Assembly (NCBI RefSeq): GCF_004342115.1
Contig: NZ_SMAC01000001.1
Coordinates: forward strand, 1-64,000
Source: Mannheimia haemolytica
GTDB lineage: Bacteria; Pseudomonadota; Gammaproteobacteria; Enterobacterales; Pasteurellaceae
DNA: 64,000 bases
Direction: 5' to 3'
Under the pieces are notes generated by a model. The model was not told the origin of the DNA. It made no database searches and worked only from the letters and a program-made list of their open reading frames with translations. Below, one piece after another: positions 1 to 64,000 of the stretch. Numbering within the stretch: the stretch's first letter is position 1; the number at the start of each line of letters is the position of its first letter. The position numbers were made by a program, and so were the translations under genes.

Positions 1-56
1 AAATCATCAAATAATTAAGATTGTTTGATAAAGCGAAAAGCTAAATAAAAACTAGA

Positions 57-86
57 AAGAGGCATATCGAAAGGTATGCCTCTTTT
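57..86. terminator. Stem-loop terminator at window edge
   Basis: Arms AAGAGGCATA (57-66) and TATGCCTCTT (75-84) form a 10-bp stem with an 8-nt loop and a T-rich tail on the plus strand. It probably ends a gene lying left of the window. It could also catch transcripts leaving the afu operon, whose last gene ends about 150 nt away. Confidence 0.6.
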
Positions 87-145
87 ACTTTTATGCCGAT
101 TAAGCCAGCCATATCATTGCATTTGCAAAAAATCGGCAAGAAAAG

Positions 146-154
146 ACCGCTTGT
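146..154 (-). repeat. DNA uptake signal sequence (Apl type)
   Basis: ACCGCTTGT, preceded by G, with A/T-rich flanks including a TTTGCAAAAA block. It lies in the non-coding gap downstream of the afu operon. Confidence 0.85.
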
Positions 155-239
155 CATCAAGAGATTTTGCATGCGGCCTATTTTTCTCAAAATTGCTAAA
201 TAGTTATAACTACCTTCCTCTTAATTTAGTATAAATTCG

Positions 240-1289
240 TTATAGCTCTTTCTTTAAAAGAAAAACCCCTTGTTCGATAAAATGTACATAAGCCTGTTTG
301 ATATGAGGGTAAAAATTTTCAGGTTTAGTGTTGACTAATAAATCTTTCCCTTCCCATTCAGCTATAATTTCCCAATGATTTCCCATATAAACTGCATTTT
401 TAATTTTACAGAGTTGACTTATATTTCCTTGTTCAGCTAAATGAATAGCTTCTGGACGAATGCCAACTAAGCATTCCCCATCGGGTAACTCAAATTGTTC
501 AGCATTTGATAACGTAAATTGATATCCATTTATATTAATTTGGTTGCCAGCTATCGTGCCTTCAAAAATGCTGCTTTCACCCATAAAATTTGCTAAGAAT
601 AAAGAATTAGGGCGAAGGTATAACTCTTTGGCTGGAGCTTTTTGCATAATTTTTCCCTTGTTCATCACAATTACTTCATCTGAAACCGCAAAGGCTTCGG
701 ACTGATCGTGAGTCACATAAAGGGAAGTAATGTTTAAACGTTGCTGTAATTCACGGATTTTCTCCCGCATTGAACGGCGTAAGTTAGCGTCAAGGTTACT
801 CAGCGGTTCATCGAACAGTAGCACTTTCGGTTTCAGAATTAAGGCACGGGCGAGGGCGACACGTTGTTGCTGTCCGCCGGAGATTTGATCGACAAAGCGA
901 TCTTCAAAACCGCCTAAATCCACCAATTCCAACGCCTCTTTCACTCGTTGCAGCCGTTTTTCTTTCGGTACGCCCTGCATTTTCAAGCCGTAGCCGACAT
1001 TATCGCCAATCGACATATGCGGAAACAGAGCGTAAGACTGGAACACAATGCAAATATCACGGTGCTGGATCGAACTTTGGGTCACATCTTTGCCATCAAT
1101 AAAAATCTGCCCCGAAGTTGGGTTTTCCAGCCCAGCCACCAAACGTAGCACCGTGGTTTTTCCGCAACCAGACGGCCCAAGTAAGGTCACCATTTTGCCT
1201 TGCGGAATGCTGAGGTTGAGGTTGTCAATGACCGTTACCTTGCCAAAAGATTTGGTGACGTTTTTTAAAACTAAGAAATCGTTGTTCAT
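240..1289 (-). CDS. afuC: ABC transporter ATP-binding protein AfuC
   Basis: This is the ATPase subunit of a binding-protein-dependent importer and energises the AfuB permease at the inner membrane. Visible motifs are Walker [10 protein letters not shown] at residues 38-46, Q-loop Q84, signature ISGGQQQ from about 136, Walker B ending in D160-E161 and H-loop H194. A C-terminal TOBE-like region follows, as in the FbpC/PotA branch. At 349 aa it has the usual length. It is the last gene of afuABC. The family is often labelled ferric-iron transport, but A. pleuropneumoniae AfuABC has been shown to carry sugar phosphates, so the substrate should not be assumed to be iron. Confidence 0.9.
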
Positions 1290-1322
1290 ATATTGTCCTT
1301 TTAATTATATCCCTCTCTCTGA

Positions 1323-1375
1323 AAAATACTTCTGAACGAAGTATTTTGCTGTCTCTCTCCCATAAAGGGAGAGAG
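1323..1375 (-). other. Two intercistronic hairpins between afuB and afuC
   Basis: Two perfect stem-loops lie in the 97-nt gap. The first is AAAATACTTC/GAAGTATTTT (1323-1332 and 1338-1347). The second is CTCTCTCCC/GGGAGAGAG (1353-1361 and 1367-1375). Neither has a strong U-tract on the operon strand, so mRNA stabilisation or partial termination before afuC is more likely than full termination. Confidence 0.6.
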
Positions 1376-1386
1376 TAGATGTCTTT

Positions 1387-3423
1387 TTACATTTTTTTCG
1401 CCTTAGAACGGGCGATACGGGTGTCGCCGACAATCCAGTCAAAAATCAGGATAATCGCCATCATCACCACAATTAAAATAGAGCCGTAGGCAATCGCAAT
1501 GCCATATTCGCCGTCTTCCACACGGTTAAGAATGTAGGAGGTTGCCACACGGGTGTCGGCAGTGACTAAGAACACAATCGCACTCACGGTGGTCATTGCT
1601 CGCACAAAGCTGGTGACGAGGGCGGAGAGCAGAGCCGGTTTGAGCAGCGGTAACACCACAAACAGCATTGTTTTGAACGAACCGGCTTTCAGCGAGAGCG
1701 AGGCTTCGTCCAGTGATTTATCTAACTGCCTCAAGCCGGCAATCGCCGCCCGCATACCCACCGGCATATTCCGCATTACCATTGAGAGAATAATGATCAT
1801 ACCGGTGCCGGTTAAGTAAATCGGGGCATCGTTAAAGGCAAGAATGTAAGAGACGCCTGCCACCGTTCCCGGCACGGCAAAGCAGAGCAGGGTTAAAAAC
1901 TCTAGGGTTTTCTTGCCTTTGAAATCACGCCGAACCGTCACATAGGCGATCAGCAAGCCAAATAGGGCGGTAATTGGAGCGGCGGCAGCAGCGAAAATCA
2001 CGGTTTGAATTAACGAAGGGAAACCACCATCGCTAAACCCTTGCCCGAACAGCTTGATATAGTTATCAAGGGTTAAGGTATAATCCACGCCCCAGTTCAC
2101 GGTGAAACTACCGTAGAAAATACTGCCATATAGCACTAAATTGAACGTTCCCCAGAACAATAAAGTGCAAATAATCAGCCATTTCATACCGCTTGGTAAG
2201 TCTTGCACATCGCCCCGATAGGATTTGCCCGACACCGTCACATAAGAGCGGTTGCCGATCCAGAGGTATTGGATCACGAAAATGGCTAGGGAGAATACCA
2301 GCAAAATTGCCCCGAGTGTGCTGGCGGAGGCGTAATCCAGTTGGGAGCCGGCGATGTAGAAGTAGATTTGGGTTGCAATCACATCAAAACTGCCGCCCAA
2401 CACCAACGGCGTACTGAAATCGGCAAGGGATTGGATCGCCACCACCAAAAAGGAGTTTGCCAACGCCGGTTTTAACAATGGGAAAATGATGTTAAAAAAG
2501 GCTTGATAGCGATTGGAGCGCAGGGTGTAAGCCGCCTCTTCCACCGATGGGTGAATGGATTTCAATGCCCCTTCCAAAATCATAAACGACATTGGCGTGA
2601 GAGCGAGGGTATGGGCGATCACAATACCGGTGAAACCGTACAGCCAGTTGTTGGCAAAGCCGAAATAGTCCACTAGAAATTCAGTCACATAACCGGAACG
2701 CCCAAGCATTAGGGTTACGCCTAAACCGACTACAAACGGTGGTGTGACGATGGGCAAAATCGAGAAAATCCGCCCGATAAACGCTGAGCGTTTGGCAATT
2801 CGGGTGGTGTAGAGGGCAAACGCCAAGCCGAATAGGGTGGAGAGAACGCCGACTGTGCCGGCAACCGAGAGCGAGTTGCCAATGACCCGAACGACATAAG
2901 GTTGTTGCAAAATCGTTAGCACTTGGCTTGGCACAAATTCCGAGCCGTTGTAGAACATCGACACAAAAATGGCGATGGTCGGATATACAATAAAAAAGAA
3001 AATCAGCAGAATAATGCTCAGTAACGAGCCGATAATAAAACGGTCACCCTGCATTACTTTAAGCGTGGCTAAATTCTGGGTTGCAAGCCCCATAATGGCA
3101 ATAATCAACGGCAACACCGCATAACCAAGACTGATTTTCAGCACAATCGCCGACAGGAAAATAAAGGCGAATAGTACGCCCAACCCGACTAATTCCAGCT
3201 TGGCTCTGGTTTTGCAAGCGGTCGAATTTGGCAATAAAAATACCAAAAGCGGTAAAAACCACGCCCAAGTAATGTTGATACTCGACCAACCCATTGCGGC
3301 GAGCAGTTCGTCAGAGGTTGAGTCAAACAGCCCGTAATCTAAGGCTTTGGACGGTAATAAGAGAAAGCCGAGTAACCCGATAAACACCCAAACAAGCGGT
3401 CGGGAAAAGGAAAAATTCTGCAT
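1387..3423 (-). CDS. afuB: ABC transporter permease AfuB (fused double domain)
   Basis: This 678-aa inner-membrane protein has two binding-protein-dependent permease domains in one chain, as in the FbpB/AfuB family. Each half has an EAA-type cytoplasmic loop: EEAAYTLRSN with FPLLKPAL in the N-terminal half and DEASLSLKAG with LPLLKPAL in the C-terminal half. About a dozen hydrophobic segments are visible. It follows afuA by 67 nt and precedes afuC by 97 nt, and both gaps hold hairpins. An uptake signal (3392-3400) lies inside the coding region near the 5' end, where it encodes part of the N-terminal leader. Confidence 0.92.
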   Translation of the reverse strand: MQNFSFSRPLVWVFIGLLGFLLLPSKALDYGLFDSTSDELLAAMGWSSINITWAWFLPLLVFLLPNSTACKTRAKLELVGLGVLFAFIFLSAIVLKISLGYAVLPLIIAIMGLATQNLATLKVMQGDRFIIGSLLSIILLIFFFIVYPTIAIFVSMFYNGSEFVPSQVLTILQQPYVVRVIGNSLSVAGTVGVLSTLFGLAFALYTTRIAKRSAFIGRIFSILPIVTPPFVVGLGVTLMLGRSGYVTEFLVDYFGFANNWLYGFTGIVIAHTLALTPMSFMILEGALKSIHPSVEEAAYTLRSNRYQAFFNIIFPLLKPALANSFLVVAIQSLADFSTPLVLGGSFDVIATQIYFYIAGSQLDYASASTLGAILLVFSLAIFVIQYLWIGNRSYVTVSGKSYRGDVQDLPSGMKWLIICTLLFWGTFNLVLYGSIFYGSFTVNWGVDYTLTLDNYIKLFGQGFSDGGFPSLIQTVIFAAAAAPITALFGLLIAYVTVRRDFKGKKTLEFLTLLCFAVPGTVAGVSYILAFNDAPIYLTGTGMIIILSMVMRNMPVGMRAAIAGLRQLDKSLDEASLSLKAGSFKTMLFVVLPLLKPALLSALVTSFVRAMTTVSAIVFLVTADTRVATSYILNRVEDGEYGIAIAYGSILIVVMMAIILIFDWIVGDTRIARSKAKKM
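3392..3400 (+). repeat. DNA uptake signal sequence (Apl type), intragenic
   Basis: ACAAGCGGT followed by C, inside the 5' end of afuB on the non-coding strand. Confidence 0.85.
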
Positions 3424-3450
3424 AACACCTCACAGATTTTTATAATGAGA

Positions 3451-3474
3451 GAGGGGATAATCACTTATCCCCTC
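3451..3474 (-). other. Intercistronic hairpin between afuA and afuB
   Basis: GAGGGGATAA (3451-3460) and TTATCCCCTC (3465-3474) form a perfect 10-bp stem with a TCAC loop. No U-run follows on the minus strand. Such hairpins often protect the binding-protein mRNA and let it accumulate above the permease mRNA, which I infer here. Confidence 0.65.
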
Positions 3475-3490
3475 AGTGGAAAGATCAACC

Positions 3491-4525
3491 CTATTTCGCT
3501 AATTTTACTTCATTTACCCATTTATCGATCAAGCGTTTACGCTCTTCGCTTGAGCCATATTTCTCAAAATCATAATTGATTAAGTTTAAGTTTTTCGGAT
3601 CGAGGGCGTAAGGCGAGGCTTCGGCGGTGGTGTTGGTTAATACTTGGAACGCATTGCCTTTTTGCCAAGAGAGTTCTTGAGCCTCTTTAGAAAGCGACCA
3701 ATCCACGAACAGTTTGGCATTATCAAGGTTTCTTGCTCCTTTGAGGATACTCACGCCACCTAATTCGTAGCCTGTACCGTCTGTTGGGGCGGTCATTTCA
3801 ATATTAGCACCGTTTTTCTTCTCGATAGCATAGTCGTGTAAGAAACCGATACCGATGGTGGTTTCACCACGGGCAGTGTTGCGAGCCGGTGTGATGCCGG
3901 ATTTGGTATATTGCGAAATGTTTTTATGCAATTTGCGGAAATAGTCGAAGGCTTTCTCTTCGCCCCAAAGTTGCACGAAAGTCGCAATTGCTGTATAAGC
4001 TGTGCCGGAGCTTTGCGGATCGGCAATTTGGATTTCACCGGCTAGGCGAGGGTCTAACAATTCTTCCCAAGTGCTAGGTACTTTTTCAATGCCGAGTTTT
4101 TTCAAACGGTCTAAATTCACGCCGTAACCTAAAATCCCCATATACACAGCGGAGGAGTAGTTGCCTTTTAGTTTTGCCGGATCACGGAATTTTTCGATAA
4201 TTTGTTCGAGGTTTGGCGATTTATACGGCTCTAACAAGCCCATTTCTGCCGCTTGTGAATGTGGGTCTAGCGTGCCACCATACCATACATCGGCTTGGGG
4301 ATTGTTTTTCTCAGCCTCAATTTTCGCCAGTGTGCTGCCTGAACCGTTACGCACAAAAGCCACTTTAACATCGTATTTCTTGCCGAATGCTTGCACTTCT
4401 TGCTCACAAAGTTCGTTGGCCGCACTACAATAAACGGTTAAGCGACCTTCTGCTAATACAGAGTTGGAAAAGGCTGAGCCGAGTAATAAAGTCGAGAGTG
4501 CTAAAGATAATTTTTTCAGTTTCAT
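3491..4525 (-). CDS. afuA: Periplasmic substrate-binding protein AfuA
   Basis: This 344-aa protein has a clear Sec signal peptide: a basic start, a hydrophobic core, and SVLA before cleavage near residue 25. The mature part is a family 1 extracellular solute-binding protein of the AfuA/FbpA cluster. It delivers ligand to AfuB/AfuC. A. pleuropneumoniae AfuA binds hexose and heptulose phosphates rather than Fe3+. The perfect CRP site upstream, and the lack of an obvious Fur box, favour a carbon-source role here too. First gene of afuABC. Confidence 0.9.
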   Translation of the reverse strand: MKLKKLSLALSTLLLGSAFSNSVLAEGRLTVYCSAANELCEQEVQAFGKKYDVKVAFVRNGSGSTLAKIEAEKNNPQADVWYGGTLDPHSQAAEMGLLEPYKSPNLEQIIEKFRDPAKLKGNYSSAVYMGILGYGVNLDRLKKLGIEKVPSTWEELLDPRLAGEIQIADPQSSGTAYTAIATFVQLWGEEKAFDYFRKLHKNISQYTKSGITPARNTARGETTIGIGFLHDYAIEKKNGANIEMTAPTDGTGYELGGVSILKGARNLDNAKLFVDWSLSKEAQELSWQKGNAFQVLTNTTAEASPYALDPKNLNLINYDFEKYGSSEERKRLIDKWVNEVKLAK

Positions 4526-4588
4526 TTTTATTTCCTTGATGAGTTATCGCATAGATTGCTACACAATATAGCAAGAAATGTCATGAAA

Positions 4589-4610
4589 TTCTGTGAGCGA
4601 GCTCACAGTT
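4589..4610. promoter_or_regulatory. CRP site upstream of afuA
   Basis: TGTGA (4592-4596), 6-nt spacer GCGAGC, TCACA (4603-4607): a perfect palindromic CRP core about 65 nt upstream of the afuA start. It points to cAMP-CRP control of afuABC. The lipoprotein gene on the other side could also be affected. Confidence 0.75.
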
Positions 4611-4749
4611 CAATCAACAAGCGGCCTAAATTGTGAAAAAATTTGCAATTCATAGGTGGTAGTAGTTGAACCTTTCTAAATAAATTAAATCTTATAGCAT
4701 AGCCAAGAATATTGGCTTATTTGAAATTGATTAATTATGAGGGATTATT

Positions 4750-4950
4750 ATGAAATCTATTTTGAAAGTTGTTGGTGCAATGGTATTAATGGTTGCTGTG
4801 TCTGGCTGTAACAATATGACAAAAACGCAACGTAATACTGCAATCGGTGCAGCAATTGGCGGTGTGGCTGGTCACGCGATTGGTGAATCTACCGGTGCAA
4901 CTTTAGGTGGTGCCGCACTTGGTGGCGTGATTGGTAGCCAAATCAAATAA
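4750..4950 (+). CDS. Small glycine-zipper lipoprotein
   Basis: A 66-aa protein with a type II signal peptide and lipobox AVSGC (lipidated Cys20). It is followed by a glycine-zipper segment (residues about 30-64) of repeated small residues such as AIGAAIGGVAGHAIG. The architecture matches the OsmB/SlyB-like glycine-zipper family of outer-membrane-associated lipoproteins; no specific function can be assigned. It forms a single-gene unit with its own terminator at 4973. Confidence 0.8.
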   Translation: MKSILKVVGAMVLMVAVSGCNNMTKTQRNTAIGAAIGGVAGHAIGESTGATLGGAALGGVIGSQIK

Positions 4951-4973
4951 TTGCAAAAAATTTCAAGAAATCA

Positions 4974-4982
4974 ACCGCTTGT
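4974..4982 (-). repeat. DNA uptake signal sequence (Apl type)
   Basis: ACCGCTTGT, left arm of the inverted USS pair that forms the terminator after the lipoprotein gene. Confidence 0.88.
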
Positions 4983-4993
4983 AAATCAATATT

Positions 4994-5002
4994 ACAAGCG
5001 GT
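4994..5002 (+). repeat. DNA uptake signal sequence (Apl type)
   Basis: ACAAGCGGT, right arm of the inverted USS pair. Confidence 0.88.
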
Positions 5003-5063
5003 TTTATTTTGTATAGATTTTGTAAATTTTGCATTTTCTGCTTTTCTTTTCGCGAGCTTTCTT

Positions 5064-5069
5064 TATAAT
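5064..5069 (+). promoter_or_regulatory. Likely -10 box for glmR-glmS
   Basis: TATAAT about 38 nt before the ATG at 5107. No convincing -35 hexamer is visible at the expected spacing. Confidence 0.4.
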
Positions 5070-5106
5070 GCAAAAGTTTTGAAACGAAATTTAAGTGAAG
5101 ATTACA

Positions 5107-5868
5107 ATGTCAAAACGTAACACGCAACAACGCCGCCATTTAATTGTTCAAATGGTACAAGAGAAAAATGAAGTGAGTGTAGATGAACTCGCTCATTTCT
5201 TTGAGACGTCTGAAGTTACGATTAGAAAAGATTTAACCGCTTTGGAAGAAAGTGGTTTTTTATTGCGTAAGTATGGTGGGGCGGTAAAAATTCCATCGGA
5301 AATGATGGAAGAAGCGTTTATTGAGCAACTTTCGATTCAAAAGAAAATGATTGCTCAAGCCGCACGTGATTGTATTCGTGATCATAATCGCATCATTATT
5401 GACAGCGGCAGCACGACCGGAGCTTTGGTAAAAGCATTGAACCAAACCGGCTTGGTGGTGATGACAAATTCGCTGAATTTAGCGGCGGAATTGACTTCCC
5501 TTGAATGCGAACCAACAGTGTTGATGACCGGTGGTACGTGGGATAGCCGTTCTGAGTCCTTTCAAGGCAAAGTAGCAGAACAGGTATTGCGTTCATATGA
5601 TTTCGATCAGCTTTTTATTGGTGCGGACGGTTTAGATTTGGCTCGAGGCACGACTACCTTTAATGAATTAGTTGGCTTAAGTCAGGTGATGGCAGAAGTG
5701 AGCCGTGAAGTGATTGTGTTAATTGAATCGCAAAAAATCGGTCGGAAAATGCCGAATATTGAATTGGAATGGCAAAATATTACCAAAATTATTACCGACA
5801 GTCAATTAAGTTTTGAAACGAAAGAACAAATCGAAAAAATGGGTGTCGAAGTGGTTATTGCAAAATAG
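5107..5868 (+). CDS. glmR: DeoR-family transcriptional regulator, GlmR-like
   Basis: The protein has an N-terminal DeoR winged helix with VSVDELAHFFETSEVTIRKD as the helix-turn-helix. A DeoR C-terminal sensor domain of the sugar-phosphate-binding type follows, containing DSGSTTGALVKAL and the FIGADGL segment. I place the start at ATG 5107 (MSKRNTQQ, 253 aa), with a purine-rich AAGTGAAG ahead of it, rather than at GTG 5095. It lies 47 nt upstream of glmS. A DeoR regulator next to glmS is a known arrangement in other gammaproteobacteria, such as Pseudomonas glmR. I infer that it senses an amino-sugar phosphate and controls glmS. Confidence 0.78.
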   Translation: MSKRNTQQRRHLIVQMVQEKNEVSVDELAHFFETSEVTIRKDLTALEESGFLLRKYGGAVKIPSEMMEEAFIEQLSIQKKMIAQAARDCIRDHNRIIIDSGSTTGALVKALNQTGLVVMTNSLNLAAELTSLECEPTVLMTGGTWDSRSESFQGKVAEQVLRSYDFDQLFIGADGLDLARGTTTFNELVGLSQVMAEVSREVIVLIESQKIGRKMPNIELEWQNITKIITDSQLSFETKEQIEKMGVEVVIAK

Positions 5869-5915
5869 CAGTAGCTCAAATGAATCTTTAAACTTAAACA
5901 TAGGAAAGCAAATTT

Positions 5916-7751
5916 ATGTGTGGAATTGTAGGTGCAGTAGCACAACGTGATATCGCAGAAATCTTGGTTGATGGTTTACATCGCTTAGAATACCGTGGAT
6001 ATGACTCTGCTGGTGTAGCAGTATTAAATGCAGATGATAAAACAATGCAAATTGTACGCCGTGTCGGTAAAGTCCAAGCCTTAGATGAGGCGTTAGACAC
6101 TAAGCCACTATTAGGCGGCACTGGGATCGCACACACTCGCTGGGCAACGCACGGCGAGCCGTCAGAAACTAATGCTCACCCACACCGCAGCGGCAAAATT
6201 GCAGTAGTTCATAACGGGATTATCGAAAACTACGAAGAGTTAAAAATAGTGTTACAAGAGCGTGGTTATGTGTTCCAATCTCAAACCGATACCGAAGTCA
6301 TTGCTCATTTAGTTGAATGGGAATTGCGTTCTGCTTCTTCATTATTAGAAGCGGTACAAAAAACCGTGGTGCAACTGCGTGGTGCTTACGGCACAGTGGT
6401 ATTAAATGAAGAAGAGCCGGAGCATTTAATTGTGGCTCGCTCAGGCAGCCCGTTAGTGATTGGTTACGGTGTAGGCGAGAACTTCCTTGCTTCAGACCCA
6501 CTTGCATTATTAAGCGTAACTCGCCGTTTTGCTTATCTAGAAGAAGGTGATGTAGCCGAAATTACCCGTCGCACAGTGGATATTTACGACCGTGAAGGCA
6601 ACAAGGTAGAGCGTGAAATTCACGAAGGCAATTTTGAGGCAGACGCGGCAGATAAAGGACAATATCGTCACTATATGCAAAAAGAGATTTTTGAGCAGCC
6701 GGTTGCGATTATGAATACCTTAGATGGTCGTATCAAAGACGGTAAAGTAGATATTTCAGCCATTGCACCGAATGCGGCAGAGATTTTATCGAAAGTAGAA
6801 CACGTGCAAATTGTGGCTTGTGGAACCTCTTACAATGCTGGTATGGTTTCACGTTATTGGTTTGAATCCATTGCAGGCGTGAGCTGTGATGTGGAAATTG
6901 CCTCCGAATTCCGTTACCGTAAATTCGTTACTCGCCCGAACAGCTTATTAATCACGCTTTCACAATCAGGTGAAACCGCAGATACGTTAGCTGCACTGCG
7001 TTTAGCGAAAGAATCTGGCTATATGGCGGCAATGACGGTGTGTAATGTGGCAAGTTCTTCATTAGTGCGTGAATCCGATTTTGCATTCTTAACCAAAGCT
7101 GGTGTTGAAATTGGTGTAGCATCAACCAAAGCATTCACTACTCAATTAACTTGCTTATTGTTATTAAATGTGGCGATTGGACGCTTACAAGGCAGAATGA
7201 GTGAAGAGCAAGAACACCATATCGTGCAATCTTTACAACGCTTACCAGCACAAATTGAAAGTGCGTTAGTGTTCGATAAACAAATCGAAAAATTATCGGA
7301 AGATTTTGCGGATAAACACCACACATTGTTCTTAGGTCGTGGAGAATATTACCCGATTGCGATGGAATCTGCATTGAAATTAAAAGAGATTTCATATATT
7401 CACGCAGAAGCTTATGCCGCAGGCGAGTTAAAACACGGCCCGTTAGCATTAATTGATAGCGATATGCCGGTAGTGGTGGTAGCACCGGAAAATGACTTGC
7501 TTGAGAAAGTGAAATCCAATATTGAAGAAGTGCGTGCAAGAGGCGGTCAGTTATATGTGTTTGCCGATCACGATGCAGGTTTTGAAGAAGCAGAAGGCTT
7601 CAAAACGATTGTAATGCCGAAAGTTGATGAAGTAACCGCACCGATTTTCTACACCGTGCCGTTACAACTACTTTCATATCACATTGCCTTAATCAAAGGA
7701 ACGGACGTTGACCAACCTCGTAACCTTGCAAAAGCGGTGACTGTAGAGTAA
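5916..7751 (+). CDS. glmS: Glutamine-fructose-6-phosphate aminotransferase
   Basis: It makes glucosamine-6-phosphate from fructose-6-phosphate and glutamine, the first step towards UDP-GlcNAc for peptidoglycan and lipid A, in the cytosol. The chain begins MCGIVGAV, exposing the N-terminal Cys of the Ntn glutaminase domain (about residues 2-220). Two SIS domains follow, with the ACGTSYNAG and SQSGETADT motifs, and the chain ends in the typical [13 protein letters not shown]. At 611 aa it is full length. Its promoter is probably shared with the DeoR gene upstream. It sits immediately before the spc operon, a position normally held by the S10 operon. Confidence 0.97.
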
Positions 7752-7760
7752 TGTTAGTTA

Positions 7761-7786
7761 AACCCCAAGATATCTTGGGGTTTTTA
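7761..7786 (+). terminator. glmS terminator
   Basis: Perfect palindrome CCCCAAGATATCTTGGGG (7763-7780), followed by TTTTTA and preceded by AA. Confidence 0.88.
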
Positions 7787-7870
7787 TATGAGTTATAGGA
7801 CAGTTTATTGATAGTTGAAACAATTTATAAATAAGCTTACTTAAACTATTAAATTAGCTTAAAAATTCAC

Positions 7871-7900
7871 TTGATTAACTAGTGGTTTTTGTAGTATATT
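7871..7900 (+). promoter_or_regulatory. spc operon promoter
   Basis: TTGATT (7871-7876), an 18-nt spacer, then TATATT (7895-7900), about 74 nt before rplN. It occupies the same relative position as the E. coli spc promoter just upstream of rplN. The ribosome-binding context GGAGCACTAA before rplN is also conserved. Confidence 0.6.
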
Positions 7901-7906
7901 TTGCAC

Positions 7907-7930
7907 CCTATTTATATTTGTATAAATAGG
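7907..7930 (+). promoter_or_regulatory. 5' stem-loop at start of spc transcript
   Basis: CCTATTTATA (7907-7916) and TATAAATAGG (7921-7930) form a perfect 10-bp stem with a TTTG loop. It lies where the transcript should begin, about 7 nt after the -10 box. A GGGTG followed by eight T lies just downstream (7943-7955) and could act as an attenuator only if upstream CACCC (7904-7908) is transcribed. Confidence 0.5.
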
Positions 7931-7961
7931 TTCGTCCCGAAAGGGTGTTTTTTTATTTTAA

Positions 7962-8345
<384 letters not shown>

Positions 8346-8355
8346 GGAGAATGTA

Positions 8356-8667
8356 ATGGCTGCAAAAATCCGTCAAAACGATGAAGTAATTGTTCTTACC
8401 GGTAAAGATAAGGGCAAACGTGGTAAGGTAACTAAAGTGTTACCAAATGGTAAAGTTTTTGTTGAGGGTATCAACATCATCACTAAACACGAAAAACCAG
8501 TTCCTGCATTAGGCAAAGCTGGTGGTTTAGTGAAGAAAGAAGCTGCAATCGATGTTTCAAACGTTGCGATCTTCAACCTTGAAACCAACAAAGCTGACCG
8601 TGTAGGATTTAGATTCGAAGATGGCAAAAAAGTGCGTTTCTTCAAATCTAGCGAGAAAACAATTTAA
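8356..8667 (+). CDS. rplX: 50S ribosomal protein L24
   Basis: A 103-aa L24 with an N-terminal KOW motif ([18 protein letters not shown]). It is an early 50S assembly initiator protein. Strong Shine-Dalgarno AAGGAGA precedes the ATG. Second gene of the spc operon. Confidence 0.97.
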
Positions 8668-8673
8668 TTAACT

Positions 8674-8726
8674 GGAGTAATGTGATGGCGAAACTGCATG
8701 ATTACTACAGAGATACAGTAGTTAAT
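8674..8726 (+). promoter_or_regulatory. Probable S8 repressor target at rplE start
   Basis: The rplE Shine-Dalgarno and first codons are followed by ATTACTAC (8701-8708) and GTAGTTAAT (8718-8726), which pair as a stem with a one-base bulge. E. coli has an equivalent helix at the rplE start, where S8 (encoded downstream here at 9578) represses the spc operon. Conservation is judged from memory of the E. coli sequence. Confidence 0.55.
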
Positions 8727-9224
8727 GAATTAAAAGCAAAATTCAACTACTCATCTGTCATGCAAGTCCCACGAATCGAAAAGATTACCCTTAACATGGG
8801 TGTGGGTGAAGCATTGACCGACAAAAAACTGTTAGATAACGCAGTAGCGGATTTAGCAGCAATCAGCGGTCAAAAACCTTTAGTAACTAAAGCTCGCAAA
8901 TCTGTTGCAGGCTTTAAAATCCGTCAAGGGTATCCAATCGGCTGCAAAGTAACCCTACGTGGTGAACGTATGTGGGAATTCTTTGAAAGATTGATTACTA
9001 TCGCTGTTCCACGTATTCGTGACTTCCGCGGTTTAAACGCTAAGTCATTCGATGGTCGTGGTAATTACAGTATGGGTGTTCGTGAACAAATCATTTTCCC
9101 TGAAATCGACTACGATAAAGTAGATCGTGTTCGTGGTTTAGATATTACTATCACCACCTCAGCGAAAACTGATGAAGAAGGTCAAGCTTTATTAGCTGCT
9201 TTCAATTTCCCATTCCGTAAATAA
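8685..9224 (+). CDS. rplE: 50S ribosomal protein L5
   Basis: A 179-aa L5 that binds 5S rRNA in the central protuberance. I take ATG 8685 ([12 protein letters not shown]), not the in-frame GTG one codon earlier. Families start MAKLHDYY, and GGAG at 8674-8677 lies 7 nt upstream. Family segments such as [15 protein letters not shown] and [18 protein letters not shown] are present. The message start carries the likely S8 feedback site. Confidence 0.97.
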
Positions 9225-9235
9225 GGTAGGTTATC

Positions 9236-9541
9236 GTGGCAAAACAATCAATGATCGCACGCGATGTAAAACGTGCTAAATTAGCTGATAAATTCTACGC
9301 AAAACGTGAAGAATTAAAGAAAATCATCTCTGATGTGAATGCATCTGATGAAGACCGTTGGGCAGCAGTGTTAAAATTACAAACACTTCCTCGTGATTCT
9401 AGCCCAGTCCGTCAGCGTAATCGTTGCCGCCAAACTGGTCGTCCACATGGCGTACTTCGTAAGTTTGGTTTAAGCCGTATTAAGGTTCGTGAAGCTGCTA
9501 TGCGCGGTGAAATTCCGGGTCTTAAGAAGGCAAGCTGGTAA
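9236..9541 (+). CDS. rpsN: 30S ribosomal protein S14 (GTG start)
   Basis: A 101-aa, long-type S14 without the zinc-binding cysteine quartet, with the [17 protein letters not shown] core. The start is GTG at 9236 ([13 protein letters not shown]), preceded by AAGGTAGG. Assembles in the 30S head. Confidence 0.97.
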
Positions 9542-9577
9542 TAACCTCTTTTAATTTGGAATCATGGGAGTAAATAC

Positions 9578-9970
9578 ATGAGCATGCAAGATCCAATCGC
9601 AGATATGCTGACCCGTATTCGTAACGGTCAAGCTGCGAACAAAGTTGCAATCAGTATGCCTTCATCTAAGTTAAAAGTTGCTATTGCAAATGTTTTAGCT
9701 GAAGAAGGTTATATCGAAAGCGTTAAAGTTGTTGAAGGTGTTAAACCTGAACTGGAAATTACTTTAAAATATTTCCAAAACAAACCGGTTGTAGAAAGTA
9801 TCCAACGTGTGAGCCGTCCGGGTCTGCGTATTTATAAACGTAAAGACGAATTACCAAAAGTAATGGGTGGTTTAGGTATCGCAGTTGTTTCTACATCTAA
9901 AGGTGTAATGACCGACCGTGCTGCGCGTCAAGCGGGCCTCGGCGGTGAAATTATCTGTTACGTAGCATAA
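9578..9970 (+). CDS. rpsH: 30S ribosomal protein S8
   Basis: A 130-aa S8 starting [20 protein letters not shown] and ending GGEIICYVA. It binds the central domain of 16S rRNA. In E. coli it represses the spc operon by binding a 16S-like helix at rplE, and a matching helix is present here at 8701-8726. The GGGAG Shine-Dalgarno is strong, and the gap to rpsN is 36 nt. Confidence 0.98.
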
Positions 9971-9986
9971 TAGAGAGGTAGGAAAA

Positions 9987-10520
9987 ATGTCTCGTGTTGC
10001 AAAAGCACCTGTTAATATTCCTGCCGGTGTTGAGGTAAAACTTAACGGTCAGCTATTAACAGTTAAAGGTAAAAACGGCGAGTTATCTCGTGAAATTCAC
10101 AATGCAGTTGAAGTAAAACAAGAAGCAGATGCATTAACTTTCGCTCCACGTGAAGGTATCGCTAATGCAGATGCTCAAGCAGGTACTGCTCGTGCACTAG
10201 TAAATAATATGGTAATCGGGGTTACTGAAGGCTTTACTAAGAAATTGCAATTAGTGGGTGTTGGTTATAGAGCACAAATGAAAGGCAATGCTGTTGCTTT
10301 AAGTTTAGGTTTCTCTCACCCAGTAGAACACACGTTGCCAGCAGGCGTAACTGGTGAATGTCCATCACAAACAGAAATTATTCTGAAAAGTGCTGACAAA
10401 CAGTTAATTGGTCAAGTGGCAGCAGATATTCGTGCATATCGCAAACCTGAACCTTATAAAGGTAAAGGTGTACGTTACTCTGATGAAGTAGTGCGTACAA
10501 AAGAAGCGAAGAAAAAGTAA
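9987..10520 (+). CDS. rplF: 50S ribosomal protein L6
   Basis: A 177-aa L6 with two repeated alpha/beta domains, starting [17 protein letters not shown] and ending with the [15 protein letters not shown] signature. It sits near the sarcin-ricin loop. Confidence 0.98.
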
Positions 10521-10534
10521 AGTAAGGTAACACT

Positions 10535-11403
<869 letters not shown>

Positions 11404-11409
11404 TTGGAT

Positions 11410-11586
11410 ATGGCAAAAATTAAAGTAACTCAAACTCGTAGCTCTATCGCTCGTTTACCGAAACATAAAGCAACGTTAAAAGGCTTAGGTCTTCGTCATA
11501 TTCGTCATACTGTAGAACTTGAAGATACACCAGCAGTGCGTGGTATGATCAATCAAGTGTCTTATATGGTTAAAGTAGAGGAGTAA
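11410..11586 (+). CDS. rpmD: 50S ribosomal protein L30
   Basis: A 58-aa L30. ATG 11410 ([20 protein letters not shown]) is chosen over an upstream in-frame TTG because the family begins MAK and the TTG lies right at the rpsE stop. Ends [14 protein letters not shown] as expected. Confidence 0.96.
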
Positions 11587-11590
11587 TAGA

Positions 11591-12025
11591 ATGCGTTTAA
11601 ATTCTCTTTCTCCAGCTGAAGGTGCTAAGCACAGTGCAAAACGTCTAGGTCGTGGTATTGGTTCTGGTTTAGGTAAAACTGGTGGGCGCGGTCATAAAGG
11701 TCAAAAATCTCGTACAGGCGGCGGTGTTCGTCGTGGTTTCGAGGGTGGTCAAATGCCTTTATATCGTCGTTTGCCAAAATTTGGTTTTACTTCATTAAAA
11801 TCATTCCATGTGGCTGAAATTCGTTTAAACGACTTAGCTAAAGTAGATGGCAACGAAGTAACTTTAGAGACATTAAAAGCAGCAAACATCATTACTAAAG
11901 ATATTTTATCTGCTAAAGTAATTTTAGCAGGCAAAATTGAAAGAGCAGTAGTTGTTAAAGGCTTACGTGTAACTAAAGGCGCTAAAGCTGCTATTGAAGC
12001 TGCTGGCGGTTCTATCGAGGAATAA
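11591..12025 (+). CDS. rplO: 50S ribosomal protein L15
   Basis: A 144-aa L15. The glycine- and arginine-rich N-terminal extension ([20 protein letters not shown]) threads into 23S rRNA, and a globular C-terminus follows. The gap to rpmD is only 4 nt and to secY 2 nt, consistent with translational coupling. Confidence 0.98.
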
Positions 12026-12027
12026 AG

Positions 12028-13347
12028 ATGGCAAAGCAACCAGGGTACCAAGGTAGTACACAAAAAGGGACTGGCGAGCTTAAATCAAGACTATTGTTTG
12101 TTTTAGGTGCGTTAATCGTTTTCCGTATCGGTTCTTTTATACCTGTTCCTGGCATTGATGCTTCTGTATTATCCGAATTAATTCGACAACAGCAAGGCAC
12201 CATCATTGATATGTTTAATATGTTCTCTGGTGGTGCTTTAAGCCGTGCATCTATATTTGCACTAGGTATTATGCCTTATATTTCAGCGTCAATTATTATC
12301 CAATTATTGACAGCGATTCACCCACCTCTAGCTGAATTAAAGAAAGAAGGTGAAGCAGGTCGTCGGAAAATCAGTAAATATACACGCTATGGCACACTGT
12401 TATTAGCATTTATTCAATCTATTGGTATTTCACTAGCCCTACCGAATATGGTACATGGATTAGTTCCTAATCCAAGTATATTATTCTATGTAACTTCTGT
12501 AGTAAGCTTAGTGACGGGAACAATGTTCCTAATGTGGCTAGGCGAACAAATCACTGAGCGTGGTATCGGAAACGGTATCTCATTGATTATTTTTGCAGGT
12601 ATTGTTGCAGATCTTCCAGCAACGATAGGGCAGACAATTGAACAAGCCCGTCAAGGTGAGTTATCATTTATCGTCTTACTACTAGTTGCAATAATTGCAT
12701 TTGCAGTAACTTATTTTGTTGTTTTTGTTGAACGTGGACAAAGAAGAATAGTTGTAAACTATGCAAGTCGCCAACAAGGTCGAATGATGGCGCCTGCAAG
12801 AACTTCTCACTTACCATTAAAAGTGAATATGGCAGGGGTAATACCGGCAATTTTTGCTTCAAGTATTATTTTATTCCCGGCAAGTATTACTCAATGGTTT
12901 GGTCAAAGCGAAGGATTTGAGTGGTTATTTAACCTTTCACAACTATTACAGCCAGGTCAACCACTGTATGTTGTATTATTCACAATGGCAGTGATTTTCT
13001 TTGCTTTCTTTTATACAGGAATGCAGTATAATCCTCGTGATACAGCGGATAATCTTAAGAAATCAGGTGCGTTTGTACCAGGTTACCGACCAGGCGAACA
13101 AACATCTCGTTATATCGATAAAGTAATGACACGTTTAACCTTAATTGGTGCGTTATATATTGCTTTTGTTTGTTTGGTTCCTTACATCATTACGTCGTTA
13201 TGGAAGGTGCCATTCCAATTAGGTGGTACATCATTATTGATTGTAGTGGTTGTTATTATGGATTTCATCGCACAGGTTCAGAGTCATTTAATGTCTCAAC
13301 AATATGATTCTGTGTTGAAGAAAGCTAACTTAAAAGGTCTAAATTAA
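12028..13347 (+). CDS. secY: Protein translocase channel subunit SecY
   Basis: A 439-aa inner-membrane protein with ten predicted membrane spans, the pore of the SecYEG general secretion channel. Family hallmarks are [20 protein letters not shown] and the cytosolic loop [20 protein letters not shown]. It sits between L15 and L36, as in most bacteria. Confidence 0.98.
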
Positions 13348-13371
13348 TAGGCCGTTAATAAAGGATAAGCA

Positions 13372-13485
13372 ATGAAAGTTCGTGCTTCAGTAAAAAGAAT
13401 GTGCCGTAATTGTAAAGTAATCAAACGTGAAGGTGTGGTTCGTGTAATTTGTAGCGATCCTAAACACAAACAACGTCAAGGTTAA
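13372..13485 (+). CDS. rpmJ: 50S ribosomal protein L36, zinc-ribbon type
   Basis: A 37-aa gene starting [20 protein letters not shown] and ending HKQRQG. It retains Cys11, Cys14, Cys27 and His32, the zinc-ribbon set, so it is the C+ form of L36. It closes the spc operon 24 nt after secY. The small size makes it easy to miss. Confidence 0.95.
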
Positions 13486-13512
13486 TTTACGCATATTTCT
13501 TGCAAAGAACCC

Positions 13513-13535
13513 GCTGAGCAGTTATACTGCTCAGC
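13513..13535 (+). other. Stem-loop after rpmJ
   Basis: GCTGAGCAGT (13513-13522) and ACTGCTCAGC (13526-13535) form a perfect 10-bp stem with a 3-nt loop. There is no U-run, so it is not a classic terminator. It lies at the start of the alpha leader, where E. coli also has a helix, and may belong to the S4-responsive structure. Confidence 0.6.
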
Positions 13536-13542
13536 TCATTCG

Positions 13543-13625
13543 TCCTGATATACTGTTTGAGTATCCTGAAACGGGCTTTTCAAGATCAGTATATCAATAA
13601 ACTTAAATAATAGGAGTGCATAGTG
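13543..13625 (+). ncRNA. Alpha operon leader (S4-responsive pseudoknot)
   Basis: GATATACTG (13547-13555) pairs with CAGTATATC (13587-13595). The enclosed stretch TTTGAGTATCCTGAAACGGG and the following GGCTTTTCA match the E. coli alpha leader almost base for base, while the flanking helix differs by compensating changes. The structure reaches the GTG start of rpsM. In E. coli, S4 binds this nested pseudoknot and traps the ribosome. Confidence 0.85.
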
Positions 13626-13979
13626 GCCCGTATTGCAGGCATTAACATTCCTGATCAAAAACACACTGTAATCGCATTAACTGCAATTTACGGTATCGGT
13701 AAAACTCGTGCAAAAGCCATCTGTGCTGCAACGGGTATTGCCGAAGATGTAAAGATCAGAGAATTGTCTGAAGAGCAGATTGAAAAACTGCGTGAAGAAG
13801 TTGGTAAATTTACTGTCGAAGGGGATTTACGTCGTGAAGTAACTTTAAGCATCAAACGTCTTTTAGACTTAGGTTGCTACCGTGGTTTACGTCATCGTCG
13901 TAGTTTACCGGTACGTGGTCAACGTACTAAGACTAATGCGCGTACCCGTAAAGGTCCACGCAAACCGATCAAAAAATAG
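13623..13979 (+). CDS. rpsM: 30S ribosomal protein S13 (GTG start)
   Basis: A 118-aa S13 starting at GTG 13623 ([20 protein letters not shown]), as in E. coli, within the alpha-operon pseudoknot. It has a helix-two-turn-helix and the basic tail [16 protein letters not shown]. It contacts the 50S subunit as part of the inter-subunit bridges. Confidence 0.98.
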
Positions 13980-13992
13980 TCGGAGTAGATAA

Positions 13993-14385
<393 letters not shown>

Positions 14386-14413
14386 TTGACGTTAAAAGAA
14401 TTGGAGAAAGAAA

Positions 14414-15040
14414 ATGGCAAGATATTTGGGTCCTAAGCTCAAGCTAAGCCGTCGTGAAGGTACTGATTTATTCTTAAAATCAGGCGTTCGTGCGATTGAA
14501 TCAAAATGTAGAAATAGACTTGATGTAGCGCCTGGTCAACATGGTGCTCGCAAGCCACGTTTATCTGACTATGGTAGTCAGTTACGTGAAAAACAAAAAG
14601 TTCGCCGTATTTATGGTATCTTAGAGCGTCAATTCCGTAATTATTATACAGAAGCGAACCGCTTAAAAGGTAATACCGGTGAAAACTTACTAGTATTATT
14701 GGAAGGTCGTTTAGATAACGTAGTTTATCGTATGGGTTTTGCAGCAACACGTGCAGAAGCACGTCAGCTTGTTAGCCATAAATCAATCGTAGTAAACGGT
14801 CGTGTAGTAAACATTCCTTCATTCCAAGTTTCTGTTGATGATGTTGTTGCTGTTCGTGAAAAATCGAAAAAACAAGCACGTATTAAAGCATCATTAGAAT
14901 TAGCAACTCAACGTGAAAAACCAACTTGGTTAGAAGTTGATGCAACTAAAATGGAAGGCGTATTTAAACGTCGTCCAGAGCGTTCTGATCTATCAGCAGA
15001 TATTAATGAACATCTGATCGTTGAGCTTTACTCTAAATAA
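14414..15040 (+). CDS. rpsD: 30S ribosomal protein S4
   Basis: A 208-aa S4, 16S rRNA assembly initiator and translational repressor of the alpha operon through the leader at 13543-13625. An S4 RNA-binding domain (about residues 97-160, [20 protein letters not shown]) is present. It is two residues longer than the E. coli protein. Confidence 0.98.
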
Positions 15041-15070
15041 TAGTTAGCTTAACCGCAAAGAGAGGAAAAA

Positions 15071-16060
15071 ATGCAGGGTTCTGTGACAGAATTTTTAAAG
15101 CCGCACTTAGTAAATATTGAACAAGTTAGTTCAACTCATGCTAAAGTGACATTAGAGCCGTTAGAACGTGGTTTTGGCCATACATTAGGTAACGCACTTC
15201 GCCGCATTTTACTTTCATCTATGCCGGGTTGTGCAGTTACTGAAGTTGAAATTGATGGTGTACTACATGAGTACAGCAGCAAAGAAGGCGTTCAGGAAGA
15301 TATTCTTGAGGTATTATTAAACCTTAAAGGTCTAGCGGTAAAAGTGCAAAATAAAGATGATATTATTTTGACACTAAATAAATCTGGAATTGGCCCTGTA
15401 ACTGCAGCCGACATCACACACGATGGCGATGTAGAAATTGTGAATCCTGATCACGTAATCTGTCATTTAACAGATAAGAATGCGTCAATTAATATGCGCA
15501 TTCGTGTTCAACGTGGTCGAGGTTATGTTCCTGCATCAGCACGTCTTCATACTCAAAACGATGACCGTCCTATCGGTCGTTTATTAGTAGATGCACGTTT
15601 TTCACCTGTAGATCGCATTGCTTACAATGTCGAAGCTGCTCGTGTTGAACAACGTACAGACTTAGATAAACTCGTTATTGAGATGGAAACTAACGGAACG
15701 TTAGATCCTGAAGAAGCTATCCGTCGTGCTGCAACGATTTTAGCAGAACAACTTGCTGCATTCGTTGATTTGCGTGATGTTCGTCAACCTGAAGTGAAAG
15801 AAGAAAAACCGGAATTTGATCCTATTCTTCTTCGTCCAGTAGATGACCTAGAGCTGACAGTTCGTTCTGCTAACTGTTTGAAAGCAGAGACAATTCACTA
15901 TATCGGTGATTTAGTACAACGTACAGAAGTTGAACTTCTTAAAACCCCGAACTTGGGTAAAAAATCTCTTACAGAGATTAAGGATGTTCTTGCTTCTCGT
16001 GGTTTATCACTCGGTATGCGCCTTGAAAACTGGCCACCTGCAAGTATTGCAGAAGACTAG
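15071..16060 (+). CDS. rpoA: RNA polymerase alpha subunit
   Basis: A 329-aa alpha subunit. The N-terminal dimerisation/assembly domain holds [21 protein letters not shown] linker near residue 235 leads to the C-terminal domain for UP elements and activators, with [22 protein letters not shown]. Its C-terminal domain would be the contact for CRP at the several CRP-like sites in this window. It is co-transcribed with rpsD and rplQ. Confidence 0.98.
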
Positions 16061-16095
16061 TTTTTCGGTATAGATTTTCTAAGAAGGAATAGGTT

Positions 16096-16482
16096 ATGCG
16101 CCATCGTAAGAGTGGACGTCAATTAAACCGTAACAGCAGCCATCGCCAAGCGATGTTCCGTAATATGGCAAGTGCGCTTGTTGAACACGAAATCATCAAG
16201 ACAACTTTACCAAAAGCGAAAGAGTTACGCCGTGTAGTTGAGCCGTTAATTACTTTAGCTAAAGCAGACAGCGTTGCAAATCGCCGTTTAGCTTTTGCCC
16301 GTACACGCAACGTTGATACAGTTGCTAAATTATTCAATGAATTAGGTCCACGTTTTGCACAACGTGCGGGTGGTTACACTCGCATCTTAAAATGTGGTTT
16401 CCGTGCAGGTGATAATGCTCCAATGGCTTACATTGAGTTAGTGGATCGCCCAGATGTTGCAACTGAAGCAGCTGCGGAATAA
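16096..16482 (+). CDS. rplQ: 50S ribosomal protein L17
   Basis: A 128-aa L17 starting [20 protein letters not shown]. It is the last gene of the alpha operon and is followed by a strong terminator. Confidence 0.98.
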
Positions 16483-16502
16483 TCTTAATCAAAATTGAGC
16501 TT

Positions 16503-16537
16503 AAAACCCCAGTAGAAGTACTGGGGTTTTATTCTTT
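16503..16537 (+). terminator. Alpha operon terminator
   Basis: CCCCAGTA (16507-16514), loop GAAG, TACTGGGG (16519-16526), then TTTTATTCTTTT. Ends the spc-alpha transcription block. Confidence 0.9.
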
Positions 16538-16604
16538 TATTCGCTTTGATCAAAAAATAATTTTATTTTATAGTTACTTTTGAAAGTGGGTACTGGAGGA
16601 AGTA

Positions 16605-17765
16605 ATGATAGAACAATCTTATAAAATTGCCTTACTTTTTAATGCTAACAAAATTTATGACAGGGGAGTAATGCAAGGCATCGGGCAGTTTATTCAAGCC
16701 TCACAATGTACTTGGGATATTTTTGTGGAAGACGATTTTGTCTATCATAAAAACAGTATCGAAAGCCTGTTGATTGACGGTATTATTGCCGATTTTGACG
16801 ATTTAGAAACGGTCGAGTTGCTTAAAGATATTGATGTCCCGATTGTGGCGGTAGGTGGTTCTTACCAAAACTCCGACTATTACCCTAATCTTCCTTATGT
16901 TGCCACCGATAATTACGCCTTAATTGAGGCTGCATTTTTGCATCTAAAACAGAAAGGTATAGATCAATTTGCATTTTACGGCTATCCGGCAGAAACGGAA
17001 AAACACTGGGCGATAGAACGCCAAAATGCCTTTATTCAGTTGATGGAAAAATACGAACATCAGCCGAATTGCTATATTGGCGATCAATTCCATTCAGACA
17101 ACTGGGTGGAATTACAAGCTAAATTAGGCGAGTGGTTGCAAACTTTACCACCTCATACTGGTATTATTGCGGTAACTGATGCAAGGGCAAGACATCTACT
17201 TCAAACCTGCGAGCATTTAAAAATTGCTGTACCTGAACAACTTTGCGTGATCGGCATTGATAATGAAGAGCTGATTCAATACCTCTCTCGGGTTTCGCTT
17301 TCTTCAGTTACACAGGGAACATCGCAAATTGGTTATCACGCCGCGAAATTACTGTATCGTAAATTAAATAATTTACCCGTTTCTCTTAAGCCGATTTTAA
17401 TTCCACCGGTAAAAGTTGAGGAGCGCCGTTCTACCGATTACCGATCTTTACAAGACCCAATGGTAATTCAAGCTATGCACTTTATTCGTCATCGAGCATG
17501 TCAAGGTATTAAAGTAGAGCAAGTGCTGGATCATCTCAAAGTTTCCCGCTCTAATCTCGAACAACGTTTTAAAGAGGAAATGAATAAGACGATTCACCAA
17601 GTGATTCACGAAGAAAAATTAGCAAGAGCAAAATATATGCTCAAATTTACCGAGATTTCGACCCAAGAAATTGCCAATGTGTGTGGTTATCCCTCTTTAC
17701 AATATTTCTATGCCGTGTTTAAAAAAGAATTTGGCAAAACGCCGAAAGAGTTCAGGCAAGAGTAG
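16605..17765 (+). CDS. xylR: Xylose operon regulator XylR (AraC family)
   Basis: This 386-aa protein has a LacI-type sugar-binding N-terminal domain (KIALLFNANKIYDRGVMQGI) and a C-terminal AraC helix-turn-helix region that includes KVSRSNLEQRFKEE and EIANVCGYPSLQYFYAVFKK. It matches E. coli XylR along its full length, including the SDYRSL-like ERRSTDYRSLQDP linker and the GIIAVTDARARHLLQ segment. It activates xylose uptake and isomerase genes when xylose is bound. None of xylFGHAB lies within the window, so the regulator is separated from its expected targets. A clear GGAGG lies upstream of the ATG. Confidence 0.92.
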   Translation: MIEQSYKIALLFNANKIYDRGVMQGIGQFIQASQCTWDIFVEDDFVYHKNSIESLLIDGIIADFDDLETVELLKDIDVPIVAVGGSYQNSDYYPNLPYVATDNYALIEAAFLHLKQKGIDQFAFYGYPAETEKHWAIERQNAFIQLMEKYEHQPNCYIGDQFHSDNWVELQAKLGEWLQTLPPHTGIIAVTDARARHLLQTCEHLKIAVPEQLCVIGIDNEELIQYLSRVSLSSVTQGTSQIGYHAAKLLYRKLNNLPVSLKPILIPPVKVEERRSTDYRSLQDPMVIQAMHFIRHRACQGIKVEQVLDHLKVSRSNLEQRFKEEMNKTIHQVIHEEKLARAKYMLKFTEISTQEIANVCGYPSLQYFYAVFKKEFGKTPKEFRQE

Positions 17766-17767
17766 TA

Positions 17768-17776
17768 ACAAGCGGT
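17768..17776 (+). repeat. DNA uptake signal sequence (Apl type)
   Basis: ACAAGCGGT in the 92-nt gap between xylR and gntR, beginning 2 nt after the xylR stop. Confidence 0.85.
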
Positions 17777-17857
17777 TAATTTCACCGAATATTTTGCAAT
17801 TATTGCCTTATCTTCAGTTATAATCAGCAAAATTAAATTTTTTCGTTATCTATTCCA

Positions 17858-18856
17858 ATGAGTAAACCGAAACGCCCAACTTTGCAAGACATCGCCTCTC
17901 ATCTCGGCATCACTAAAATGACGGTTAGCCGTTTTTTGCGAGATCCAAACACGGTTGCCAAAGAAACCGGCGAACGGATTGCACAAGCGATTGAGCTGTT
18001 TGGCTATATCCCAAACCGTGCACCGGATATTCTCTCTAATGCCAAAAGTCGAGCGATTGGCGTGCTGGTTCCCTCGCTTACCAACCAAGTGTTTGCTGAT
18101 GTGATTAAAGGCATTGAGCAGATTACCGACCAAGCCGGCTACCAAACTATGCTTGCCCACTATGGTTACAGCGAGCAGAAGGAAGAACAGCGGATTGAGT
18201 CGCTGCTTTCGTACAATATTGACGGCATTATTTTATCGGAAAATCACCACTCGCCCCGCACCTTGAAAATGCTGGAGGTGGCGAATATTCCGGTAATAGA
18301 GATAATGGAAAGTGGTGAATGTGGGATTCAGCAAGCGGTTGGATTTGACAATATTTCTGCGGCTCAAGCGATGGTAGAAACAATGATTCATCGAGGCTGC
18401 CGACAGGTGGTGTATTTCGGGGCGAGAATGGATAAACGCTCTCAGCTGAAAATGCAGGGCTACGAACAGGCAATGCTCAAACACGGCTTAAGCCCACACA
18501 GCATTACTACTGCAGAGCATTCTTCTTTCACGCTTGGCGCAAGCCAGCTAAAACAAGCTTTGGAGCAAATTCCACAACTGGACGGCATTTTTTGCACTAA
18601 TGACGACTTGGCAATCGGTGCATTATTTGAGTGTCAACGGTTAGGCATTAATGTGCCGCAGCAGATTAAAATCGCAGGCTTTCACGGCCACGATGTTGGG
18701 CAATCCCTCACGCCACAGCTTGCCAGCGTAATGACGCCCCGCCTTGAAATGGGCAGAGTTGCCGCCCAAGAACTCCTCGACCGCATTCACGGCGTACCGC
18801 AACAAAGCCCAATAATTAACTTGGGCTATCACATTCATTTGGGGGAAAGTGTGTAG
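17858..18856 (+). CDS. gntR: Gluconate repressor GntR (LacI family)
   Basis: A 332-aa LacI-family repressor with the N-terminal helix-turn-helix TLQDIASHLGITKMTVSRFL, followed by a periplasmic-binding-like effector domain. Close resemblance to E. coli GntR includes GYIPNRAPDILSNAKSRAIG, SLTNQVFADVIKGIEQITD and LDGIFCTNDDLAIGALFECQRLG. It should repress gntK and the permease downstream until gluconate binds. Two matching operators (19439-19450 and 19578-19591) lie between those genes. Confidence 0.93.
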   Translation: MSKPKRPTLQDIASHLGITKMTVSRFLRDPNTVAKETGERIAQAIELFGYIPNRAPDILSNAKSRAIGVLVPSLTNQVFADVIKGIEQITDQAGYQTMLAHYGYSEQKEEQRIESLLSYNIDGIILSENHHSPRTLKMLEVANIPVIEIMESGECGIQQAVGFDNISAAQAMVETMIHRGCRQVVYFGARMDKRSQLKMQGYEQAMLKHGLSPHSITTAEHSSFTLGASQLKQALEQIPQLDGIFCTNDDLAIGALFECQRLGINVPQQIKIAGFHGHDVGQSLTPQLASVMTPRLEMGRVAAQELLDRIHGVPQQSPIINLGYHIHLGESV

Positions 18857-18909
18857 GAAAGGCAAGCGGTTAAATTTGCAAAAAAATCTGCAAAATCAAC
18901 AGCTTGTGA

Positions 18910-19425
18910 TTAAATCAACGGCTCAGCAGCCTTTATGCAACGCTCTACAACCTCATCAAAACTGCCGTCAATATCAATAAAAATCACATCTGGCTCGTCT
19001 GCTTGTGGAATTTCCAGTGTATTGAACTGACTTTGGAGCATTTCCGGTTTCATAAAATGCCCTTTACGTTGTTGCATTCGAGCCAGCACCAGATCAAATG
19101 AGCCGTGAAGGAATAGAAATGTCACATCGGCATTGCCTTGTCGGATCTGGTCTCGGTACTTTTTCTTCAATGCTGAGCAGACGATAATCCCTTTTTCGCT
19201 TTTTTGTTCAAAACTGAACACTGCATCGTTAATCCGCTCCAACCACGGTGTGCGATCTGCATCATTGAGTGGCGTGCCACTTGCCATTTTCAGTATATTG
19301 GCACGAGGGTGTAAGTCGTCCCCATCAATCAATTTTATTCCCAACCGCTGTGCGACTGCCGTTCCCACGCTGGTTTTGCCGGTGCTGGACACGCCCATCA
19401 AAATAAATGCTTTGCCGTTTGCCAT
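18910..19425 (-). CDS. gntK: Gluconokinase
   Basis: A 171-aa GntK-type kinase that phosphorylates gluconate to 6-phosphogluconate, feeding the pentose-phosphate or Entner-Doudoroff route. P-loop GVSSTGKTS lies at residues 11-19, and the family motifs DGDDLHPRANILKMASG and CSALKKKYRDQIR are present. It is divergent from the permease across a shared 186-nt control region and convergent with gntR. Confidence 0.95.
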   Translation of the reverse strand: MANGKAFILMGVSSTGKTSVGTAVAQRLGIKLIDGDDLHPRANILKMASGTPLNDADRTPWLERINDAVFSFEQKSEKGIIVCSALKKKYRDQIRQGNADVTFLFLHGSFDLVLARMQQRKGHFMKPEMLQSQFNTLEIPQADEPDVIFIDIDGSFDEVVERCIKAAEPLI

Positions 19426-19438
19426 TGAATTTCCTTGT

Positions 19439-19450
19439 GTTACTGGTAAC
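19439..19450. promoter_or_regulatory. GntR operator, gntK side
   Basis: GTTACTGGTAAC, a near-perfect palindrome just upstream of gntK. It matches the GntR-type core TTACC-GGTAA seen in E. coli gnt operators. Confidence 0.7.
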
Positions 19451-19507
19451 GTTAACTTAGCCGTTAATGTAACAGGTTATGCTGAAAAATCATCTGCTAT
19501 TTCCAGA

Positions 19508-19529
19508 AAACTTGAAGTAGATCACATTT
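19508..19529. promoter_or_regulatory. CRP site in gnt control region
   Basis: The site contains GTAGATCACATTT (19517-19529) and a weaker left half TTGA. By eye 18 of 22 positions match the CRP consensus. It lies between gntK and the permease and can serve both promoters. Confidence 0.65.
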
Positions 19530-19577
19530 TTAAAATAAAAGCCCTGCAACCGTTTACTCTAAACTGCTTTTGGGTTA

Positions 19578-19591
19578 TGTTACCGATAACA
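19578..19591. promoter_or_regulatory. GntR operator, permease side
   Basis: TGTTACCGATAACA, palindromic and 20 nt before the permease start codon. Repression here would block the permease promoter or ribosome access. Confidence 0.75.
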
Positions 19592-19611
19592 ATTCAACCT
19601 TAGGAGATCCT

Positions 19612-20961
19612 ATGTTACTGTTCATTATGTTTGCTGCCATCATTTTATTGCTGGTGCTGATTATGAAATTTAAAGTCCACGCTTTTGTGGCATTGATTAT
19701 TGTGAGCCTGCTCACTGCATTAGCTGCCGGTATTCCGGTGGATAAAATCCTGCCAACTTTGTTAAACGGCTTTGGCAGCACGCTTGCTTCAGTGGCGTTA
19801 CTGGTCGGGCTTGGGGCGATGATTGGTCGCTTGCTTGAAATCACCGGTGGTGCAAAAGTGCTTGCCGATACGCTTATCAATAAATTCGGTAAAGAGAAAG
19901 CACCCTTTACATTGGGTGTTGCCTCGCTGTTATTCGGCTTCCCTATTTTCTTTGATGCCGGCTTGGTGGTGATGTTGCCGATTATTTTTAGTGTGGCGAA
20001 ACAGTTCGGTGGCTCGGTATTGCGTTATGCGTTTCCGTCTGCCGGTGCGTTTGCGGTAATGCACGCTTTTCTACCGCCACACCCCGGCCCGGTGGCCTCC
20101 GGCGATCTGCTTGGTGTAAATATGGGGCTGTTAGTCTTGGTGGGCTTGGTTTGTGCAATCCCAACGTGGTATATCGGCACTTATCTGTTCAGCCAATTTA
20201 TCAGCAAACGCATTCACGTTGATCTACCGAAAGCCTTTTTAAACGGCTTATCGGCAAACGAAATGGCAGTGCAAAATCCGCCAAGTTTCGGCAAGGTACT
20301 CACGGTGTTGGTGCTGCCGATTATCCTGATTTTGTTTGATACCGGCTTGAATACCCTCTCGGTTGCCAAAGTGATTGATGGCAGTGAAATGTGGGTGCAG
20401 AGCCTTCGCTTAATCGGCAAAACCCCTGTTGCTTTACTGATTACCTTAATTGTGGCGATTATGCTGTTGCGGGATAATCGCAGTTTCGACCAAATCGAAA
20501 AAATCTGTAACAATGCCCTTGGCCCAATCTGCTCGATTGTCTTAGTGACCGGTGCTGGCGGAATGTTTGGTGGCGTGTTGCGTGCCAGCGGGATTGGCGA
20601 TGTGTTATCGGAAATGATGAAAGACACCGGAATGCCGATTGTGGTGGCTGCCTTTATTATTGCCACCGTTTTCCGTGTTGCACAAGGCTCGGCAACGGTT
20701 GCCTTAACCACCACAGCGGCGTTAATTGCACCAACTGTCGCAGCAGCCACCGATTTAAGCCAGTTCGACCTCTGCTTTATCGTGATTGCCATTGCCTCTG
20801 GTGCTACCGTGCTTTCCCACGTCAATGACTCCGGTTTCTGGCTGATGAGCCGTTTCCTCGAAATGGACGAAAAAACCACCCTCAAAACCTGGACAATGCT
20901 TGAAACCTCCATCGGTTTAACCGGTTTTGCCTGTGCATTGATTGGCAGCTGGTTACTCTAA
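19612..20961 (+). CDS. gntT: Gluconate:H+ symporter (GntP family)
   Basis: This 449-aa inner-membrane carrier has about a dozen hydrophobic spans. Its GntP-family segments include FHAFLPPHPGP-type AVMHAFLPPHPGPVASGD and LSHVNDSGFWLMSRF. It imports gluconate for GntK. ATG 19612 follows AGGAG (19602-19606). The longer in-frame TTG at 19570 would place the GntR operator inside the gene and is rejected. Whether it is GntT, GntU or GntP by orthology cannot be decided by eye. Confidence 0.9.
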   Translation: MLLFIMFAAIILLLVLIMKFKVHAFVALIIVSLLTALAAGIPVDKILPTLLNGFGSTLASVALLVGLGAMIGRLLEITGGAKVLADTLINKFGKEKAPFTLGVASLLFGFPIFFDAGLVVMLPIIFSVAKQFGGSVLRYAFPSAGAFAVMHAFLPPHPGPVASGDLLGVNMGLLVLVGLVCAIPTWYIGTYLFSQFISKRIHVDLPKAFLNGLSANEMAVQNPPSFGKVLTVLVLPIILILFDTGLNTLSVAKVIDGSEMWVQSLRLIGKTPVALLITLIVAIMLLRDNRSFDQIEKICNNALGPICSIVLVTGAGGMFGGVLRASGIGDVLSEMMKDTGMPIVVAAFIIATVFRVAQGSATVALTTTAALIAPTVAAATDLSQFDLCFIVIAIASGATVLSHVNDSGFWLMSRFLEMDEKTTLKTWTMLETSIGLTGFACALIGSWLL

Positions 20962-20972
20962 TTCCAACCCTG

Positions 20973-20981
20973 ACAAGCGGT
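20973..20981 (+). repeat. DNA uptake signal sequence (Apl type)
   Basis: ACAAGCGGT followed by C. A partial inverted copy (GACCGCTT, 21021-21028) lies 39 nt further on. Confidence 0.86.
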
Positions 20982-21032
20982 CTGTTTTCTTCTAAAATTT
21001 GCAAAATTTGGCAGAGAATCGACCGCTTTTTC
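20975..21032 (+). terminator. USS-derived terminator after gluconate permease
   Basis: AAGCGGTC (20975-20982) can pair with GACCGCTT (21021-21028) across a long loop, followed by TTTTCTTATT. The long loop makes it weaker than a compact hairpin. Confidence 0.5.
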
Positions 21033-21045
21033 TTATTATAGAATG

Positions 21046-21954
21046 TTAGGGTTTATTTAATATATCTTCATTTATAAACTGAATATTTTGTAAATTATTC
21101 CAAAACCTTTCTGCTGCATTATTTAGTCTCGTATTCATTCTGTAAATATAACCTTTTATTGGAATAACTAATTCATTTTTGTCTAGTATGATTACTTTTT
21201 TATTGTGTAATTCTTCACTAATAGAATATTCAGGGAGCCATGCAATGCCTTGATGATTTAGTACCATATTTTTTAATAATTAAGACATTGATGAAATAAA
21301 TTTTGTTTTTAATTGAATCGTATTAGCTAACTTTCTATTCACTAAGCGTCCCATATAGGAATTTGGTGTATAATTTAATAATGGTATGTTTTTATCGTTT
21401 AAACTAAATAATGCAGATCCTGTAATGTCTATTGGGGAAATAGGGTAAAGTTTAGATTGCATTATTTCTAAAGACATAAAGGGTGGTTGCATTAATTTTT
21501 CATCATAAAATGAAAAAATAAAATCGCTTTTCCCTTCAATTAGAGTATTTACTGTTTGGTCAACATCGATTGCTTCAACGGAATAAATAAAATTTTCATT
21601 TGTTTGTGATAATTTCTTAATTAATTTGGGCATAATAGAAAGAGAGAGGGAATGAGCCACCGCAAATTTAATATTAGGTAAGTTACAATTATGTCCTAAT
21701 AATTCATCTAGATTATTCTGTAATTGTTGTAATAAGTTTCGCGTTTGTGAATGAAATAGCTTACCTTGTTCTGTGAGTTGTAATGGAATAGAGGTACGAT
21801 CAAATAACTTCACTCCCACAACTTCTTCTAAAGCTAAAATACGTCTGCTAAATGCAGATTGTGACAAATTTCTTTTTTCTGCTGCCTGAGAAAAATGGCG
21901 ACATTCTTCTAGCGTTAAGAAATCTTCTAACCATTTTGTTTCTATGTTTTTCAT
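21046..21954 (-). pseudogene. HypT/YjiE-like LysR regulator with in-frame stop
   Basis: The protein starts MKNIETKWLEDFLTLEECRH with the LysR helix-turn-helix FSQAAEKRNLSQSAFSRRIL. It reads for 224 codons to a TAA at 21280-21282. The same frame then continues without a shift: LLKN, then MVLNHQGIAWLPEYSI, to a normal end at 21046. The whole frame of 302 codons fits a full LysR protein of about 300 aa. E. coli YjiE (HypT, a hypochlorite-responsive regulator) has SSMSELLK at this place, so a Glu codon GAA has become TAA. The product would lack the last quarter of the effector domain. It lies divergent from the racemase-carrier pair, which it may have controlled. A sequencing error is possible. 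Confidence 0.88.
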
Positions 21955-22070
21955 ATCCTAACCAATGCAAATTTCGCATTATGATTTCATTAAATGCATT
22001 AAATCTATATTTGATATATTAGTATTTTATTGATTTTAAAGATTTTTTTTCTATCTATAAAGAGCTTTGT

Positions 22071-22117
22071 TGCATTTTTTGCATACTGATTCGATTTATT
22101 GCATTTCTTTTTTGCAT
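22071..22117. promoter_or_regulatory. Repeated TGCAT boxes upstream of racemase gene
   Basis: Four direct TGCAT elements lie at 22071, 22080, 22100 and 22113, with a further AATGCAAATTTCGCATT stretch at 21964-21980 beside the LysR gene. They fit a LysR-type regulator acting on the divergent region, but this is inference. Confidence 0.35.
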
Positions 22118-22169
22118 AACTTGTTTGTATAAGTCATCGCAGTAAATTAAATCTTATAAGGAGAAGTGT

Positions 22170-22865
22170 ATGGCAAGAAATATTATTGGCATTTTAGGTG
22201 GAATGGGACCTGCAGCAACAGCAGATATGTTCCAAAAATTTATCCGCTTAACACCAGCTGATTGTGATCAAGCTCATATTCCATTATTGATTTCCTCTAT
22301 TCCCGACATACCAGATAGAACTCGCTATATTTTAGCAAATGGAGAGAATCCGGCTCCGGTAATGGAAAAATATATTGAAGGGCTTGAGAGTGCAGGGGCA
22401 ACCTGCATCATTATTGCATGTAATACTGCACATTATTGGTTTGAACACTTGAAGGCCAAAAGTCAGGTAGAGATGCTAAGTATGATTGATTGTGTGGTTG
22501 ATGAGGTTTTGAAGTGTGGAAAACGGCGGGTTGGATTGTTGGCAACTGATGCAACTTTGGCGGTAGAACTATACAAAAAACAGCTTGAAGCACAAGGACT
22601 GACTTTTATTTGCCCGACAGAAAATGGTCAAAAGGCAGTAATGGATAGTATCTATTTATTAAAATCAGGTGAGTTAGAGAAAGCCACAGAGCTAATGTTA
22701 CAACAACGTGATGAACTCATTCGTTTAGGTGCAGAAGTAATTATTTTAGGTTGTACAGAAGTACCTATTATTTTAGCTCAAGAAATAGAGCGTGAGCCAA
22801 TGCGTTATGTAGATTCAACGTTGGTATTGGTTAAAAAAGCAATTGATTGGTATCAAACTCATTAA
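22170..22865 (+). CDS. Aspartate/glutamate racemase family protein
   Basis: A 231-aa cytosolic PLP-independent racemase that interconverts L- and D-forms of an acidic amino acid. It has the N-terminal GILGGMGPAATADMF signature and both catalytic cysteines: Cys84 in IIACNTAH and Cys195 in ILGCTEVP. It is closer to the aspartate racemase/YgeA group than to MurI. It is followed after 15 nt by a Dcu-family dicarboxylate carrier, so I infer uptake and isomerisation of aspartate. The Shine-Dalgarno AAGGAGAAG is strong. Confidence 0.88.
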   Translation: MARNIIGILGGMGPAATADMFQKFIRLTPADCDQAHIPLLISSIPDIPDRTRYILANGENPAPVMEKYIEGLESAGATCIIIACNTAHYWFEHLKAKSQVEMLSMIDCVVDEVLKCGKRRVGLLATDATLAVELYKKQLEAQGLTFICPTENGQKAVMDSIYLLKSGELEKATELMLQQRDELIRLGAEVIILGCTEVPIILAQEIEREPMRYVDSTLVLVKKAIDWYQTH

Positions 22866-22880
22866 TTTAAGGAGATGGAT

Positions 22881-24191
22881 ATGATTTATGCAGAAATCTT
22901 TGTGGTACTTGCTGCAATCTATTTAGGACTGCGTTCTGGGGGCTTAGGAATAGGACTATATGGTGGTTTAGGGCTTGCGATTCTAACTCTAGGTTTTGGT
23001 TTACCTATGGGTTCTATTCCAGTTGATGTAATGCTGATTATTATGACTGTTGTAATAGGTGCTGCTGTGTTACAAGCAGTAGGAGGTATGGATTTACTTG
23101 TTCGTTATGCGGAAGTATTGATGCGTAAAAATCCTAAATATATTAACTTTATTGCACCGATGATTACTTGGTTAATGACGATTATGGCTGGTACAGGTTT
23201 TATCGTCTTTTCTACCTTACCTGTGATTGCAGAAGTGGCAAAAGAGAGTGGTATTCGCCCTTCAAGAGCATTAGCCGGCTCGGTTGTGTCTTCTCAATTA
23301 GCTATTGCAGGTTCTCCATTGAGTGCTGCAATGGCGGCTATGATAGCAGTAATGGAAAACAACAGTGTTACATTTTTTCAAGTAATAGCAGTATGCTTAC
23401 CTGTTTCTTTTATTGCCTCTATGGTTGTTGCATTTGTTGCTTCTAAGCAGGGCTGTGAATTGCAAAATGATGTTGTTTATTTAGAACGTTTAAAAGCAGG
23501 AATCGTCAGCCCATCTCGTAAGTTAGCGAGTGAATCTACCTATTCAAAAGGAGCAAAACTATTGATTGGCATTTTCTTACTAGCAACTGTATTGGTTGTT
23601 CTACTTGCAGCCGTTCCAGGGTTAAAGCCAGTATATGAAAATGGGAAGTCAATGAGTACCCGAGATATAATTATTGTGATGATGTTAGCCTCTTCGTGCT
23701 TAATGATGTTGGTAGGAAAAATTAAACCTGATGCGATTGTGGCTAGTCCAATTTTCCGCTCAGGAATGACTTCTATTGCGGTAATTATCGGGATTGTTAC
23801 ATTAGGTATGACTTTTGTCGATGCACATTTAATAGAAATTAAAGCCTCTATTGGAAATATTTTAACTGAATATCCAATGTTGTTAGCTGTAGTACTCTTT
23901 TTTACTTGTGCATTACTTTATTCACAAGGGTCAACTTCTGCTCTTATTATTCCATTAGCAGTAAGCTTGGGGATCCCTAACTGGGCAATTTTGGCTTCTT
24001 TCATTGCAATTACAGGCATTTTTATCCTGCCAACCTACCCAACTTCATTAGCAGCGATGGAATTAGATACTACGGGTTCAACTCGTGCTGGCAAATATAT
24101 TATAGATCATCCGTTTATGCTTCCAGCTTTAGTTGGGGTTGCTGTTGGGCTTGCTTTTGGATTCGTATGGGCTCCAATGATTGTATCTTAA
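22881..24191 (+). CDS. Dcu-family anaerobic C4-dicarboxylate transporter
   Basis: A 436-aa inner-membrane carrier with ten or more spans, resembling DcuA/DcuB. It shows the early segment GGLGIGLYGGLGLAILTLGF, then IPVDVMLIIMTVVIGAAVLQAVGGMD and ALLYSQGSTSALIIPLAV. The family exchanges or imports fumarate, aspartate, malate and succinate. I choose ATG 22881 because AAGGAG (22869-22874) abuts the earlier ATG at 22875 and is correctly spaced only for 22881. It forms an operon with the racemase gene upstream. Confidence 0.85.
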   Translation: MIYAEIFVVLAAIYLGLRSGGLGIGLYGGLGLAILTLGFGLPMGSIPVDVMLIIMTVVIGAAVLQAVGGMDLLVRYAEVLMRKNPKYINFIAPMITWLMTIMAGTGFIVFSTLPVIAEVAKESGIRPSRALAGSVVSSQLAIAGSPLSAAMAAMIAVMENNSVTFFQVIAVCLPVSFIASMVVAFVASKQGCELQNDVVYLERLKAGIVSPSRKLASESTYSKGAKLLIGIFLLATVLVVLLAAVPGLKPVYENGKSMSTRDIIIVMMLASSCLMMLVGKIKPDAIVASPIFRSGMTSIAVIIGIVTLGMTFVDAHLIEIKASIGNILTEYPMLLAVVLFFTCALLYSQGSTSALIIPLAVSLGIPNWAILASFIAITGIFILPTYPTSLAAMELDTTGSTRAGKYIIDHPFMLPALVGVAVGLAFGFVWAPMIVS

Positions 24192-24239
24192 TTATTAAAT
24201 ATGTAGAGAATTTAAGTTAATTCTCAATAATAAATGGCT

Positions 24240-24277
24240 GCACCTTAGAAGAACGCTTGTCTAAGGTGCTTTATTAT
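24240..24277 (+). terminator. Terminator of racemase-carrier operon
   Basis: GCACCTTAGA (24240-24249) and TCTAAGGTGC (24260-24269), a perfect 10-bp stem, then TTTATTATT. Confidence 0.82.
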
Positions 24278-24368
24278 TGAGTAAAAAGTTATTTTTCAGC
24301 TCTTTTCTCTTTACTGAAATTGGATTATAGTCAACATTGTTCTCTTTTTAACCATTCAAGGAGTGATT

Positions 24369-25820
24369 ATGCCAAATCACAAATTTTTGCTACTCCGTTT
24401 CCAAGCCTATATTAACGGTAAATTTGTTTCAAGCCAAAATGGGAAAACCTTTACGGTACAGAATCCGACTAATGGTGAGAAAATCGGTGAGGTGGCTGAT
24501 TTAGGCACGGAAGAAACCGCTCAAGCGATTGAAGCAGCCGCAGTTGCCCAGAAAAAATGGCAGGCATTATTGCCCAAAGAGCGTTCCGTGATTTTGCGTA
24601 AATGGTTTGAGCTGATTATGCAAAACCAAGAAGAACTCGCCCAGATTTTAAGTCTAGAACAGGGTAAACCATTGGCAGAAAGTCGAGGCGAGATTGCCTA
24701 TGGAGCCAGTTTTATCGAGTGGTTTGCCGAAGAAAGCAAGCGGATTTATGGCGATGTCTTGCCACAAGATAAAGCCGGTCGCCGCTTGTTTGTGACTAAA
24801 CAACCCATTGGCGTGGTGGCAGCAATTACACCGTGGAATTTCCCAAATGCAATGATTACCCGTAAAGCGGCACCGGCGTTAGCGGCAGGTTGTGCGATTG
24901 TGATTAAACCGGCGGCAGAAACCCCGCTTTCTGCCTTAGCATTAGCCCAATTAGCGGATCAAGCAGGTATTCCCAAAGGGGTATTTAACATTATTACCAG
25001 TAGCGATGCCGAAGGTATAGGGCGGGAGTTGAGCACTCATCCGACCGTACGCAAACTCACCTTTACCGGCTCCACCCGTGTCGGCAAAATTTTAATGCAA
25101 CAATCGGCAGGGACGGTAAAAAAATTGGCATTGGAGCTAGGCGGTAATGCACCGGCGATTGTGTTTGATGATGCGGATCTAGATACAGCGGTTGAGGGCG
25201 TGTTTGCCTCTAAATTCCGTAACGGTGGGCAAACCTGCGTCTGTGCTAACCGAATTTATGTGCAAGCGGGCATTTATGAGCAATTTCTTGCAAAATTGAG
25301 TGAGAAAGTGGCTCAAATCAAGCTTGGCTCGCCATTTGAGGAAGAGGTCACGATGGGTGCACTAATTAGTGAACGAGCGGTGGAAAAAGTCGAAAGCCAC
25401 ATTAACGATGCCCTTTCACTTGGGGCAGAACTGGTGTTAGGCGGTGAACGCCACGCACTGGGCGGCACATTCTTCCAACCAACTATTCTAAAAAATGTGA
25501 CTCAAGAAATGAAAGTTGCCCGTGAGGAAACCTTTGCTCCCCTTGCCCCGATTTTCAAATTTGAAACCGAAGAAGAGGTTATCCAGTGGGCGAATGATAC
25601 TGAGTTTGGTTTGGCGGCTTACTTATTCAGCCAAAATATCGGGCGAATTTGGCGAGTGTCGGAACAGTTGGAATACGGTATTGTCGGGATTAACGAGGGG
25701 ATCATCAGTAACGAAATAGCCCCATTCGGCGGCTGGAAAGAGTCCGGGCTTGGGCGGGAAGGTTCGAAATACGGTATTGAAGAGTTTTTAGAAATAAAAT
25801 ATCTTTGTATGAAAGTATAA
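24369..25820 (+). CDS. gabD: Succinate-semialdehyde dehydrogenase
   Basis: A 483-aa aldehyde dehydrogenase that oxidises succinate semialdehyde to succinate with NAD(P)+. The fold holds TPWNFPNAMITRKAAPALAA, general base Glu256 in LALELGGN and catalytic Cys290 in NGGQTCVCANR, the GabD form of the active-site loop. ATG 24369 is spaced 5 nt from AAGGAG; an in-frame GTG two codons earlier overlaps that ribosome site. No gabT, gabP or gabC lies nearby, and it stands alone between two terminators. Its position before the inositol island may be accidental. Confidence 0.9.
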   Translation: MPNHKFLLLRFQAYINGKFVSSQNGKTFTVQNPTNGEKIGEVADLGTEETAQAIEAAAVAQKKWQALLPKERSVILRKWFELIMQNQEELAQILSLEQGKPLAESRGEIAYGASFIEWFAEESKRIYGDVLPQDKAGRRLFVTKQPIGVVAAITPWNFPNAMITRKAAPALAAGCAIVIKPAAETPLSALALAQLADQAGIPKGVFNIITSSDAEGIGRELSTHPTVRKLTFTGSTRVGKILMQQSAGTVKKLALELGGNAPAIVFDDADLDTAVEGVFASKFRNGGQTCVCANRIYVQAGIYEQFLAKLSEKVAQIKLGSPFEEEVTMGALISERAVEKVESHINDALSLGAELVLGGERHALGGTFFQPTILKNVTQEMKVAREETFAPLAPIFKFETEEEVIQWANDTEFGLAAYLFSQNIGRIWRVSEQLEYGIVGINEGIISNEIAPFGGWKESGLGREGSKYGIEEFLEIKYLCMKV

Positions 25821-25823
25821 CCG

Positions 25824-25852
25824 AATGGGACGCCAAAAGCGTCCCATTTTTA
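25824..25852. terminator. gabD terminator
   Basis: AATGGGACGC (25824-25833) and GCGTCCCATT (25839-25848) with a CAAAA loop and TTTTTA tail. It lies between convergent gabD and iolB. Confidence 0.88.
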
Positions 25853-25885
25853 ATCCCTTATTTTGTAAAAAATTGGTGGAAAAAG

Positions 25886-25894
25886 ACCGCTTGT
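25886..25894 (-). repeat. DNA uptake signal sequence (Apl type)
   Basis: ACCGCTTGT preceded by G, between gabD and iolB and just beyond the iolB stop. Confidence 0.86.
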
Positions 25895-25895
25895 A

Positions 25896-26720
25896 TTACT
25901 CAAATTTGGCTTTATAGGTTTCACTGTTCACCCAAAGATGATCTTGTTCCCAAGTAAATTTCCACTTGCGTACCGGCCCTGCCATAACATTTAGGTAATA
26001 ATTATTATAGCCTGCAATGGTAGCAACAGGGTGGTAGCCACGAGGCACTTTAACCACATTTTTATCATACACCGCCATACATTCATCAAGTGTGCGATCA
26101 TCGGTATAAACCCGTTGCATTGCAAAACCTTGTGGTGGATCGAAGCGGTGGTAGTAGGTCTCTTCCAAATAGGTTTCTTCGGTAGAGTGTTTGTCATCGT
26201 GCTTGTGGCTTGGGTAGGAACTGGTATTGCCTTCATCGGTAAAGACTTCCACCACCAGCAAACTGTCGGCTGGTTCGGTTTCCGGCAGAATATTATGCAC
26301 CAAGCGTTGATTGTTGCCAAAGCCCCGTTTTTCCACACCGATATGGTTCGGGCTAATCAAACGCACCGGATAGTGACCTTGACTTGGTGCTTTGCACACT
26401 GCTAACTCTAAATTGAGTTCAGTTTTAATCAACACGCTTTTGTGTGGCGGAATATAGACCGCATAAGGCGGAATTTTTTCAAATGGTGTGGTACGGTTGC
26501 CGATATTTTCAAAGGTATAATCATCAACATAGACAGAACCAAAACCGGTCACAAAGACTAGACAAAGTTCATTTTCACCACTTTCCAGCGTAATTTGTTG
26601 CTTACTGAGCTGATAAACATCAAATCCAACATATTCCCACTGTGCATTTTCAGGGGTAATGTGTTGAATTAATCCCTCAGGTTGGCTGAAATTGGGTTTA
26701 GACAATAATGGACTAGACAT
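25896..26720 (-). CDS. iolB: 5-deoxy-glucuronate isomerase IolB
   Basis: A 274-aa cupin enzyme that isomerises 5-deoxy-D-glucuronate to 2-deoxy-5-keto-gluconate, the fourth step of myo-inositol breakdown. The metal-ligand cluster is visible as SHKHDD (His172, His174) with a nearby Glu in TYLEETYYHRFDP. The tail VPRGYHPVATIAGYNNYYLNVMAGP is typical of IolB. It is divergent from iolA across a 218-nt region containing an IolR-type operator and a CRP-like site. Confidence 0.94.
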   Translation of the reverse strand: MSSPLLSKPNFSQPEGLIQHITPENAQWEYVGFDVYQLSKQQITLESGENELCLVFVTGFGSVYVDDYTFENIGNRTTPFEKIPPYAVYIPPHKSVLIKTELNLELAVCKAPSQGHYPVRLISPNHIGVEKRGFGNNQRLVHNILPETEPADSLLVVEVFTDEGNTSSYPSHKHDDKHSTEETYLEETYYHRFDPPQGFAMQRVYTDDRTLDECMAVYDKNVVKVPRGYHPVATIAGYNNYYLNVMAGPVRKWKFTWEQDHLWVNSETYKAKFE

Positions 26721-26800
26721 AGGAAACCTCGCTTAACGAAATGGAATACGTCTTCAAACTATACGAAATTTTATCGCATTTTAATACAGGCAATCTGTAA

Positions 26801-26822
26801 ACTTGCTACTTAGATCACAAAA
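26801..26822. promoter_or_regulatory. CRP-like site between iolB and iolA
   Basis: A good right half (AGATCACAAAAAT) with a poor left half (TGCTA instead of TGTGA). It lies just before the IolR-type operator. Confidence 0.45.
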
Positions 26823-26823
26823 A

Positions 26824-26839
26824 TGAAATAAATTTTTCA
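26824..26839. promoter_or_regulatory. IolR-type operator, iolB/iolA region
   Basis: TGAAATAAATTTTTCA, a 16-bp near-palindrome. It is the exact reverse complement of the element found at 28665 and 38518. Confidence 0.72.
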
Positions 26840-26938
26840 TTTTTTAGTATTGTGTATTGATATTTTCCATTTTTAGCGGTAGTTTATCGGCTGTATTTTA
26901 TCCGTTTTTCCTCTCAATCAGTTGATAAGGAGCCTCCA

Positions 26939-28450
26939 ATGAGCCAATTTGTCCAAAATTTTATTAACGGTGCAGTCGTTGAAAGCCAAAGCCAGCGTGT
27001 TACCTCGGTATTTAATCCCGCAACCGGTGAAGAGACCAAAAAAGTCAAATTAAGCCTGCCAAACGAAGTCGATGCAGCGATTGCAGTGGCTGATCAGGCT
27101 TTCAAAAGCTGGTCGCAACAATCACCACTACGCCGTGCCAGAATTTTATTTAAATTCAAAGAGTTATTGGAAGCAAACTTTGATGAGTTGGCTCGTTTAA
27201 TCAGCTCAGAACACGGCAAAATCTATTCCGATGCGATTGGCGAATTAACCCGTGGTTTAGAAGTGGTGGAATTTGCCACCGGTATTCCACACTTACAAAA
27301 AGGTGAGTTCTCTGCCAATGCAGGGCGTGGCATTGATATTCACTCAATCCAGCAACCGTTGGGCGTAGTGGCAGGCATTACCCCGTTCAATTTCCCGGCA
27401 ATGGTACCGATGTGGATGTTCCCAGTGGCACTTGCTTGCGGTAACACTTTCGTTTTAAAACCGTCTGAAAAAGACCCAAGTGTGTCTATTCGCTTGGCAG
27501 AATTATTAAAAGAAGCCGGCTTGCCGGACGGTGTATTCAATGTGGTGCAAGGTGATAAAGAAGCGGTAGATATTCTTTTAACCGACTCTCGCATTCAGGC
27601 GGTGAGTTTTGTCGGCTCAACTGCAATTGCACAATATATTTATGAGAAAGGCTCAGCAAACGGCAAACGGGTTCAAGCCTTGGGCGGTGCGAAAAACCAC
27701 GCTTTGATTATGCCGGATGCTGATGTACAAGGCACAATTAATGCCTTACTGGGCGCAGCATTTGGTGCAGCCGGTGAACGTTGTATGGCACTATCGGTAG
27801 CGGTAGTTGTTGGTGATGAATTAGCCGATAAAATCATTGAAGAGCTAATTCCTAAGGTCAAAGCATTGAAAATCGGTTCAGGCTTACTACCACAAGGCGT
27901 GCTTGAAAATGATATGGGGCCGGTGATTTCCAAAGAGCATAAAGCCAAAATTGAGAGCTATATCGATCAAGGGGTGGCACAGGGGGCGAAACTCTGTGTC
28001 GATGGTCGAGGCTATAAAGTCGAAGGGTTTGAAAACGGTTACTTTGTCGGAGGTACGCTGTTTGATAACGTGACACCTGAAATGACCATCTGGCAAGATG
28101 AAATCTTCGGACCGGTTCTCTCTGTTGTGCGTGTGAAAGATTATGCCGAAGGGATCGCACTCATTAACAGTCACCAATACGGCAATGGTAGTGCAATTTT
28201 CACCGCAGATGGCGATTCAGCACGTCAATTCACCCAAGATGTACAAGCCGGTATGGTGGGCGTGAATATTCCAATTCCTGTGCCAATGGCGTTCCACTGC
28301 TTTGGCGGTTGGAAAGCCTCTATTTTCGGGCCTCTCAATGTGTACGGCACAGACGGCGTGCGTTTCTACACCCGTATGAAAACCATCACAACCCGTTGGC
28401 CGGACAGCTCGGTGCGTAGCCAAGCGGCATTTAATTTCCCAACCTTATAA
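26939..28450 (+). CDS. iolA: Methylmalonate-semialdehyde dehydrogenase (acylating)
   Basis: A 503-aa CoA-dependent aldehyde dehydrogenase that converts malonate semialdehyde from inositol to acetyl-CoA and CO2, the last dedicated step of the pathway. Catalytic Cys282 lies in GAAGERCMALSVAV. The segment ALGGAKNHALIMPD lacks the usual general-base Glu, which is the hallmark of the acylating MmsA/IolA branch. Ends with the family segment FYTRMKTITTRWP. AAGGAG lies upstream of the ATG, and the gene has its own terminator. Confidence 0.94.
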   Translation: MSQFVQNFINGAVVESQSQRVTSVFNPATGEETKKVKLSLPNEVDAAIAVADQAFKSWSQQSPLRRARILFKFKELLEANFDELARLISSEHGKIYSDAIGELTRGLEVVEFATGIPHLQKGEFSANAGRGIDIHSIQQPLGVVAGITPFNFPAMVPMWMFPVALACGNTFVLKPSEKDPSVSIRLAELLKEAGLPDGVFNVVQGDKEAVDILLTDSRIQAVSFVGSTAIAQYIYEKGSANGKRVQALGGAKNHALIMPDADVQGTINALLGAAFGAAGERCMALSVAVVVGDELADKIIEELIPKVKALKIGSGLLPQGVLENDMGPVISKEHKAKIESYIDQGVAQGAKLCVDGRGYKVEGFENGYFVGGTLFDNVTPEMTIWQDEIFGPVLSVVRVKDYAEGIALINSHQYGNGSAIFTADGDSARQFTQDVQAGMVGVNIPIPVPMAFHCFGGWKASIFGPLNVYGTDGVRFYTRMKTITTRWPDSSVRSQAAFNFPTL

Positions 28451-28479
28451 TAACGAGTACATTTCTTTTTTGAGTGTTT

Positions 28480-28505
28480 AGCGGTGAGAAATCACCGCTT
28501 TTTTA
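28480..28505 (+). terminator. iolA terminator
   Basis: AGCGGTGA (28480-28487) and TCACCGCT (28492-28499) with GAAA loop, then TTTTTTA. Confidence 0.88.
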
Positions 28506-28519
28506 TTGGTTTTCATCTC

Positions 28520-28528
28520 ACAAGCGGT
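28520..28528 (+). repeat. DNA uptake signal sequence (Apl type)
   Basis: ACAAGCGGT followed by C and an extended A/T tail with TTTTTGCAAAA. An inverted one-mismatch copy (GACCGCTTGC) is at 28568-28577. Confidence 0.87.
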
Positions 28529-28593
28529 CATTTTTATTCAAATTTTTGCAAAAAAGCGACCTGTTTTGACCGCTTGCATTTATCTCTTCCTAA

Positions 28594-28615
28594 AAATGTG
28601 ATCTACGTAACAAAT
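28594..28615. promoter_or_regulatory. CRP-like site upstream of ABC importer
   Basis: TGTGA (28597-28601), TCTACG, TAACA (28608-28612), with AAA and AATTT flanks. The left half is perfect and the right half has one mismatch. Confidence 0.6.
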
Positions 28616-28664
28616 TTGAAACAAAGCATTTGGTTTGGAAAATTTTGAATGATATATTCTAAAT

Positions 28665-28680
28665 TGAAAAATTTATTTCA
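28665..28680. promoter_or_regulatory. IolR-type operator upstream of ABC importer
   Basis: TGAAAAATTTATTTCA, identical to the element at 38518 and the exact reverse complement of that at 26824. It ties the ABC importer to the inositol genes. Confidence 0.74.
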
Positions 28681-28781
28681 TTGAGGTTTATTATTGAAAT
28701 AAGACTTAAGTTTCCTTCGCAGTTTGAAGTAACATTGGCAATATTCGCCGTCAATTCCCATCTTAAAAAGAGGATTTTGTA

Positions 28782-29720
28782 ATGAAAAAGCGTATTAAAT
28801 TTGTATTGAGTGCTTTAACGTTAGGCTTAGCAATGAACAGCTTTGCGAAAGATGAGCTTGTGGTATTTAGCTTACCGAACCTATCCAGCCCGTTTGAAGT
28901 TCAACTACAAAAAGTAGCGGTAGAAACCAGTAAAAAGTTGGAGATCAAATTGCAAGTATTAGACGGGCAAAGTTCTTCTACTAAGCAGGCTTCTGACTTA
29001 GAAAATGCAATTACCCGTGGTGCTAAAGGCATTATCATTTCCCCGAATGATGTGAATGCGATTTCAGGTGCAGTGGAAGAAATTATCAAAGAAAAAATTC
29101 CTGCTGCGACATTAGACCGAAAAGTTGAAAGCAGTAAGCCGGTTCCACACTTTGGGGCAAATAACTACACAGGCGGTCAAGAAGTCGCAAAAGCAGTGAA
29201 AGCCAAATACCCGAATGGGGCAAAAATTATTCTTTTAACCGGCCAGCCGGGTTCAACCTCTAACATTGAACGTACCAAAGGTATTCGTGATGAATTAGCT
29301 GCCGGTGGTGACAAATATAAAATCGTGGTTGATCAAACCGGTAACTGGCTCCGTTCTGAGGGATTACGCATTATTGAAAGTGTGTTACCAACCTTAAAAG
29401 AGAAACCAGAAGTGATTATTTCAGCGAATGACGATATGGCACTTGGTGCGATTGAAGCATTGCGTAGCCAAGGTTTGAAAGCCGGCGATATTTTAGTAAC
29501 CGGCTTTGACTCAACCCCTGAGGCTCTTGCACGTGTGAAAGATGGCTGGTTGTATCTCACCGCTGACCAACGCCCAAGTTTTGCGGTAAGCACCGCATTA
29601 GAGCAAGTGGTTGGCAATATCCGTGAGAGCAAAGAAGTGAGCGGTGCGGACTATCCGCCAAAAATTATCCTGAAAGATAATCTGCAAGAAGCAGAACGTT
29701 TTGCAGAAATCAGCGAATAA
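28782..29720 (+). CDS. Sugar/inositol-binding periplasmic protein
   Basis: A 312-aa type 1 periplasmic binding protein of the RbsB/inositol-binding group with a signal peptide (cleavage after SFA, about residue 22). Ligand-fold segments include ITRGAKGIIISPNDVNAISG, ILLTGQPGSTSNIERTKGIRDEL and VIISANDDMALGAIEALRS. The ATPase and permease genes follow, and an IolR-type operator precedes it. I therefore infer myo-inositol, or a close cyclitol, as the ligand. A terminator-like hairpin after it would keep its expression above that of the membrane components. Confidence 0.85.
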   Translation: MKKRIKFVLSALTLGLAMNSFAKDELVVFSLPNLSSPFEVQLQKVAVETSKKLEIKLQVLDGQSSSTKQASDLENAITRGAKGIIISPNDVNAISGAVEEIIKEKIPAATLDRKVESSKPVPHFGANNYTGGQEVAKAVKAKYPNGAKIILLTGQPGSTSNIERTKGIRDELAAGGDKYKIVVDQTGNWLRSEGLRIIESVLPTLKEKPEVIISANDDMALGAIEALRSQGLKAGDILVTGFDSTPEALARVKDGWLYLTADQRPSFAVSTALEQVVGNIRESKEVSGADYPPKIILKDNLQEAERFAEISE

Positions 29721-29727
29721 TTTATCT

Positions 29728-29760
29728 GCCTTCCGGCTGAGGCCGGAGGGCGTTTTTTTA
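29728..29760 (+). terminator. Attenuating terminator inside ABC importer operon
   Basis: GCCTTCCGGC (28-37 past 29700) and GCCGGAGGGC (29742-29751) form a 10-bp stem with TGAG loop, then GTTTTTTTA, only 10 nt before the ATPase start. It probably lets part of the transcripts read through. Confidence 0.8.
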
Positions 29761-29770
29761 CGGAGGTTGT

Positions 29771-31315
29771 ATGTCTACTCCCTTACTTGAAGTGAAAGAT
29801 CTGACAAAAAGTTTCTCTGGTGTTATGGCACTCAATGGCGTGAAACTGACTGTGGGAAAAGGCGAAGTTCACGCATTGTTGGGTGAAAACGGTGCAGGAA
29901 AATCGACCTTATTAAAAGCACTTTCAGGCGCTCAGCCACAAACAAGTGGCGAAATTATCTTTAACGGTGAAACCTTAAGTTTGAGCGATTCCCCGTTTGA
30001 TCGCCAACTCAAAGGCATCGTAACGATTTATCAAGAATTTAACTTGTTACCGAATATGACGGTTGCTGAAAATTTCTTTTTGGGCAGAGAGCCGGTGAAA
30101 GGTTTATTCGTCAATGAAAAAGCGGTGAATGAGGAAGCACAATTAGTGCTGGATAATCTCGGCTTAAATATCAAACCTGACACCCAAGTTTCCCGTTTAA
30201 GTGTGGCACAACAGCAGATGGTCGAGATTGCCCGTGCAATGACCTTAAACGCTAAGTTGATTATTATGGACGAACCGTCCGCTGCCTTAAGTGATAAAGA
30301 AGTGGAAACACTACACCAAATCGTGCGTGATTTAAAAAGCCGTGGCATTAGCGTGATTTATGTGACCCACCGCTTAAACGAAGTGTTTGCCCTATGCGAC
30401 CGTTTCACCGTTTTCCAAGACGGGCGCTATTCTGGTGAGGGTGAAGTCAAAAATGTGAATGTCGATCAAATTATTAAAATGATGGTAGGACGTGAAGTTG
30501 CCTTTACTCGCCGTCCACCAGAAGAGACTCACCATACCCACCGACCAATACGTTTAGCTGTGAAAAATCTGCATCGGGAAAAACCGGCATTCGATCCACA
30601 CGGCATTGCTCTCCACGGTGTCTCTTTTAACATTCACGAGGGTGAAGTATTAGGGATCGCCGGCTTAGTTGGCGCAGGGCGAACTGAAATTGCCCGTTGC
30701 TTGTTTGGGGTAGAAAATTATACGGCTGATGAAATCAGCCTAGACGGTAAGCCTTATGCTGCCACCTCGCCGTTAGATGCTTTGGAAAAAGGGGTTGCCC
30801 TTGTGCCGGAAGATCGCAAAAAAGAGGGCTTAGTTCTCGGTTTACCGATTAAAACCAATATGACCCTGCCGATTTTAAGCAAATTATTGAAGGGTAACTT
30901 GTTTGTCGATAATCAAAAAGAAGATGATTTAATCGAAACCTACCGCCAAGCGTTACGCATCAAAATGGCAAGTAGCGAACTTGAAGCCCGCAAATTATCG
31001 GGTGGTAATCAGCAAAAAGTGATTTTAGCCCGTTGTATGGCACTCAACCCGAAAGTACTAATTGTTGATGAGCCGACACGAGGTATTGATGTTGGGGCAA
31101 AATCTGAGGTTCACCAAGTGCTGTTTGATATGGCAAAACAAGGTGTTGCGGTATTAGTGATTTCCTCCGATTTACCGGAAATTATGGCGATTTCCGACCG
31201 CATTATCACTCTTTCCGAAGGTCGGGTAACTGGCGAAATTCACGGCGATGATGCCACCGAAGAAAAATTAATGTCAATGATGGCTGTTGGCGTTCAGCGT
31301 AAAGCGGCAGCATAA
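29771..31315 (+). CDS. Sugar ABC transporter ATPase (RbsA-like, two domains)
   Basis: A 514-aa protein with two fused nucleotide-binding domains. The first has Walker A GENGAGKST (about residues 38-46), LSVAQQQMVEIARA and LIIMDEPSAALS. The second has the degenerate Walker A GLVGAGRTE typical of RbsA-type ATPases, followed by LSGGNQQKV and LIVDEPTRGIDVGAKSEV. It powers the importer formed with the permease 11 nt downstream. The substrate is inferred to be inositol from context. Confidence 0.88.
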   Translation: MSTPLLEVKDLTKSFSGVMALNGVKLTVGKGEVHALLGENGAGKSTLLKALSGAQPQTSGEIIFNGETLSLSDSPFDRQLKGIVTIYQEFNLLPNMTVAENFFLGREPVKGLFVNEKAVNEEAQLVLDNLGLNIKPDTQVSRLSVAQQQMVEIARAMTLNAKLIIMDEPSAALSDKEVETLHQIVRDLKSRGISVIYVTHRLNEVFALCDRFTVFQDGRYSGEGEVKNVNVDQIIKMMVGREVAFTRRPPEETHHTHRPIRLAVKNLHREKPAFDPHGIALHGVSFNIHEGEVLGIAGLVGAGRTEIARCLFGVENYTADEISLDGKPYAATSPLDALEKGVALVPEDRKKEGLVLGLPIKTNMTLPILSKLLKGNLFVDNQKEDDLIETYRQALRIKMASSELEARKLSGGNQQKVILARCMALNPKVLIVDEPTRGIDVGAKSEVHQVLFDMAKQGVAVLVISSDLPEIMAISDRIITLSEGRVTGEIHGDDATEEKLMSMMAVGVQRKAAA

Positions 31316-31326
31316 GAGAGGTTTGT

Positions 31327-32355
31327 ATGACAACGCAATTTCTAAAAAATATGGGTATGGTCGATGACAAAGGAAAAATCGATTTTATCGCCTTCTTTGA
31401 ACGTTTCGGCGTACTGATTTTCTTGATCTTACTGATTATTTTCTTCACTTCACAAAACGGGGCATTTTTATCGCAACGCAACATCTATAACGTTTTAACC
31501 GAAGTGTCGATTTTCGGCATTATGGCGGTAGGAATGACTTTCGTCATCTTAACTGCAGGGATCGATCTCTCTGTCGGCTCAATCCTTGCTGTTACCGCAA
31601 TGTTCGCGGCCTATATTATCAAAGGCGATAATACGGTAACGCTAGAAGCCGGTGCTTGGGGCGGAATGAGCTGGCTGATAGGTTTGAGTATCTGTTTAGG
31701 TTTAGGCACTTTCATTGGTTGGTTACACGGCTTAGGCGTCACTAAACTCAAACTGCCACCGTTTATTATCACGCTTGGCGGTATGACAATTTGGCGTGGT
31801 TTAACACTTGTGTTAAATAACGGCTCGCCAATTGCCGGATTTGACGAAGGTTACCGCTGGTGGGGACGTGGCGATATTTTAGGCGTACCGGTGCCGGTAG
31901 TGATTTTTGCCGTAGTCGCCATTATCGGTTACTTCGCATTGCATAAAACCCGCTGGGGACGCTATGTGTACTCGGTAGGTGGCAATCCGGAAGCAGCCCG
32001 TTTAGCCGGTGTGAATATCAACCGTACCTTAGTCAGTGTTTATGTGGTGATCGGAGCATTGGCAGGACTTGCCGGTTTCATTCTCTCCGCCCGTTTAGGC
32101 AGTGCCGAATCCGTTGCCGGCGTTTCTTTTGAGCTACGTGTAATTGCCTCAGTGGTTATCGGCGGAACTTCCCTAATGGGGGGATACGGACGAGTCACAG
32201 GCACCATCATCGGCTCCATTATTATGGGTGTATTGATTAACGGTTTAGTACTAATGGACGTTTCCGCTTACTACCAACAAATCATTATGGGCTTAATCAT
32301 CATCCTTGCCGTTGCCTTCGACACCTATGCGAAGAGCAGACGAGGAGCATTATAG
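31327..32355 (+). CDS. Sugar ABC transporter permease (RbsC-like)
   Basis: A 342-aa inner-membrane permease of the ribose/inositol class with eight to ten hydrophobic spans. Family motifs are GIDLSVGSILAVTAM, LPPFIITLGGMTIWRGL, YSVGGNPEAARLAGVNINR and ASVVIGGTSLMGGYG. It is co-transcribed with the ATPase. The operon ends at a USS-derived hairpin (32367-32412). Confidence 0.9.
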   Translation: MTTQFLKNMGMVDDKGKIDFIAFFERFGVLIFLILLIIFFTSQNGAFLSQRNIYNVLTEVSIFGIMAVGMTFVILTAGIDLSVGSILAVTAMFAAYIIKGDNTVTLEAGAWGGMSWLIGLSICLGLGTFIGWLHGLGVTKLKLPPFIITLGGMTIWRGLTLVLNNGSPIAGFDEGYRWWGRGDILGVPVPVVIFAVVAIIGYFALHKTRWGRYVYSVGGNPEAARLAGVNINRTLVSVYVVIGALAGLAGFILSARLGSAESVAGVSFELRVIASVVIGGTSLMGGYGRVTGTIIGSIIMGVLINGLVLMDVSAYYQQIIMGLIIILAVAFDTYAKSRRGAL

Positions 32356-32364
32356 ATAGCTAAC

Positions 32365-32373
32365 ACAAGCGGT
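32365..32373 (+). repeat. DNA uptake signal sequence (Apl type)
   Basis: ACAAGCGGT followed by C, 10 nt after the permease stop, forming the left arm of the terminator there. Confidence 0.87.
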
Positions 32374-32412
32374 CTGATTTTGTAAAAATTTTGCAAAACC
32401 AGACCGCTTTCT
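32367..32412 (+). terminator. USS-derived terminator after ABC permease
   Basis: AAGCGGTCTG (32367-32376) and CAGACCGCTT (32400-32409) form a 10-bp stem around a 23-nt loop, followed by TCTTATA. Confidence 0.6.
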
Positions 32413-32416
32413 TATA

Positions 32417-32470
32417 GGGTGCGTTTGCCAATGCACTGAAAATTCTAATGGTGCGTTAGCAAACGCACCC
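32417..32470. repeat. REP-like dispersed palindrome
   Basis: GGGTGCGTTTGC (32417-32428) and GCAAACGCACCC (32459-32470) form a perfect 12-bp outer stem, with imperfect inner pairing. The element starts TAGGGTGCG and ends CGCACCCTA, the layout of widespread bacterial dispersed hairpins. Related GTAGGG-type elements are at 48311 and 51100. Confidence 0.6.
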
Positions 32471-32485
32471 TACTGGGATAGTATT

Positions 32486-33619
32486 ATGAAAACCATCAAA
32501 ATCGGCTTAGTTGGCACCGGCTATATCGGTCGCTGCCACGCCATTGCCTACGCTCAAGCCCCAACCCTGTTTCCACTTAAAGGCAAAATCCAACTGGAAT
32601 ACCTTGCCGAAATCAACCAAGCATTAGCCGATCAAAAAGCCCGAGAATTTGGCTTTCAGCGTGCTACTGACGATTGGCGAAAATTGGTTACCGATCCGAA
32701 TGTCGATGTGGTGGACATTTGTACACCAAATTTTCTGCACAAAGAAATTGCCTTAGAAGCGATTAAACACGGCAAACACGTCTATTCAGAAAAACCGCTT
32801 GCACTCACCGCCCAAGATGCCAAAGAAATGGTGATTGCCGCTCAACAAGCGGGAGTTAAAACCTTGGTCGGTTTCAACTATATCAAAAATCCAACCACCC
32901 AACTGGCTCGCCAAATTATTCAAAACGGCGAAATTGGTGAGGTGGTGCATTTCTACGGCACGCATAACGAAGATTATCTCGCCAACCCTAATACCCCGAT
33001 TGATTGGCACTGCTACAAAGCCAAAGCCGGGCTTGGTACGTTGGGAGATTTAGCCGCACATATTGTCAGTATCGCACACTATTTGGTTGGTTCAGACATT
33101 GAGCGTGTTATCGGCGATATGCAAACAGTGATTGAAGAACGCCCTAGTCCGCACAATCCAGCAGAAAAAATCAAAGTAGAAAACGAAGATCAGGCAAGTA
33201 GTCTCATACGATTTGCTAATGGGGTAATGGGCACGCTCGAAAGCTCCCGCATTTCCTGCGGGCGTAAAATGGGGCTGACCTATGTCGTTACAGGTACTAA
33301 AGGCACGCTCAGCTATACCCAAGAACGAATGGCAGAACTCAAACTCTATTTGCACGATGACGATAAATCCCGCCAAGGATTCAAAACCATTTTAGTCGGC
33401 CCGGAACATCCCGACTACGCTGCTTTTTGTGTGAGTGCCGGTCACGGCATCGGTTTTAACGACCAAAAAGCGGTGGAAATCCGTGACCTCATCAACGGCA
33501 TCGCCGCTGATGACCCGATGTATCCCGATTTTGAAGAAGGCTATAAAATCTCCAGAGTATTGGAAGCGATAGCAAAATCGGCGGAGGAGAAAAGGTGGGT
33601 GGAGGTGAGTGAGATTTAA
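32486..33619 (+). CDS. Gfo/Idh/MocA-family oxidoreductase
   Basis: A 377-aa NAD(P)-dependent dehydrogenase with Rossmann motif GLVGTGYIGRCHA at the N-terminus and the family EKPL motif (YSEKPLALTAQDAK). It is distinct from the IolG at 34487 and longer. Similar second oxidoreductases occur in many iol clusters and act on scyllo-inositol, inosose or related cyclitols; the exact substrate cannot be read from sequence. No IolR-type operator lies just upstream; a REP-like palindrome fills that gap. Confidence 0.82.
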   Translation: MKTIKIGLVGTGYIGRCHAIAYAQAPTLFPLKGKIQLEYLAEINQALADQKAREFGFQRATDDWRKLVTDPNVDVVDICTPNFLHKEIALEAIKHGKHVYSEKPLALTAQDAKEMVIAAQQAGVKTLVGFNYIKNPTTQLARQIIQNGEIGEVVHFYGTHNEDYLANPNTPIDWHCYKAKAGLGTLGDLAAHIVSIAHYLVGSDIERVIGDMQTVIEERPSPHNPAEKIKVENEDQASSLIRFANGVMGTLESSRISCGRKMGLTYVVTGTKGTLSYTQERMAELKLYLHDDDKSRQGFKTILVGPEHPDYAAFCVSAGHGIGFNDQKAVEIRDLINGIAADDPMYPDFEEGYKISRVLEAIAKSAEEKRWVEVSEI

Positions 33620-33637
33620 TAATTACATTAAAATAGA

Positions 33638-33671
33638 AACGTATCTCAAATTGGTTGAGGTACGTTTTTTT
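33638..33671 (+). terminator. Terminator after oxidoreductase gene
   Basis: AACGTATCTCAA (33638-33649) and TTGAGGTACGTT (33655-33666), a 12-bp stem with one G-U pair, followed by TTTTT. Confidence 0.85.
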
Positions 33672-33688
33672 ACATTTAAGGAAAAATT

Positions 33689-34108
33689 ATGAGTTCAATT
33701 AAAGAAATTTTTAGCACAAAAAACAGCCCTATCAATGTTCTTATGCAAACAGAATGGTTTTTAGGCTTCATATTGATAGTTGTTTATTTGGATGCTTACT
33801 TCCAACTTGTTCATCAAGTGCCTATCTATATTGCGATACAGCAAAAGGAAATATATCTCACAAAAACCATTGATTATATTGCAGCAATTTTCTTTTTTTC
33901 AGTTACATTTACCGCATTATTTACAATGATGCGTTTATTACATATTTTTATTTTATCAGACCTTCTTGATAAAATAGGATGTAACACTTATGAGCTGCCT
34001 AAAATTGAAGATATACACAAATACGAAATGCTTTCAATATTAAAAATACAAGCAGCTAAGGAAAATAATGCAGAGTTGAGATACTATGTGAAAAAGAAGA
34101 AAAAATGA
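33689..34108 (+). CDS. Hypothetical membrane protein
   Basis: This 139-aa protein is not recognised. Two hydrophobic segments are clear: WFLGFILIVVYLDAYFQLV near residues 24-42 and AAIFFFSVTFTALFTMMRLL near 68-90. A charged, Lys-rich C-terminus ends in YVKKKKK. The stop overlaps the next gene's start (ATGA), and AAGGA precedes its ATG, so the pair looks translated and coupled. It is more A/T-rich than the iol genes around it, which hints at separate acquisition. Confidence 0.6.
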   Translation: MSSIKEIFSTKNSPINVLMQTEWFLGFILIVVYLDAYFQLVHQVPIYIAIQQKEIYLTKTIDYIAAIFFFSVTFTALFTMMRLLHIFILSDLLDKIGCNTYELPKIEDIHKYEMLSILKIQAAKENNAELRYYVKKKKK

Positions 34109-34365
34109 GAGTCAGAATATCAATATCTCGACGTTTTTTAGGTATTATCTTCTTTTTGATTATTCATATCTGTTTGGCAAAAGAATGGGGGAATTACCCT
34201 CTTGGGATTAGATTCACTTTTGAATATATTGGAATGCAAACAGAAAATTTTAAATATTTTATTGGTATTGTATTAACTCTTTTGATAATTCCAGCCTTCT
34301 ATTTATTTAAACAATCAATAAAAATTGAGCACGATTATATTTATTTCCCAAAAGATAATAAATAA
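34105..34365 (+). CDS. Hypothetical small membrane protein
   Basis: An 86-aa protein with two hydrophobic spans (FLGIIFFLIIHICLA and FIGIVLTLLIIPAFYLF) and a short charged tail. It overlaps the preceding gene by 4 nt, which is strong evidence of co-translation. The family is not recognised. The two proteins could form a membrane complex, for example a small immunity-like pair, but nothing in the sequence decides this. Confidence 0.55.
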   Translation: MRVRISISRRFLGIIFFLIIHICLAKEWGNYPLGIRFTFEYIGMQTENFKYFIGIVLTLLIIPAFYLFKQSIKIEHDYIYFPKDNK

Positions 34366-34417
34366 AAACTCAAACGGTCAGTTTTACAAATTTTTCTGCA
34401 AAATGCTTGCGTTTGAA

Positions 34418-34445
34418 CATCGGCTATGCCGATGGCACGAAGTGC
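34418..34445. repeat. Short three-base-loop hairpins
   Basis: CATCGGC-TAT-GCCGATG (34418-34434), immediately followed by GCAC-GAA-GTGC (34435-34445). Similar triloop hairpins occur at 56048 and in the array at 60367-60416. Confidence 0.5.
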
Positions 34446-34465
34446 GAGTGTAGCGAGTAAAACCG

Positions 34466-34474
34466 ACCGCTTGT
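34466..34474 (-). repeat. DNA uptake signal sequence (Apl type)
   Basis: ACCGCTTGT preceded by G, just downstream of the iolG stop. Confidence 0.86.
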
Positions 34475-34486
34475 ATTTATGATCAA

Positions 34487-35497
34487 TTACGCCACTTCAC
34501 TCAATTTCACTGGTCGGTTTTCTTCCAGTGATTTTTTCGCAGCTAAGGCAATAAGTACCGGTTGTAAGCCGTCATTGCCGTTTACTAACGTTGGTTTGTC
34601 GTTTACCACAGAATCTACGAAACAGCTGATTTCATCGGCGAAAGATTGCATATAACGTTCTAAGAAGAAGTATTTTGGTTTTTCCGCCACCACGCCGTTT
34701 TCACCTGAGAATACGGCAGTTGAGCCGGTATCATTAGTGATATGGATTGCCCCTTTCGAGCCGAACACTTCCGCACGTTGGTCGTAGCCGTAGGCAGCTT
34801 TGCGACTGTTGTCGATTACGCCGATTGCTCCGTTTTTCAGTTTCAACGTGATAACGGCAGTATCAATATCGCCCGCTTTGCCGATTTCAGGGTTTACTAA
34901 TACGGTGCCGACTGCAAACACTTCTTCCACTTCGCTGCCGGATAAATAACGAATCATATCGAAGTCGTGAATGGTCATATCAAAGAACATTCCGCCGGAG
35001 ACTTTCACATATTCGATTGGCGGGGCTTCCGGATCACGAGAGGTTACTCGGATAACGTGCGGTTCGCCGATGTCGCCTGCCGCCACACGGTCTTTAATCG
35101 CCTTGAAGTTGTGGTCGAAGCGGCGGTTAAAGCCCACTTGGAATTTTACACCGGCTTTTTCGACTGCACTCAATACTTCACGGATTTTAGCTGGGTCTGC
35201 ATCTACCGGTTTTTCACAGAAAACGTGTTTGCCAGCCTGTGCTGCCTCAATCGAAATCGGAGCGTGAGTGTTGGTGGAAGAGCAGACCAATACCGCATCA
35301 ATTTCCGGATCTTGCAGGATTTTTTTATAGTCATCATAAACTTCCGGAATACCCATCGATTTTGCCCAAGCGGTCAATTCTTCGGTAATTTTTACATCAG
35401 AGATTGCTTTGATTTCAGCACCTTTGACATATTTGCTAATACTTTCAGAATGCACACGTCCAATACGGCCTGCACCAATAATACCTACTTTTAACAT
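34487..35497 (-). CDS. iolG: myo-Inositol 2-dehydrogenase
   Basis: A 336-aa enzyme that oxidises myo-inositol to 2-keto-myo-inositol (scyllo-inosose) with NAD+, the first step of the pathway. Rossmann motif GIIGAGRIGRVHSE, EKPVD (Lys96), and Asp173 and His177 in FFDMTIHDFD correspond to the Lys-Asp-His catalytic set of B. subtilis IolG. The start is set at 35497 (MLKVGIIG), with AGGAG overlapping the end of iolE one nucleotide upstream of the ATG region. A longer in-frame extension is rejected because it is iolE coding sequence. Confidence 0.94.
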   Translation of the reverse strand: MLKVGIIGAGRIGRVHSESISKYVKGAEIKAISDVKITEELTAWAKSMGIPEVYDDYKKILQDPEIDAVLVCSSTNTHAPISIEAAQAGKHVFCEKPVDADPAKIREVLSAVEKAGVKFQVGFNRRFDHNFKAIKDRVAAGDIGEPHVIRVTSRDPEAPPIEYVKVSGGMFFDMTIHDFDMIRYLSGSEVEEVFAVGTVLVNPEIGKAGDIDTAVITLKLKNGAIGVIDNSRKAAYGYDQRAEVFGSKGAIHITNDTGSTAVFSGENGVVAEKPKYFFLERYMQSFADEISCFVDSVVNDKPTLVNGNDGLQPVLIALAAKKSLEENRPVKLSEVA

Positions 35498-35498
35498 A

Positions 35499-36395
35499 TT
35501 AAACTCCTGCGGTTTCACGGATATATTTTCTGCCTTTGAGGGCGTATTCAAACGGGTTGGCAAGTGCCGGATCTTGTTCGGCTTCTACAACCATCCAGCC
35601 TTTGTAGTCGTGTTTTTCTAAAATATCGAAAATCGGACGGAAATCAATGACACCATCGCCCGGTACAGTAAAGGTGCCTTTTTTCACGCCTTCTAAAAAG
35701 CTTAAATCTTTTGCTTTTACTTCCGCCACGACTTCATCACGCACATCTTTTAAGTGAACGTGGATAATACGGTCGATATATTTTTCCAGTACGCCGAGCA
35801 TCGCTTTTTGGCAGCCTTCGGAATAGTACAAATGCCCTGAATCGAACAACAGATAGACATCGTCATTCACTTCTGCCATATAGCGATCGACCTCTTCGGG
35901 TGTTTGAATACCGGTTCCCATATGGTGATGCAGGCAGACTTTCATTCCTTTTTCGGCGGCAAGTTTCGCCAATTCGTTATAGCCTTCTGCCATACGTTTC
36001 CAATCTTCATCGTTGAAAATCGGTTTTTCTTTGAACACAGATTTGGTTGTGCCTTGAATACTACGGCTCTGTTCGGAACAGCCGATCACTTTTGCCCCCA
36101 TTGCATGCAAGAAATCACGATGTTTGATGAACTCGGCAATGGTCTCTTCCCGTTTACCGTCCACAAAGAAGGTGCTGAACCACGCATTACAGATTTGAAT
36201 GCCACGCACGTCCAGTTTGTGTTTTAACACGGCAACATCACGCGGATATTTATTACCCACTTCACAGCCCGTGTAGCCGGCAAGTGCCATCTCACTCACA
36301 CACTGCTCGAAAGTGTTTTCCGCTCCCAGTTCCGGCAGGTCATCGTTCGTCCAACCGATTGGGGCAATGCCTAATTGAATGTTTTCAGCTTTCAT
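35499..36395 (-). CDS. iolE: Inosose dehydratase IolE
   Basis: A 298-aa xylose-isomerase-like TIM-barrel enzyme that dehydrates 2-keto-myo-inositol to a trihydroxycyclohexane-dione. Start [24 protein letters not shown] is diagnostic of IolE. Metal-site residues lie in CLHHHMGTG and [13 protein letters not shown], followed by HVHLKDVR and [11 protein letters not shown]. Its stop is one base from the iolG start, so the two are translationally coupled. It lies 126 nt downstream of iolD in the same direction. Confidence 0.95.
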
Positions 36396-36434
36396 AGAGA
36401 AACCTCGTTTGATTTATAGAGATAAATTTGGATG

Positions 36435-36478
36435 CAAGCGGTTATTTTTATCAAAAATTTTGCAAATTTGACCGCTTG
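36435..36478. other. Inverted near-USS hairpin between iolD and iolE
   Basis: CAAGCGGT (36435-36442) and ACCGCTTG (36471-36478) form an 8-bp stem around an A/T-rich loop with TTTTGCAAATTT. It may reduce, but need not stop, transcription from iolD into iolE. Confidence 0.5.
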
Positions 36479-36521
36479 ATATTCTCCCCTCGTAGCTCAA
36501 AGTGGGGAGTTGTTTTTTTAA

Positions 36522-38456
36522 CTAATACTTCCGAGCCTTAGCTAACTGCTCTTCGGAGCGTTGGCGGGCTTGTTGAATACGCTCGCTCTCTGACACTTCC
36601 GCGACACCAACGTGCCACCAGCAGCCATAGCCGTGAGCCATTGTTTTCGGCAACACTTTAATATCGATTAAGGTAGAAACGGTCTGTTTTTTCGCATCAT
36701 CAAGGGCGGCACGCAATTCGGCTTCGTTAGTTACCCGATAGGTTTTGCAGCCGTATGCTTCGGCGTTTTTGGCAAAATCAATCGGCACTAAACCGCCGTT
36801 GAGTTGGTTAGTTTCGCCATTGCGGAAGCGGAATTCCGTACCGAAACTGTCCATACCGTTGCCGATTTGCAGGTTGTTGATACAGCCGTTTGCCATATTG
36901 TCGAACAGCACCACGTTGATTTTTTTGCCCTCTTGAATTGAGGTCACTAATTCGGTGTGTGCCATTAAGTAAGAGCCGTCCCCCAGCAAGGCATAGACCT
37001 CTTGTTCGGGGCGGGCAATTTTCACGCCGACTGCCGCACTCACTTCATAGCCCATACAGGAGTAGCCATATTCAAGGTGGTAAGTCTCTTCACCTTTACT
37101 TAACCAAGTGCGTTGTAAATCACCCGGCAAACTTCCGGCGGCGGCAACAATAATCGCATTGTTATCAATGGTTTCATTCACAATACCCAGCACTTGGGTT
37201 TGGGTGAGCTGGGAACCGGTGAGCTGAATAAATTCATTGTGAACCGCTTTATGATCAAGATTATCGTTAATTTCAGGGGTGAAATCAGGGTGATATTGCA
37301 CAGCGCGCAGGCGTTGAATTTCATCAGCAAAATCCGCTTTCGCCTGTGAAATTTCATTCTCCCATTGAGCTTGATAATCAGTAGGAATGGCTTGGCTTAA
37401 CGCCTCTAATGCAGTTTTTGCATCGGCAACCAGTTGCACGCCGTCTAATTTGTACGCATCAAAACGTGCCACATTAATGTTCAAAAACTGCACGTTTGGG
37501 TTTTGGAAAATCCATTTGGAAGAAGTCGTGAAGTCGGTGTAGCGTGTACCAATGCCAATCACTAAATCCGCTTCTTTTGCCAGACGGTTTGCCGCTAAAC
37601 AACCGGTTTCTCCCACTCCGCCTACATTCAATGCGTGATCGGACACCACCGCACTTTTACCCGCTTGGGTTTCAGCAAATGGAATGCCGAACTGTTTAGC
37701 AAATTTTTGCAGAATTTGACCCGCTTGCGAGTAGCGAACACCGCCACCGCAGACAATCAGCGGTTTTTTCTTGGTTTGAATTAATGTTACCGCTTGCTTA
37801 ATCATCGCTGTTGTCGGCGGTGTACGCTCTAAGCGATGCACTCGTTTTTGCAGGAAGCTGTTCGGGAAATCAAAACTCTCCGCTTGTACATCTTGCGGCA
37901 GAGCAATGGTGACAGCACCGGTTTCAGCAGGGTCGGTCAGCACACGAAACGCATTGATACAAGCACTCATTAACTGCTCAGGGCGTTGCACTCTATCCCA
38001 ATATTTACTGACGGCACGGAACGCATCGTTAGTGCTAATGCTTAAATCGTAAGGTTGTTCGATTTGTTGCAGTACCGGATCCGGCTGGCGGGTCGCAAAC
38101 ACATCGCCCGGTAATAAAAGAAGAGGAATACGGTTCGCTGTTGCCGTTGCCGCAGCCGTAACCATATTTGCCGCCCCCGGCCCGACCGAGGAAGTACAGG
38201 CAATAATTCTTTGACGCAGATTTTGCTTAGCAAAGCCCATCGCCAAATGTGCCATACCTTGCTCATTTCTGCCTTGGTAGAGCGTTAAACCACCGGCATT
38301 TTGAGCAAGCGCCTGACCTATTCCCAGCACATTGCCGTGGCCGAAAATAGCGGCAACACCGTGAACGAATTTAATCTCTTTGCCGTCCACGTCTAAATAT
38401 TGATTATCCAAAAATTGCACTAACGCCTGTGCAACCGTTAAACGAGTAGTCTGCAT
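36522..38456 (-). CDS. iolD: THcHDO hydrolase IolD (ThDP enzyme)
   Basis: A 644-aa thiamine-diphosphate enzyme that hydrolyses 3D-(3,5/4)-trihydroxycyclohexane-1,2-dione to 5-deoxy-glucuronate, opening the inositol ring. The three domains of the acetolactate-synthase fold are present. The C-terminal ThDP site is [20 protein letters not shown] with the following ND-type [13 protein letters not shown]. The ending [16 protein letters not shown] is typical of IolD. It is divergent from iolC across a 267-nt region with two IolR-type operators and two CRP sites. Confidence 0.95.
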
Positions 38457-38517
38457 AAAGCCTCCTCTGGCTTACATCGCTTTTGCAAGCGGTCGGTTTT
38501 CTACTGATTTTTACAAA

Positions 38518-38533
38518 TGAAAAATTTATTTCA
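38518..38533. promoter_or_regulatory. IolR-type operator, iolD side
   Basis: TGAAAAATTTATTTCA, identical to the element at 28665, 62 nt upstream of the iolD start. Confidence 0.74.
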
Positions 38534-38560
38534 TTTATAATAGCAAGGAAATCGAAAAAA

Positions 38561-38582
38561 AGATGTGATCCAGTTCTCATTT
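38561..38582. promoter_or_regulatory. CRP site 1 between iolD and iolC
   Basis: TGTGA (38564-38568), TCCAGT, TCTCA (38575-38579), a single mismatch from the ideal core. Confidence 0.62.
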
Positions 38583-38608
38583 CTGCGAAGTTATTGCCTT
38601 ATTTTTCA

Positions 38609-38630
38609 AAGTGAGAGCTAGATCACAGAA
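38609..38630. promoter_or_regulatory. CRP site 2 between iolD and iolC
   Basis: TGAGA (38612-38616), GCTAGA, TCACA (38623-38627), one mismatch from the ideal core. Confidence 0.62.
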
Positions 38631-38654
38631 ATGATAATTTAAATAGAATAAATT

Positions 38655-38670
38655 TGAAATAAAAATTTCA
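38655..38670. promoter_or_regulatory. IolR-type operator, iolC side
   Basis: TGAAATAAAAATTTCA, a close variant of the 16-bp element, 54 nt before iolC. Confidence 0.68.
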
Positions 38671-38723
38671 TTTTTGTATGATGTATAGTGTGTATTCAAA
38701 TTTACTTGTTGTAAGGAGCGGTT

Positions 38724-40640
38724 ATGGCAACAGTTAATCATCAAGATCGTCCATTGGATCTTATCTGTTTAGGGCGTGTGGCGGTGGACTTTTATGGGCA
38801 ACAAATCGGTTCCCGTTTGGAAGAGATGACCACATTTTCAAAATACCTCGGCGGCTCGTCAGGCAATGTGGCTTACGGTACGGCGGTGCAAGGTTTACGT
38901 TCTTCAATGCTGGCAAGGGTCGGTGACGAACATATGGGGCGTTTTCTACGTGAAGAGCTACAAAGCGTAGGCGTGGACACCAGCCATTTAATTACCGATA
39001 AAGAACGCTTAACTGCACTGGTTATTCTCGGCATTAAAGATAAAGAGACTTTTCCGCTGATTTTCTATCGTGATAACTGTGCGGATATGGCAATCACCAA
39101 AGACGATTTTAGCGAAGCCTATATTGCTTCCAGCCGTTGCTTAGCAATTACCGGCACGCACCTGTCAAACCCTAAAACCCGTGAAGCTGTGCTGACCGCA
39201 CTCGAATATGCGGGTAGAAATGAGGTAAAACGAGCGTTAGATATTGATTATCGCCCTGTGTTATGGGGATTAACCTCACTCGGTGATGGCGAAACCCGTT
39301 ATATAGACAGTGCCGAAGTCACCAAATCGCTACAAGAAGTATTGCACCATTTCGATCTGATTGTCGGCACAGAGGAAGAATTTCATATCGCAGGCGGTTC
39401 GACCGATACTCTCACTGCACTCAAAAATGTGCGTAAAGTCTCTAATGCCGTATTAGTGTGCAAACGTGGGGCATTAGGGTGTTCAGTATTTGAAGGCGAG
39501 CTGCCGAATGATTTAGACGGTGGCTTGAATGTGTACGGCGTGCGTGTAGAAGTGCTGAATGTGCTGGGTGCAGGCGATGCTTTTATGTCGGGCTTACTGC
39601 GTGGCTACTTAAATAACGAAGGTTGGGAACAAGCGTGCCACTATGCCAATGCGTGCGGAGCGTTAGTGGTATCTCGTCACGGCTGTTCACCGGCAATGCC
39701 GACCAAACGTGAACTTGACGATTATTTAACCCGTGCAGAGAGTGTACCACGTCCGGATTTAGATGAGCGTTTAAACCACTTACACCGTGTCACCACCCGC
39801 AAAAAACAGTGGGAAAATCTCTGTATTTTTGCTTTTGATCACCGCAAACAGTTGGTGGATATGGCAAATAAAGTCGGTGCAGATCTTGCTCGCATACCGA
39901 AACTGAAACAGCTGCTATTAAAAGCGATGGAACAAACCGCAACTCAATCCGGCTTACCACAAAATCAAGCAGGGATCCTAGCCGATACCACTTTCGGGCA
40001 AGATGTACTTAATGAGATTACCGGCAAAGATTACTGGATTGCCCGCCCGATTGAAGAGCCGTCTTCCCGCCCGCTGGAATTAGAGTATGGAGATTTAGGC
40101 TCTCAGCTAGCATCATTCCCACGCGATCACGTCATCAAATGCTTGGCATTTTACCACCCGAATGATGAAAGCGGTTTAAAAGCCCGCCAAGATCGCAAGT
40201 TAAAAGAGGTGTATCAAGCCTGTTGCCGTACCGGTCACGAGCTATTGTTGGAAATTATTCTGCCTGCTGATATGCCACAGAGTGAGGCTTTCTATAACCA
40301 AGCGATAGCACATTTCTACCAACTTGGCATTAAGCCGGAATGGTGGAAATTGCCGGATGTTTCTCGCGCACAATGGCAAGCGATTTCCGCCACCATTGAG
40401 GCAAACGATCCGGACTGTCGTGGTATTTTAATTTTAGGTTTAGATGCCCCGTTAGAGGTGTTTAAAGACACCTTTGAACAGGCAAAAGGCTGTGAGAAAG
40501 TGAAAGGCTTTGCAGTCGGCCGCACCATTTTCGGTGAACCGTCCGAAAAATGGCTTGCCGGTGAATTGGACGACAATACCTTGATTTCTGCGGTATCGGA
40601 GAAATATCGCACTTTAATCGATCTCTGGCAACAACGTTAA
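38724..40640 (+). CDS. iolC: 5-Dehydro-2-deoxygluconokinase fused to DUF2090
   Basis: A 638-aa fusion. Residues about 10-335 are a PfkB/ribokinase domain with GGSSGNVAYGTAVQGL and the ATP/anion-hole motif GAGDAFMSGLLRG. It phosphorylates 2-deoxy-5-keto-gluconate. Residues about 350-638 form a DUF2090 domain related to class I aldolase folds, containing FAFDHRKQL and ILILGLDAPLEVF. In this fused form the second half is commonly proposed to do the IolJ aldolase step, and no separate iolJ lies in the window. AAGGAG precedes the ATG. Confidence 0.92.
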   Translation: MATVNHQDRPLDLICLGRVAVDFYGQQIGSRLEEMTTFSKYLGGSSGNVAYGTAVQGLRSSMLARVGDEHMGRFLREELQSVGVDTSHLITDKERLTALVILGIKDKETFPLIFYRDNCADMAITKDDFSEAYIASSRCLAITGTHLSNPKTREAVLTALEYAGRNEVKRALDIDYRPVLWGLTSLGDGETRYIDSAEVTKSLQEVLHHFDLIVGTEEEFHIAGGSTDTLTALKNVRKVSNAVLVCKRGALGCSVFEGELPNDLDGGLNVYGVRVEVLNVLGAGDAFMSGLLRGYLNNEGWEQACHYANACGALVVSRHGCSPAMPTKRELDDYLTRAESVPRPDLDERLNHLHRVTTRKKQWENLCIFAFDHRKQLVDMANKVGADLARIPKLKQLLLKAMEQTATQSGLPQNQAGILADTTFGQDVLNEITGKDYWIARPIEEPSSRPLELEYGDLGSQLASFPRDHVIKCLAFYHPNDESGLKARQDRKLKEVYQACCRTGHELLLEIILPADMPQSEAFYNQAIAHFYQLGIKPEWWKLPDVSRAQWQAISATIEANDPDCRGILILGLDAPLEVFKDTFEQAKGCEKVKGFAVGRTIFGEPSEKWLAGELDDNTLISAVSEKYRTLIDLWQQR

Positions 40641-40656
40641 TCATATTGCTTTAAGT

Positions 40657-40700
40657 GAAAACCCCTTAGCTTATGATATTAAGCAAGGGGTTTTGTTTTG
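40657..40700 (+). terminator. iolC terminator
   Basis: AAAACCCCTT with GCTTA and TTAAGC with AGGGGTTTT form an interrupted long stem (about 40658-40694), then GTTTTG. Confidence 0.8.
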
Positions 40701-40801
40701 CAAAAAATCCGGCTAAACAGACCGCTTGCTAGCCGTAAAAATGCCCGAATTTTCCTAAAAAAGCGAATATCGGGCATTCCTCAATCTGCTTATCACAAAA
40801 T

Positions 40802-40823
40802 AAGTGTGATGAAGTTCACATTT
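40802..40823. promoter_or_regulatory. CRP site upstream of fucosidase gene
   Basis: TGTGA (40805-40809), TGAAGT, TCACA (40816-40820), a perfect core with ATTT flank. Confidence 0.75.
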
Positions 40824-40833
40824 CATACATAAA

Positions 40834-40841
40834 CCCCCCCC
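40834..40841 (+). repeat. Poly-C tract (C8) in fucosidase promoter
   Basis: Eight consecutive C between the CRP site and the IolR-type operator, in an otherwise A/T-rich stretch. Length change by slipped-strand mispairing would alter promoter spacing. Confidence 0.7.
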
Positions 40842-40877
40842 TTTTTATCGAAACAAATTGTTTTATTTTTATCAAAA

Positions 40878-40893
40878 TGGAAAATGTATTTCA
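40878..40893. promoter_or_regulatory. Degenerate IolR-type operator before fucosidase gene
   Basis: TGGAAAATGTATTTCA, two mismatches from TGAAAAATTTATTTCA, 36 nt before the start codon. It is the weakest of the six copies. Confidence 0.5.
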
Positions 40894-40928
40894 GTTTAGT
40901 TCTATTTAGATTCAATAGGAGTCTGTGT

Positions 40929-42269
40929 ATGAGTTGCAACACTTCACCAAAACGTTTCCACGCCAGTTGGGAGTCGATCAAACAGCACCAAGTACCAGAG
41001 TGGTATGAAGATGCTAAGTTTGGGATTTTTATTCACTGGGGGATTTACTCCGTACCCGCCTTTGCCCCACCGACCTGTCAGTTAGGTGAAATTGATATTG
41101 ATGAACAGTGGTTCTGTAATAACCCTTATGCAGAATGGTATTTTAATTCCATCAATGTCAAAAAAGGCCCGACCTACGAACATCATATCAAAACTTATGG
41201 CGAATCCTTTGCCTATAACGACTTCCTGCCACTATGGAAAGCGGAAAAATGGCAACCAGCAGAATGGGCGAAACTGTTTGCCAAAGCTGGCGCCAAATAT
41301 GTGGTATTAACCACCAAACATCACGATGGTTTCTGTCTCTATCCAAGTAAATATACCGATTTCAACTGCATGCAAGCCGGACCGAAGCGGGATTTAATGG
41401 GCGAGCTGACTGAAAATGTGCGGGAGCAAGGCTTAAAAATGGGCGCTTACTACTCGGGCATTATCGATTGGACTTATTCCTCTGCCCCGATTTTCACCGA
41501 AAGTCAAAACTTCTCAAACGCTTGCCCGACTTACGAATACGCTGACTACGCCTATAAACAAGTGGTAGAGCTGATCGACCGCTATAAACCAGATGTATTG
41601 TGGAATGATATTGGCTGGCCAAAAGTGGGCGAGCATATGTTACCACATCTATTTGCTCATTATTACAACAGCGTTCAAGAGGGCGTAGTGGACGACCGCT
41701 GGAACAAACTATGGTGCGATTTCACCTCCAAAGAATACAAACACGGCGTGGCTTCCCGTGATAAGAAATGGGAAATGTGCCGTGGTATGGGCTTATCGTT
41801 CGGTTATAACCAGGTAGAAGACGAAAGCCATTTGATTTCGGTGAAAGACTTGATTTCCCTATTGGTAGAAACCGTAGCCGACAACGGCAATTTATTGCTG
41901 AATATCGGCCCGAAAGCAGATGGCACTATTCCGCAAGAGCAAGTTGAACGCTTATTAGCACTGGGGAGCTGGCTGGAAATAAATGGAGAGGGAATCTATA
42001 AATCCCGTTGTAGCCAACACCAAACCGAGCAAATCGGTGATGTAACCTATCGTTATACCAAAGTTGGGGCGGATCTCTATCTTTACATTGATGGCTTAAC
42101 CGAAGCCCAAATCAGCTTGCCACTGTCAGTTTATGGTGAGCTACAAGCACTCAATACCGACCTGAAATTTACCATTGAAAACACTGCACAAGGCAGAGTG
42201 TTACATATTCAAAACTACCAACCGGATTGGTATGTATTAGGCTTTAAAATTGCAGATGGGGAGAAATAG
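40929..42269 (+). CDS. Cytoplasmic alpha-L-fucosidase (GH29)
   Basis: A 446-aa glycoside hydrolase family 29 enzyme releasing L-fucose. Family features are FGIFIHWGIYSVPAFAPP, TTKHHDGFCLYPSKYTDF (substrate-binding His pair near residue 131) and PDVLWNDIGWP, with Asp227 as the likely nucleophile. No signal peptide is present when the start is set at ATG 40929 (MSCNTSPKRF), which has AGGAG 7 nt upstream. The enzyme is therefore cytoplasmic and needs an imported substrate. A PTS EIIC gene follows after 2 nt, a likely route. Mannheimia haemolytica is known to be alpha-fucosidase positive. Confidence 0.9.
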   Translation: MSCNTSPKRFHASWESIKQHQVPEWYEDAKFGIFIHWGIYSVPAFAPPTCQLGEIDIDEQWFCNNPYAEWYFNSINVKKGPTYEHHIKTYGESFAYNDFLPLWKAEKWQPAEWAKLFAKAGAKYVVLTTKHHDGFCLYPSKYTDFNCMQAGPKRDLMGELTENVREQGLKMGAYYSGIIDWTYSSAPIFTESQNFSNACPTYEYADYAYKQVVELIDRYKPDVLWNDIGWPKVGEHMLPHLFAHYYNSVQEGVVDDRWNKLWCDFTSKEYKHGVASRDKKWEMCRGMGLSFGYNQVEDESHLISVKDLISLLVETVADNGNLLLNIGPKADGTIPQEQVERLLALGSWLEINGEGIYKSRCSQHQTEQIGDVTYRYTKVGADLYLYIDGLTEAQISLPLSVYGELQALNTDLKFTIENTAQGRVLHIQNYQPDWYVLGFKIADGEK

Positions 42270-42271
42270 GT

Positions 42272-43612
42272 ATGTCTGTTTCACAACGCTTTATTAACTT
42301 TATGAATACCCACGTTGCCCCAGTGGCACGCCGAATGGAAAATCAACCGCATATTTCCGCTATTCGAGACGGTTTTATTGTAGTGTTACCATTCTTAATT
42401 GTCGGCAGCTTTATTATGATTTTGCTAATTCCGCCATTTGATGAAAATACCCAAAATGCTTTCGGTCAAGCTTGGTGGCGTTTTGCTAACTGGGCAAGTC
42501 CTTACGGTTGGAATTTCTTCCAAATGTCGTTTAATGCGATTTCATTATTTACCTCTGCCAGTATCGCCTACAACCTTGCCAAAGCCTATAAAAGAGAGCC
42601 CCTGCCAGCGGCATTTCTCTCGGTAATGGCATTTTTGTTAGTGGCTGCACCGGTCAAAGACGGAATGATGGATATTAAATTCTTTGGCGGTATTGGGCTA
42701 TTCTCTGCGATTTTTATTGCCATTTATTCGGTAGAAATGACCCGCTTGTTGGAGTTCTTAAAAATTAAAATCCGCTTACCGAAAGAAGTGCCGCACGCTG
42801 TAGCAGAATCTCTGAATATCGTGATTCCAATTTTAGCGATTTTACTGACTCTCTATCCGTTTGCCATTTGGGTGGAAAGTGCCACAGGTCGTAATATTCC
42901 ACAACTAATTATGGACTTTATGGCGCCATTGATTGCTGTGAGTGACTCGCTAGGGGCAATTTGCTTGTTCGTTATTGCTACCCATTTGCTCTGGTTCTTA
43001 GGCATTAACGGCTCATTGGTACTAATGCAACTTTGGACACCATTCCTACTGCAAAATATGGCGGCAAACTTAGCAGCATTCCAAGCTGGTGAACCGCTCC
43101 CCTTTATCATCACCAATTCCTTCTGGGATTTCTATATCGTACACGGGGCAAGTGGTGGTGTAATAGCCTTGGCATTCCTGCTGGTACGCAGTAAATCGGC
43201 ACACTTACGCTCTATCGGTAAAATCGGCTTGGTTCCGTCCTTCTTCTCTATCGGTGAACCAATTGTGTATGGTGTGCCAATGGTGGTTAATCCGCTGTTC
43301 TTTATCCCGCTGATTTTCGCACCACTAGCGAATGCGGTTATTGCCTACCTGATTTTAGATTTTAACCTTATTCACCGTGTTTACTTGATGGCACCGTGGA
43401 CAACACCGGCACCGATTGGGGCATATCTGGTTTCTGCCGGTGATATTTGGGCACCAATTTTAAGTATTGCACTGATTATTTTGGATATTGTGATCTACTA
43501 TCCATTCTTCAAAATGTATGAAAAAGTCTGCGTCGAGAAAGAAAAAGCACAAAATCTAGATGAAAAAGCACAACAGGAGTTGATAGAAAAAGCACGAATG
43601 GCAGCACAATAA
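42272..43612 (+). CDS. PTS EIIC component, lactose/cellobiose family
   Basis: A 446-aa inner-membrane sugar channel of the PTS Lac family (CelB/ChbC type) with about ten spans. Substrate-site segments are FWDFYIVHGASGG and SIGEPIVYGVPMVVNPLF, and a Lys/Glu-rich tail ends the protein. It is coupled to the fucosidase gene (2-nt gap). No Lac-type EIIA or EIIB is in the window, so it must borrow them from elsewhere or work with unusual partners. By analogy to the Lactobacillus casei AlfB/AlfEFG system it may import a fucosylated disaccharide; this is inference. Confidence 0.88.
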   Translation: MSVSQRFINFMNTHVAPVARRMENQPHISAIRDGFIVVLPFLIVGSFIMILLIPPFDENTQNAFGQAWWRFANWASPYGWNFFQMSFNAISLFTSASIAYNLAKAYKREPLPAAFLSVMAFLLVAAPVKDGMMDIKFFGGIGLFSAIFIAIYSVEMTRLLEFLKIKIRLPKEVPHAVAESLNIVIPILAILLTLYPFAIWVESATGRNIPQLIMDFMAPLIAVSDSLGAICLFVIATHLLWFLGINGSLVLMQLWTPFLLQNMAANLAAFQAGEPLPFIITNSFWDFYIVHGASGGVIALAFLLVRSKSAHLRSIGKIGLVPSFFSIGEPIVYGVPMVVNPLFFIPLIFAPLANAVIAYLILDFNLIHRVYLMAPWTTPAPIGAYLVSAGDIWAPILSIALIILDIVIYYPFFKMYEKVCVEKEKAQNLDEKAQQELIEKARMAAQ

Positions 43613-43635
43613 CACTTATTTCTAGCGTAATTGAG

Positions 43636-43666
43636 AGGGGTTAATCGAAAGATTAGCCCTTATTTT
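43636..43666 (+). terminator. Terminator of fucosidase-EIIC operon
   Basis: AGGGGTTAATC, GAAA loop, GATTAGCCCT (43651-43660) with one bulge, followed by TATTTTT. Confidence 0.8.
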
Positions 43667-43711
43667 TGCAAAAAATTGACAAAATTTATCCGCTTGTAAA
43701 CAAGAAAAGCG

Positions 43712-43717
43712 TATAAT
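43712..43717 (+). promoter_or_regulatory. -10 box of RpiR-type regulator gene
   Basis: TATAAT 32 nt before the ATG, sharing its last T with the IolR-type operator that starts at 43717. Operator binding here would block the promoter. Confidence 0.6.
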
Positions 43718-43732
43718 GAAATAAAAAATTCA
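43717..43732. promoter_or_regulatory. IolR-type operator at the regulator's own promoter
   Basis: TGAAATAAAAAATTCA, one mismatch from the copy at 38655. It abuts the -10 box, which suggests autorepression. Confidence 0.62.
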
Positions 43733-43749
43733 AGCAGAGATAATTTGAA

Positions 43750-44574
43750 ATGAATGGACCTACTCAATTAGCACATTTTCAAGAACAAATCCGAAAAGAG
43801 TATGACGGACTAAGTAAACGTTTAAAACAAGTGGCACAGTATGTGCTGGATAATGGCAACAGCGTGGTGTTTGATACGGTTTCTACCATTGCTGAACGGG
43901 CTGATGTTCCTCCTTCAACCTTAATCCGTTTTGCGAATGCATTTGGATTTAGCGGTTTTAATGAAATTAAACAGCTTTATCGCCAAGATATGATGGAAGG
44001 CACATCACGTTACACCGAACGTGTGCAACTTTTTCGTCAAATTGAACCGCTTGATGAGCAAAACAGTGAGCTCAATCATATTTTAGATGTGTTCGTACAG
44101 GGTAATACGCAGGCACTGCAACAGTTATCGACACAAATCAGCGAAGAGCAGTTAGCACAAACGGTGGATATTTTACACAATGCTAAACGCATTTTTATTG
44201 TGGGCTTAAAACGCTCATTCAGCATTGCGAACTACCTAAACTATGCGTTACACCATTTGGATTATGATGTTTTTATGATTGATGGTTCCGGCGGTATGTT
44301 TGACGAGCAATTAAGCCGAATTCGTGAAGGTGATGCGGTGATTGCCGTGAGCTTTTCTCCGTATGCGAATGAAACGCTCAATGTGGTGACAGCAACCGCC
44401 AGACCGGGGGTGAAACACATTGCGATCACCGATAGCCAACTTAGCCCGCTCCTTTCATTTAGCGATGTGTCGTTTATTATTAAGGAAGCACAGGTGAGTG
44501 GTTTTCGATCCCAGTGTGCTACAATGACGCTTGCACAAACGATTGCCGTTTCACTGGCGTTGAAAAAAGCCTAG
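43750..44574 (+). CDS. iolR: RpiR/MurR-family regulator, probable IolR
   Basis: A 274-aa protein. The N-terminal HTH_6 domain (about residues 1-80) holds IAERADVPPSTLIRFANAFGFSGFNEIK. A SIS sugar-phosphate-sensing domain (about 120-265) holds RIFIVGLKRSFSIANYLNYAL. RpiR-type IolR repressors control inositol genes in Salmonella and other bacteria. Its place at the end of the iol island, and the palindrome before it and before most iol units, support the name. The ligand is probably an inositol-pathway phosphate. Confidence 0.8.
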   Translation: MNGPTQLAHFQEQIRKEYDGLSKRLKQVAQYVLDNGNSVVFDTVSTIAERADVPPSTLIRFANAFGFSGFNEIKQLYRQDMMEGTSRYTERVQLFRQIEPLDEQNSELNHILDVFVQGNTQALQQLSTQISEEQLAQTVDILHNAKRIFIVGLKRSFSIANYLNYALHHLDYDVFMIDGSGGMFDEQLSRIREGDAVIAVSFSPYANETLNVVTATARPGVKHIAITDSQLSPLLSFSDVSFIIKEAQVSGFRSQCATMTLAQTIAVSLALKKA

Positions 44575-44586
44575 ATTAAGAAAGTG

Positions 44587-44612
44587 AAAGACCTGCGTAA
44601 ATGCAGGTCTTT
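44587..44612. terminator. Bidirectional terminator between iolR and EIIB gene
   Basis: AAAGACCTGC (44587-44596) and GCAGGTCTTT (44603-44612), a perfect 10-bp stem with a GTAAAT loop. It serves both convergent genes. Confidence 0.85.
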
Positions 44613-44617
44613 GGTTA

Positions 44618-44860
44618 TTAGCCGATTAAAGCGTTAATTTCATCACGATACTGCCCGGCTTTTGCACCAAAAATAATTTGCTGCGTATCACCGACTTTAA
44701 TGACATCAACCGCCCCAAGCTTTTTCAGTGCCGACTTATTTAATAAACCGTTGTTATGTAACACCACACGTAAACGGGTTAAACAAGCTTCAACTTGCTT
44801 GATATTTTCTTTGTTTCCTAAAGCATTAATAATTTCTAGAATGATAGATTTATCAGACAT
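44618..44860 (-). CDS. Stand-alone PTS EIIB domain (glucose type)
   Basis: An 80-aa single-domain protein of the glucose/sucrose EIIB family. The phosphorylated Cys is Cys26 in ACLTRLRVVL, and the C-terminal KVGDTQQIIFGAKA segment is present. Such domains normally are part of a larger EIICB. Here it stands alone, convergent with iolR. It is not of the Lac type that would match the EIIC at 42272, so it may serve a glucose-type EIIC elsewhere or act in signalling. AGGAAAT lies upstream of the ATG. Confidence 0.82.
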   Translation of the reverse strand: MSDKSIILEIINALGNKENIKQVEACLTRLRVVLHNNGLLNKSALKKLGAVDVIKVGDTQQIIFGAKAGQYRDEINALIG

Positions 44861-45005
44861 ATTTCCTCCATACCTATTTATATTTAAAACTCTTATTATG
44901 ATATTTTAAACATTTTCTGATGGTTAGAACAATTTTTATTAGTAATTTGTATAAAAAAACGCTAAATGTATCTTTCTTTAAAAGAGTCATATCAATGAAT
45001 CTCCC

Positions 45006-45033
45006 TTGTCTTTCCGCAAAAAATCTGTATAAT
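45006..45033 (+). promoter_or_regulatory. rpsP operon promoter
   Basis: TTGTCT (45006-45011), 16-nt spacer, TATAAT (45028-45033), with an uptake signal immediately after the -10. Confidence 0.62.
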
Positions 45034-45036
45034 ATG

Positions 45037-45045
45037 ACCGCTTGT
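45037..45045 (-). repeat. DNA uptake signal sequence (Apl type)
   Basis: ACCGCTTGT preceded by G, covering the expected transcription start of the rpsP operon. Confidence 0.87.
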
Positions 45046-45062
45046 TTTCTCTTTTGAAACAA

Positions 45063-45100
45063 GTTCGTCACCCTCACCTCGAACGAGGGTTTATTTTTTA
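45063..45100 (+). promoter_or_regulatory. Attenuator-like leader of rpsP operon
   Basis: CCCTC (45071-45075) pairs with GAGGG (45085-45089), followed by TTTATTTTTTA. A competing helix, GTTCG (45063-45067) with CGAAC (45080-45084), overlaps the loop and would exclude it. The layout is that of alternative terminator and antiterminator forms. Confidence 0.45.
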
Positions 45101-45124
45101 CTATCAACATTTAGAGGAAAGGTT

Positions 45125-45373
45125 ATGGTAACCATTCGTTTAACTCGTGGCGGAGCTAAAAAACGCCCATTTTACCAAATCGTGGTAGCGGATAGTCGTT
45201 CACCTCGTGATGGTCGCTTTATCGAGCGTATCGGTTTCTTCAATCCATTAGCAGCTGGTCAAGCTGAGCGTTTACGTTTAGATGTGGCTAAAGTGGATGC
45301 GTGGGTTGCTAAAGGTGCTGACTTATCAGATCGTGTTGCTTCTTTAGTAAAAGAAGCTCGCAAAGCAGCTTAA
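45125..45373 (+). CDS. rpsP: 30S ribosomal protein S16
   Basis: An 82-aa S16 starting [20 protein letters not shown]. It supports 30S assembly and leads the conserved rpsP-rimM-trmD-rplS operon. AGAGGAAAGG precedes the ATG. Confidence 0.98.
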
Positions 45374-45408
45374 TATTAAATAAGCCAAAATTAAATAAGT
45401 AGGTGAGT

Positions 45409-45936
45409 ATGAGCGAACAAAAAATTGAAGTTGTCGGTAAATTAGGTTCAACCTATGGGATCCGTGGCTGGTTACGCCTCTATTCATCAACAGAACAATC
45501 TGAAAGCATTTTCGACTATCAGCCGTGGTTTTTAAAAATTAAAGGCAACTGGCAGCCAGTCGAATTAGAAAGTTGGCGTTATCACAGCAACGATTTGATT
45601 GTGAAGTTAAAAGGTACGGAAGATCGTGAAGCCGCACAGTTATTAACGAATGCCGAAATCGGTGTAGATTTATCTGTATTTCCTGAATTGGAAGAAGGGG
45701 ATTACTATTGGCACGATTTAATCGGCTGTACAGTAGTAAACTTGGAAGGCTACACAATGGGAACTGTAACCGAAATGATGGAAACAGGTTCAAACGATGT
45801 ATTAGTGGTGCGTGCAAACAGCAAAGATGCTTTTGGTAAACAAGAACGATTAATTCCGTTTTTGTACGAACAAGTAGTTAAAAGAGTAGATCTCGCCACC
45901 AAAGCCATAACGGTGGAGTGGGACGCTGGTTTCTAA
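45409..45936 (+). CDS. rimM: 16S rRNA processing protein RimM
   Basis: A 175-aa 30S maturation factor with a RimM N-terminal domain ([18 protein letters not shown]) and a PRC-barrel C-terminus ([30 protein letters not shown]). It binds S19 during head assembly. ATG 45409 (MSEQKIEV) is preferred to the in-frame GTG at 45403, which lies within the ribosome-binding stretch AGGTG. Confidence 0.95.
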
Positions 45937-45980
45937 CCTCAGGTATGCGGTGAGCTTTGGAAAACATTTGAGGCGTTAAG

Positions 45981-46736
45981 ATGTGGATTGGTATTATTTC
46001 ACTGTTTCCTGAAATGTTTAAAGCAATTACCGATTTCGGGGTGACAGGACGTGCAGTTAAGCAAAATCTATTGCAAATCGAATGTTGGAATCCACGTGAT
46101 TTCACATTAGATAAACATAAAACGGTTGATGATCGTCCTTATGGCGGTGGGCCGGGAATGTTAATGATGGTGCAGCCGTTGCGTGATGCGATTCACGCAG
46201 CAAAAAAGGCAGCATCAGCAGTAGATGGTGGTGAAGCTAAAGTGATTTATCTTTCACCGCAAGGACGTAAACTCGATCAAACAGGCGTGCAAACGCTGGC
46301 TTCAAATCAGAAACTGATTTTAATTTGTGGACGATATGAAGGCGTGGACGAGCGATTGATTCAAACAGAAGTTGATGAAGAATGGTCAATCGGTGATTAC
46401 GTTCTCACAGGGGGGGAATTACCTGCAATGACATTAATTGATGCTGTTGCAAGATTTGTTCCGGGCGTATTGGGTAAGCAGGCTTCAGCGTTAGAAGATT
46501 CTTTCGCAGAAGGATTACTAGATTGCCCACACTATACCCGCCCTGAAGTATTAGACGGTATGCCTGTTCCGGAGGTGCTGATGTCTGGACATCACGAACA
46601 AATTCGTAAATGGCGATTGGAACAATCGCTTGAGCGAACGTGGTTAAGACGCCCTGAGCTATTGGATAGCCTAGCTCTGACTGACGAACAAAGAGTGTTG
46701 TTAGCTAAAATTAAAAAGCAACATAAAATCAGTTAA
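45981..46736 (+). CDS. trmD: tRNA (guanine-37-N1)-methyltransferase
   Basis: A 251-aa SPOUT-class enzyme that makes m1G37 next to the anticodon using S-adenosylmethionine, preventing frameshifts. Trefoil-knot motifs include [13 protein letters not shown] and [20 protein letters not shown], and the start [13 protein letters not shown] is typical. A run of seven G at about 46410 lies within the gene in frame. Confidence 0.97.
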
Positions 46737-46749
46737 TTCTAGGATTTAG

Positions 46750-47112
<363 letters not shown>

Positions 47113-47136
47113 TTGCTACAAAACAGTGAAATGCAC

Positions 47137-47168
47137 AAAAGCCTTGAGGAAACTCAAGGCTTTTGCTT
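47137..47168 (+). terminator. rplS operon terminator
   Basis: AAAAGCCTTGAG (47137-47148), GAAA loop, CTCAAGGCTTTT (47153-47164), a perfect 12-bp stem with T-rich end. Confidence 0.9.
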
Positions 47169-47228
47169 TTTGTATTTACAAGCAGTTATTTTTCCTCAAT
47201 GATTTACAAATCTTGCTTTCTTTTTTGT

Positions 47229-47252
47229 TATAATGTTAACAAGATAACATTA
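47229..47252. promoter_or_regulatory. Palindromic operator over the TA promoter
   Basis: TATAAT (47229-47234) overlaps the palindrome TAATGTTA (47231-47238), 6 nt, TAACATTA (47245-47252). A ribbon-helix-helix antitoxin bound here would cover the -10 box. Confidence 0.65.
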
Positions 47253-47267
47253 ATGATAGGTGTCGAT

Positions 47268-47624
47268 ATGAAACAATTAAGTATTAGATTGCCAGACGAT
47301 GAATTTACTTTTATTAAAACATTTGCTTCTGCTCATAAACTGACTTTACAAAATTTTGTGATGTCCGCAATCCAAGCTAAAGTTGCAGAAATGTCTGCTA
47401 AAAATAAAATATCTGAAGAAAGTAACATTCATCAACCTCTTTCTAAAGATGAAAAAATAATGCTAAATGAGGCAAAAGTATTTTATTCTGCTCGTTCGCA
47501 TTTAAAGGCAGAAAATGTGATTCTTCCGAGTGATTTTATGGAGCAAATTAAATCAGGCTGTGGAGCAGAAAAAATGGCAGAAATGATGGGATATACCAAA
47601 GAAGATTGGGAGTCAATGAAGTAA
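47268..47624 (+). CDS. Ribbon-helix-helix antitoxin-like protein
   Basis: A 118-aa protein starting MKQLSIRLPDDEFTFIKTFA, the beta-strand and first helix pattern of a ribbon-helix-helix DNA-binding domain, as in RelB/ParD-type antitoxins. A long polar C-terminal part would bind a partner. ATG 47268 is chosen because the strand begins there; an ATG five codons earlier is possible, and the longer upstream reading frame overlaps the promoter. Its stop is one base from the next gene, and a palindrome covers its promoter. It may repress itself. The exact family is not recognised. Confidence 0.7.
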   Translation: MKQLSIRLPDDEFTFIKTFASAHKLTLQNFVMSAIQAKVAEMSAKNKISEESNIHQPLSKDEKIMLNEAKVFYSARSHLKAENVILPSDFMEQIKSGCGAEKMAEMMGYTKEDWESMK

Positions 47625-47625
47625 T

Positions 47626-47949
47626 ATGGGGCAGATTACATTTAGTAATATTTTCACAAAAGTGATTTTTGAGAATGTGCTTTCTGCTTCAACTAAAGAG
47701 AAAATAAAACAAATGCTTTTTCAGTCTGTGGTTGCATTACCTCCTCTCCATTCAGAAAGAAAAATGATTTTACAGTTGAAAAAGCAAAAAATTACCATTT
47801 TTTATCAAGTTATTGAGGAACAATCTGTGCAAATCCTCGCTTATCAATTTGGTGGAACTGATAAATTGACAGGTGTGTCTAAAGCTCACTTTAAAACACT
47901 AGATGCCATTTTTCAAATGACGGATGAAGAGAAAGAAGGAAAATTCTAA
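47626..47949 (+). CDS. Putative toxin of the TA-like pair
   Basis: This 107-aa protein is not recognised by family. It begins one nucleotide after the antitoxin-like gene. The middle part, KMILQLKKQKITIFYQVIEEQSVQILAYQFG, looks like the paired beta strands of a RelE/ParE fold, but I see no decisive catalytic signature. The C-terminus is acidic and Lys-rich (TDEEKEGKF). Gene order antitoxin-then-toxin and small size fit a type II module. An alternative is a host-nuclease-unrelated regulatory pair. Confidence 0.5.
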   Translation: MGQITFSNIFTKVIFENVLSASTKEKIKQMLFQSVVALPPLHSERKMILQLKKQKITIFYQVIEEQSVQILAYQFGGTDKLTGVSKAHFKTLDAIFQMTDEEKEGKF

Positions 47950-47958
47950 TGTAAGCGG

Positions 47959-48291
47959 TTATTTTTCCATATTTTTTTGCAAATAACGTTTCTCAAATTT
48001 TGCTTGATGGCGTTCAAGCACTTCCGTCATCGAAATGCCATATTTATCGGCTAATACAAAAAGATTATCCATCACATCGCCTAACTCTTCGATTAAGTTA
48101 TCTCGTTTTTGCTGTTGTGAAGCTTCGGTTTCGTCCGGTCGTTCACGCCCGATTTCAATCGCTCTTACTGCACAAGCCACTTCGCCGATTTCTTCTGCTA
48201 GATAAGTCACCCGCATAAAAGGGCTTCGTTCATACCAACCTTGTTGTTGGTAAAACTGGCGAACCCATTGTTGATATTGTTCAATTTGCAT
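47959..48291 (-). CDS. MazG-like nucleotide pyrophosphohydrolase
   Basis: A 110-aa all-alpha MazG-family enzyme that hydrolyses nucleoside triphosphates to monophosphates. The metal-binding pattern is visible as LAEEIGEVACAV and, later, NLIEELGDVMDNLF. It is a single-domain form, shorter than the duplicated E. coli MazG. It is convergent with the TA-like pair, and an imperfect uptake signal lies between them. The proximity resembles mazEF-mazG only superficially. Confidence 0.88.
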   Translation of the reverse strand: MQIEQYQQWVRQFYQQQGWYERSPFMRVTYLAEEIGEVACAVRAIEIGRERPDETEASQQQKRDNLIEELGDVMDNLFVLADKYGISMTEVLERHQAKFEKRYLQKNMEK

Positions 48292-48310
48292 TTTATTTCT
48301 GATTCAAAAA

Positions 48311-48374
48311 GTAGGGACGAAAAATTTTTCGCCCTTTTATAAGAAAATGTATCAGGGCAAATGATGATTTGCCC
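48311..48374. repeat. REP-like double hairpin between mazG-like gene and roxA
   Basis: GTAGGG opens the element. CGAAAAA/TTTTTCG with flanking GGG/CCC forms hairpin one (48314-48334). GGGCAAAT (48355-48362), GATG, ATTTGCCC (48367-48374) forms hairpin two. This resembles the GTAGGG-type dispersed repeats at 32417 and 51100. Confidence 0.6.
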
Positions 48375-48383
48375 CTAGGAGTG

Positions 48384-49580
48384 TTACTCTGCCTCAGAGA
48401 GAATAATCCAGCCACTATCCAGCCAGTCGCAAATGGTGTCTAGCATTAGCTCCAGCTCCGCTTGGTCTTGCACTTTGGAGGCAAGTTTGTTCCACGAAAT
48501 CGAATCTCCATTGGCGATACGAATCAGTAATGCCATTTCTGCTTCGTTTAACTCATCAATCCACTCGCCATTTACATAAACCCGTTGAGGGTTCTCGGTG
48601 TAGAGGATTTTTACATTTGCATCTTGCTGTAACCAGCCGCCGGCTTCGAGAATTTCTTGCACTTCGTCAGGGTAATATTCATTGTCAGTTTGCAATAATT
48701 CATAACGGCGGGAGCTTGCCGCAGTGGCAACACTGTGAGTGAGTAACTCATCGAACTGTTCGGAATTTTGGAGCAAGTCGATTAACTGATGTTTAAACAT
48801 TTTCACCATTTTCGGATCAAGCAACGCATTCGGCTGTTCATTCGGCGTTAAGCGGAACGGAAGATGAAATTCCGATGAATTAATGTTGTCGGCTTGTTGT
48901 TCGATGGTTTTGCAGAGATTTTCCAGTAAATCGGTCGCATTTGGATAACGTAAACCAAAAGAGAAAGTTAAACCTTGCTCGCTTTCGGAAACACCATAGT
49001 GAGCCATTCGAGACGGAACATAAAGCACATCACCCGGGTTCATTACCTCGTCCATTACCAGTTCGCCCATATCATCAAAAATGCGGATCGGTTGGTTTGG
49101 TTTGAATTCGGTGCTTGGATCGCACCATTTGCCTAATTGCCAACGACGTTGCCCATAGCCTTGCACCAAGAACACATCGTACTCATCATAATGTTTGCCG
49201 ACAGTGCCGTTGAGCGGTGAGCAAGAAACCATAATGTCATCACGTTGCCATTGCGGGATAAAACCAAAAGCCTGCCAAAGCTCGCCTAGCTCAGGAGACC
49301 ATTGCTCGAGGTTTTGCACCATTACAGACCATTGTACAGGTAACTCTTCCAAATCTTCCTCAACAAGCGGGCTGGATTTAACAGACCATTTCTCGTTTTC
49401 GCATTGAATCAGGCGTGCAGTGACTTCTTCCTCTAATGCCAGTTCTAAAATATCTTCCGGCTCAAACAATCCGACAATTTGGGGTAAGCCGTTACGAATT
49501 AATAGCGGTCGTTTTTGCCAATATTCTCGCAAAAAGGTTTCAGGGCTGATATTTTCAGGTAAGCAGAATGGAATGTTCAT
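48384..49580 (-). CDS. roxA: Ribosomal protein L16 arginine hydroxylase
   Basis: A 398-aa JmjC-type 2-oxoglutarate/Fe(II) oxygenase of the YcfD/RoxA family, which hydroxylates an arginine of ribosomal protein L16. The iron ligands are visible: His130 and Asp132 in GKHYDEYDVFLVQGYGQRRW, and a later His in MAHYGVSE. C-terminal dimerisation and winged-helix regions follow. A partial uptake signal (ACAAGCGGGC) lies inside the gene. Confidence 0.92.
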   Translation of the reverse strand: MNIPFCLPENISPETFLREYWQKRPLLIRNGLPQIVGLFEPEDILELALEEEVTARLIQCENEKWSVKSSPLVEEDLEELPVQWSVMVQNLEQWSPELGELWQAFGFIPQWQRDDIMVSCSPLNGTVGKHYDEYDVFLVQGYGQRRWQLGKWCDPSTEFKPNQPIRIFDDMGELVMDEVMNPGDVLYVPSRMAHYGVSESEQGLTFSFGLRYPNATDLLENLCKTIEQQADNINSSEFHLPFRLTPNEQPNALLDPKMVKMFKHQLIDLLQNSEQFDELLTHSVATAASSRRYELLQTDNEYYPDEVQEILEAGGWLQQDANVKILYTENPQRVYVNGEWIDELNEAEMALLIRIANGDSISWNKLASKVQDQAELELMLDTICDWLDSGWIILSEAE

Positions 49581-49694
49581 AATGGCTCCTTGCTACGTGC
49601 TTCTTTGAGATTACTGATATTCTACCCGAGAAATCAGGAAAAACGGGAAATTTTTTATGATTTAGCGACATCATTCACATTTTGAAGAGGAAAT

Positions 49695-49725
49695 AATGAA
49701 AAAGGCGAACATTGTTCGCCTTTGA
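49695..49725 (-). terminator. accC terminator
   Basis: AAAGGCGAAC (49701-49710), ATT loop, GTTCGCCTTT (49714-49723). On the minus strand the stem is followed by a T-rich run, just beyond the accC stop. Confidence 0.82.
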
Positions 49726-49728
49726 AAT

Positions 49729-51072
49729 TTATTTTAAACCGAGTTTTTTCTCGAGATAGTGGATATTGGTGCCACCTTTGCGGAATTCTTTATCCGCAAG
49801 AATTTGAGTATGTAAAGGAATATTGGTTTTAATGCCTTCCACAATGGTTTCGGAAAGGGCATTTTCCATCCGGCGAATCGCAATATCACGATTTTCAGCA
49901 AAGGTAATCAATTTACCAATCATTGAATCGTAATGTGGCGGCACGCTATAGCCTGAGTAAATATGTGAATCCCAACGCACACCTAAACCACCCGGAACGT
50001 GTAAACGGGTAATTTTACCCGGCGATGGCAAGAAGGTGTTTGGATCTTCTGCGTTGATACGGCACTCAATGGCGTGACCTTTCACTTTAATATCATCTTG
50101 TGTGATCGAAAGTGGTAAGCCGGCTGCCACACGCAGTTGCTCTTTTACCAAGTCCACACCGGTAATCATTTCGGTTACAGGGTGTTCTACCTGTAAGCGG
50201 GTGTTCATTTCAATGAAGTAAAACTCGCCGTTTTCATATAAGAACTCAAAAGTACCTGCACCACGGTAGCCAATTTCACGGCAGGCATTGGCACAACGCT
50301 CCCCAATAAATTGACGCAATTCAGGTGTAATACCCGGAGCAGGTGCTTCTTCCACCACTTTTTGGTGGCGACGTTGCATTGAACAGTCACGCTCTGCTAA
50401 ATAAACCGCATTACCGTGAGTATCGGCAAGTACTTGGATTTCAATATGGCGTGGATTTTCTAAATATTTCTCCATATACACCATATCGTTATTAAATGCC
50501 GCTTTCGCTTCGGCTTTCGTCATTGCGATAGATTCTTCCAAATCTTTCTCGTGATGAACCACACGCATACCACGACCGCCACCACCACCTGATGCTTTGA
50601 TGATCACCGGGTAGCCGATACGTTTAGCGATTTCTTTATTTTTCTTCGGATCGTTACCAACCGGACCGTCAGAACCCGGTACGCAAGGCACGCCGGCTTT
50701 TTTCATTGCATTGATAGCAGAGACTTTATCGCCCATTAAGCGAATCACATCAGCCGTTGGACCAATAAAGATAAAGCCTGATTTCTCAACTTGTTCGGCA
50801 AAGTTTGCGTTTTCAGATAAGAAACCGTAGCCCGGATGAATAGCATCGGCATTCGTTACTTCGGCAGCGGCAATAATCATCGGGATATTTAAATAGCTTT
50901 TTACCGATGGAGCAGGACCGATACAAATGGTTTCATCGGCTAATTTAACGTGTTTTAATTCACGGTCGGCAGTTGAATGCACTGCAACCGTTTTAATGCC
51001 CAATTCTTTACAAGCACGCAAAATACGCAGGGCAATTTCACCACGGTTTGCGATAACAACTTTTTCTAACAT
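49729..51072 (-). CDS. accC: Biotin carboxylase, acetyl-CoA carboxylase
   Basis: A 447-aa ATP-grasp enzyme that carboxylates biotin on AccB, the first half of malonyl-CoA synthesis. It starts [20 protein letters not shown] and has the glycine-rich loop [32 protein letters not shown] and [17 protein letters not shown]. It is 71 nt downstream of accB, with a GTAGGG-type hairpin between them. Confidence 0.98.
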
Positions 51073-51099
51073 AGGGAAATTCCTTGTGTTCTAGAAAAT

Positions 51100-51122
51100 G
51101 TAGGGCGTGTTGCACACGCCCG
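51100..51122. repeat. REP-like hairpin between accB and accC
   Basis: GTAGGGCGTGT, TGC loop, ACACGCCC: an 8-bp stem preceded by GTA. It lies in the accB-accC gap and belongs to the same kind of element as those at 32417 and 48311. Confidence 0.58.
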
Positions 51123-51143
51123 TTGGATAATTTAAGGAAGAGC

Positions 51144-51611
51144 TTATTCAATGATGAATAATTTTTGGTCGAATTCTACCGGTTCGCCATCATTAACTAA
51201 GATTTCTTTTACCACACCGGCTTTGTCTGACTCGATACGGTTCATCATTTTCATTGCTTCTACAATACATAACGCATCACCGATTTTCACGGTTTGACCC
51301 ACTTCAACGAACGGTTTTGCATCTGGGCTTGGGCTACGGTAGAAAGTCCCCACCATTGGTGAAAGCACTGCGTGGCCACTCGTTTCTGCGGCTTTTGGTG
51401 CTTCAGCCGGAGCTGCAACAGGTGCTGTCGAAGCTACTTGAGGTGCCGCTGGTGCAACAACAGGAGCTGCTGCATATTGAACTGCAGCTGGTGCAACAGC
51501 TGGAGCAGCACGGCTAATACGCACCGTACCTTCTTCTTCAGACACTTCTAACTCGGTAATGCCAGATTCTTCAACTAATTCAATAAGTTTTTTGATTTTG
51601 CGAATATCCAT
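51144..51611 (-). CDS. accB: Biotin carboxyl carrier protein
   Basis: A 155-aa carrier of acetyl-CoA carboxylase. The C-terminal biotinyl domain contains EAMKMMN with biotinylated Lys121, preceded by an Ala/Pro-rich mobile linker (residues about 36-75). The start is set at ATG 51611 ([12 protein letters not shown]), the family norm; an upstream in-frame extension is rejected as leader sequence. It is separated from aroQ by a glycosyltransferase gene. Confidence 0.96.
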
Positions 51612-51850
51612 AATAAGATTCCGTATGTGATTAAATAAAATAAAAAAGAGAACTCCACATTTGGGGTATAAATTCAAATGTAGAGTTAAAAAATGCTGGG
51701 CGTAGAATACCTGAATTTCGCTAATTTTGCGAATAAAATCTGATAATTTTGGCGAAAATGGACGATTTTAGCATTCATCGTACCAGTTAGGATTTTTGGA
51801 AAATGGTGACTCACAAGCGATTGAAAATTGCCAATTTTTTGTAAAAAACA

Positions 51851-51859
51851 ACCGCTTGT
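51851..51859 (-). repeat. DNA uptake signal sequence (Apl type)
   Basis: ACCGCTTGT just beyond the glycosyltransferase stop. A degenerate opposite copy (ACAAGCGAT) lies about 40 nt to the left. Confidence 0.84.
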
Positions 51860-51863
51860 CAGA

Positions 51864-52646
51864 TTATTTCAATAAATCTTCATTTTTCTTGTAATTCCAC
51901 TTGCTACCGGGCTTGTCGATATACTGAAAATATTCGTTGGTAAACGTACCTTGAGCACAAGTTACTTTGTCTCGGCGGAAATTTACTTCTTTATCACCAA
52001 TGGCATTATTTAGGGTGTCAGGACCGGTCATAACAAACACGCCACCTTCAATCCGACGATTCTCAATATTGCTGATAATCAGCTCAAGGGTGTCTTTTAG
52101 AATCCAATTTCCAGCTTCCGAAGCCAAGAAAAAGTTGGTGTATTTATCACGGCGTTTAATTAACACTTCGCTATCATTTTCGCCAATAATTTTAGAGAGT
52201 GGGTAAACCAAATGCCCGTCAATATCAATATAAATGCCACCTTCTCGGAGCAAAGTAAAAATTCGCCAAAAATCAGCTTGTGCCGCACCATCGGTTAATT
52301 TGCTATAGGCGTTAAAGGTGCGTTCATCGGCGTTGGCCTTGATGTATGCCTCTCGTTCTTCTGTGCTAACGTAGCGATAATCGTAGCTCAATGACATTAG
52401 GCGGGTAAACAGATAATTCGCATACATTGGCAAGGTGACTTTGTTAGAATAATTCGTTTGCCAAATGGTTTTGGTAATTTTGCTCGGAATGCTTGATTGG
52501 ATTTTTGCCGGGCTATATTCCGGAATGGTGAAACGTTTTTTCGGAAAAAGTGCATGGAACGGATAACTCAATATTTTGACGATATTACCGAATAAACGGA
52601 AGACTCCGTTACAGATCACAATAAATTGTTCATTTTTAACAGCCAT
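51864..52646 (-). CDS. Glycosyltransferase with DxD sugar-binding motif
   Basis: A 260-aa protein of the GT32/OCH1-like group. The N-terminal part has [14 protein letters not shown], then [25 protein letters not shown] with the metal/nucleotide-sugar DxD at Asp141-Asp143. It probably adds a sugar to lipooligosaccharide or capsule at the inner face of the inner membrane; the donor and acceptor are unknown. It begins 9 nt after aroQ and interrupts the usual aroQ-accB-accC order. Confidence 0.78.
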
Positions 52647-52655
52647 TTTATTACC

Positions 52656-53093
52656 TTATGCTTTTAAGTGTGAAATTGCAAAATCCAACGCATATTCATA
52701 GCCTTTTGCCCCTAAACCGCAAATAACGCCTTTTGCAATATCACTTAGATAGGAGTGATGGCGAAAAGGTTCACGGCTATGAACGTTAGACAAATGCACC
52801 TCAACAAACGGAATCGACACACTCAATAACGCATCACGAATTGCCACGCTGGTGTGAGTAAATGCCCCGGGGTTAATAATAATAAAATCGGTATGCTGAA
52901 AGGCTTGGTGAATACGGTTGATAATCGGCTCTTCACCGTTGGCTTGAAAGCTCTCCAGCTCAACATCTTGGGCCGCAGCCAATTTTTTTAAGTGGTTTTC
53001 AATATCCGCCAAAGTTTGCGAACCGTAAATTTGTGGCTCACGTTTGCCCAACATATTTAAATTCGGGCCGTTAAGGAGAAGGATTTTTTTCAT
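52656..53093 (-). CDS. aroQ: Type II 3-dehydroquinate dehydratase
   Basis: A 145-aa enzyme of the shikimate pathway that dehydrates 3-dehydroquinate. It starts [20 protein letters not shown] and has catalytic Tyr23 in [21 protein letters not shown] and [12 protein letters not shown]. It is 6 nt from the GNAT gene upstream. In other Pasteurellaceae aroQ directly precedes accB-accC. Confidence 0.96.
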
Positions 53094-53099
53094 ATTTAC

Positions 53100-53558
53100 T
53101 TATTCAACTTGTAATTCATAATTAAGCCATTTACGGTTTTCTTTCGCCCCCAAGCGTTGATAAAAACGAATACCACCGTCATTCCAAGGAGCAACTGTCC
53201 ATTTTATTGTCTTACAATGATGTGCCTTCGCCTCATTTTTCAAGGCTTGCATTAACGCCTCTCCCACTTTCTGATTCCGAGCAGTTTCATCAACATAAAG
53301 CTCTTTCATATAAATAGCGGGGCGGTTTTGGGCAGTGTAAGGAAGAAAATAATAAACCAATATGCCGATAATGTTAGACGCATTTTCAGCCACTAAACAG
53401 TAAAAATCGGGTGGGCTTTTGCGAAAGCCGGATTCCATTACAACTTCAGGAGTAATCGCAAAAGAATCGATATAGTGCTCAAACACAGCCAGTTTTTGCA
53501 TCAGAGGGAACACTTGGTGGGTATCTTGTTCGACCATTTTGCGGATTGTAAATGCCAT
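53100..53558 (-). CDS. GNAT-family N-acetyltransferase
   Basis: A 152-aa acetyl-CoA-dependent acetyltransferase, resembling the spermidine/diamine acetyltransferase group. The motif-A region is IYMKELYVDETARNQKVGEALMQAL, with WTVAPWNDGGIRFYQRLGA downstream. The amine substrate is not certain. It starts the GNAT-aroQ-glycosyltransferase unit. Confidence 0.82.
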   Translation of the reverse strand: MAFTIRKMVEQDTHQVFPLMQKLAVFEHYIDSFAITPEVVMESGFRKSPPDFYCLVAENASNIIGILVYYFLPYTAQNRPAIYMKELYVDETARNQKVGEALMQALKNEAKAHHCKTIKWTVAPWNDGGIRFYQRLGAKENRKWLNYELQVE

Positions 53559-53568
53559 AAAATTCCTT

Positions 53569-53577
53569 ACAAGCGGT
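53569..53577 (+). repeat. DNA uptake signal sequence (Apl type)
   Basis: ACAAGCGGT between the GNAT gene and dapD. Confidence 0.85.
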
Positions 53578-53580
53578 AAA

Positions 53581-53607
53581 AAAATCCCTCACTTTTGCAA
53601 AGCGAGG
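53581..53607 (-). terminator. dapD terminator
   Basis: CCCTCACTTT (53585-53594), TGC loop, AAAGCGAGGG (53598-53607). On the minus strand the hairpin is followed by a run of seven T. Confidence 0.85.
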
Positions 53608-53617
53608 GAGGTTTTAA

Positions 53618-54442
53618 TTATTCGTCAATAGAACGTAATAAGTCGTTTAAGCCCACTTTGCTTAAGGTTTTCTCATCCACTTTTTTCACAATCACCGCAC
53701 AGTAGAGGTTGTGTGAACCATCTTTTGATGGAAGCGAGCCTGAAACCACAACAGAGCCTGCCGGCACACGGCCGTAATGTACTTCGCCGGTTTCACGGTC
53801 GTAAATTTTGGTAGATTGACCGATAAACACGCCCATTGAGATCACGCAGTTATCTTCGACAATCACGCCTTCTACGATTTCAGAACGTGCACCGATAAAG
53901 CAGTTGTCGCCGATGATGGTTGGGTTCGCTTGTAATGGCTCTAACACACCACCGATGCCCACGCCACCAGAAAGGTGAACATTTTTACCGATTTGCGCAC
54001 AAGAACCCACTGTTACCCAAGTGTCCACCATTGTGCCTTCGCCAACGTATGCACCGATGTTCACGAAAGATGGCATTAACACCACGTTTTTCTCGATATG
54101 TGAACCTTTACGCACCACCGCACCCGGCACGGCACGAATGCCATCTGCTTTGAATTGCTCTTCGGTGTAGTTGCCGTATTTGGTTGGCACTTTGTCGTAG
54201 AATTTGGTTTCTGCACCGTCGATGATTTCATTGTCGGCAATACGGAATGAAAGTAATACCGCTTTTTTCACCCATTGGTTTACTACCCACTCGCCATCTT
54301 TTTTCTCGGCAACACGCAGTGAACCGTTGTCTAATCCTGCGATCACCTCTTCTACTGCTGCTTTGGTTTCAGCATCAACGGTTTTCGGAGTAATTTCCGC
54401 ACGGCGTTCAAATGCCGCTTCAATAATAGCTTGTAAAGACAT
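53618..54442 (-). CDS. dapD: Tetrahydrodipicolinate N-succinyltransferase
   Basis: A 274-aa left-handed beta-helix enzyme of lysine and meso-diaminopimelate synthesis that transfers succinyl from succinyl-CoA. Hexapeptide repeats run through [23 protein letters not shown] and [18 protein letters not shown]. The N-terminal helical domain starts [17 protein letters not shown]. Confidence 0.97.
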
Positions 54443-54573
54443 TGTTGTGTTCCTTCAATATATAAATTAAAACAGAAAATTCGGCTCACTTTTTAACATA
54501 GAAAGGCGTTTATTTCCACAAGAAAAAACATATCGCAGAAATTTAGTTTATAATTCCAAGCCACTTATTTGAT

Positions 54574-54582
54574 ACAAGCGGT
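54574..54582 (+). repeat. DNA uptake signal sequence (Apl type)
   Basis: ACAAGCGGT a few bases before the likely GTG start of the M15 peptidase gene, followed by ATTTTTG and TTTTGCAAA, the extended pattern. The extended part runs into the coding region. Confidence 0.86.
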
Positions 54583-54589
54583 GATTTTT

Positions 54590-55252
54590 GTGGAAAATTT
54601 TGCAAATCTGCTTACCGGTAAAACGCGTGAGCATTTAGTGCCGTTGCCGAACGCTCTTTCGGATAAACATTACCTTCAGCCTCAGGTGGTTGAGGCTTTT
54701 TTGACGTTGCAGCATGCTGCAAAACAAGCCGGCTTTAATTTACAGCCTGCCAGTACTTTTCGTGATTTTGAACGCCAAAAAGGGATTTGGAATGCGAAGT
54801 TTAGGGGTGAGCGTAAGGTTCACGATGATAACGGGGTTGCGATTGATATGGCGGCGTTATCGGATCTTGAAAAGTGCAAAGCAATGTTGAGATGGTCTGC
54901 GGTGCCGGGGGCAAGTCGGCATCATTGGGGAACGGAAATTGATATTTTTGACCCTGATTTATTGCCGGAAAATACGCCTTTATTGCTTGAGCCGTGGGAA
55001 TATTTGGAAGGTGGCTATTTTGCCGATTTAACCAAGTGGTTACACGTTAATGCGGAAACATTTGGCTTTTATTTCCCGTTTGACGGTAAACATTCTCGAG
55101 TGGGCTTTGAGCCGTGGCACATTAGCTATCGCCCGATTTCAAATGAATATGAGCAACGCTTTAACGATGAAATCTTAAAAGCTGCGTGGCAAGATGAAGA
55201 AGTGGCGGGTAAGGAATGCTTACTTGAACATTTTGAAGAATTACTAAAATGA
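54590..55252 (+). CDS. M15-family peptidase (VanY-like carboxypeptidase)
   Basis: A 220-aa zinc D-Ala-D-Ala carboxypeptidase-like protein. Motifs are [20 protein letters not shown], the zinc-site [14 protein letters not shown] and [12 protein letters not shown] 54590 (encoding [16 protein letters not shown]) is the most likely start; an in-frame TTG at 54569 lies in the uptake signal. There is no obvious signal peptide, so its cellular place is unclear. The stop overlaps the rsmJ start (ATGA). Confidence 0.8.
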
Positions 55253-56001
55253 TCCAATTAATTAACGAAACCCAACAACACGACAAATTCCGCCAAATTT
55301 GCGAAAAATGGCAGCTGGTTGAAGATAAATCCAGCCCGTTAGCCTTAGTGCTAACGGAGGAACGATTGGAACTACGCAAATTAGACGAACCCAAGCTCGG
55401 GGCGATTGCAGTGAATTTTGTGGACGGTACGATGGCACATCGGCGTAAATTCGGTGGTGGGCGAGGTGAAGCCGTTGCGAAAGCGGTCGGCATTAAAGGG
55501 GATTATTTGCCAACTGTGATTGATGCGACAGCCGGTTTAGGGCGAGATGCTTTTGTATTAGCAGCGGTTGGTTGTAAAGTGCTGTTAGTGGAACGCAATC
55601 CAATTGTCGCTGCCTTGTTGGAAGATGGTTTAAACCGAGCTTATCAAGATGTGGAAATCGGCAGTTTTATGCAAGAAAGAATGATCTTAGCCGATGTTCG
55701 AGACATTTCTCAGCTAGATCCACAATCCCAAATGGCTGAGGTGGTGTATTTAGATCCGATGTATCCGCACAAACAAAAAAGTGCGTTGGTGAAAAAAGAA
55801 ATGCGGGTGTTTCAACATTTAGTTGGGGCAGATTTAGATTCGGACAGCTTTTTCTTACCGGCAAAAGGATTGGCAAAAAAACGTGTGGTAGTGAAGCGTC
55901 CGGACTATGCCCCGTTTTTAGCGGAGCAAAAGCCTGATTTTTCACACACCACCAAAAATCACCGTTTTGATGTTTATCTTTCTCACCTGAAAAATGATTA
56001 A
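55249..56001 (+). CDS. rsmJ: 16S rRNA (guanine-1516-N2)-methyltransferase
   Basis: A 250-aa SAM-dependent RsmJ (YhiQ) enzyme. AdoMet-binding segments are [29 protein letters not shown], and the catalytic-site segment is [22 protein letters not shown]. It overlaps the preceding gene by 4 nt. Confidence 0.95.
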
Positions 56002-56047
56002 AGGTGGGTCAGGATCGGTTTTTAAAAAACTTTAACTTGAAAAGCTG

Positions 56048-56062
56048 CCTATGCGATAGGCA
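56048..56062. repeat. Short triloop hairpin
   Basis: GCCTAT, GCG loop, ATAGGC, directly before a near uptake signal (GCAAGCGGT). It resembles the hairpins at 34418 and 60402. Confidence 0.45.
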
Positions 56063-56131
56063 AGCGGTTATTTTTACAGTAAAATTTACAAATTATGTTA
56101 TCGTTTATTTATATTTAAAAAGGCGGTTATC

Positions 56132-56968
56132 GTGCCACAACGTGATTATGTCGCTCGTTCCAACGAGAAAAAAAGTAAAAAAAATCAAAAAGAAAGTAAT
56201 GTTAAAAAGATTTTAATGCGGATTATCGGGGTAATTTTATTCTTCGGTATTGGTTTATGGTTTTTGAAATCCAGTGCACCTGTACCAACAGTTCCGTCAG
56301 CACCGCAGCCTGCTAATTCACAGACTAAAAGCGAATTACCAAGTCGACCGGAAGAGACGTGGAGCTATATTCGTGATTTAGAAACCCGTACGGTAATTAC
56401 CGATAATAGCCAAACTTCACAAGAACGTTTGGCACAATTAACGGCGGAACAAAAGCAGCAAATTGAAGAAAGACGCAAACAAGAAGAAGCACGCTTAGCC
56501 GCTGAGCAAGCTCAACAAAAGCCTGCGACCGATGTATCTGCTACAGAATTGGCTCCGAAAACAGAGGAAGTTAAGTCGTTAACGGAAGAAGAATTAGCAG
56601 CAAAAAAAGCACAGGAGCAAGCTTTAGCACAAAAGCAAGCGGAAGAGAAACGCAGACAAGCAGAGCTTAAAAAACAGCAGGAAGCGAAAAAAGAGCAGCC
56701 GGCTAAAATTGTAGCAAGTGCTGCAACACTGGCAGATAAAGCTGCAAATCAGGCGGGTAAATTTGGGTTACAGTGCGGTGCATTTAAAAATAAAGCCCAA
56801 GCCGAAAATATGCAAGCAAGATTGGCAATGGCAGGTTTTAACGCCCGTATCGCAAGCAGTGCCGATTGGAACCGTGTTTTTGTCGGCCCGATAGGTGACA
56901 GAGCGGCAACTTCCAGAGCTCAATCCAATGCACGCAGTGTAGCGGAATGTGTGATTGTGGCGATGTAA
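56132..56968 (+). CDS. ftsN: Cell division protein FtsN (SPOR domain)
   Basis: A 278-aa bitopic divisome protein that binds denuded septal peptidoglycan. GTG start (MPQRDYVARSNEKK) matches the FtsN cytoplasmic tail, which contacts FtsA. One membrane span at about residues 28-45 is followed by a periplasmic Gln/Lys/Glu-rich, coiled-coil-prone linker and a C-terminal SPOR domain (about 200-278, FGLQCGAFKNKAQAENMQAR). The linker is shorter than in E. coli (319 aa). Confidence 0.92.
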   Translation: MPQRDYVARSNEKKSKKNQKESNVKKILMRIIGVILFFGIGLWFLKSSAPVPTVPSAPQPANSQTKSELPSRPEETWSYIRDLETRTVITDNSQTSQERLAQLTAEQKQQIEERRKQEEARLAAEQAQQKPATDVSATELAPKTEEVKSLTEEELAAKKAQEQALAQKQAEEKRRQAELKKQQEAKKEQPAKIVASAATLADKAANQAGKFGLQCGAFKNKAQAENMQARLAMAGFNARIASSADWNRVFVGPIGDRAATSRAQSNARSVAECVIVAM

Positions 56969-56985
56969 AATTGATTGAAATATTG

Positions 56986-57012
56986 AAGAGAGCTATAGGC
57001 TCTCTTTTTTTA
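56986..57012. terminator. Terminator between convergent ftsN and ubiF
   Basis: AAGAGAGC (56986-56993), TATAG loop, GCTCTCTT (56999-57006), then TTTTT. It overlaps the ubiF stop codon. Confidence 0.85.
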
Positions 57013-58191
57013 TATCCCAATCGCATATTTCAAGGCTTGCTTTTTGATGGGTGACACTTTATCAGCCAATACTAAACCGACATTGCGGGCAATTTTGAGC
57101 GGTAATAAATCGGTCTTAAACGCTTTATAAAACACGTCCATGCCTGTTTGCATCAGTAAATTATCCGGTTTACGTTTTTGCTCATAGCGTTGAAGCACCT
57201 GCTCACTTGCAAAATTTTTGCCTTTTTTGACCGCTTGTTCGATCACCTCAAGCAAGGTTTTAACATCTTTAAAGCCTAAATTTACACCTTGTCCGGCAAG
57301 CGGATTAATGGTGTGAGCCGCATCGCCGACTAATACCACCCCGTTTTGCACATAGTGCTGAGCGTGCTGGCGGGTTAGCGGGAAAGCCCCTGAAGCCTGC
57401 ACCTGAATGTTGCCTAATTCTGCGTTGAGCCGGCTTGGGAAATGTTGCTCAATCGCAACTCCCAGCTTTTCTGCTGGAAGCATTTTCAGTTCGGCAATTT
57501 TTTGTGGCGAATCGTACCAAACAACGCAGCCGTGATTGCCGGAAAGCGGTAAAAAGGCTCGAGGGCCGGTTGGATAGAATTGTTGCCAAGTGCCGCTTGG
57601 AGCAGGTTTTTCGGTGGTAACGGTGGCGAGTAAACAGTGTTGGCGATATTGCCAAGCGGTTAAACCAATGCCCGCCCATTGGCGAACCTGTGAATTTGCA
57701 CCGTCTGCGGCAATCAGCAGTGGGGCAGCAAAGGTGTTGCCATCAACCGTCACTTCCCAATACTCGCCCGCTTTATTTGCAAAAATTTGCTCAAATCCGA
57801 CCGCTTGTAGGCAGTTTGGATATTGCTTTAATTGCTCCCATAACGCAATTTGAATAACGTTGTTTTCGACCATATCGCCGAGCTTTTCCAAACCCAAATC
57901 AGCTGCCGAAAAAAGAGTGTTGAATCCATCAATTTCCCAGGTTTCGAGCTGGGTATAAGGGGTGCTTCTCATTGCAACAATTTGCTCCCACACGCCCAAT
58001 TTTTCTAACAGTTGAATCGAGCCCATACTAATGGCGGAAATTCGCAAATCGTAGTCTGAATCAGGATTAAAGGTCGGCAGAGGGTTTTTCTCCAACAAGG
58101 CTAAACGCAGCCCCTGTTTTGCTAAGCCTAGAGCTGTTGCTGCCCCAATCATACCGCCACCGATTACAATCATATCTAATTCAGTTTTCAT
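57010..58191 (-). CDS. ubiF: Ubiquinone biosynthesis flavin hydroxylase UbiF
   Basis: A 393-aa FAD monooxygenase. The N-terminal dinucleotide motif is VIGGGMIGAATALGLAKQG, with DGANSQVRQWAGIGLTAWQY and GDAAHTINPLAGQGVNLGFKDV. It resembles E. coli UbiF over its full length, including RISAISMGSIQLLEKLGVWEQI and the KKQALKYAIGI end. UbiF hydroxylates demethoxyubiquinone at C6. UbiI/UbiH paralogues are the main alternative. Two perfect uptake signals lie inside the coding region (57230 and 57800). Confidence 0.85.
   Translation of the reverse strand: MKTELDMIVIGGGMIGAATALGLAKQGLRLALLEKNPLPTFNPDSDYDLRISAISMGSIQLLEKLGVWEQIVAMRSTPYTQLETWEIDGFNTLFSAADLGLEKLGDMVENNVIQIALWEQLKQYPNCLQAVGFEQIFANKAGEYWEVTVDGNTFAAPLLIAADGANSQVRQWAGIGLTAWQYRQHCLLATVTTEKPAPSGTWQQFYPTGPRAFLPLSGNHGCVVWYDSPQKIAELKMLPAEKLGVAIEQHFPSRLNAELGNIQVQASGAFPLTRQHAQHYVQNGVVLVGDAAHTINPLAGQGVNLGFKDVKTLLEVIEQAVKKGKNFASEQVLQRYEQKRKPDNLLMQTGMDVFYKAFKTDLLPLKIARNVGLVLADKVSPIKKQALKYAIGI
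57230..57238 (-). repeat. DNA uptake signal sequence (Apl type), intragenic
   Basis: ACCGCTTGT preceded by G, within ubiF. Confidence 0.86.
57800..57808 (-). repeat. DNA uptake signal sequence (Apl type), intragenic
   Basis: ACCGCTTGT within ubiF, with a full extended A/T pattern (TTTGCAAAAATTTGC) beside it. Confidence 0.88.
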
Positions 58192-58297
58192 TTTTTCTTC
58201 CTTTTTAGTTAGGCAAAATACTGCTAAAACGCCTTGAATTGTAGTGCATTTCAGATTAGGATCAAACCGATTTATCTATTTATCTAAGGAGCGTTTT

Positions 58298-58633
58298 ATG
58301 TCTTGCAAAACTCATGCAAACCACGAGCACGAACATGGCGAAGGCTGTGGTCATACTGCTATTAAACATAACGACCATATCGACTATTTACACGATGGGC
58401 ATTTACACCACAAACACGGCGATCACTATGACGAACACGTTTTAGAAGTGAATGAAACCAACCCGGCAGACTGTAATGCCGCCCATTGCTGCGGCGACCA
58501 CGTTCATGGTGAGGGTTGCGGACACGAAGCTGTGCCGCACGGTGATCATATCGACTACATCGTGAACGGGCGTTTGCACCACCAACACGGCGACCACTGC
58601 GATGACCACGGGCCGGTTGAAATTGTGAAATAA
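58298..58633 (+). CDS. His/Cys-rich tandem-repeat protein
   Basis: A 111-aa protein with 25 histidines and 7 cysteines. Two 35-residue repeats (about 13-47 and 70-104) each read HGEGCGH, an AxxxH step, DHIDY, then LHH and HGDH; I count 24 of 35 identical positions. No signal peptide or membrane span is seen, so it should be cytosolic. Metal storage or chaperoning, most likely of zinc, nickel or copper, is inferred. ATG 58298 has AAGGAG upstream; a longer in-frame extension lacks support. The family is not recognised with certainty. Confidence 0.75.
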   Translation: MSCKTHANHEHEHGEGCGHTAIKHNDHIDYLHDGHLHHKHGDHYDEHVLEVNETNPADCNAAHCCGDHVHGEGCGHEAVPHGDHIDYIVNGRLHHQHGDHCDDHGPVEIVK

Positions 58634-58641
58634 GGTTTTTG

Positions 58642-58673
58642 ATGGGAGGTTTTAGCCTCCCATTATTATTTTT
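58642..58673 (+). terminator. Terminator of His-rich gene
   Basis: ATGGGAGG (58642-58649), TTTTAG loop, CCTCCCAT (58656-58663), then TATTATTTTT. Its T-tail runs into the CRP-S site of comM. Confidence 0.85.
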
Positions 58674-58690
58674 GCGATCTCGCTCGAAAA
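58669..58690 (+). promoter_or_regulatory. Competence CRP-S (Sxy-dependent) site of comM
   Basis: TTTTTGCGA, six nucleotides, TCGAAAA: the half-sites are TGCGA (58673-58677) and TCGAA (58684-58688), not TGTGA/TCACA. The C in TGCGA is the mark of CRP-S sites that need Sxy (TfoX) in Pasteurellaceae. It lies 75 nt before comM. Confidence 0.82.
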
Positions 58691-58764
58691 ATTGAACATT
58701 GCTGCTACCCCTCTTCCGATTTTCCTTTTATGCTCTCGGCATTGATTTCTAACACCGAAATGTG

Positions 58765-60297
58765 ATGACCTTAGCGATTGTTTACAGCCGAGCCTCCATT
58801 GGCGTTGAAGCCCCGTTGGTGACGATTGAAGTGCATATCAGCAACGGACAACCAAAATTAACCATTGTCGGCTTACCCGAAGCCACAGTGAAAGAGGCAG
58901 GTGATCGTGTGCGGAGTGCGTTGTTGAACGCCAATTTTATCTATCCGCCACAACGGATCACGATTAACCTTGCTCCGGCAGATTTACCCAAAGAAGGCGG
59001 ACGTTTTGACTTGCCGATTGCGATTGGCATTCTGGCAGCCTCAGGGCAAATTGATTCTGATTTATTAACGCAGTTCGAGTTTTTGGGCGAGTTGGCACTG
59101 ACAGGGCATTTGCGAGGAGTGCACGGCACGATTCCGGCAGTGATTTCTGCCGATAAAGCCAAACGGCAGATGATCTTAGCCAAGCAAAATGCGAATGAGG
59201 CATCGCTTGTTTCCAATGCCACCACCTACTTTGCCGGCTCGTTGTTGGAGGTGGTAAATATGCTCAACAAACGGGATAAACTGCCGATTTGTCAGCACAT
59301 TTCGCAACATTCTGCCGAAATTCGCCCGCTTGTCAGCCGAGATCTTACTGATATTATCGGGCAACAACACGCCAAGCGAGCCTTAATGATTGCCGCTGCC
59401 GGGCAACATAATTTGCTGTTTCTCGGACCACCGGGAACGGGTAAAACAATGTTGGCAAGCCGGCTGGCGGATTTACTGCCGGAAATGACCGATGAGGAGG
59501 CGATTGAAACCGCCTCGGTGACCAGCCTTGTGCAAAATGAGCTGAATTTTCAGAACTGGAAACAACGCCCGTTTCGTTCGCCCCATCACAGTGCATCAAT
59601 GGTGGCATTAGTGGGAGGTGGCTCGATCCCCAAACCGGGGGAAATTTCACTTGCCCATAACGGTGTGCTGTTCTTAGATGAATTGCCTGAATTTGAACGT
59701 AAAGTGCTTGATGCGTTACGTCAGCCGTTGGAGGCAGGCGAAATTGTGATTTCCCGAGCCAACGCTAAAGTACAATTTCCGGCACGCTTTCAATTAATTG
59801 CAGCGATGAACCCAAGCCCGACAGGGCATTATCAAGGCACGCATAACCGCACTTCGCCCCAACAGGTAATGCGGTATTTAAACCGCCTTTCCGGACCTTT
59901 CTTAGACCGTTTCGATCTCTCTATAGAAGTGCCACTTTTGCCACAAGGAGCATTGCAAAGTGGGACGGAGAATCGAGGAGAGACCACCGAGCAGGTTCGC
60001 AAGCGGGTGTTTTTAGCCAGAAAAATGCAATTTGAGCGAGCAGGTAAAATCAATTCTCAACTCACCACCCGAGAAATTGAGCGAGATTGCCAATTATCGG
60101 CACAAGATGCCCTATTTTTAGAAACTGCATTGACAAAGCTCGGTTTATCGGTACGAGCCTACCACCGTATTTTGAAAGTTTCTCGGACTATTGCTGATTT
60201 AGCCGGCGAGGCGAATATTCAACAACTGCATTTAGCGGAAGCACTTGGTTATCGGGCGATGGATCGCTTATTGCAACGGTTGCAGGGGGAGCCCTAA
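58765..60297 (+). CDS. comM: Competence protein ComM (Mg-chelatase-like AAA+)
   Basis: A 510-aa AAA+ helicase-like protein (YifB/ComM) that promotes branch migration and integration of donor DNA during natural transformation. It starts MTLAIVYSRASIGVEAPLVT. The N-terminal Lon-like domain holds LTIVGLPEATVKEAGDRVR, Walker A GPPGTGKT is at 221-228, Walker B is VLFLDELPEFER, and FPARFQLIAAMNPSPTG follows. ATG 58765 is preferred to an in-frame GTG one codon earlier. It carries a CRP-S site, so it should be induced with the competence regulon that uses the uptake signals found here. Confidence 0.93.
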   Translation: MTLAIVYSRASIGVEAPLVTIEVHISNGQPKLTIVGLPEATVKEAGDRVRSALLNANFIYPPQRITINLAPADLPKEGGRFDLPIAIGILAASGQIDSDLLTQFEFLGELALTGHLRGVHGTIPAVISADKAKRQMILAKQNANEASLVSNATTYFAGSLLEVVNMLNKRDKLPICQHISQHSAEIRPLVSRDLTDIIGQQHAKRALMIAAAGQHNLLFLGPPGTGKTMLASRLADLLPEMTDEEAIETASVTSLVQNELNFQNWKQRPFRSPHHSASMVALVGGGSIPKPGEISLAHNGVLFLDELPEFERKVLDALRQPLEAGEIVISRANAKVQFPARFQLIAAMNPSPTGHYQGTHNRTSPQQVMRYLNRLSGPFLDRFDLSIEVPLLPQGALQSGTENRGETTEQVRKRVFLARKMQFERAGKINSQLTTREIERDCQLSAQDALFLETALTKLGLSVRAYHRILKVSRTIADLAGEANIQQLHLAEALGYRAMDRLLQRLQGEP

Positions 60298-60299
60298 CA

Positions 60300-60324
60300 C
60301 CTAGCACGGCTGAGCCGTACTAGG
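60300..60324 (+). terminator. Hairpin after comM
   Basis: CCTAG-C-ACGGCT, G, AGCCGT-A-CTAGG: a 12-bp stem with one mismatch, 3 nt after the comM stop and followed by TTATATTTA. Confidence 0.6.
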
Positions 60325-60345
60325 TTATATTTAGCCTACGGCTGA

Positions 60346-61185
60346 TTAAGCCCCACTGGGGCTTTTGTGCAGCAGAGCTGCACCGTTATGCTTAACCGAT
60401 TGCGACCGTAGGTCGCTGTCGGAGTGGAGTATCAATAACCCCAATTTCTCCACAAAATTTTTAGCATTAGCCCGATGAGCGTTATGCCCTGCATTAGCAA
60501 TCAGTTGTGTTGGTAGTTGGTGGCTTGATGCCATTTTGCGAAATTTCTGATCCTTTTCACCGATAAAAAAGACAATATTCTTATCCGTCTGCTTGAGTTT
60601 TTCGGTGTAGTCAGGCTGTTTGGCGAGGCTGGTGGCTTCCAGCATTTGAGCAATTTGCTCTCCTTGATTGTGCTTTCTGCTATCAATATAACATTCTCTT
60701 TCCGTATCGCTTAAATCCGCAAAAACAGGCTGTTTGTACCAATCTTCAAGCACTTGTTCGATGGGTTCTTGACGGAAACGGTTTGCCCAATGGCGGTCAT
60801 TTTGCCGGCGAATCTGGCGGTCGTTTTCTGTGCTTAAGCCGATATTCGCCCCTTCTAACACCACGCCCTGCAGATTCGGATTATCCATATTTAGCACATA
60901 ATCGAGTGCCGCTCGTCCACCGAGTGAGTAGCCGACTAAATAGAAAGGTCGTGAGCCGATTAGGCTTTCAAGGGTGGCGTGTAGTTGTTGTCGCAGGTCG
61001 GCAAAATCGGCACAGGTAATGTGCTTACTATTTCCGTGAAAAGGAAGGTCAATGGTAAGCGGTCGAATTTGCGGAAAATTTTGCAAATGTTGGAGAACAG
61101 CTTGCCAGTCTTGTTGTGAGCCGAGTAGCCCGTGTAAGAAAATAACAGGTGTGCCTTGTTGAGCGTGCCATTGATAGGAAAGCAT
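60346..61185 (-). CDS. menH: SHCHC synthase MenH (alpha/beta hydrolase)
   Basis: A 279-aa alpha/beta hydrolase of menaquinone synthesis that acts after MenD. The nucleophile is Ser87 in LVGYSLGGRA, with a later Asp in IGEKDQKF and His in ANAGHNAHRANAKNF. MenD lies 48 nt upstream in the same direction. The C-terminal 25 residues after LGLLIL do not look like MenH. They are encoded by a cluster of hairpins (60348-60416), as though the original stop was lost and the frame now runs through repeat DNA. Confidence 0.87.
   Translation of the reverse strand: MLSYQWHAQQGTPVIFLHGLLGSQQDWQAVLQHLQNFPQIRPLTIDLPFHGNSKHITCADFADLRQQLHATLESLIGSRPFYLVGYSLGGRAALDYVLNMDNPNLQGVVLEGANIGLSTENDRQIRRQNDRHWANRFRQEPIEQVLEDWYKQPVFADLSDTERECYIDSRKHNQGEQIAQMLEATSLAKQPDYTEKLKQTDKNIVFFIGEKDQKFRKMASSHQLPTQLIANAGHNAHRANAKNFVEKLGLLILHSDSDLRSQSVKHNGAALLHKSPSGA
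60348..60416. repeat. Array of three short hairpins within menH 3' end
   Basis: AAGCCCC-ACT-GGGGCTT (60348-60364), GTGCAGC-AGA-GCTGCAC (60367-60383), GCGACC-GTA-GGTCGC (60402-60416). All have three-base loops. The first is followed by TT on the plus strand and may also end comM transcripts. Confidence 0.6.
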
Positions 61186-61233
61186 AGTCGATACATTTTT
61201 ACCCCTCGCAGGATTGGCGAGGGGCAGTTGTGA

Positions 61234-62940
61234 TTAGGCAATTTCCGCCTGTGAAATTTGTTTTAGCAATGATTTATACATATTGCTGCCGTCGTGTTCA
61301 TTTACTTTGATTTCCACAATGGTAACACCTTTACGAGCATAGGCGTGTTTGAGTTTGGTTTTTAAATCAGCCCAAGTAAACGGACGGATATATTCCAGCC
61401 CAAACATTGTCGCCACTTGTGCAAATTCAAAGTTATGTGCCAAGCGGTAATATTGATCTTTCGCTTTGCTTTCAACCGGTAACATATCAAAAATTGCCCC
61501 ACCGCTGTTATTCACCACAAATAAAATGGTCGGCTGGTTAATTTTGGTGAGCAATGCAATTGAGTTAAGATCGTGTAATGCGGAAATATCACCTACCACA
61601 CCGACAGTCGGGCGGTCGCTACCTTTTGCAATGCCTGCCATTGTGGCAATTAAGCCATCAATGCCACTTGCCCCACGATTAGTGTAAACCGGGTAGCCTT
61701 CAGGCAATTTGCATAAGGCATCAACTAAACGCACAAATAAACTATTGCCGATGAATAGATTACCATTAATTGCTAAAATATCTTGAATATTATGTGCAAG
61801 TGATGCCTCACTTAAACTTCCACCCACTTGCTGCTCAATAAAGGTCGCACAGAATTGTGAAAGTGCTAAGGGTTCAAGCAACCACGGCTTTTGGCGAAGT
61901 GGTGGGTGAACACGCAAGAAGTGGTGTGCTTTAGCAACAAAACGAGTTTGATGATGTGCGTTCGGGTTAATGTAATCTTGCGACTCATCAACCAGCCAAA
62001 ATTCGCCTTGATAGGCTTTTAAGAACTCATTCACTCGTTTGCTGACAATTTGTGTGCCGAATTGAATGATGATATCGGCTTGCAATAAACGTTGTTTCAC
62101 GGTTTCGTTAGAGAGCCAAATATCCGCATACGGTAGGCTTGCTTCAATGCAAGATTGCACATCGCTTAATAAGCACCAGCCCATTGTTTCCGCCCAGTTC
62201 TTTAAGCCTGTGCCTTGCTCTGGCGGTAATTTGCCTACCACAATAACACCACGTTTGGTTCGCCAGTAATCCCAATTTTCGTGCATCGAGACTTCACTTT
62301 GAATTGCCTGTTGGTCAATCCATTTGGTTTGGGAATTATTCAACCAACCTTGAATTGGGCGTAACCAAGGGGTATTTAGAATTTCGTTAATGTCAGCTTC
62401 ATAAAGCGGCTCTTCAAAAGGGGCATTAATGTGCAACACGCCTCCTTGTTGAGCTTGAGTAGTGCAAGCCTGTTCAATGGTTGAAACTAACCAGCTTGCA
62501 TTATAAGCCTCGTTTGCTTTTGGTAAGTTTATGCTCGCAGCAGGATAATTTGCAAAAATGCCTTGTTGAGTAATGGCTTGGTTTGCACCACAACCAATTA
62601 ATTCTGTTGGGCGATCTGCAGAAAGAATAATCAGGTTTTGATGGCTAAGGCTTGCCTCAATTACCGCAGGGTAAAGATTAGCAACCGCTGTGCCGGAGGT
62701 AACAATCACCGCAACAGGGCTATTAGTTGCTTTGGCAATGCCTAACGCATAAAAGCCTAAACCACGCTCATCAAAGTGGGTGTGGCATTCTGCATATTGG
62801 GTTTGCTGAAGTTGTACTGCCTCAAGGGTTAATGGGGTGGAACGAGAACCCGGTGCGATACAAAAATGCTTTACGCCATAACGCATTAACGCACTTAAAA
62901 TCACTTTTGCCCAAGTGCGATTAAAAGAACTTACACTCAT
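61234..62940 (-). CDS. menD: SEPHCHC synthase MenD
   Basis: A 568-aa thiamine-diphosphate enzyme that joins 2-oxoglutarate and isochorismate in menaquinone synthesis. It starts MSVSSFNRTWAKVILSAL, with CIAPGSRSTPLTLEA, the TSGTAVANLYPAVIEA segment, and GDISALHDLNSIALL followed by VNNSGGAIFDMLP at the ThDP site. It is upstream of menH in one unit. Menaquinone here goes with anaerobic respiration, alongside the Dcu-type carrier. Confidence 0.96.
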   Translation of the reverse strand: MSVSSFNRTWAKVILSALMRYGVKHFCIAPGSRSTPLTLEAVQLQQTQYAECHTHFDERGLGFYALGIAKATNSPVAVIVTSGTAVANLYPAVIEASLSHQNLIILSADRPTELIGCGANQAITQQGIFANYPAASINLPKANEAYNASWLVSTIEQACTTQAQQGGVLHINAPFEEPLYEADINEILNTPWLRPIQGWLNNSQTKWIDQQAIQSEVSMHENWDYWRTKRGVIVVGKLPPEQGTGLKNWAETMGWCLLSDVQSCIEASLPYADIWLSNETVKQRLLQADIIIQFGTQIVSKRVNEFLKAYQGEFWLVDESQDYINPNAHHQTRFVAKAHHFLRVHPPLRQKPWLLEPLALSQFCATFIEQQVGGSLSEASLAHNIQDILAINGNLFIGNSLFVRLVDALCKLPEGYPVYTNRGASGIDGLIATMAGIAKGSDRPTVGVVGDISALHDLNSIALLTKINQPTILFVVNNSGGAIFDMLPVESKAKDQYYRLAHNFEFAQVATMFGLEYIRPFTWADLKTKLKHAYARKGVTIVEIKVNEHDGSNMYKSLLKQISQAEIA

Positions 62941-63034
62941 ATTCTTCTCTACTCATTAATAATTCGATAAATAGCCCAAATTGTAGCAAAAAGTTAAATT
63001 ATTTTGGTAAGTTTTTAGCAAAATAGGTGATTTT

Positions 63035-63080
63035 TAATAAAATTACCGCCCAATGCTGATGAGTAGCATTGGGCGGTAAT
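63035..63080 (-). terminator. Terminator of TRAP transporter operon
   Basis: ATTACCGCCCAATGCT (63042-63057), GATGAGT loop, AGCATTGGGCGGTAAT (63065-63080), a perfect 16-bp stem. On the minus strand it is followed by TTTATTAAAAA. Confidence 0.88.
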
Positions 63081-63110
63081 CATAGATTTGTAAAAAATTT
63101 ACAAAAAATA

Positions 63111-63119
63111 ACCGCTTGT
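63111..63119 (-). repeat. DNA uptake signal sequence (Apl type)
   Basis: ACCGCTTGT directly after the TRAP permease stop. Confidence 0.86.
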
Positions 63120-63120
63120 A

Positions 63121-64000
63121 TTAATTAATTCCAATCCAATTCGGTAACGCCATCGAGATAGCAGGAATGTAGGTGATTAACACCAAGAAGCCTAATAGCA
63201 GTAATAGCCACGGCATTGCGGCTTTAATTACATCAGACAGTGGCATTTTCGATACCGCAGAGGCAACGAATAAGTTCAAGCCGATTGGTGGGGTGATCAA
63301 GCCGATTTCCATATTCACCACCATAATAATCCCTAAGTGGATTGGGTCAATGCCGAGTTGTACCGCAATCGGGAATAAAATTGGGGCAAGGATTAAGATA
63401 ATCGCAGACGGCTCCATAAATGCCCCCGCAATTAATAGCACGATGTTTACCACTAATAGGAATGTCCACGGCTGTAAATTCCATTCAACCACTGTATTAG
63501 TGATGAGCTGTGGAATTTGTTCGGTCGTCAGAACGTGGGCGAATAACATTGCATTGGCAATGATAAACATCAACATTACGCTTAATTTGGCGGATTCCAG
63601 CAAGACTTTCGGGCAATCACGCAGTTTGACATCTTTATAGATAAAGACAGCCACAAACCACGAGTAAACCGCTGCTACCGCTGCAGCTTCGGTTGGGGTG
63701 AAGATGCCGCTGTAAATACCGCCTAAGATAATCACCATCAGCAATAAGCCCCAAATCGCTTTACGGGCGGCGGTAAACCACTCTTTTACCGTTGCACGAG
63801 GCTGTGCCGGTAAGTTTTTAATACGAGCGACAACGTAGATAGCAATCATCAATACCAAGCCAAGCATTAAGCCCGGCACAACCCCTGCCATAAATAATTT
63901 ACCGACTGAGGTTTCAGTTGAAGCGGCATATACCACCATTACTACCGATGGCGGAATTAAGATACCAAGTGTACCTGCATTACAGATAATCCCCGTACCA
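63121..64000 (-). CDS. TRAP transporter large permease (DctM), 5' end outside window
   Basis: This is the C-terminal 292 or so residues of a DctM-type large membrane subunit. The frame is open from the window edge, with GTGIICNAGTLGILIPPSVV before the first internal Met at 63939, so the gene is cut by the window rather than starting there. Further motifs are FMEPSAIILILAPILFPIAV and GLITPPIGLNLFVAS. TRAP carriers import organic acids or sialic acid by Na+ symport with a periplasmic receptor. The substrate cannot be told here, because the receptor gene is beyond the edge. Confidence 0.9.
   Translation of the reverse strand, partial: GTGIICNAGTLGILIPPSVVMVVYAASTETSVGKLFMAGVVPGLMLGLVLMIAIYVVARIKNLPAQPRATVKEWFTAARKAIWGLLLMVIILGGIYSGIFTPTEAAAVAAVYSWFVAVFIYKDVKLRDCPKVLLESAKLSVMLMFIIANAMLFAHVLTTEQIPQLITNTVVEWNLQPWTFLLVVNIVLLIAGAFMEPSAIILILAPILFPIAVQLGIDPIHLGIIMVVNMEIGLITPPIGLNLFVASAVSKMPLSDVIKAAMPWLLLLLGFLVLITYIPAISMALPNWIGIN

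Follow-up and report, generated by a model that had tools for sequence, protein, structure and literature searches.

In Lactobacillus casei, the AlfB gene is reportedly accompanied by a PTS. The alf-2 genes of this species couple a transporter, the MFS permease AlfH, to the intracellular GH29 enzyme AlfC, and the fucoside is taken up whole and then cut, in the part of the account cited here (PMC6960285). We describe a GH29 alpha-L-fucosidase gene coupled to a gene for a Lac-family EIIC-like transporter in Mannheimia haemolytica. The pair resembles alf-2 in this coupling, but it has an EIIC rather than an MFS permease, a predicted IolR in place of AlfR2, and fucose would be catabolised, whereas the same excerpt has it excreted (PMC6960285). 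AlfC (6o18) is a remote relative of the GH29 (E 6e-18).

The best matches to the EIIC in a plasmid collection are Lac-family PTS operons (IIB, IIC, IIA) of Pantoea and Enterobacter, alike in EIIC family and length (~43% identity). In these operons the EIIC has EIIA and EIIB beside it, and a gene for a 6-phospho-beta-glucosidase or a ROK protein is also present, whereas the pair has neither Lac-type partner and its hydrolase is a GH29. Among the matches listed, the nearest EIICs outside the pair clade are those of Photobacterium and Pseudoteredinibacter (L177, L178, L180). They also lie near a fucosidase-like hydrolase, and the 17 kb examined hold no ORF of at least 80 aa matching Lac-type EIIA or EIIB. 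Unlike the pair, their hydrolase has GHL6, not GH29, as its best Pfam match, and the stretch is without an iol operon. On the regulatory side, Salmonella IolR belongs to the RpiR family. It represses the iol promoters, an effect opposed by an intermediate formed as inositol is broken down, and the cited portion of that work names no fucosidase or EIIC in the regulon (PMC5349611).

Gene order and the GH29 enzyme

The window is the whole stretch analysed, 64,000 nt of M. haemolytica (GCF_004342115.1, contig NZ_SMAC01000001.1, positions 1–64,000, forward strand). As the preliminary description had it, the two genes are coupled, with 2 nt between the GH29 stop at 42269 and the EIIC ATG at 42272, and they lie between iolC and the regulator (Table 1). 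The hairpin downstream of iolC, trailed by a short T run, makes it probable that GH29 and EIIC form a transcription unit separate from iolC.

Table 1. Features of the locus in the window; operators and hairpins are predictions.
Feature	Positions	Strand	Basis
Operator between divergent genes, taken from their sequences, without HMM, to be iolB-like and iolA-like	26824..26839		dyad + matrix
Operator upstream of a presumed ABC binding-protein-like gene	28665..28680		dyad + matrix
iolG	34487..35494	-	TIGR04380
iolE	35499..36395	-	TIGR04379
iolD	36522..38456	-	TIGR04377
Operator, iolD/iolC divergent region (matrix training site)	38518..38533		dyad + matrix
Second operator, iolD/iolC region (matrix training site)	38655..38670		dyad + matrix
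iolC, bifunctional kinase/aldolase	38724..40640	+	NF047869
Terminator-like hairpin, iolC–GH29 gap	40658..40694	+	fold -20.3 kcal/mol, z -4.4; absent from terminator scan list
CRP-type site TGTGA-N6-TCACA, exact, upstream of GH29	40805..40820		dyad search
Second operator-like site, overlapping CRP-type site	40810..40825		11.3 bits
IolR-type operator, GH29 promoter, TGGAAAATGTATTTCA	40878..40893		one mismatch to dyad; 12.3 bits, 0.8% of shuffles score as well
GH29 alpha-L-fucosidase, 446 aa	40929..42269	+	Pfam PF01120, 1hl8 alignment
Lac-family EIIC-like transporter, 446 aa	42272..43612	+	TIGR00410, 3qnq alignment, motif table
Terminator-like hairpin 3' of EIIC	43636..43661	+	terminator scan (region: 8 such vs 4.1 in shuffles)
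Operator-like site upstream of rpiR	43717..43732		15.3 bits
RpiR/SIS regulator, presumed IolR	43750..44574	+	Pfam PF01418 + PF01380
Lone Glc-type EIIB domain, 80 aa; companion of rpiR, not of the GH29–EIIC pair	44618..44860	-	Pfam PF00367

The GH29 protein scores 361.6 bits against PF01120 (Alpha_L_fucos; curated cut-off 25.2), and its closest solved structures, both of fucosidases, are chains 1hl8 and 2zwy (E ~4e-138). Alignment with 1hl8 shows that the segments PDVLWND and KWE around the catalytic Asp and Glu are retained, read against what we take to be the nucleophile and acid positions of the Thermotoga fucosidase. The catalytic domain begins close to the N-terminus and a signal peptide is not apparent by eye, which, with the family assignment, backs the earlier suggestion that fucosides would be hydrolysed in the cytoplasm. 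The gene is broken in one genome (G079), and the fucosidase gene of H. somni 2336 is listed among genes with non-functional start codons in the cited extract (PMC3262788). Phenotypes reported in the extracts cited are alpha-fucosidase positive for M. haemolytica and M. glucosida and negative for M. ruminalis (PMC1949873), and positive for strain NVIO9100, apparently our record L169 (PMC12281759).

Predicted regulatory sites

The CRP site upstream of GH29, called perfect in the preliminary description, matches TGTGA-N6-TCACA exactly. The window has 8 such sites with at most one mismatch (2.1 expected), and an exact site also precedes GH29 in loci L039, L040, L041 and L045–L049. The iol promoters carry the dyad TGAAA-N6-TTTCA, and the degenerate copy noticed earlier at the GH29 promoter departs from it at one position. 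With at most one mismatch this dyad occurs 9 times in the window against 6.9 expected, which is near chance and was not by itself counted as proof of an operator. The count agrees with an alternative in which the pair happened to insert beside iol and the operator is a chance AT-rich dyad.

The iolD/iolC regions of 19 loci, from which a matrix was derived, contain 32 operator sites compared with 2.0 in shuffles. Seven of the eight sites of at least 8.5 bits in the window fall at iol, GH29 or rpiR promoters, two of the seven being training sites. Upstream of GH29, a score of at least 8.9 bits is reached in 9/16 loci and in none of 151 control regions, and at least 6.9 bits in 13/16 loci and 3/151 controls. 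The controls were upstream gaps of at least 100 nt before ORFs of at least 120 aa in the window and 49 loci, omitting ORFs that match window query genes or lie 700 nt or less from an iol or pair gene; four regions upstream of paralogous EIICs, the best scoring 8.3 bits, are lost through this filter. In Bisgaardia (L045) and Pasteurella testudinis (L044 and L052), GH29 has an operator-like site upstream although iolE lies on a different contig. Both the controls and these iol-less contigs argue against a chance dyad. The signal is uneven: g36 has a good operator at one of three GH29 promoters, that of L049 is weak, and when each region is compared with its own shuffles, the GH29 site reaches 1% in only 6/19 loci. 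Taken together, the comparison suggests that the GH29 promoter carries an operator like that of the iol promoters, a predicted IolR site.

Distribution in the Pasteurellaceae

Among 140 Pasteurellaceae genomes from 43 genera, an EIIC orthologue (81–100% identity) and GH29 occur in the same 19 genomes and are adjacent in all 19 loci. All 19 have iolE, compared with 39 of the 121 others (p 7e-9), although per-genome p values are overstated because the genomes are related by descent. At the genus level, iolE is present in 11/11 genera with the pair and in 24 of the 43 overall (p 4e-4). The control gene xylA has no such bias (12/19 vs 64/121, p 0.28). Within fucI genomes, iolE accompanies the pair in 17/17 cases vs 28/63 without it (p 1e-5), whereas within iolE genomes fucI is found in 17/19 vs 28/39 (p 0.12). 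This fucI tally includes a fragment in G098, a whole fucI being a match of more than 500 residues; the two remaining pair genomes, G038 and G113, have iolE only. Of the family genomes, 58 have iolE; 57 of these contain a relative of the RpiR regulator, as do two genomes that lack iolE.

In 8/19 genomes iolE is no more than 30 kb from the pair, in 6 fucI is no more than 15 kb away, and in 13 at least one of the two is this close. The six genomes with no linkage to either would suit an insertion accident, as would the direct adjacency of iolC and rpiR in three genomes without the pair (G092, G093, G032), from which the pair was lost if it was not inserted here. Three different arrangements beside or in iol, among them a Cardiobacteriaceae MAG (L176) whose iol operon contains the pair, and the presence of iolE in every pair genome are hard to reconcile with such an accident, and we regard it as very improbable. 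The joint control with inositol use proposed earlier thus gains comparative support from the constant iolE, the recurring GH29 operators and the Cardiobacteriaceae operon: the GH29–EIIC unit appears to be under the inositol-breakdown switch in M. haemolytica and several relatives.

At 1e-90, an EIIC search of 369 Gammaproteobacteria genomes returned the M. haemolytica genome alone, which makes the module a rarity among them. A scan of genome contigs with two exact peptide patterns gave 16 loci. Label counts in the tree skip unlabelled rows, so gains were not tallied and clades alone were used.

EIIC and the missing PTS partners

The EIIC scores 309.5 bits against TIGR00410, the lactose/cellobiose family IIC (cut-off 236), and stays below threshold in the models specific for cellobiose, lactose or chitobiose. 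The sole solved sequence matching it at E 0.001 is the cellobiose-type IIC 3qnq. An AlphaFold model has a mean pLDDT of 67.6 (below 50 at 325–331) and was not used as evidence.

A Lac-type EIIA (PF02255) is absent from the M. haemolytica genome and from 14/18 of the other pair genomes, 15/19 in all. The other four have one elsewhere, each beside a different EIIC; across all 140 genomes there are seven such genes, every one within 3 kb of a different EIIC. None of the four PF02302 matches in the M. haemolytica genome is a Lac-type EIIB: two are ascorbate IIB, and two lie in frames of 568 and 636 aa that also have an EIIC domain and are judged by size to be the fructose and mannitol systems. It is therefore probable that the EIIC functions without the PTS partners typical of its family, and it looks like a PTS membrane protein stripped of its phosphorylating subunits, which makes the PTS label given to the pair earlier doubtful. 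The accompanying remark that EIIA and EIIB are absent nearby holds for the Lac-type EIIA, and genome-wide, but overlooked the lone Glc-type EIIB.

The substrate-site motifs GING and FSIGE occur in all 19 pair EIICs and in L176 and L177, with GIPG and FSISD in L178 and L180. In 17 EIICs with EIIA nearby, the motifs are usually GIHG-like and FNINE-like, with His in 13 and Asn before Glu in 16; both positions are changed in one, from Listeria (L224). Loss of the His was considered as a mark of PTS uncoupling and rejected as diagnostic, since Asn stands at this position in the other 4/17, and the altered motifs are not proof of uncoupling.

The occurrence of Asn in EIICs beside an EIIA would fit an EIIC still acting in a PTS by borrowing EIIA and EIIB from elsewhere, for example the lone Glc-type EIIB, which has an ACLTRLR segment around its Cys and lies ~1 kb from the pair, together with EIIA-Glc. 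However, a lone short-frame EIIB is found in only 5/19 pair genomes and was rejected as a general partner, and close relatives of the window's EIIB follow rpiR, in genomes without the pair too (G092, G093 and G032). Glc-type (PF00367) and Lac-type (PF02302) EIIB are moreover distinct Pfam families, and GH29 enzymes are known to act on unphosphorylated fucosides. We consider borrowed partners unlikely.

A predicted fucoside module and its substrate

The M. haemolytica genome carries both pathways: beyond iol, fucR, fucI, fucK, fucU, fucA and fucO lie on another contig. The preliminary description had left the fate of the products open for want of fucose genes nearby; none of these is in the iol–pair neighbourhood, but a route for fucose is encoded elsewhere. 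We lean towards a single catabolic module under predicted CRP and IolR control. The EIIC-like protein would carry a small alpha-L-fucoside into the cell, probably unphosphorylated, a direction and energetics that we infer; the cytoplasmic GH29 would split it, and the freed fucose would enter the FucIKA pathway. CRP would raise transcription, and the RpiR-type IolR would repress it through the operator at the GH29 promoter, opening the module while inositol is used.

Arrangements in relatives bear on the substrate. In Aggregatibacter kilianii (L054) the pair is inside the fuc operon, in the order fucR-I-K-GH29-EIIC-U-A-P-O, and L055 and L056 keep much of this order. These three loci, from three Pasteurellaceae genera, have no operator at the GH29 promoter. 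They would fit a pair that serves to take up fucosylated oligosaccharides of the host, fucosyl-GlcNAc or fucosyl-galactose for example, with inositol as a niche cue acting through IolR, a scheme compatible with the module above save on substrate. GH29 enzymes of L. casei act intracellularly on fucosyl-GlcNAc compounds, according to the cited excerpts (PMC6960285, PMC10629584). Host oligosaccharides do not, however, predict a pair confined to iol genomes, which holds even for the fuc-operon cases (3/3), nor the L176 arrangement, in which the pair is part of the iol operon. ORF clustering of 15 pair loci also gave no common neighbour, beyond close relatives, other than iol and fuc genes. We put this alternative somewhat below an even chance, and the same holds for all fucosyl oligosaccharides other than fucosyl-inositol taken together.

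Since the pair depends on iol and shows little further dependence on fuc, inositol may be part of the substrate. The single best-fitting candidate is tentatively a fucosylated inositol, since splitting it would give one product for each of the very two pathways that adjoin the module. PTS transporters of this kind phosphorylate a C6 hydroxyl, and a fucosyl (6-deoxy) unit has none, so loss of the PTS partners would make sense. The fuller reading is a dedicated pathway in which alpha-L-fucosyl-inositol enters through a PTS-free EIIC and is split by GH29, one half going to FucIKA and the other to Iol, and in which the module has passed among iol and fuc operons and from one family to another; this is speculative and rather doubtful. 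Among the matches listed, our literature search returned no fucosyl-inositol and no fucosidase tied to inositol catabolism.

Each step lends itself to direct testing, through the operator, the absent partners and the two pathways. If the proposal is correct, a fucosidase joins the inositol regulon, and the EIIC shows how a membrane subunit of the PTS can be put to use as a plain transporter. The proposal would also explain genetically the alpha-fucosidase test that separates Mannheimia and Phocoenobacter species, and would hint at an unrecognised nutrient of animal-associated bacteria.

The GH29–EIIC pair as a unit

The GH29 and EIIC genes form a real unit. As the preliminary description had claimed, they are closely coupled, with 2 nt between them. 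Both lie on the plus strand, and each encodes 446 aa. EIIC matches at 1e-20 occur in 22 of the 140 Pasteurellaceae genomes. Nineteen of these carry an orthologue (81–100% identity) and three hold paralogues only (~30% identity). GH29 is present in exactly the 19 orthologue-bearing genomes and adjoins EIIC in every one. The GH29 start was set by an AGGAG box; an in-frame alternative ATG at 40884 falls within the operator. Because hairpins stand after iolC and after EIIC, the sequence indicates that the pair is probably its own transcription unit between iolC and rpiR. In G079, the GH29 frame is split in two pieces (L055, 10385-11708), and the adjoining EIIC frame is open.

Features of the pair and its surroundings in the window and elsewhere in its genome (2.58 Mb, 71 contigs)
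Feature	Position	Strand	Remark
Hairpin 3' of iolC	40658-40694		by folding; not listed by simple hairpin scan
IolR-type operator, GH29 copy	40878-40893		TGAAA-N6-TTTCA type dyad
GH29 alpha-L-fucosidase gene	40929-42269	+	
Lac-family EIIC gene	42272-43612	+	
Hairpin 3' of EIIC	43636-43661		simple hairpin scan
rpiR	43750-44574		presumed IolR
Lone Glc-type EIIB	44618-44860		
Lone Glc-type EIIB	G000:C9:69348-69572		L124

Genomic setting

Seven pair loci have direct iol neighbors, in two arrangements. The order iolC-GH29-EIIC-rpiR occurs in three Mannheimia genomes (this one, G091 and G095) and in Muribacter (G098). In the three genomes of g36 (one is the record of L169), the pair adjoins iolGEDC and a Gfo/Idh-like gene. 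In G092, G093 and G032, which are pair-less, iolC directly adjoins rpiR. A Cardiobacteriaceae MAG (L176) carries iolC, iolD, GH29, EIIC, iolE, iolB, rpiR and iolG on one strand, as labeled by best BLAST matches to the window proteins; its RpiR has 28% identity to the window RpiR and belongs to the RpiR family by Pfam.

The pair is also found within fucose operons. By NCBIfam names, L054 reads fucR-fucI-fucK-GH29-EIIC-fucU-fucA-fucP-fucO, the fucR match scoring under its model's cut-off. In L055 and L056, ORF clustering places fucR, fucI, fucK and fucA around the pair, with a fucU-like ORF in L056 and none in L055. In Testudinibacter (G035), a single stretch of ~47 kb takes in the fuc genes, then the pair, rpiR and the iol genes. 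That stretch (C11, ~27-74 kb; L208-L210) also includes a GH4 glycosidase accompanied by an MFS_2 transporter; the GH4 gene adjoins rpiR and may represent a further glycosyl-inositol activity.

Overall, the pair lies ≤30 kb from iolE in 8/19 genomes and ≤15 kb from fucI in 6/19. It is near neither in six: G083 (Histophilus), G042 (Actinobacillus porcinus), G044, G033 (Bisgaardia), and G011 and G038 (Pasteurella testudinis). In the EIIC tree, iol-linked loci fall in three places, and L176 adjoins the fuc-operon clade with support of 94/98, slightly below the tool's mark.

Dependence on inositol catabolism

All 19 pair genomes carry iolE, which is present in 58/140 genomes (Fisher p 7e-9). Genomes are non-independent through kinship, which limits such per-genome p values; we therefore place weight on the genus-level association (p 4e-4) and on the separate arrangements. 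fucI is present in 80/140 genomes; among pair genomes it is whole in 16, a fragment in G098, and absent from G038 and G113. The single control gene, xylA, is found in 12/19 pair genomes versus 64/121 others. Given fucI, iolE is strongly tied to the pair (17/17 with it versus 28/63 without), whereas given iolE, fucI is not (17/19 versus 28/39, p 0.12).

IolR-type operators and CRP sites

An RpiR relative at 1e-40 accompanies iolE in 57 of its 58 genomes and is present in two genomes that lack iolE, often adjoining iolC or an iolB-like gene; because of this distribution and placement, the window RpiR is very probably IolR. The TGAAA-N6-TTTCA dyad, with ≤1 mismatch, appears 32 times in 19 iolD/iolC regions versus 2.0 in shuffles. 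A scoring matrix built from those 32 sites was then applied to other promoters. Eight window sites reach ≥8.5 bits, seven of them (two being training sites) at iol, GH29 or rpiR promoters. In relatives, GH29 upstream regions score ≥8.9 bits in 9/16 (controls 0/151) and ≥6.9 bits in 13/16 (controls 3/151). In this comparison the ORF caller began the window GH29 at the upstream ATG and the L039 one at an earlier start, which means that their score of 11.3 belongs to a different site; with the 40929 start, the best operators score 12.3 bits (window) and 14.9 bits (L039).

When each of 19 loci was compared with 500 shuffles of its own region, the best site had a shuffle frequency of ≤0.01 in six (window, L039, L040, L045, L046, L052), 0.02–0.06 in seven, and above 0.06 in six, namely L047, L048, L049 and the three loci inside fucose operons, where the gap upstream of GH29 is only 47–68 nt. 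By raw count, a CRP-type site is exact in 9/19 GH29 upstream regions (window, L039, L040, L041, L045-L049) and has one mismatch in 7/19; those of the fuc-operon loci have none.

An EIIC without Lac-type partners

The preliminary description had proposed searching the genome for Lac-type EIIA/EIIB and for fucI/fucK. The search returned no Lac-type EIIA (PF02255) and four EIIB-family (PF02302) matches, all assigned to other sugars: two ascorbate IIB, and two large frames with an EIIC domain, taken by size for fructose and mannitol. Both fucI and fucK were found on one locus (L124), with fucR, fucU, fucA and fucO (NCBIfam); fucA and fucR each fall below one model's cut-off, fucA exceeding another's. 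ORFs there also resemble an ABC transporter by eye.

Across the 140 genomes, PF02255 occurs in seven, four of them pair genomes, always ≤3 kb from a different EIIC. No ORF of the 15 clustered pair loci grouped with Lac-type EIIBs, and L176, L177, L178 and L180 contain no ORF that matched a Lac-type EIIA or EIIB. By contrast, IIB and IIA adjoin the best EIIC matches in the plasmid collection (~43% identity).

The Asn of the FNINE-like motif is Gly in 19/19 pair EIICs and in L176 and L177; L178 and L180 have Ser there, and Asp replacing Glu. EIICs with EIIA nearby have Asn in 16/17. The His position, His in 13/17 of the latter, is Asn in the pair clade and Pro in L178 and L180. Three EIICs lacking EIIA/EIIB in the stretch fetched were tabulated apart: L219 and L223 retain the motif Asn, L220 has Ala, and in L219 the His position is Asn. 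In E. coli IICGlc, T297 and E298 hold sugar hydroxyls including OH-6 (PMC11393339); we infer that they correspond to the FNINE-like motif. The changes fit an altered substrate site and lost phosphotransfer, but are no proof of this, as the exception of Listeria L224 shows.

Related elements were also seen. Lone Glc-type EIIBs in short frames (80–125 aa), counted by eye, occur in 21/140 genomes, ≤10 kb from fucI in 11 and beside rpiR in seven; both kinds occur in this genome, and they may serve a regulatory function in the control of fucose and inositol. In Photobacterium and Pseudoteredinibacter (L177, L178, L180), EIIC relatives (~58–67% identity) lie near a 662–668 aa GHL6 hydrolase (Pfam assignment for L177 and L180); L177 additionally encodes a 549 aa protein without Pfam match, together with a GH36 alpha-galactosidase and an FGGY kinase. 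L057, L058 and L064 (G026, G083, G035) hold a Lac-type PTS cluster of EIIC with a GINS motif, EIIB and EIIA, with a further ORF of 279–311 aa and two unnamed proteins of ~320 and 480–495 aa.

Phenotypes and candidate substrate

A table in PMC1949873 scores alpha-fucosidase positive for M. haemolytica and M. glucosida and negative for M. ruminalis. PMC12802175 describes M. indoligenes as L-fucose positive and alpha-fucosidase negative, the negative test separating it and M. varigena from M. haemolytica. These phenotypes would agree with fucI in 7/7 and the pair in 3/7 Mannheimia genomes. Phocoenobacter atlanticus NVIO9100 is listed as positive, P. uteri and the other P. atlanticus subspecies as negative and P. 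skyensis as variable in PMC12281759. For H. somni 2336, PMC3262788 gives fucosidase HSM_0748 a full-length transcript, yet reports it under non-functional start codons; G083, a different H. somni strain, has an open GH29 frame. Fucose and myo-inositol genes are noted for H. somni in PMC3339403.

Glycosyl-inositols are known from human urine as sialyl-galactosyl forms, and the main text of that review (PMC11907402) has no word beginning 'fucos'. Fucosyl oligosaccharides other than a fucosylated inositol, taken together, have a little short of an even chance of being the substrate. A fucosylated inositol is a possible, if on the whole doubtful, substrate; it fits three observations, namely that the pair is confined to iol genomes, that it occurs in both iol and fuc operons, and that two pair genomes have iolE and no fucI. 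Inositol released from such a substrate would then pass to the iol genes of the window.
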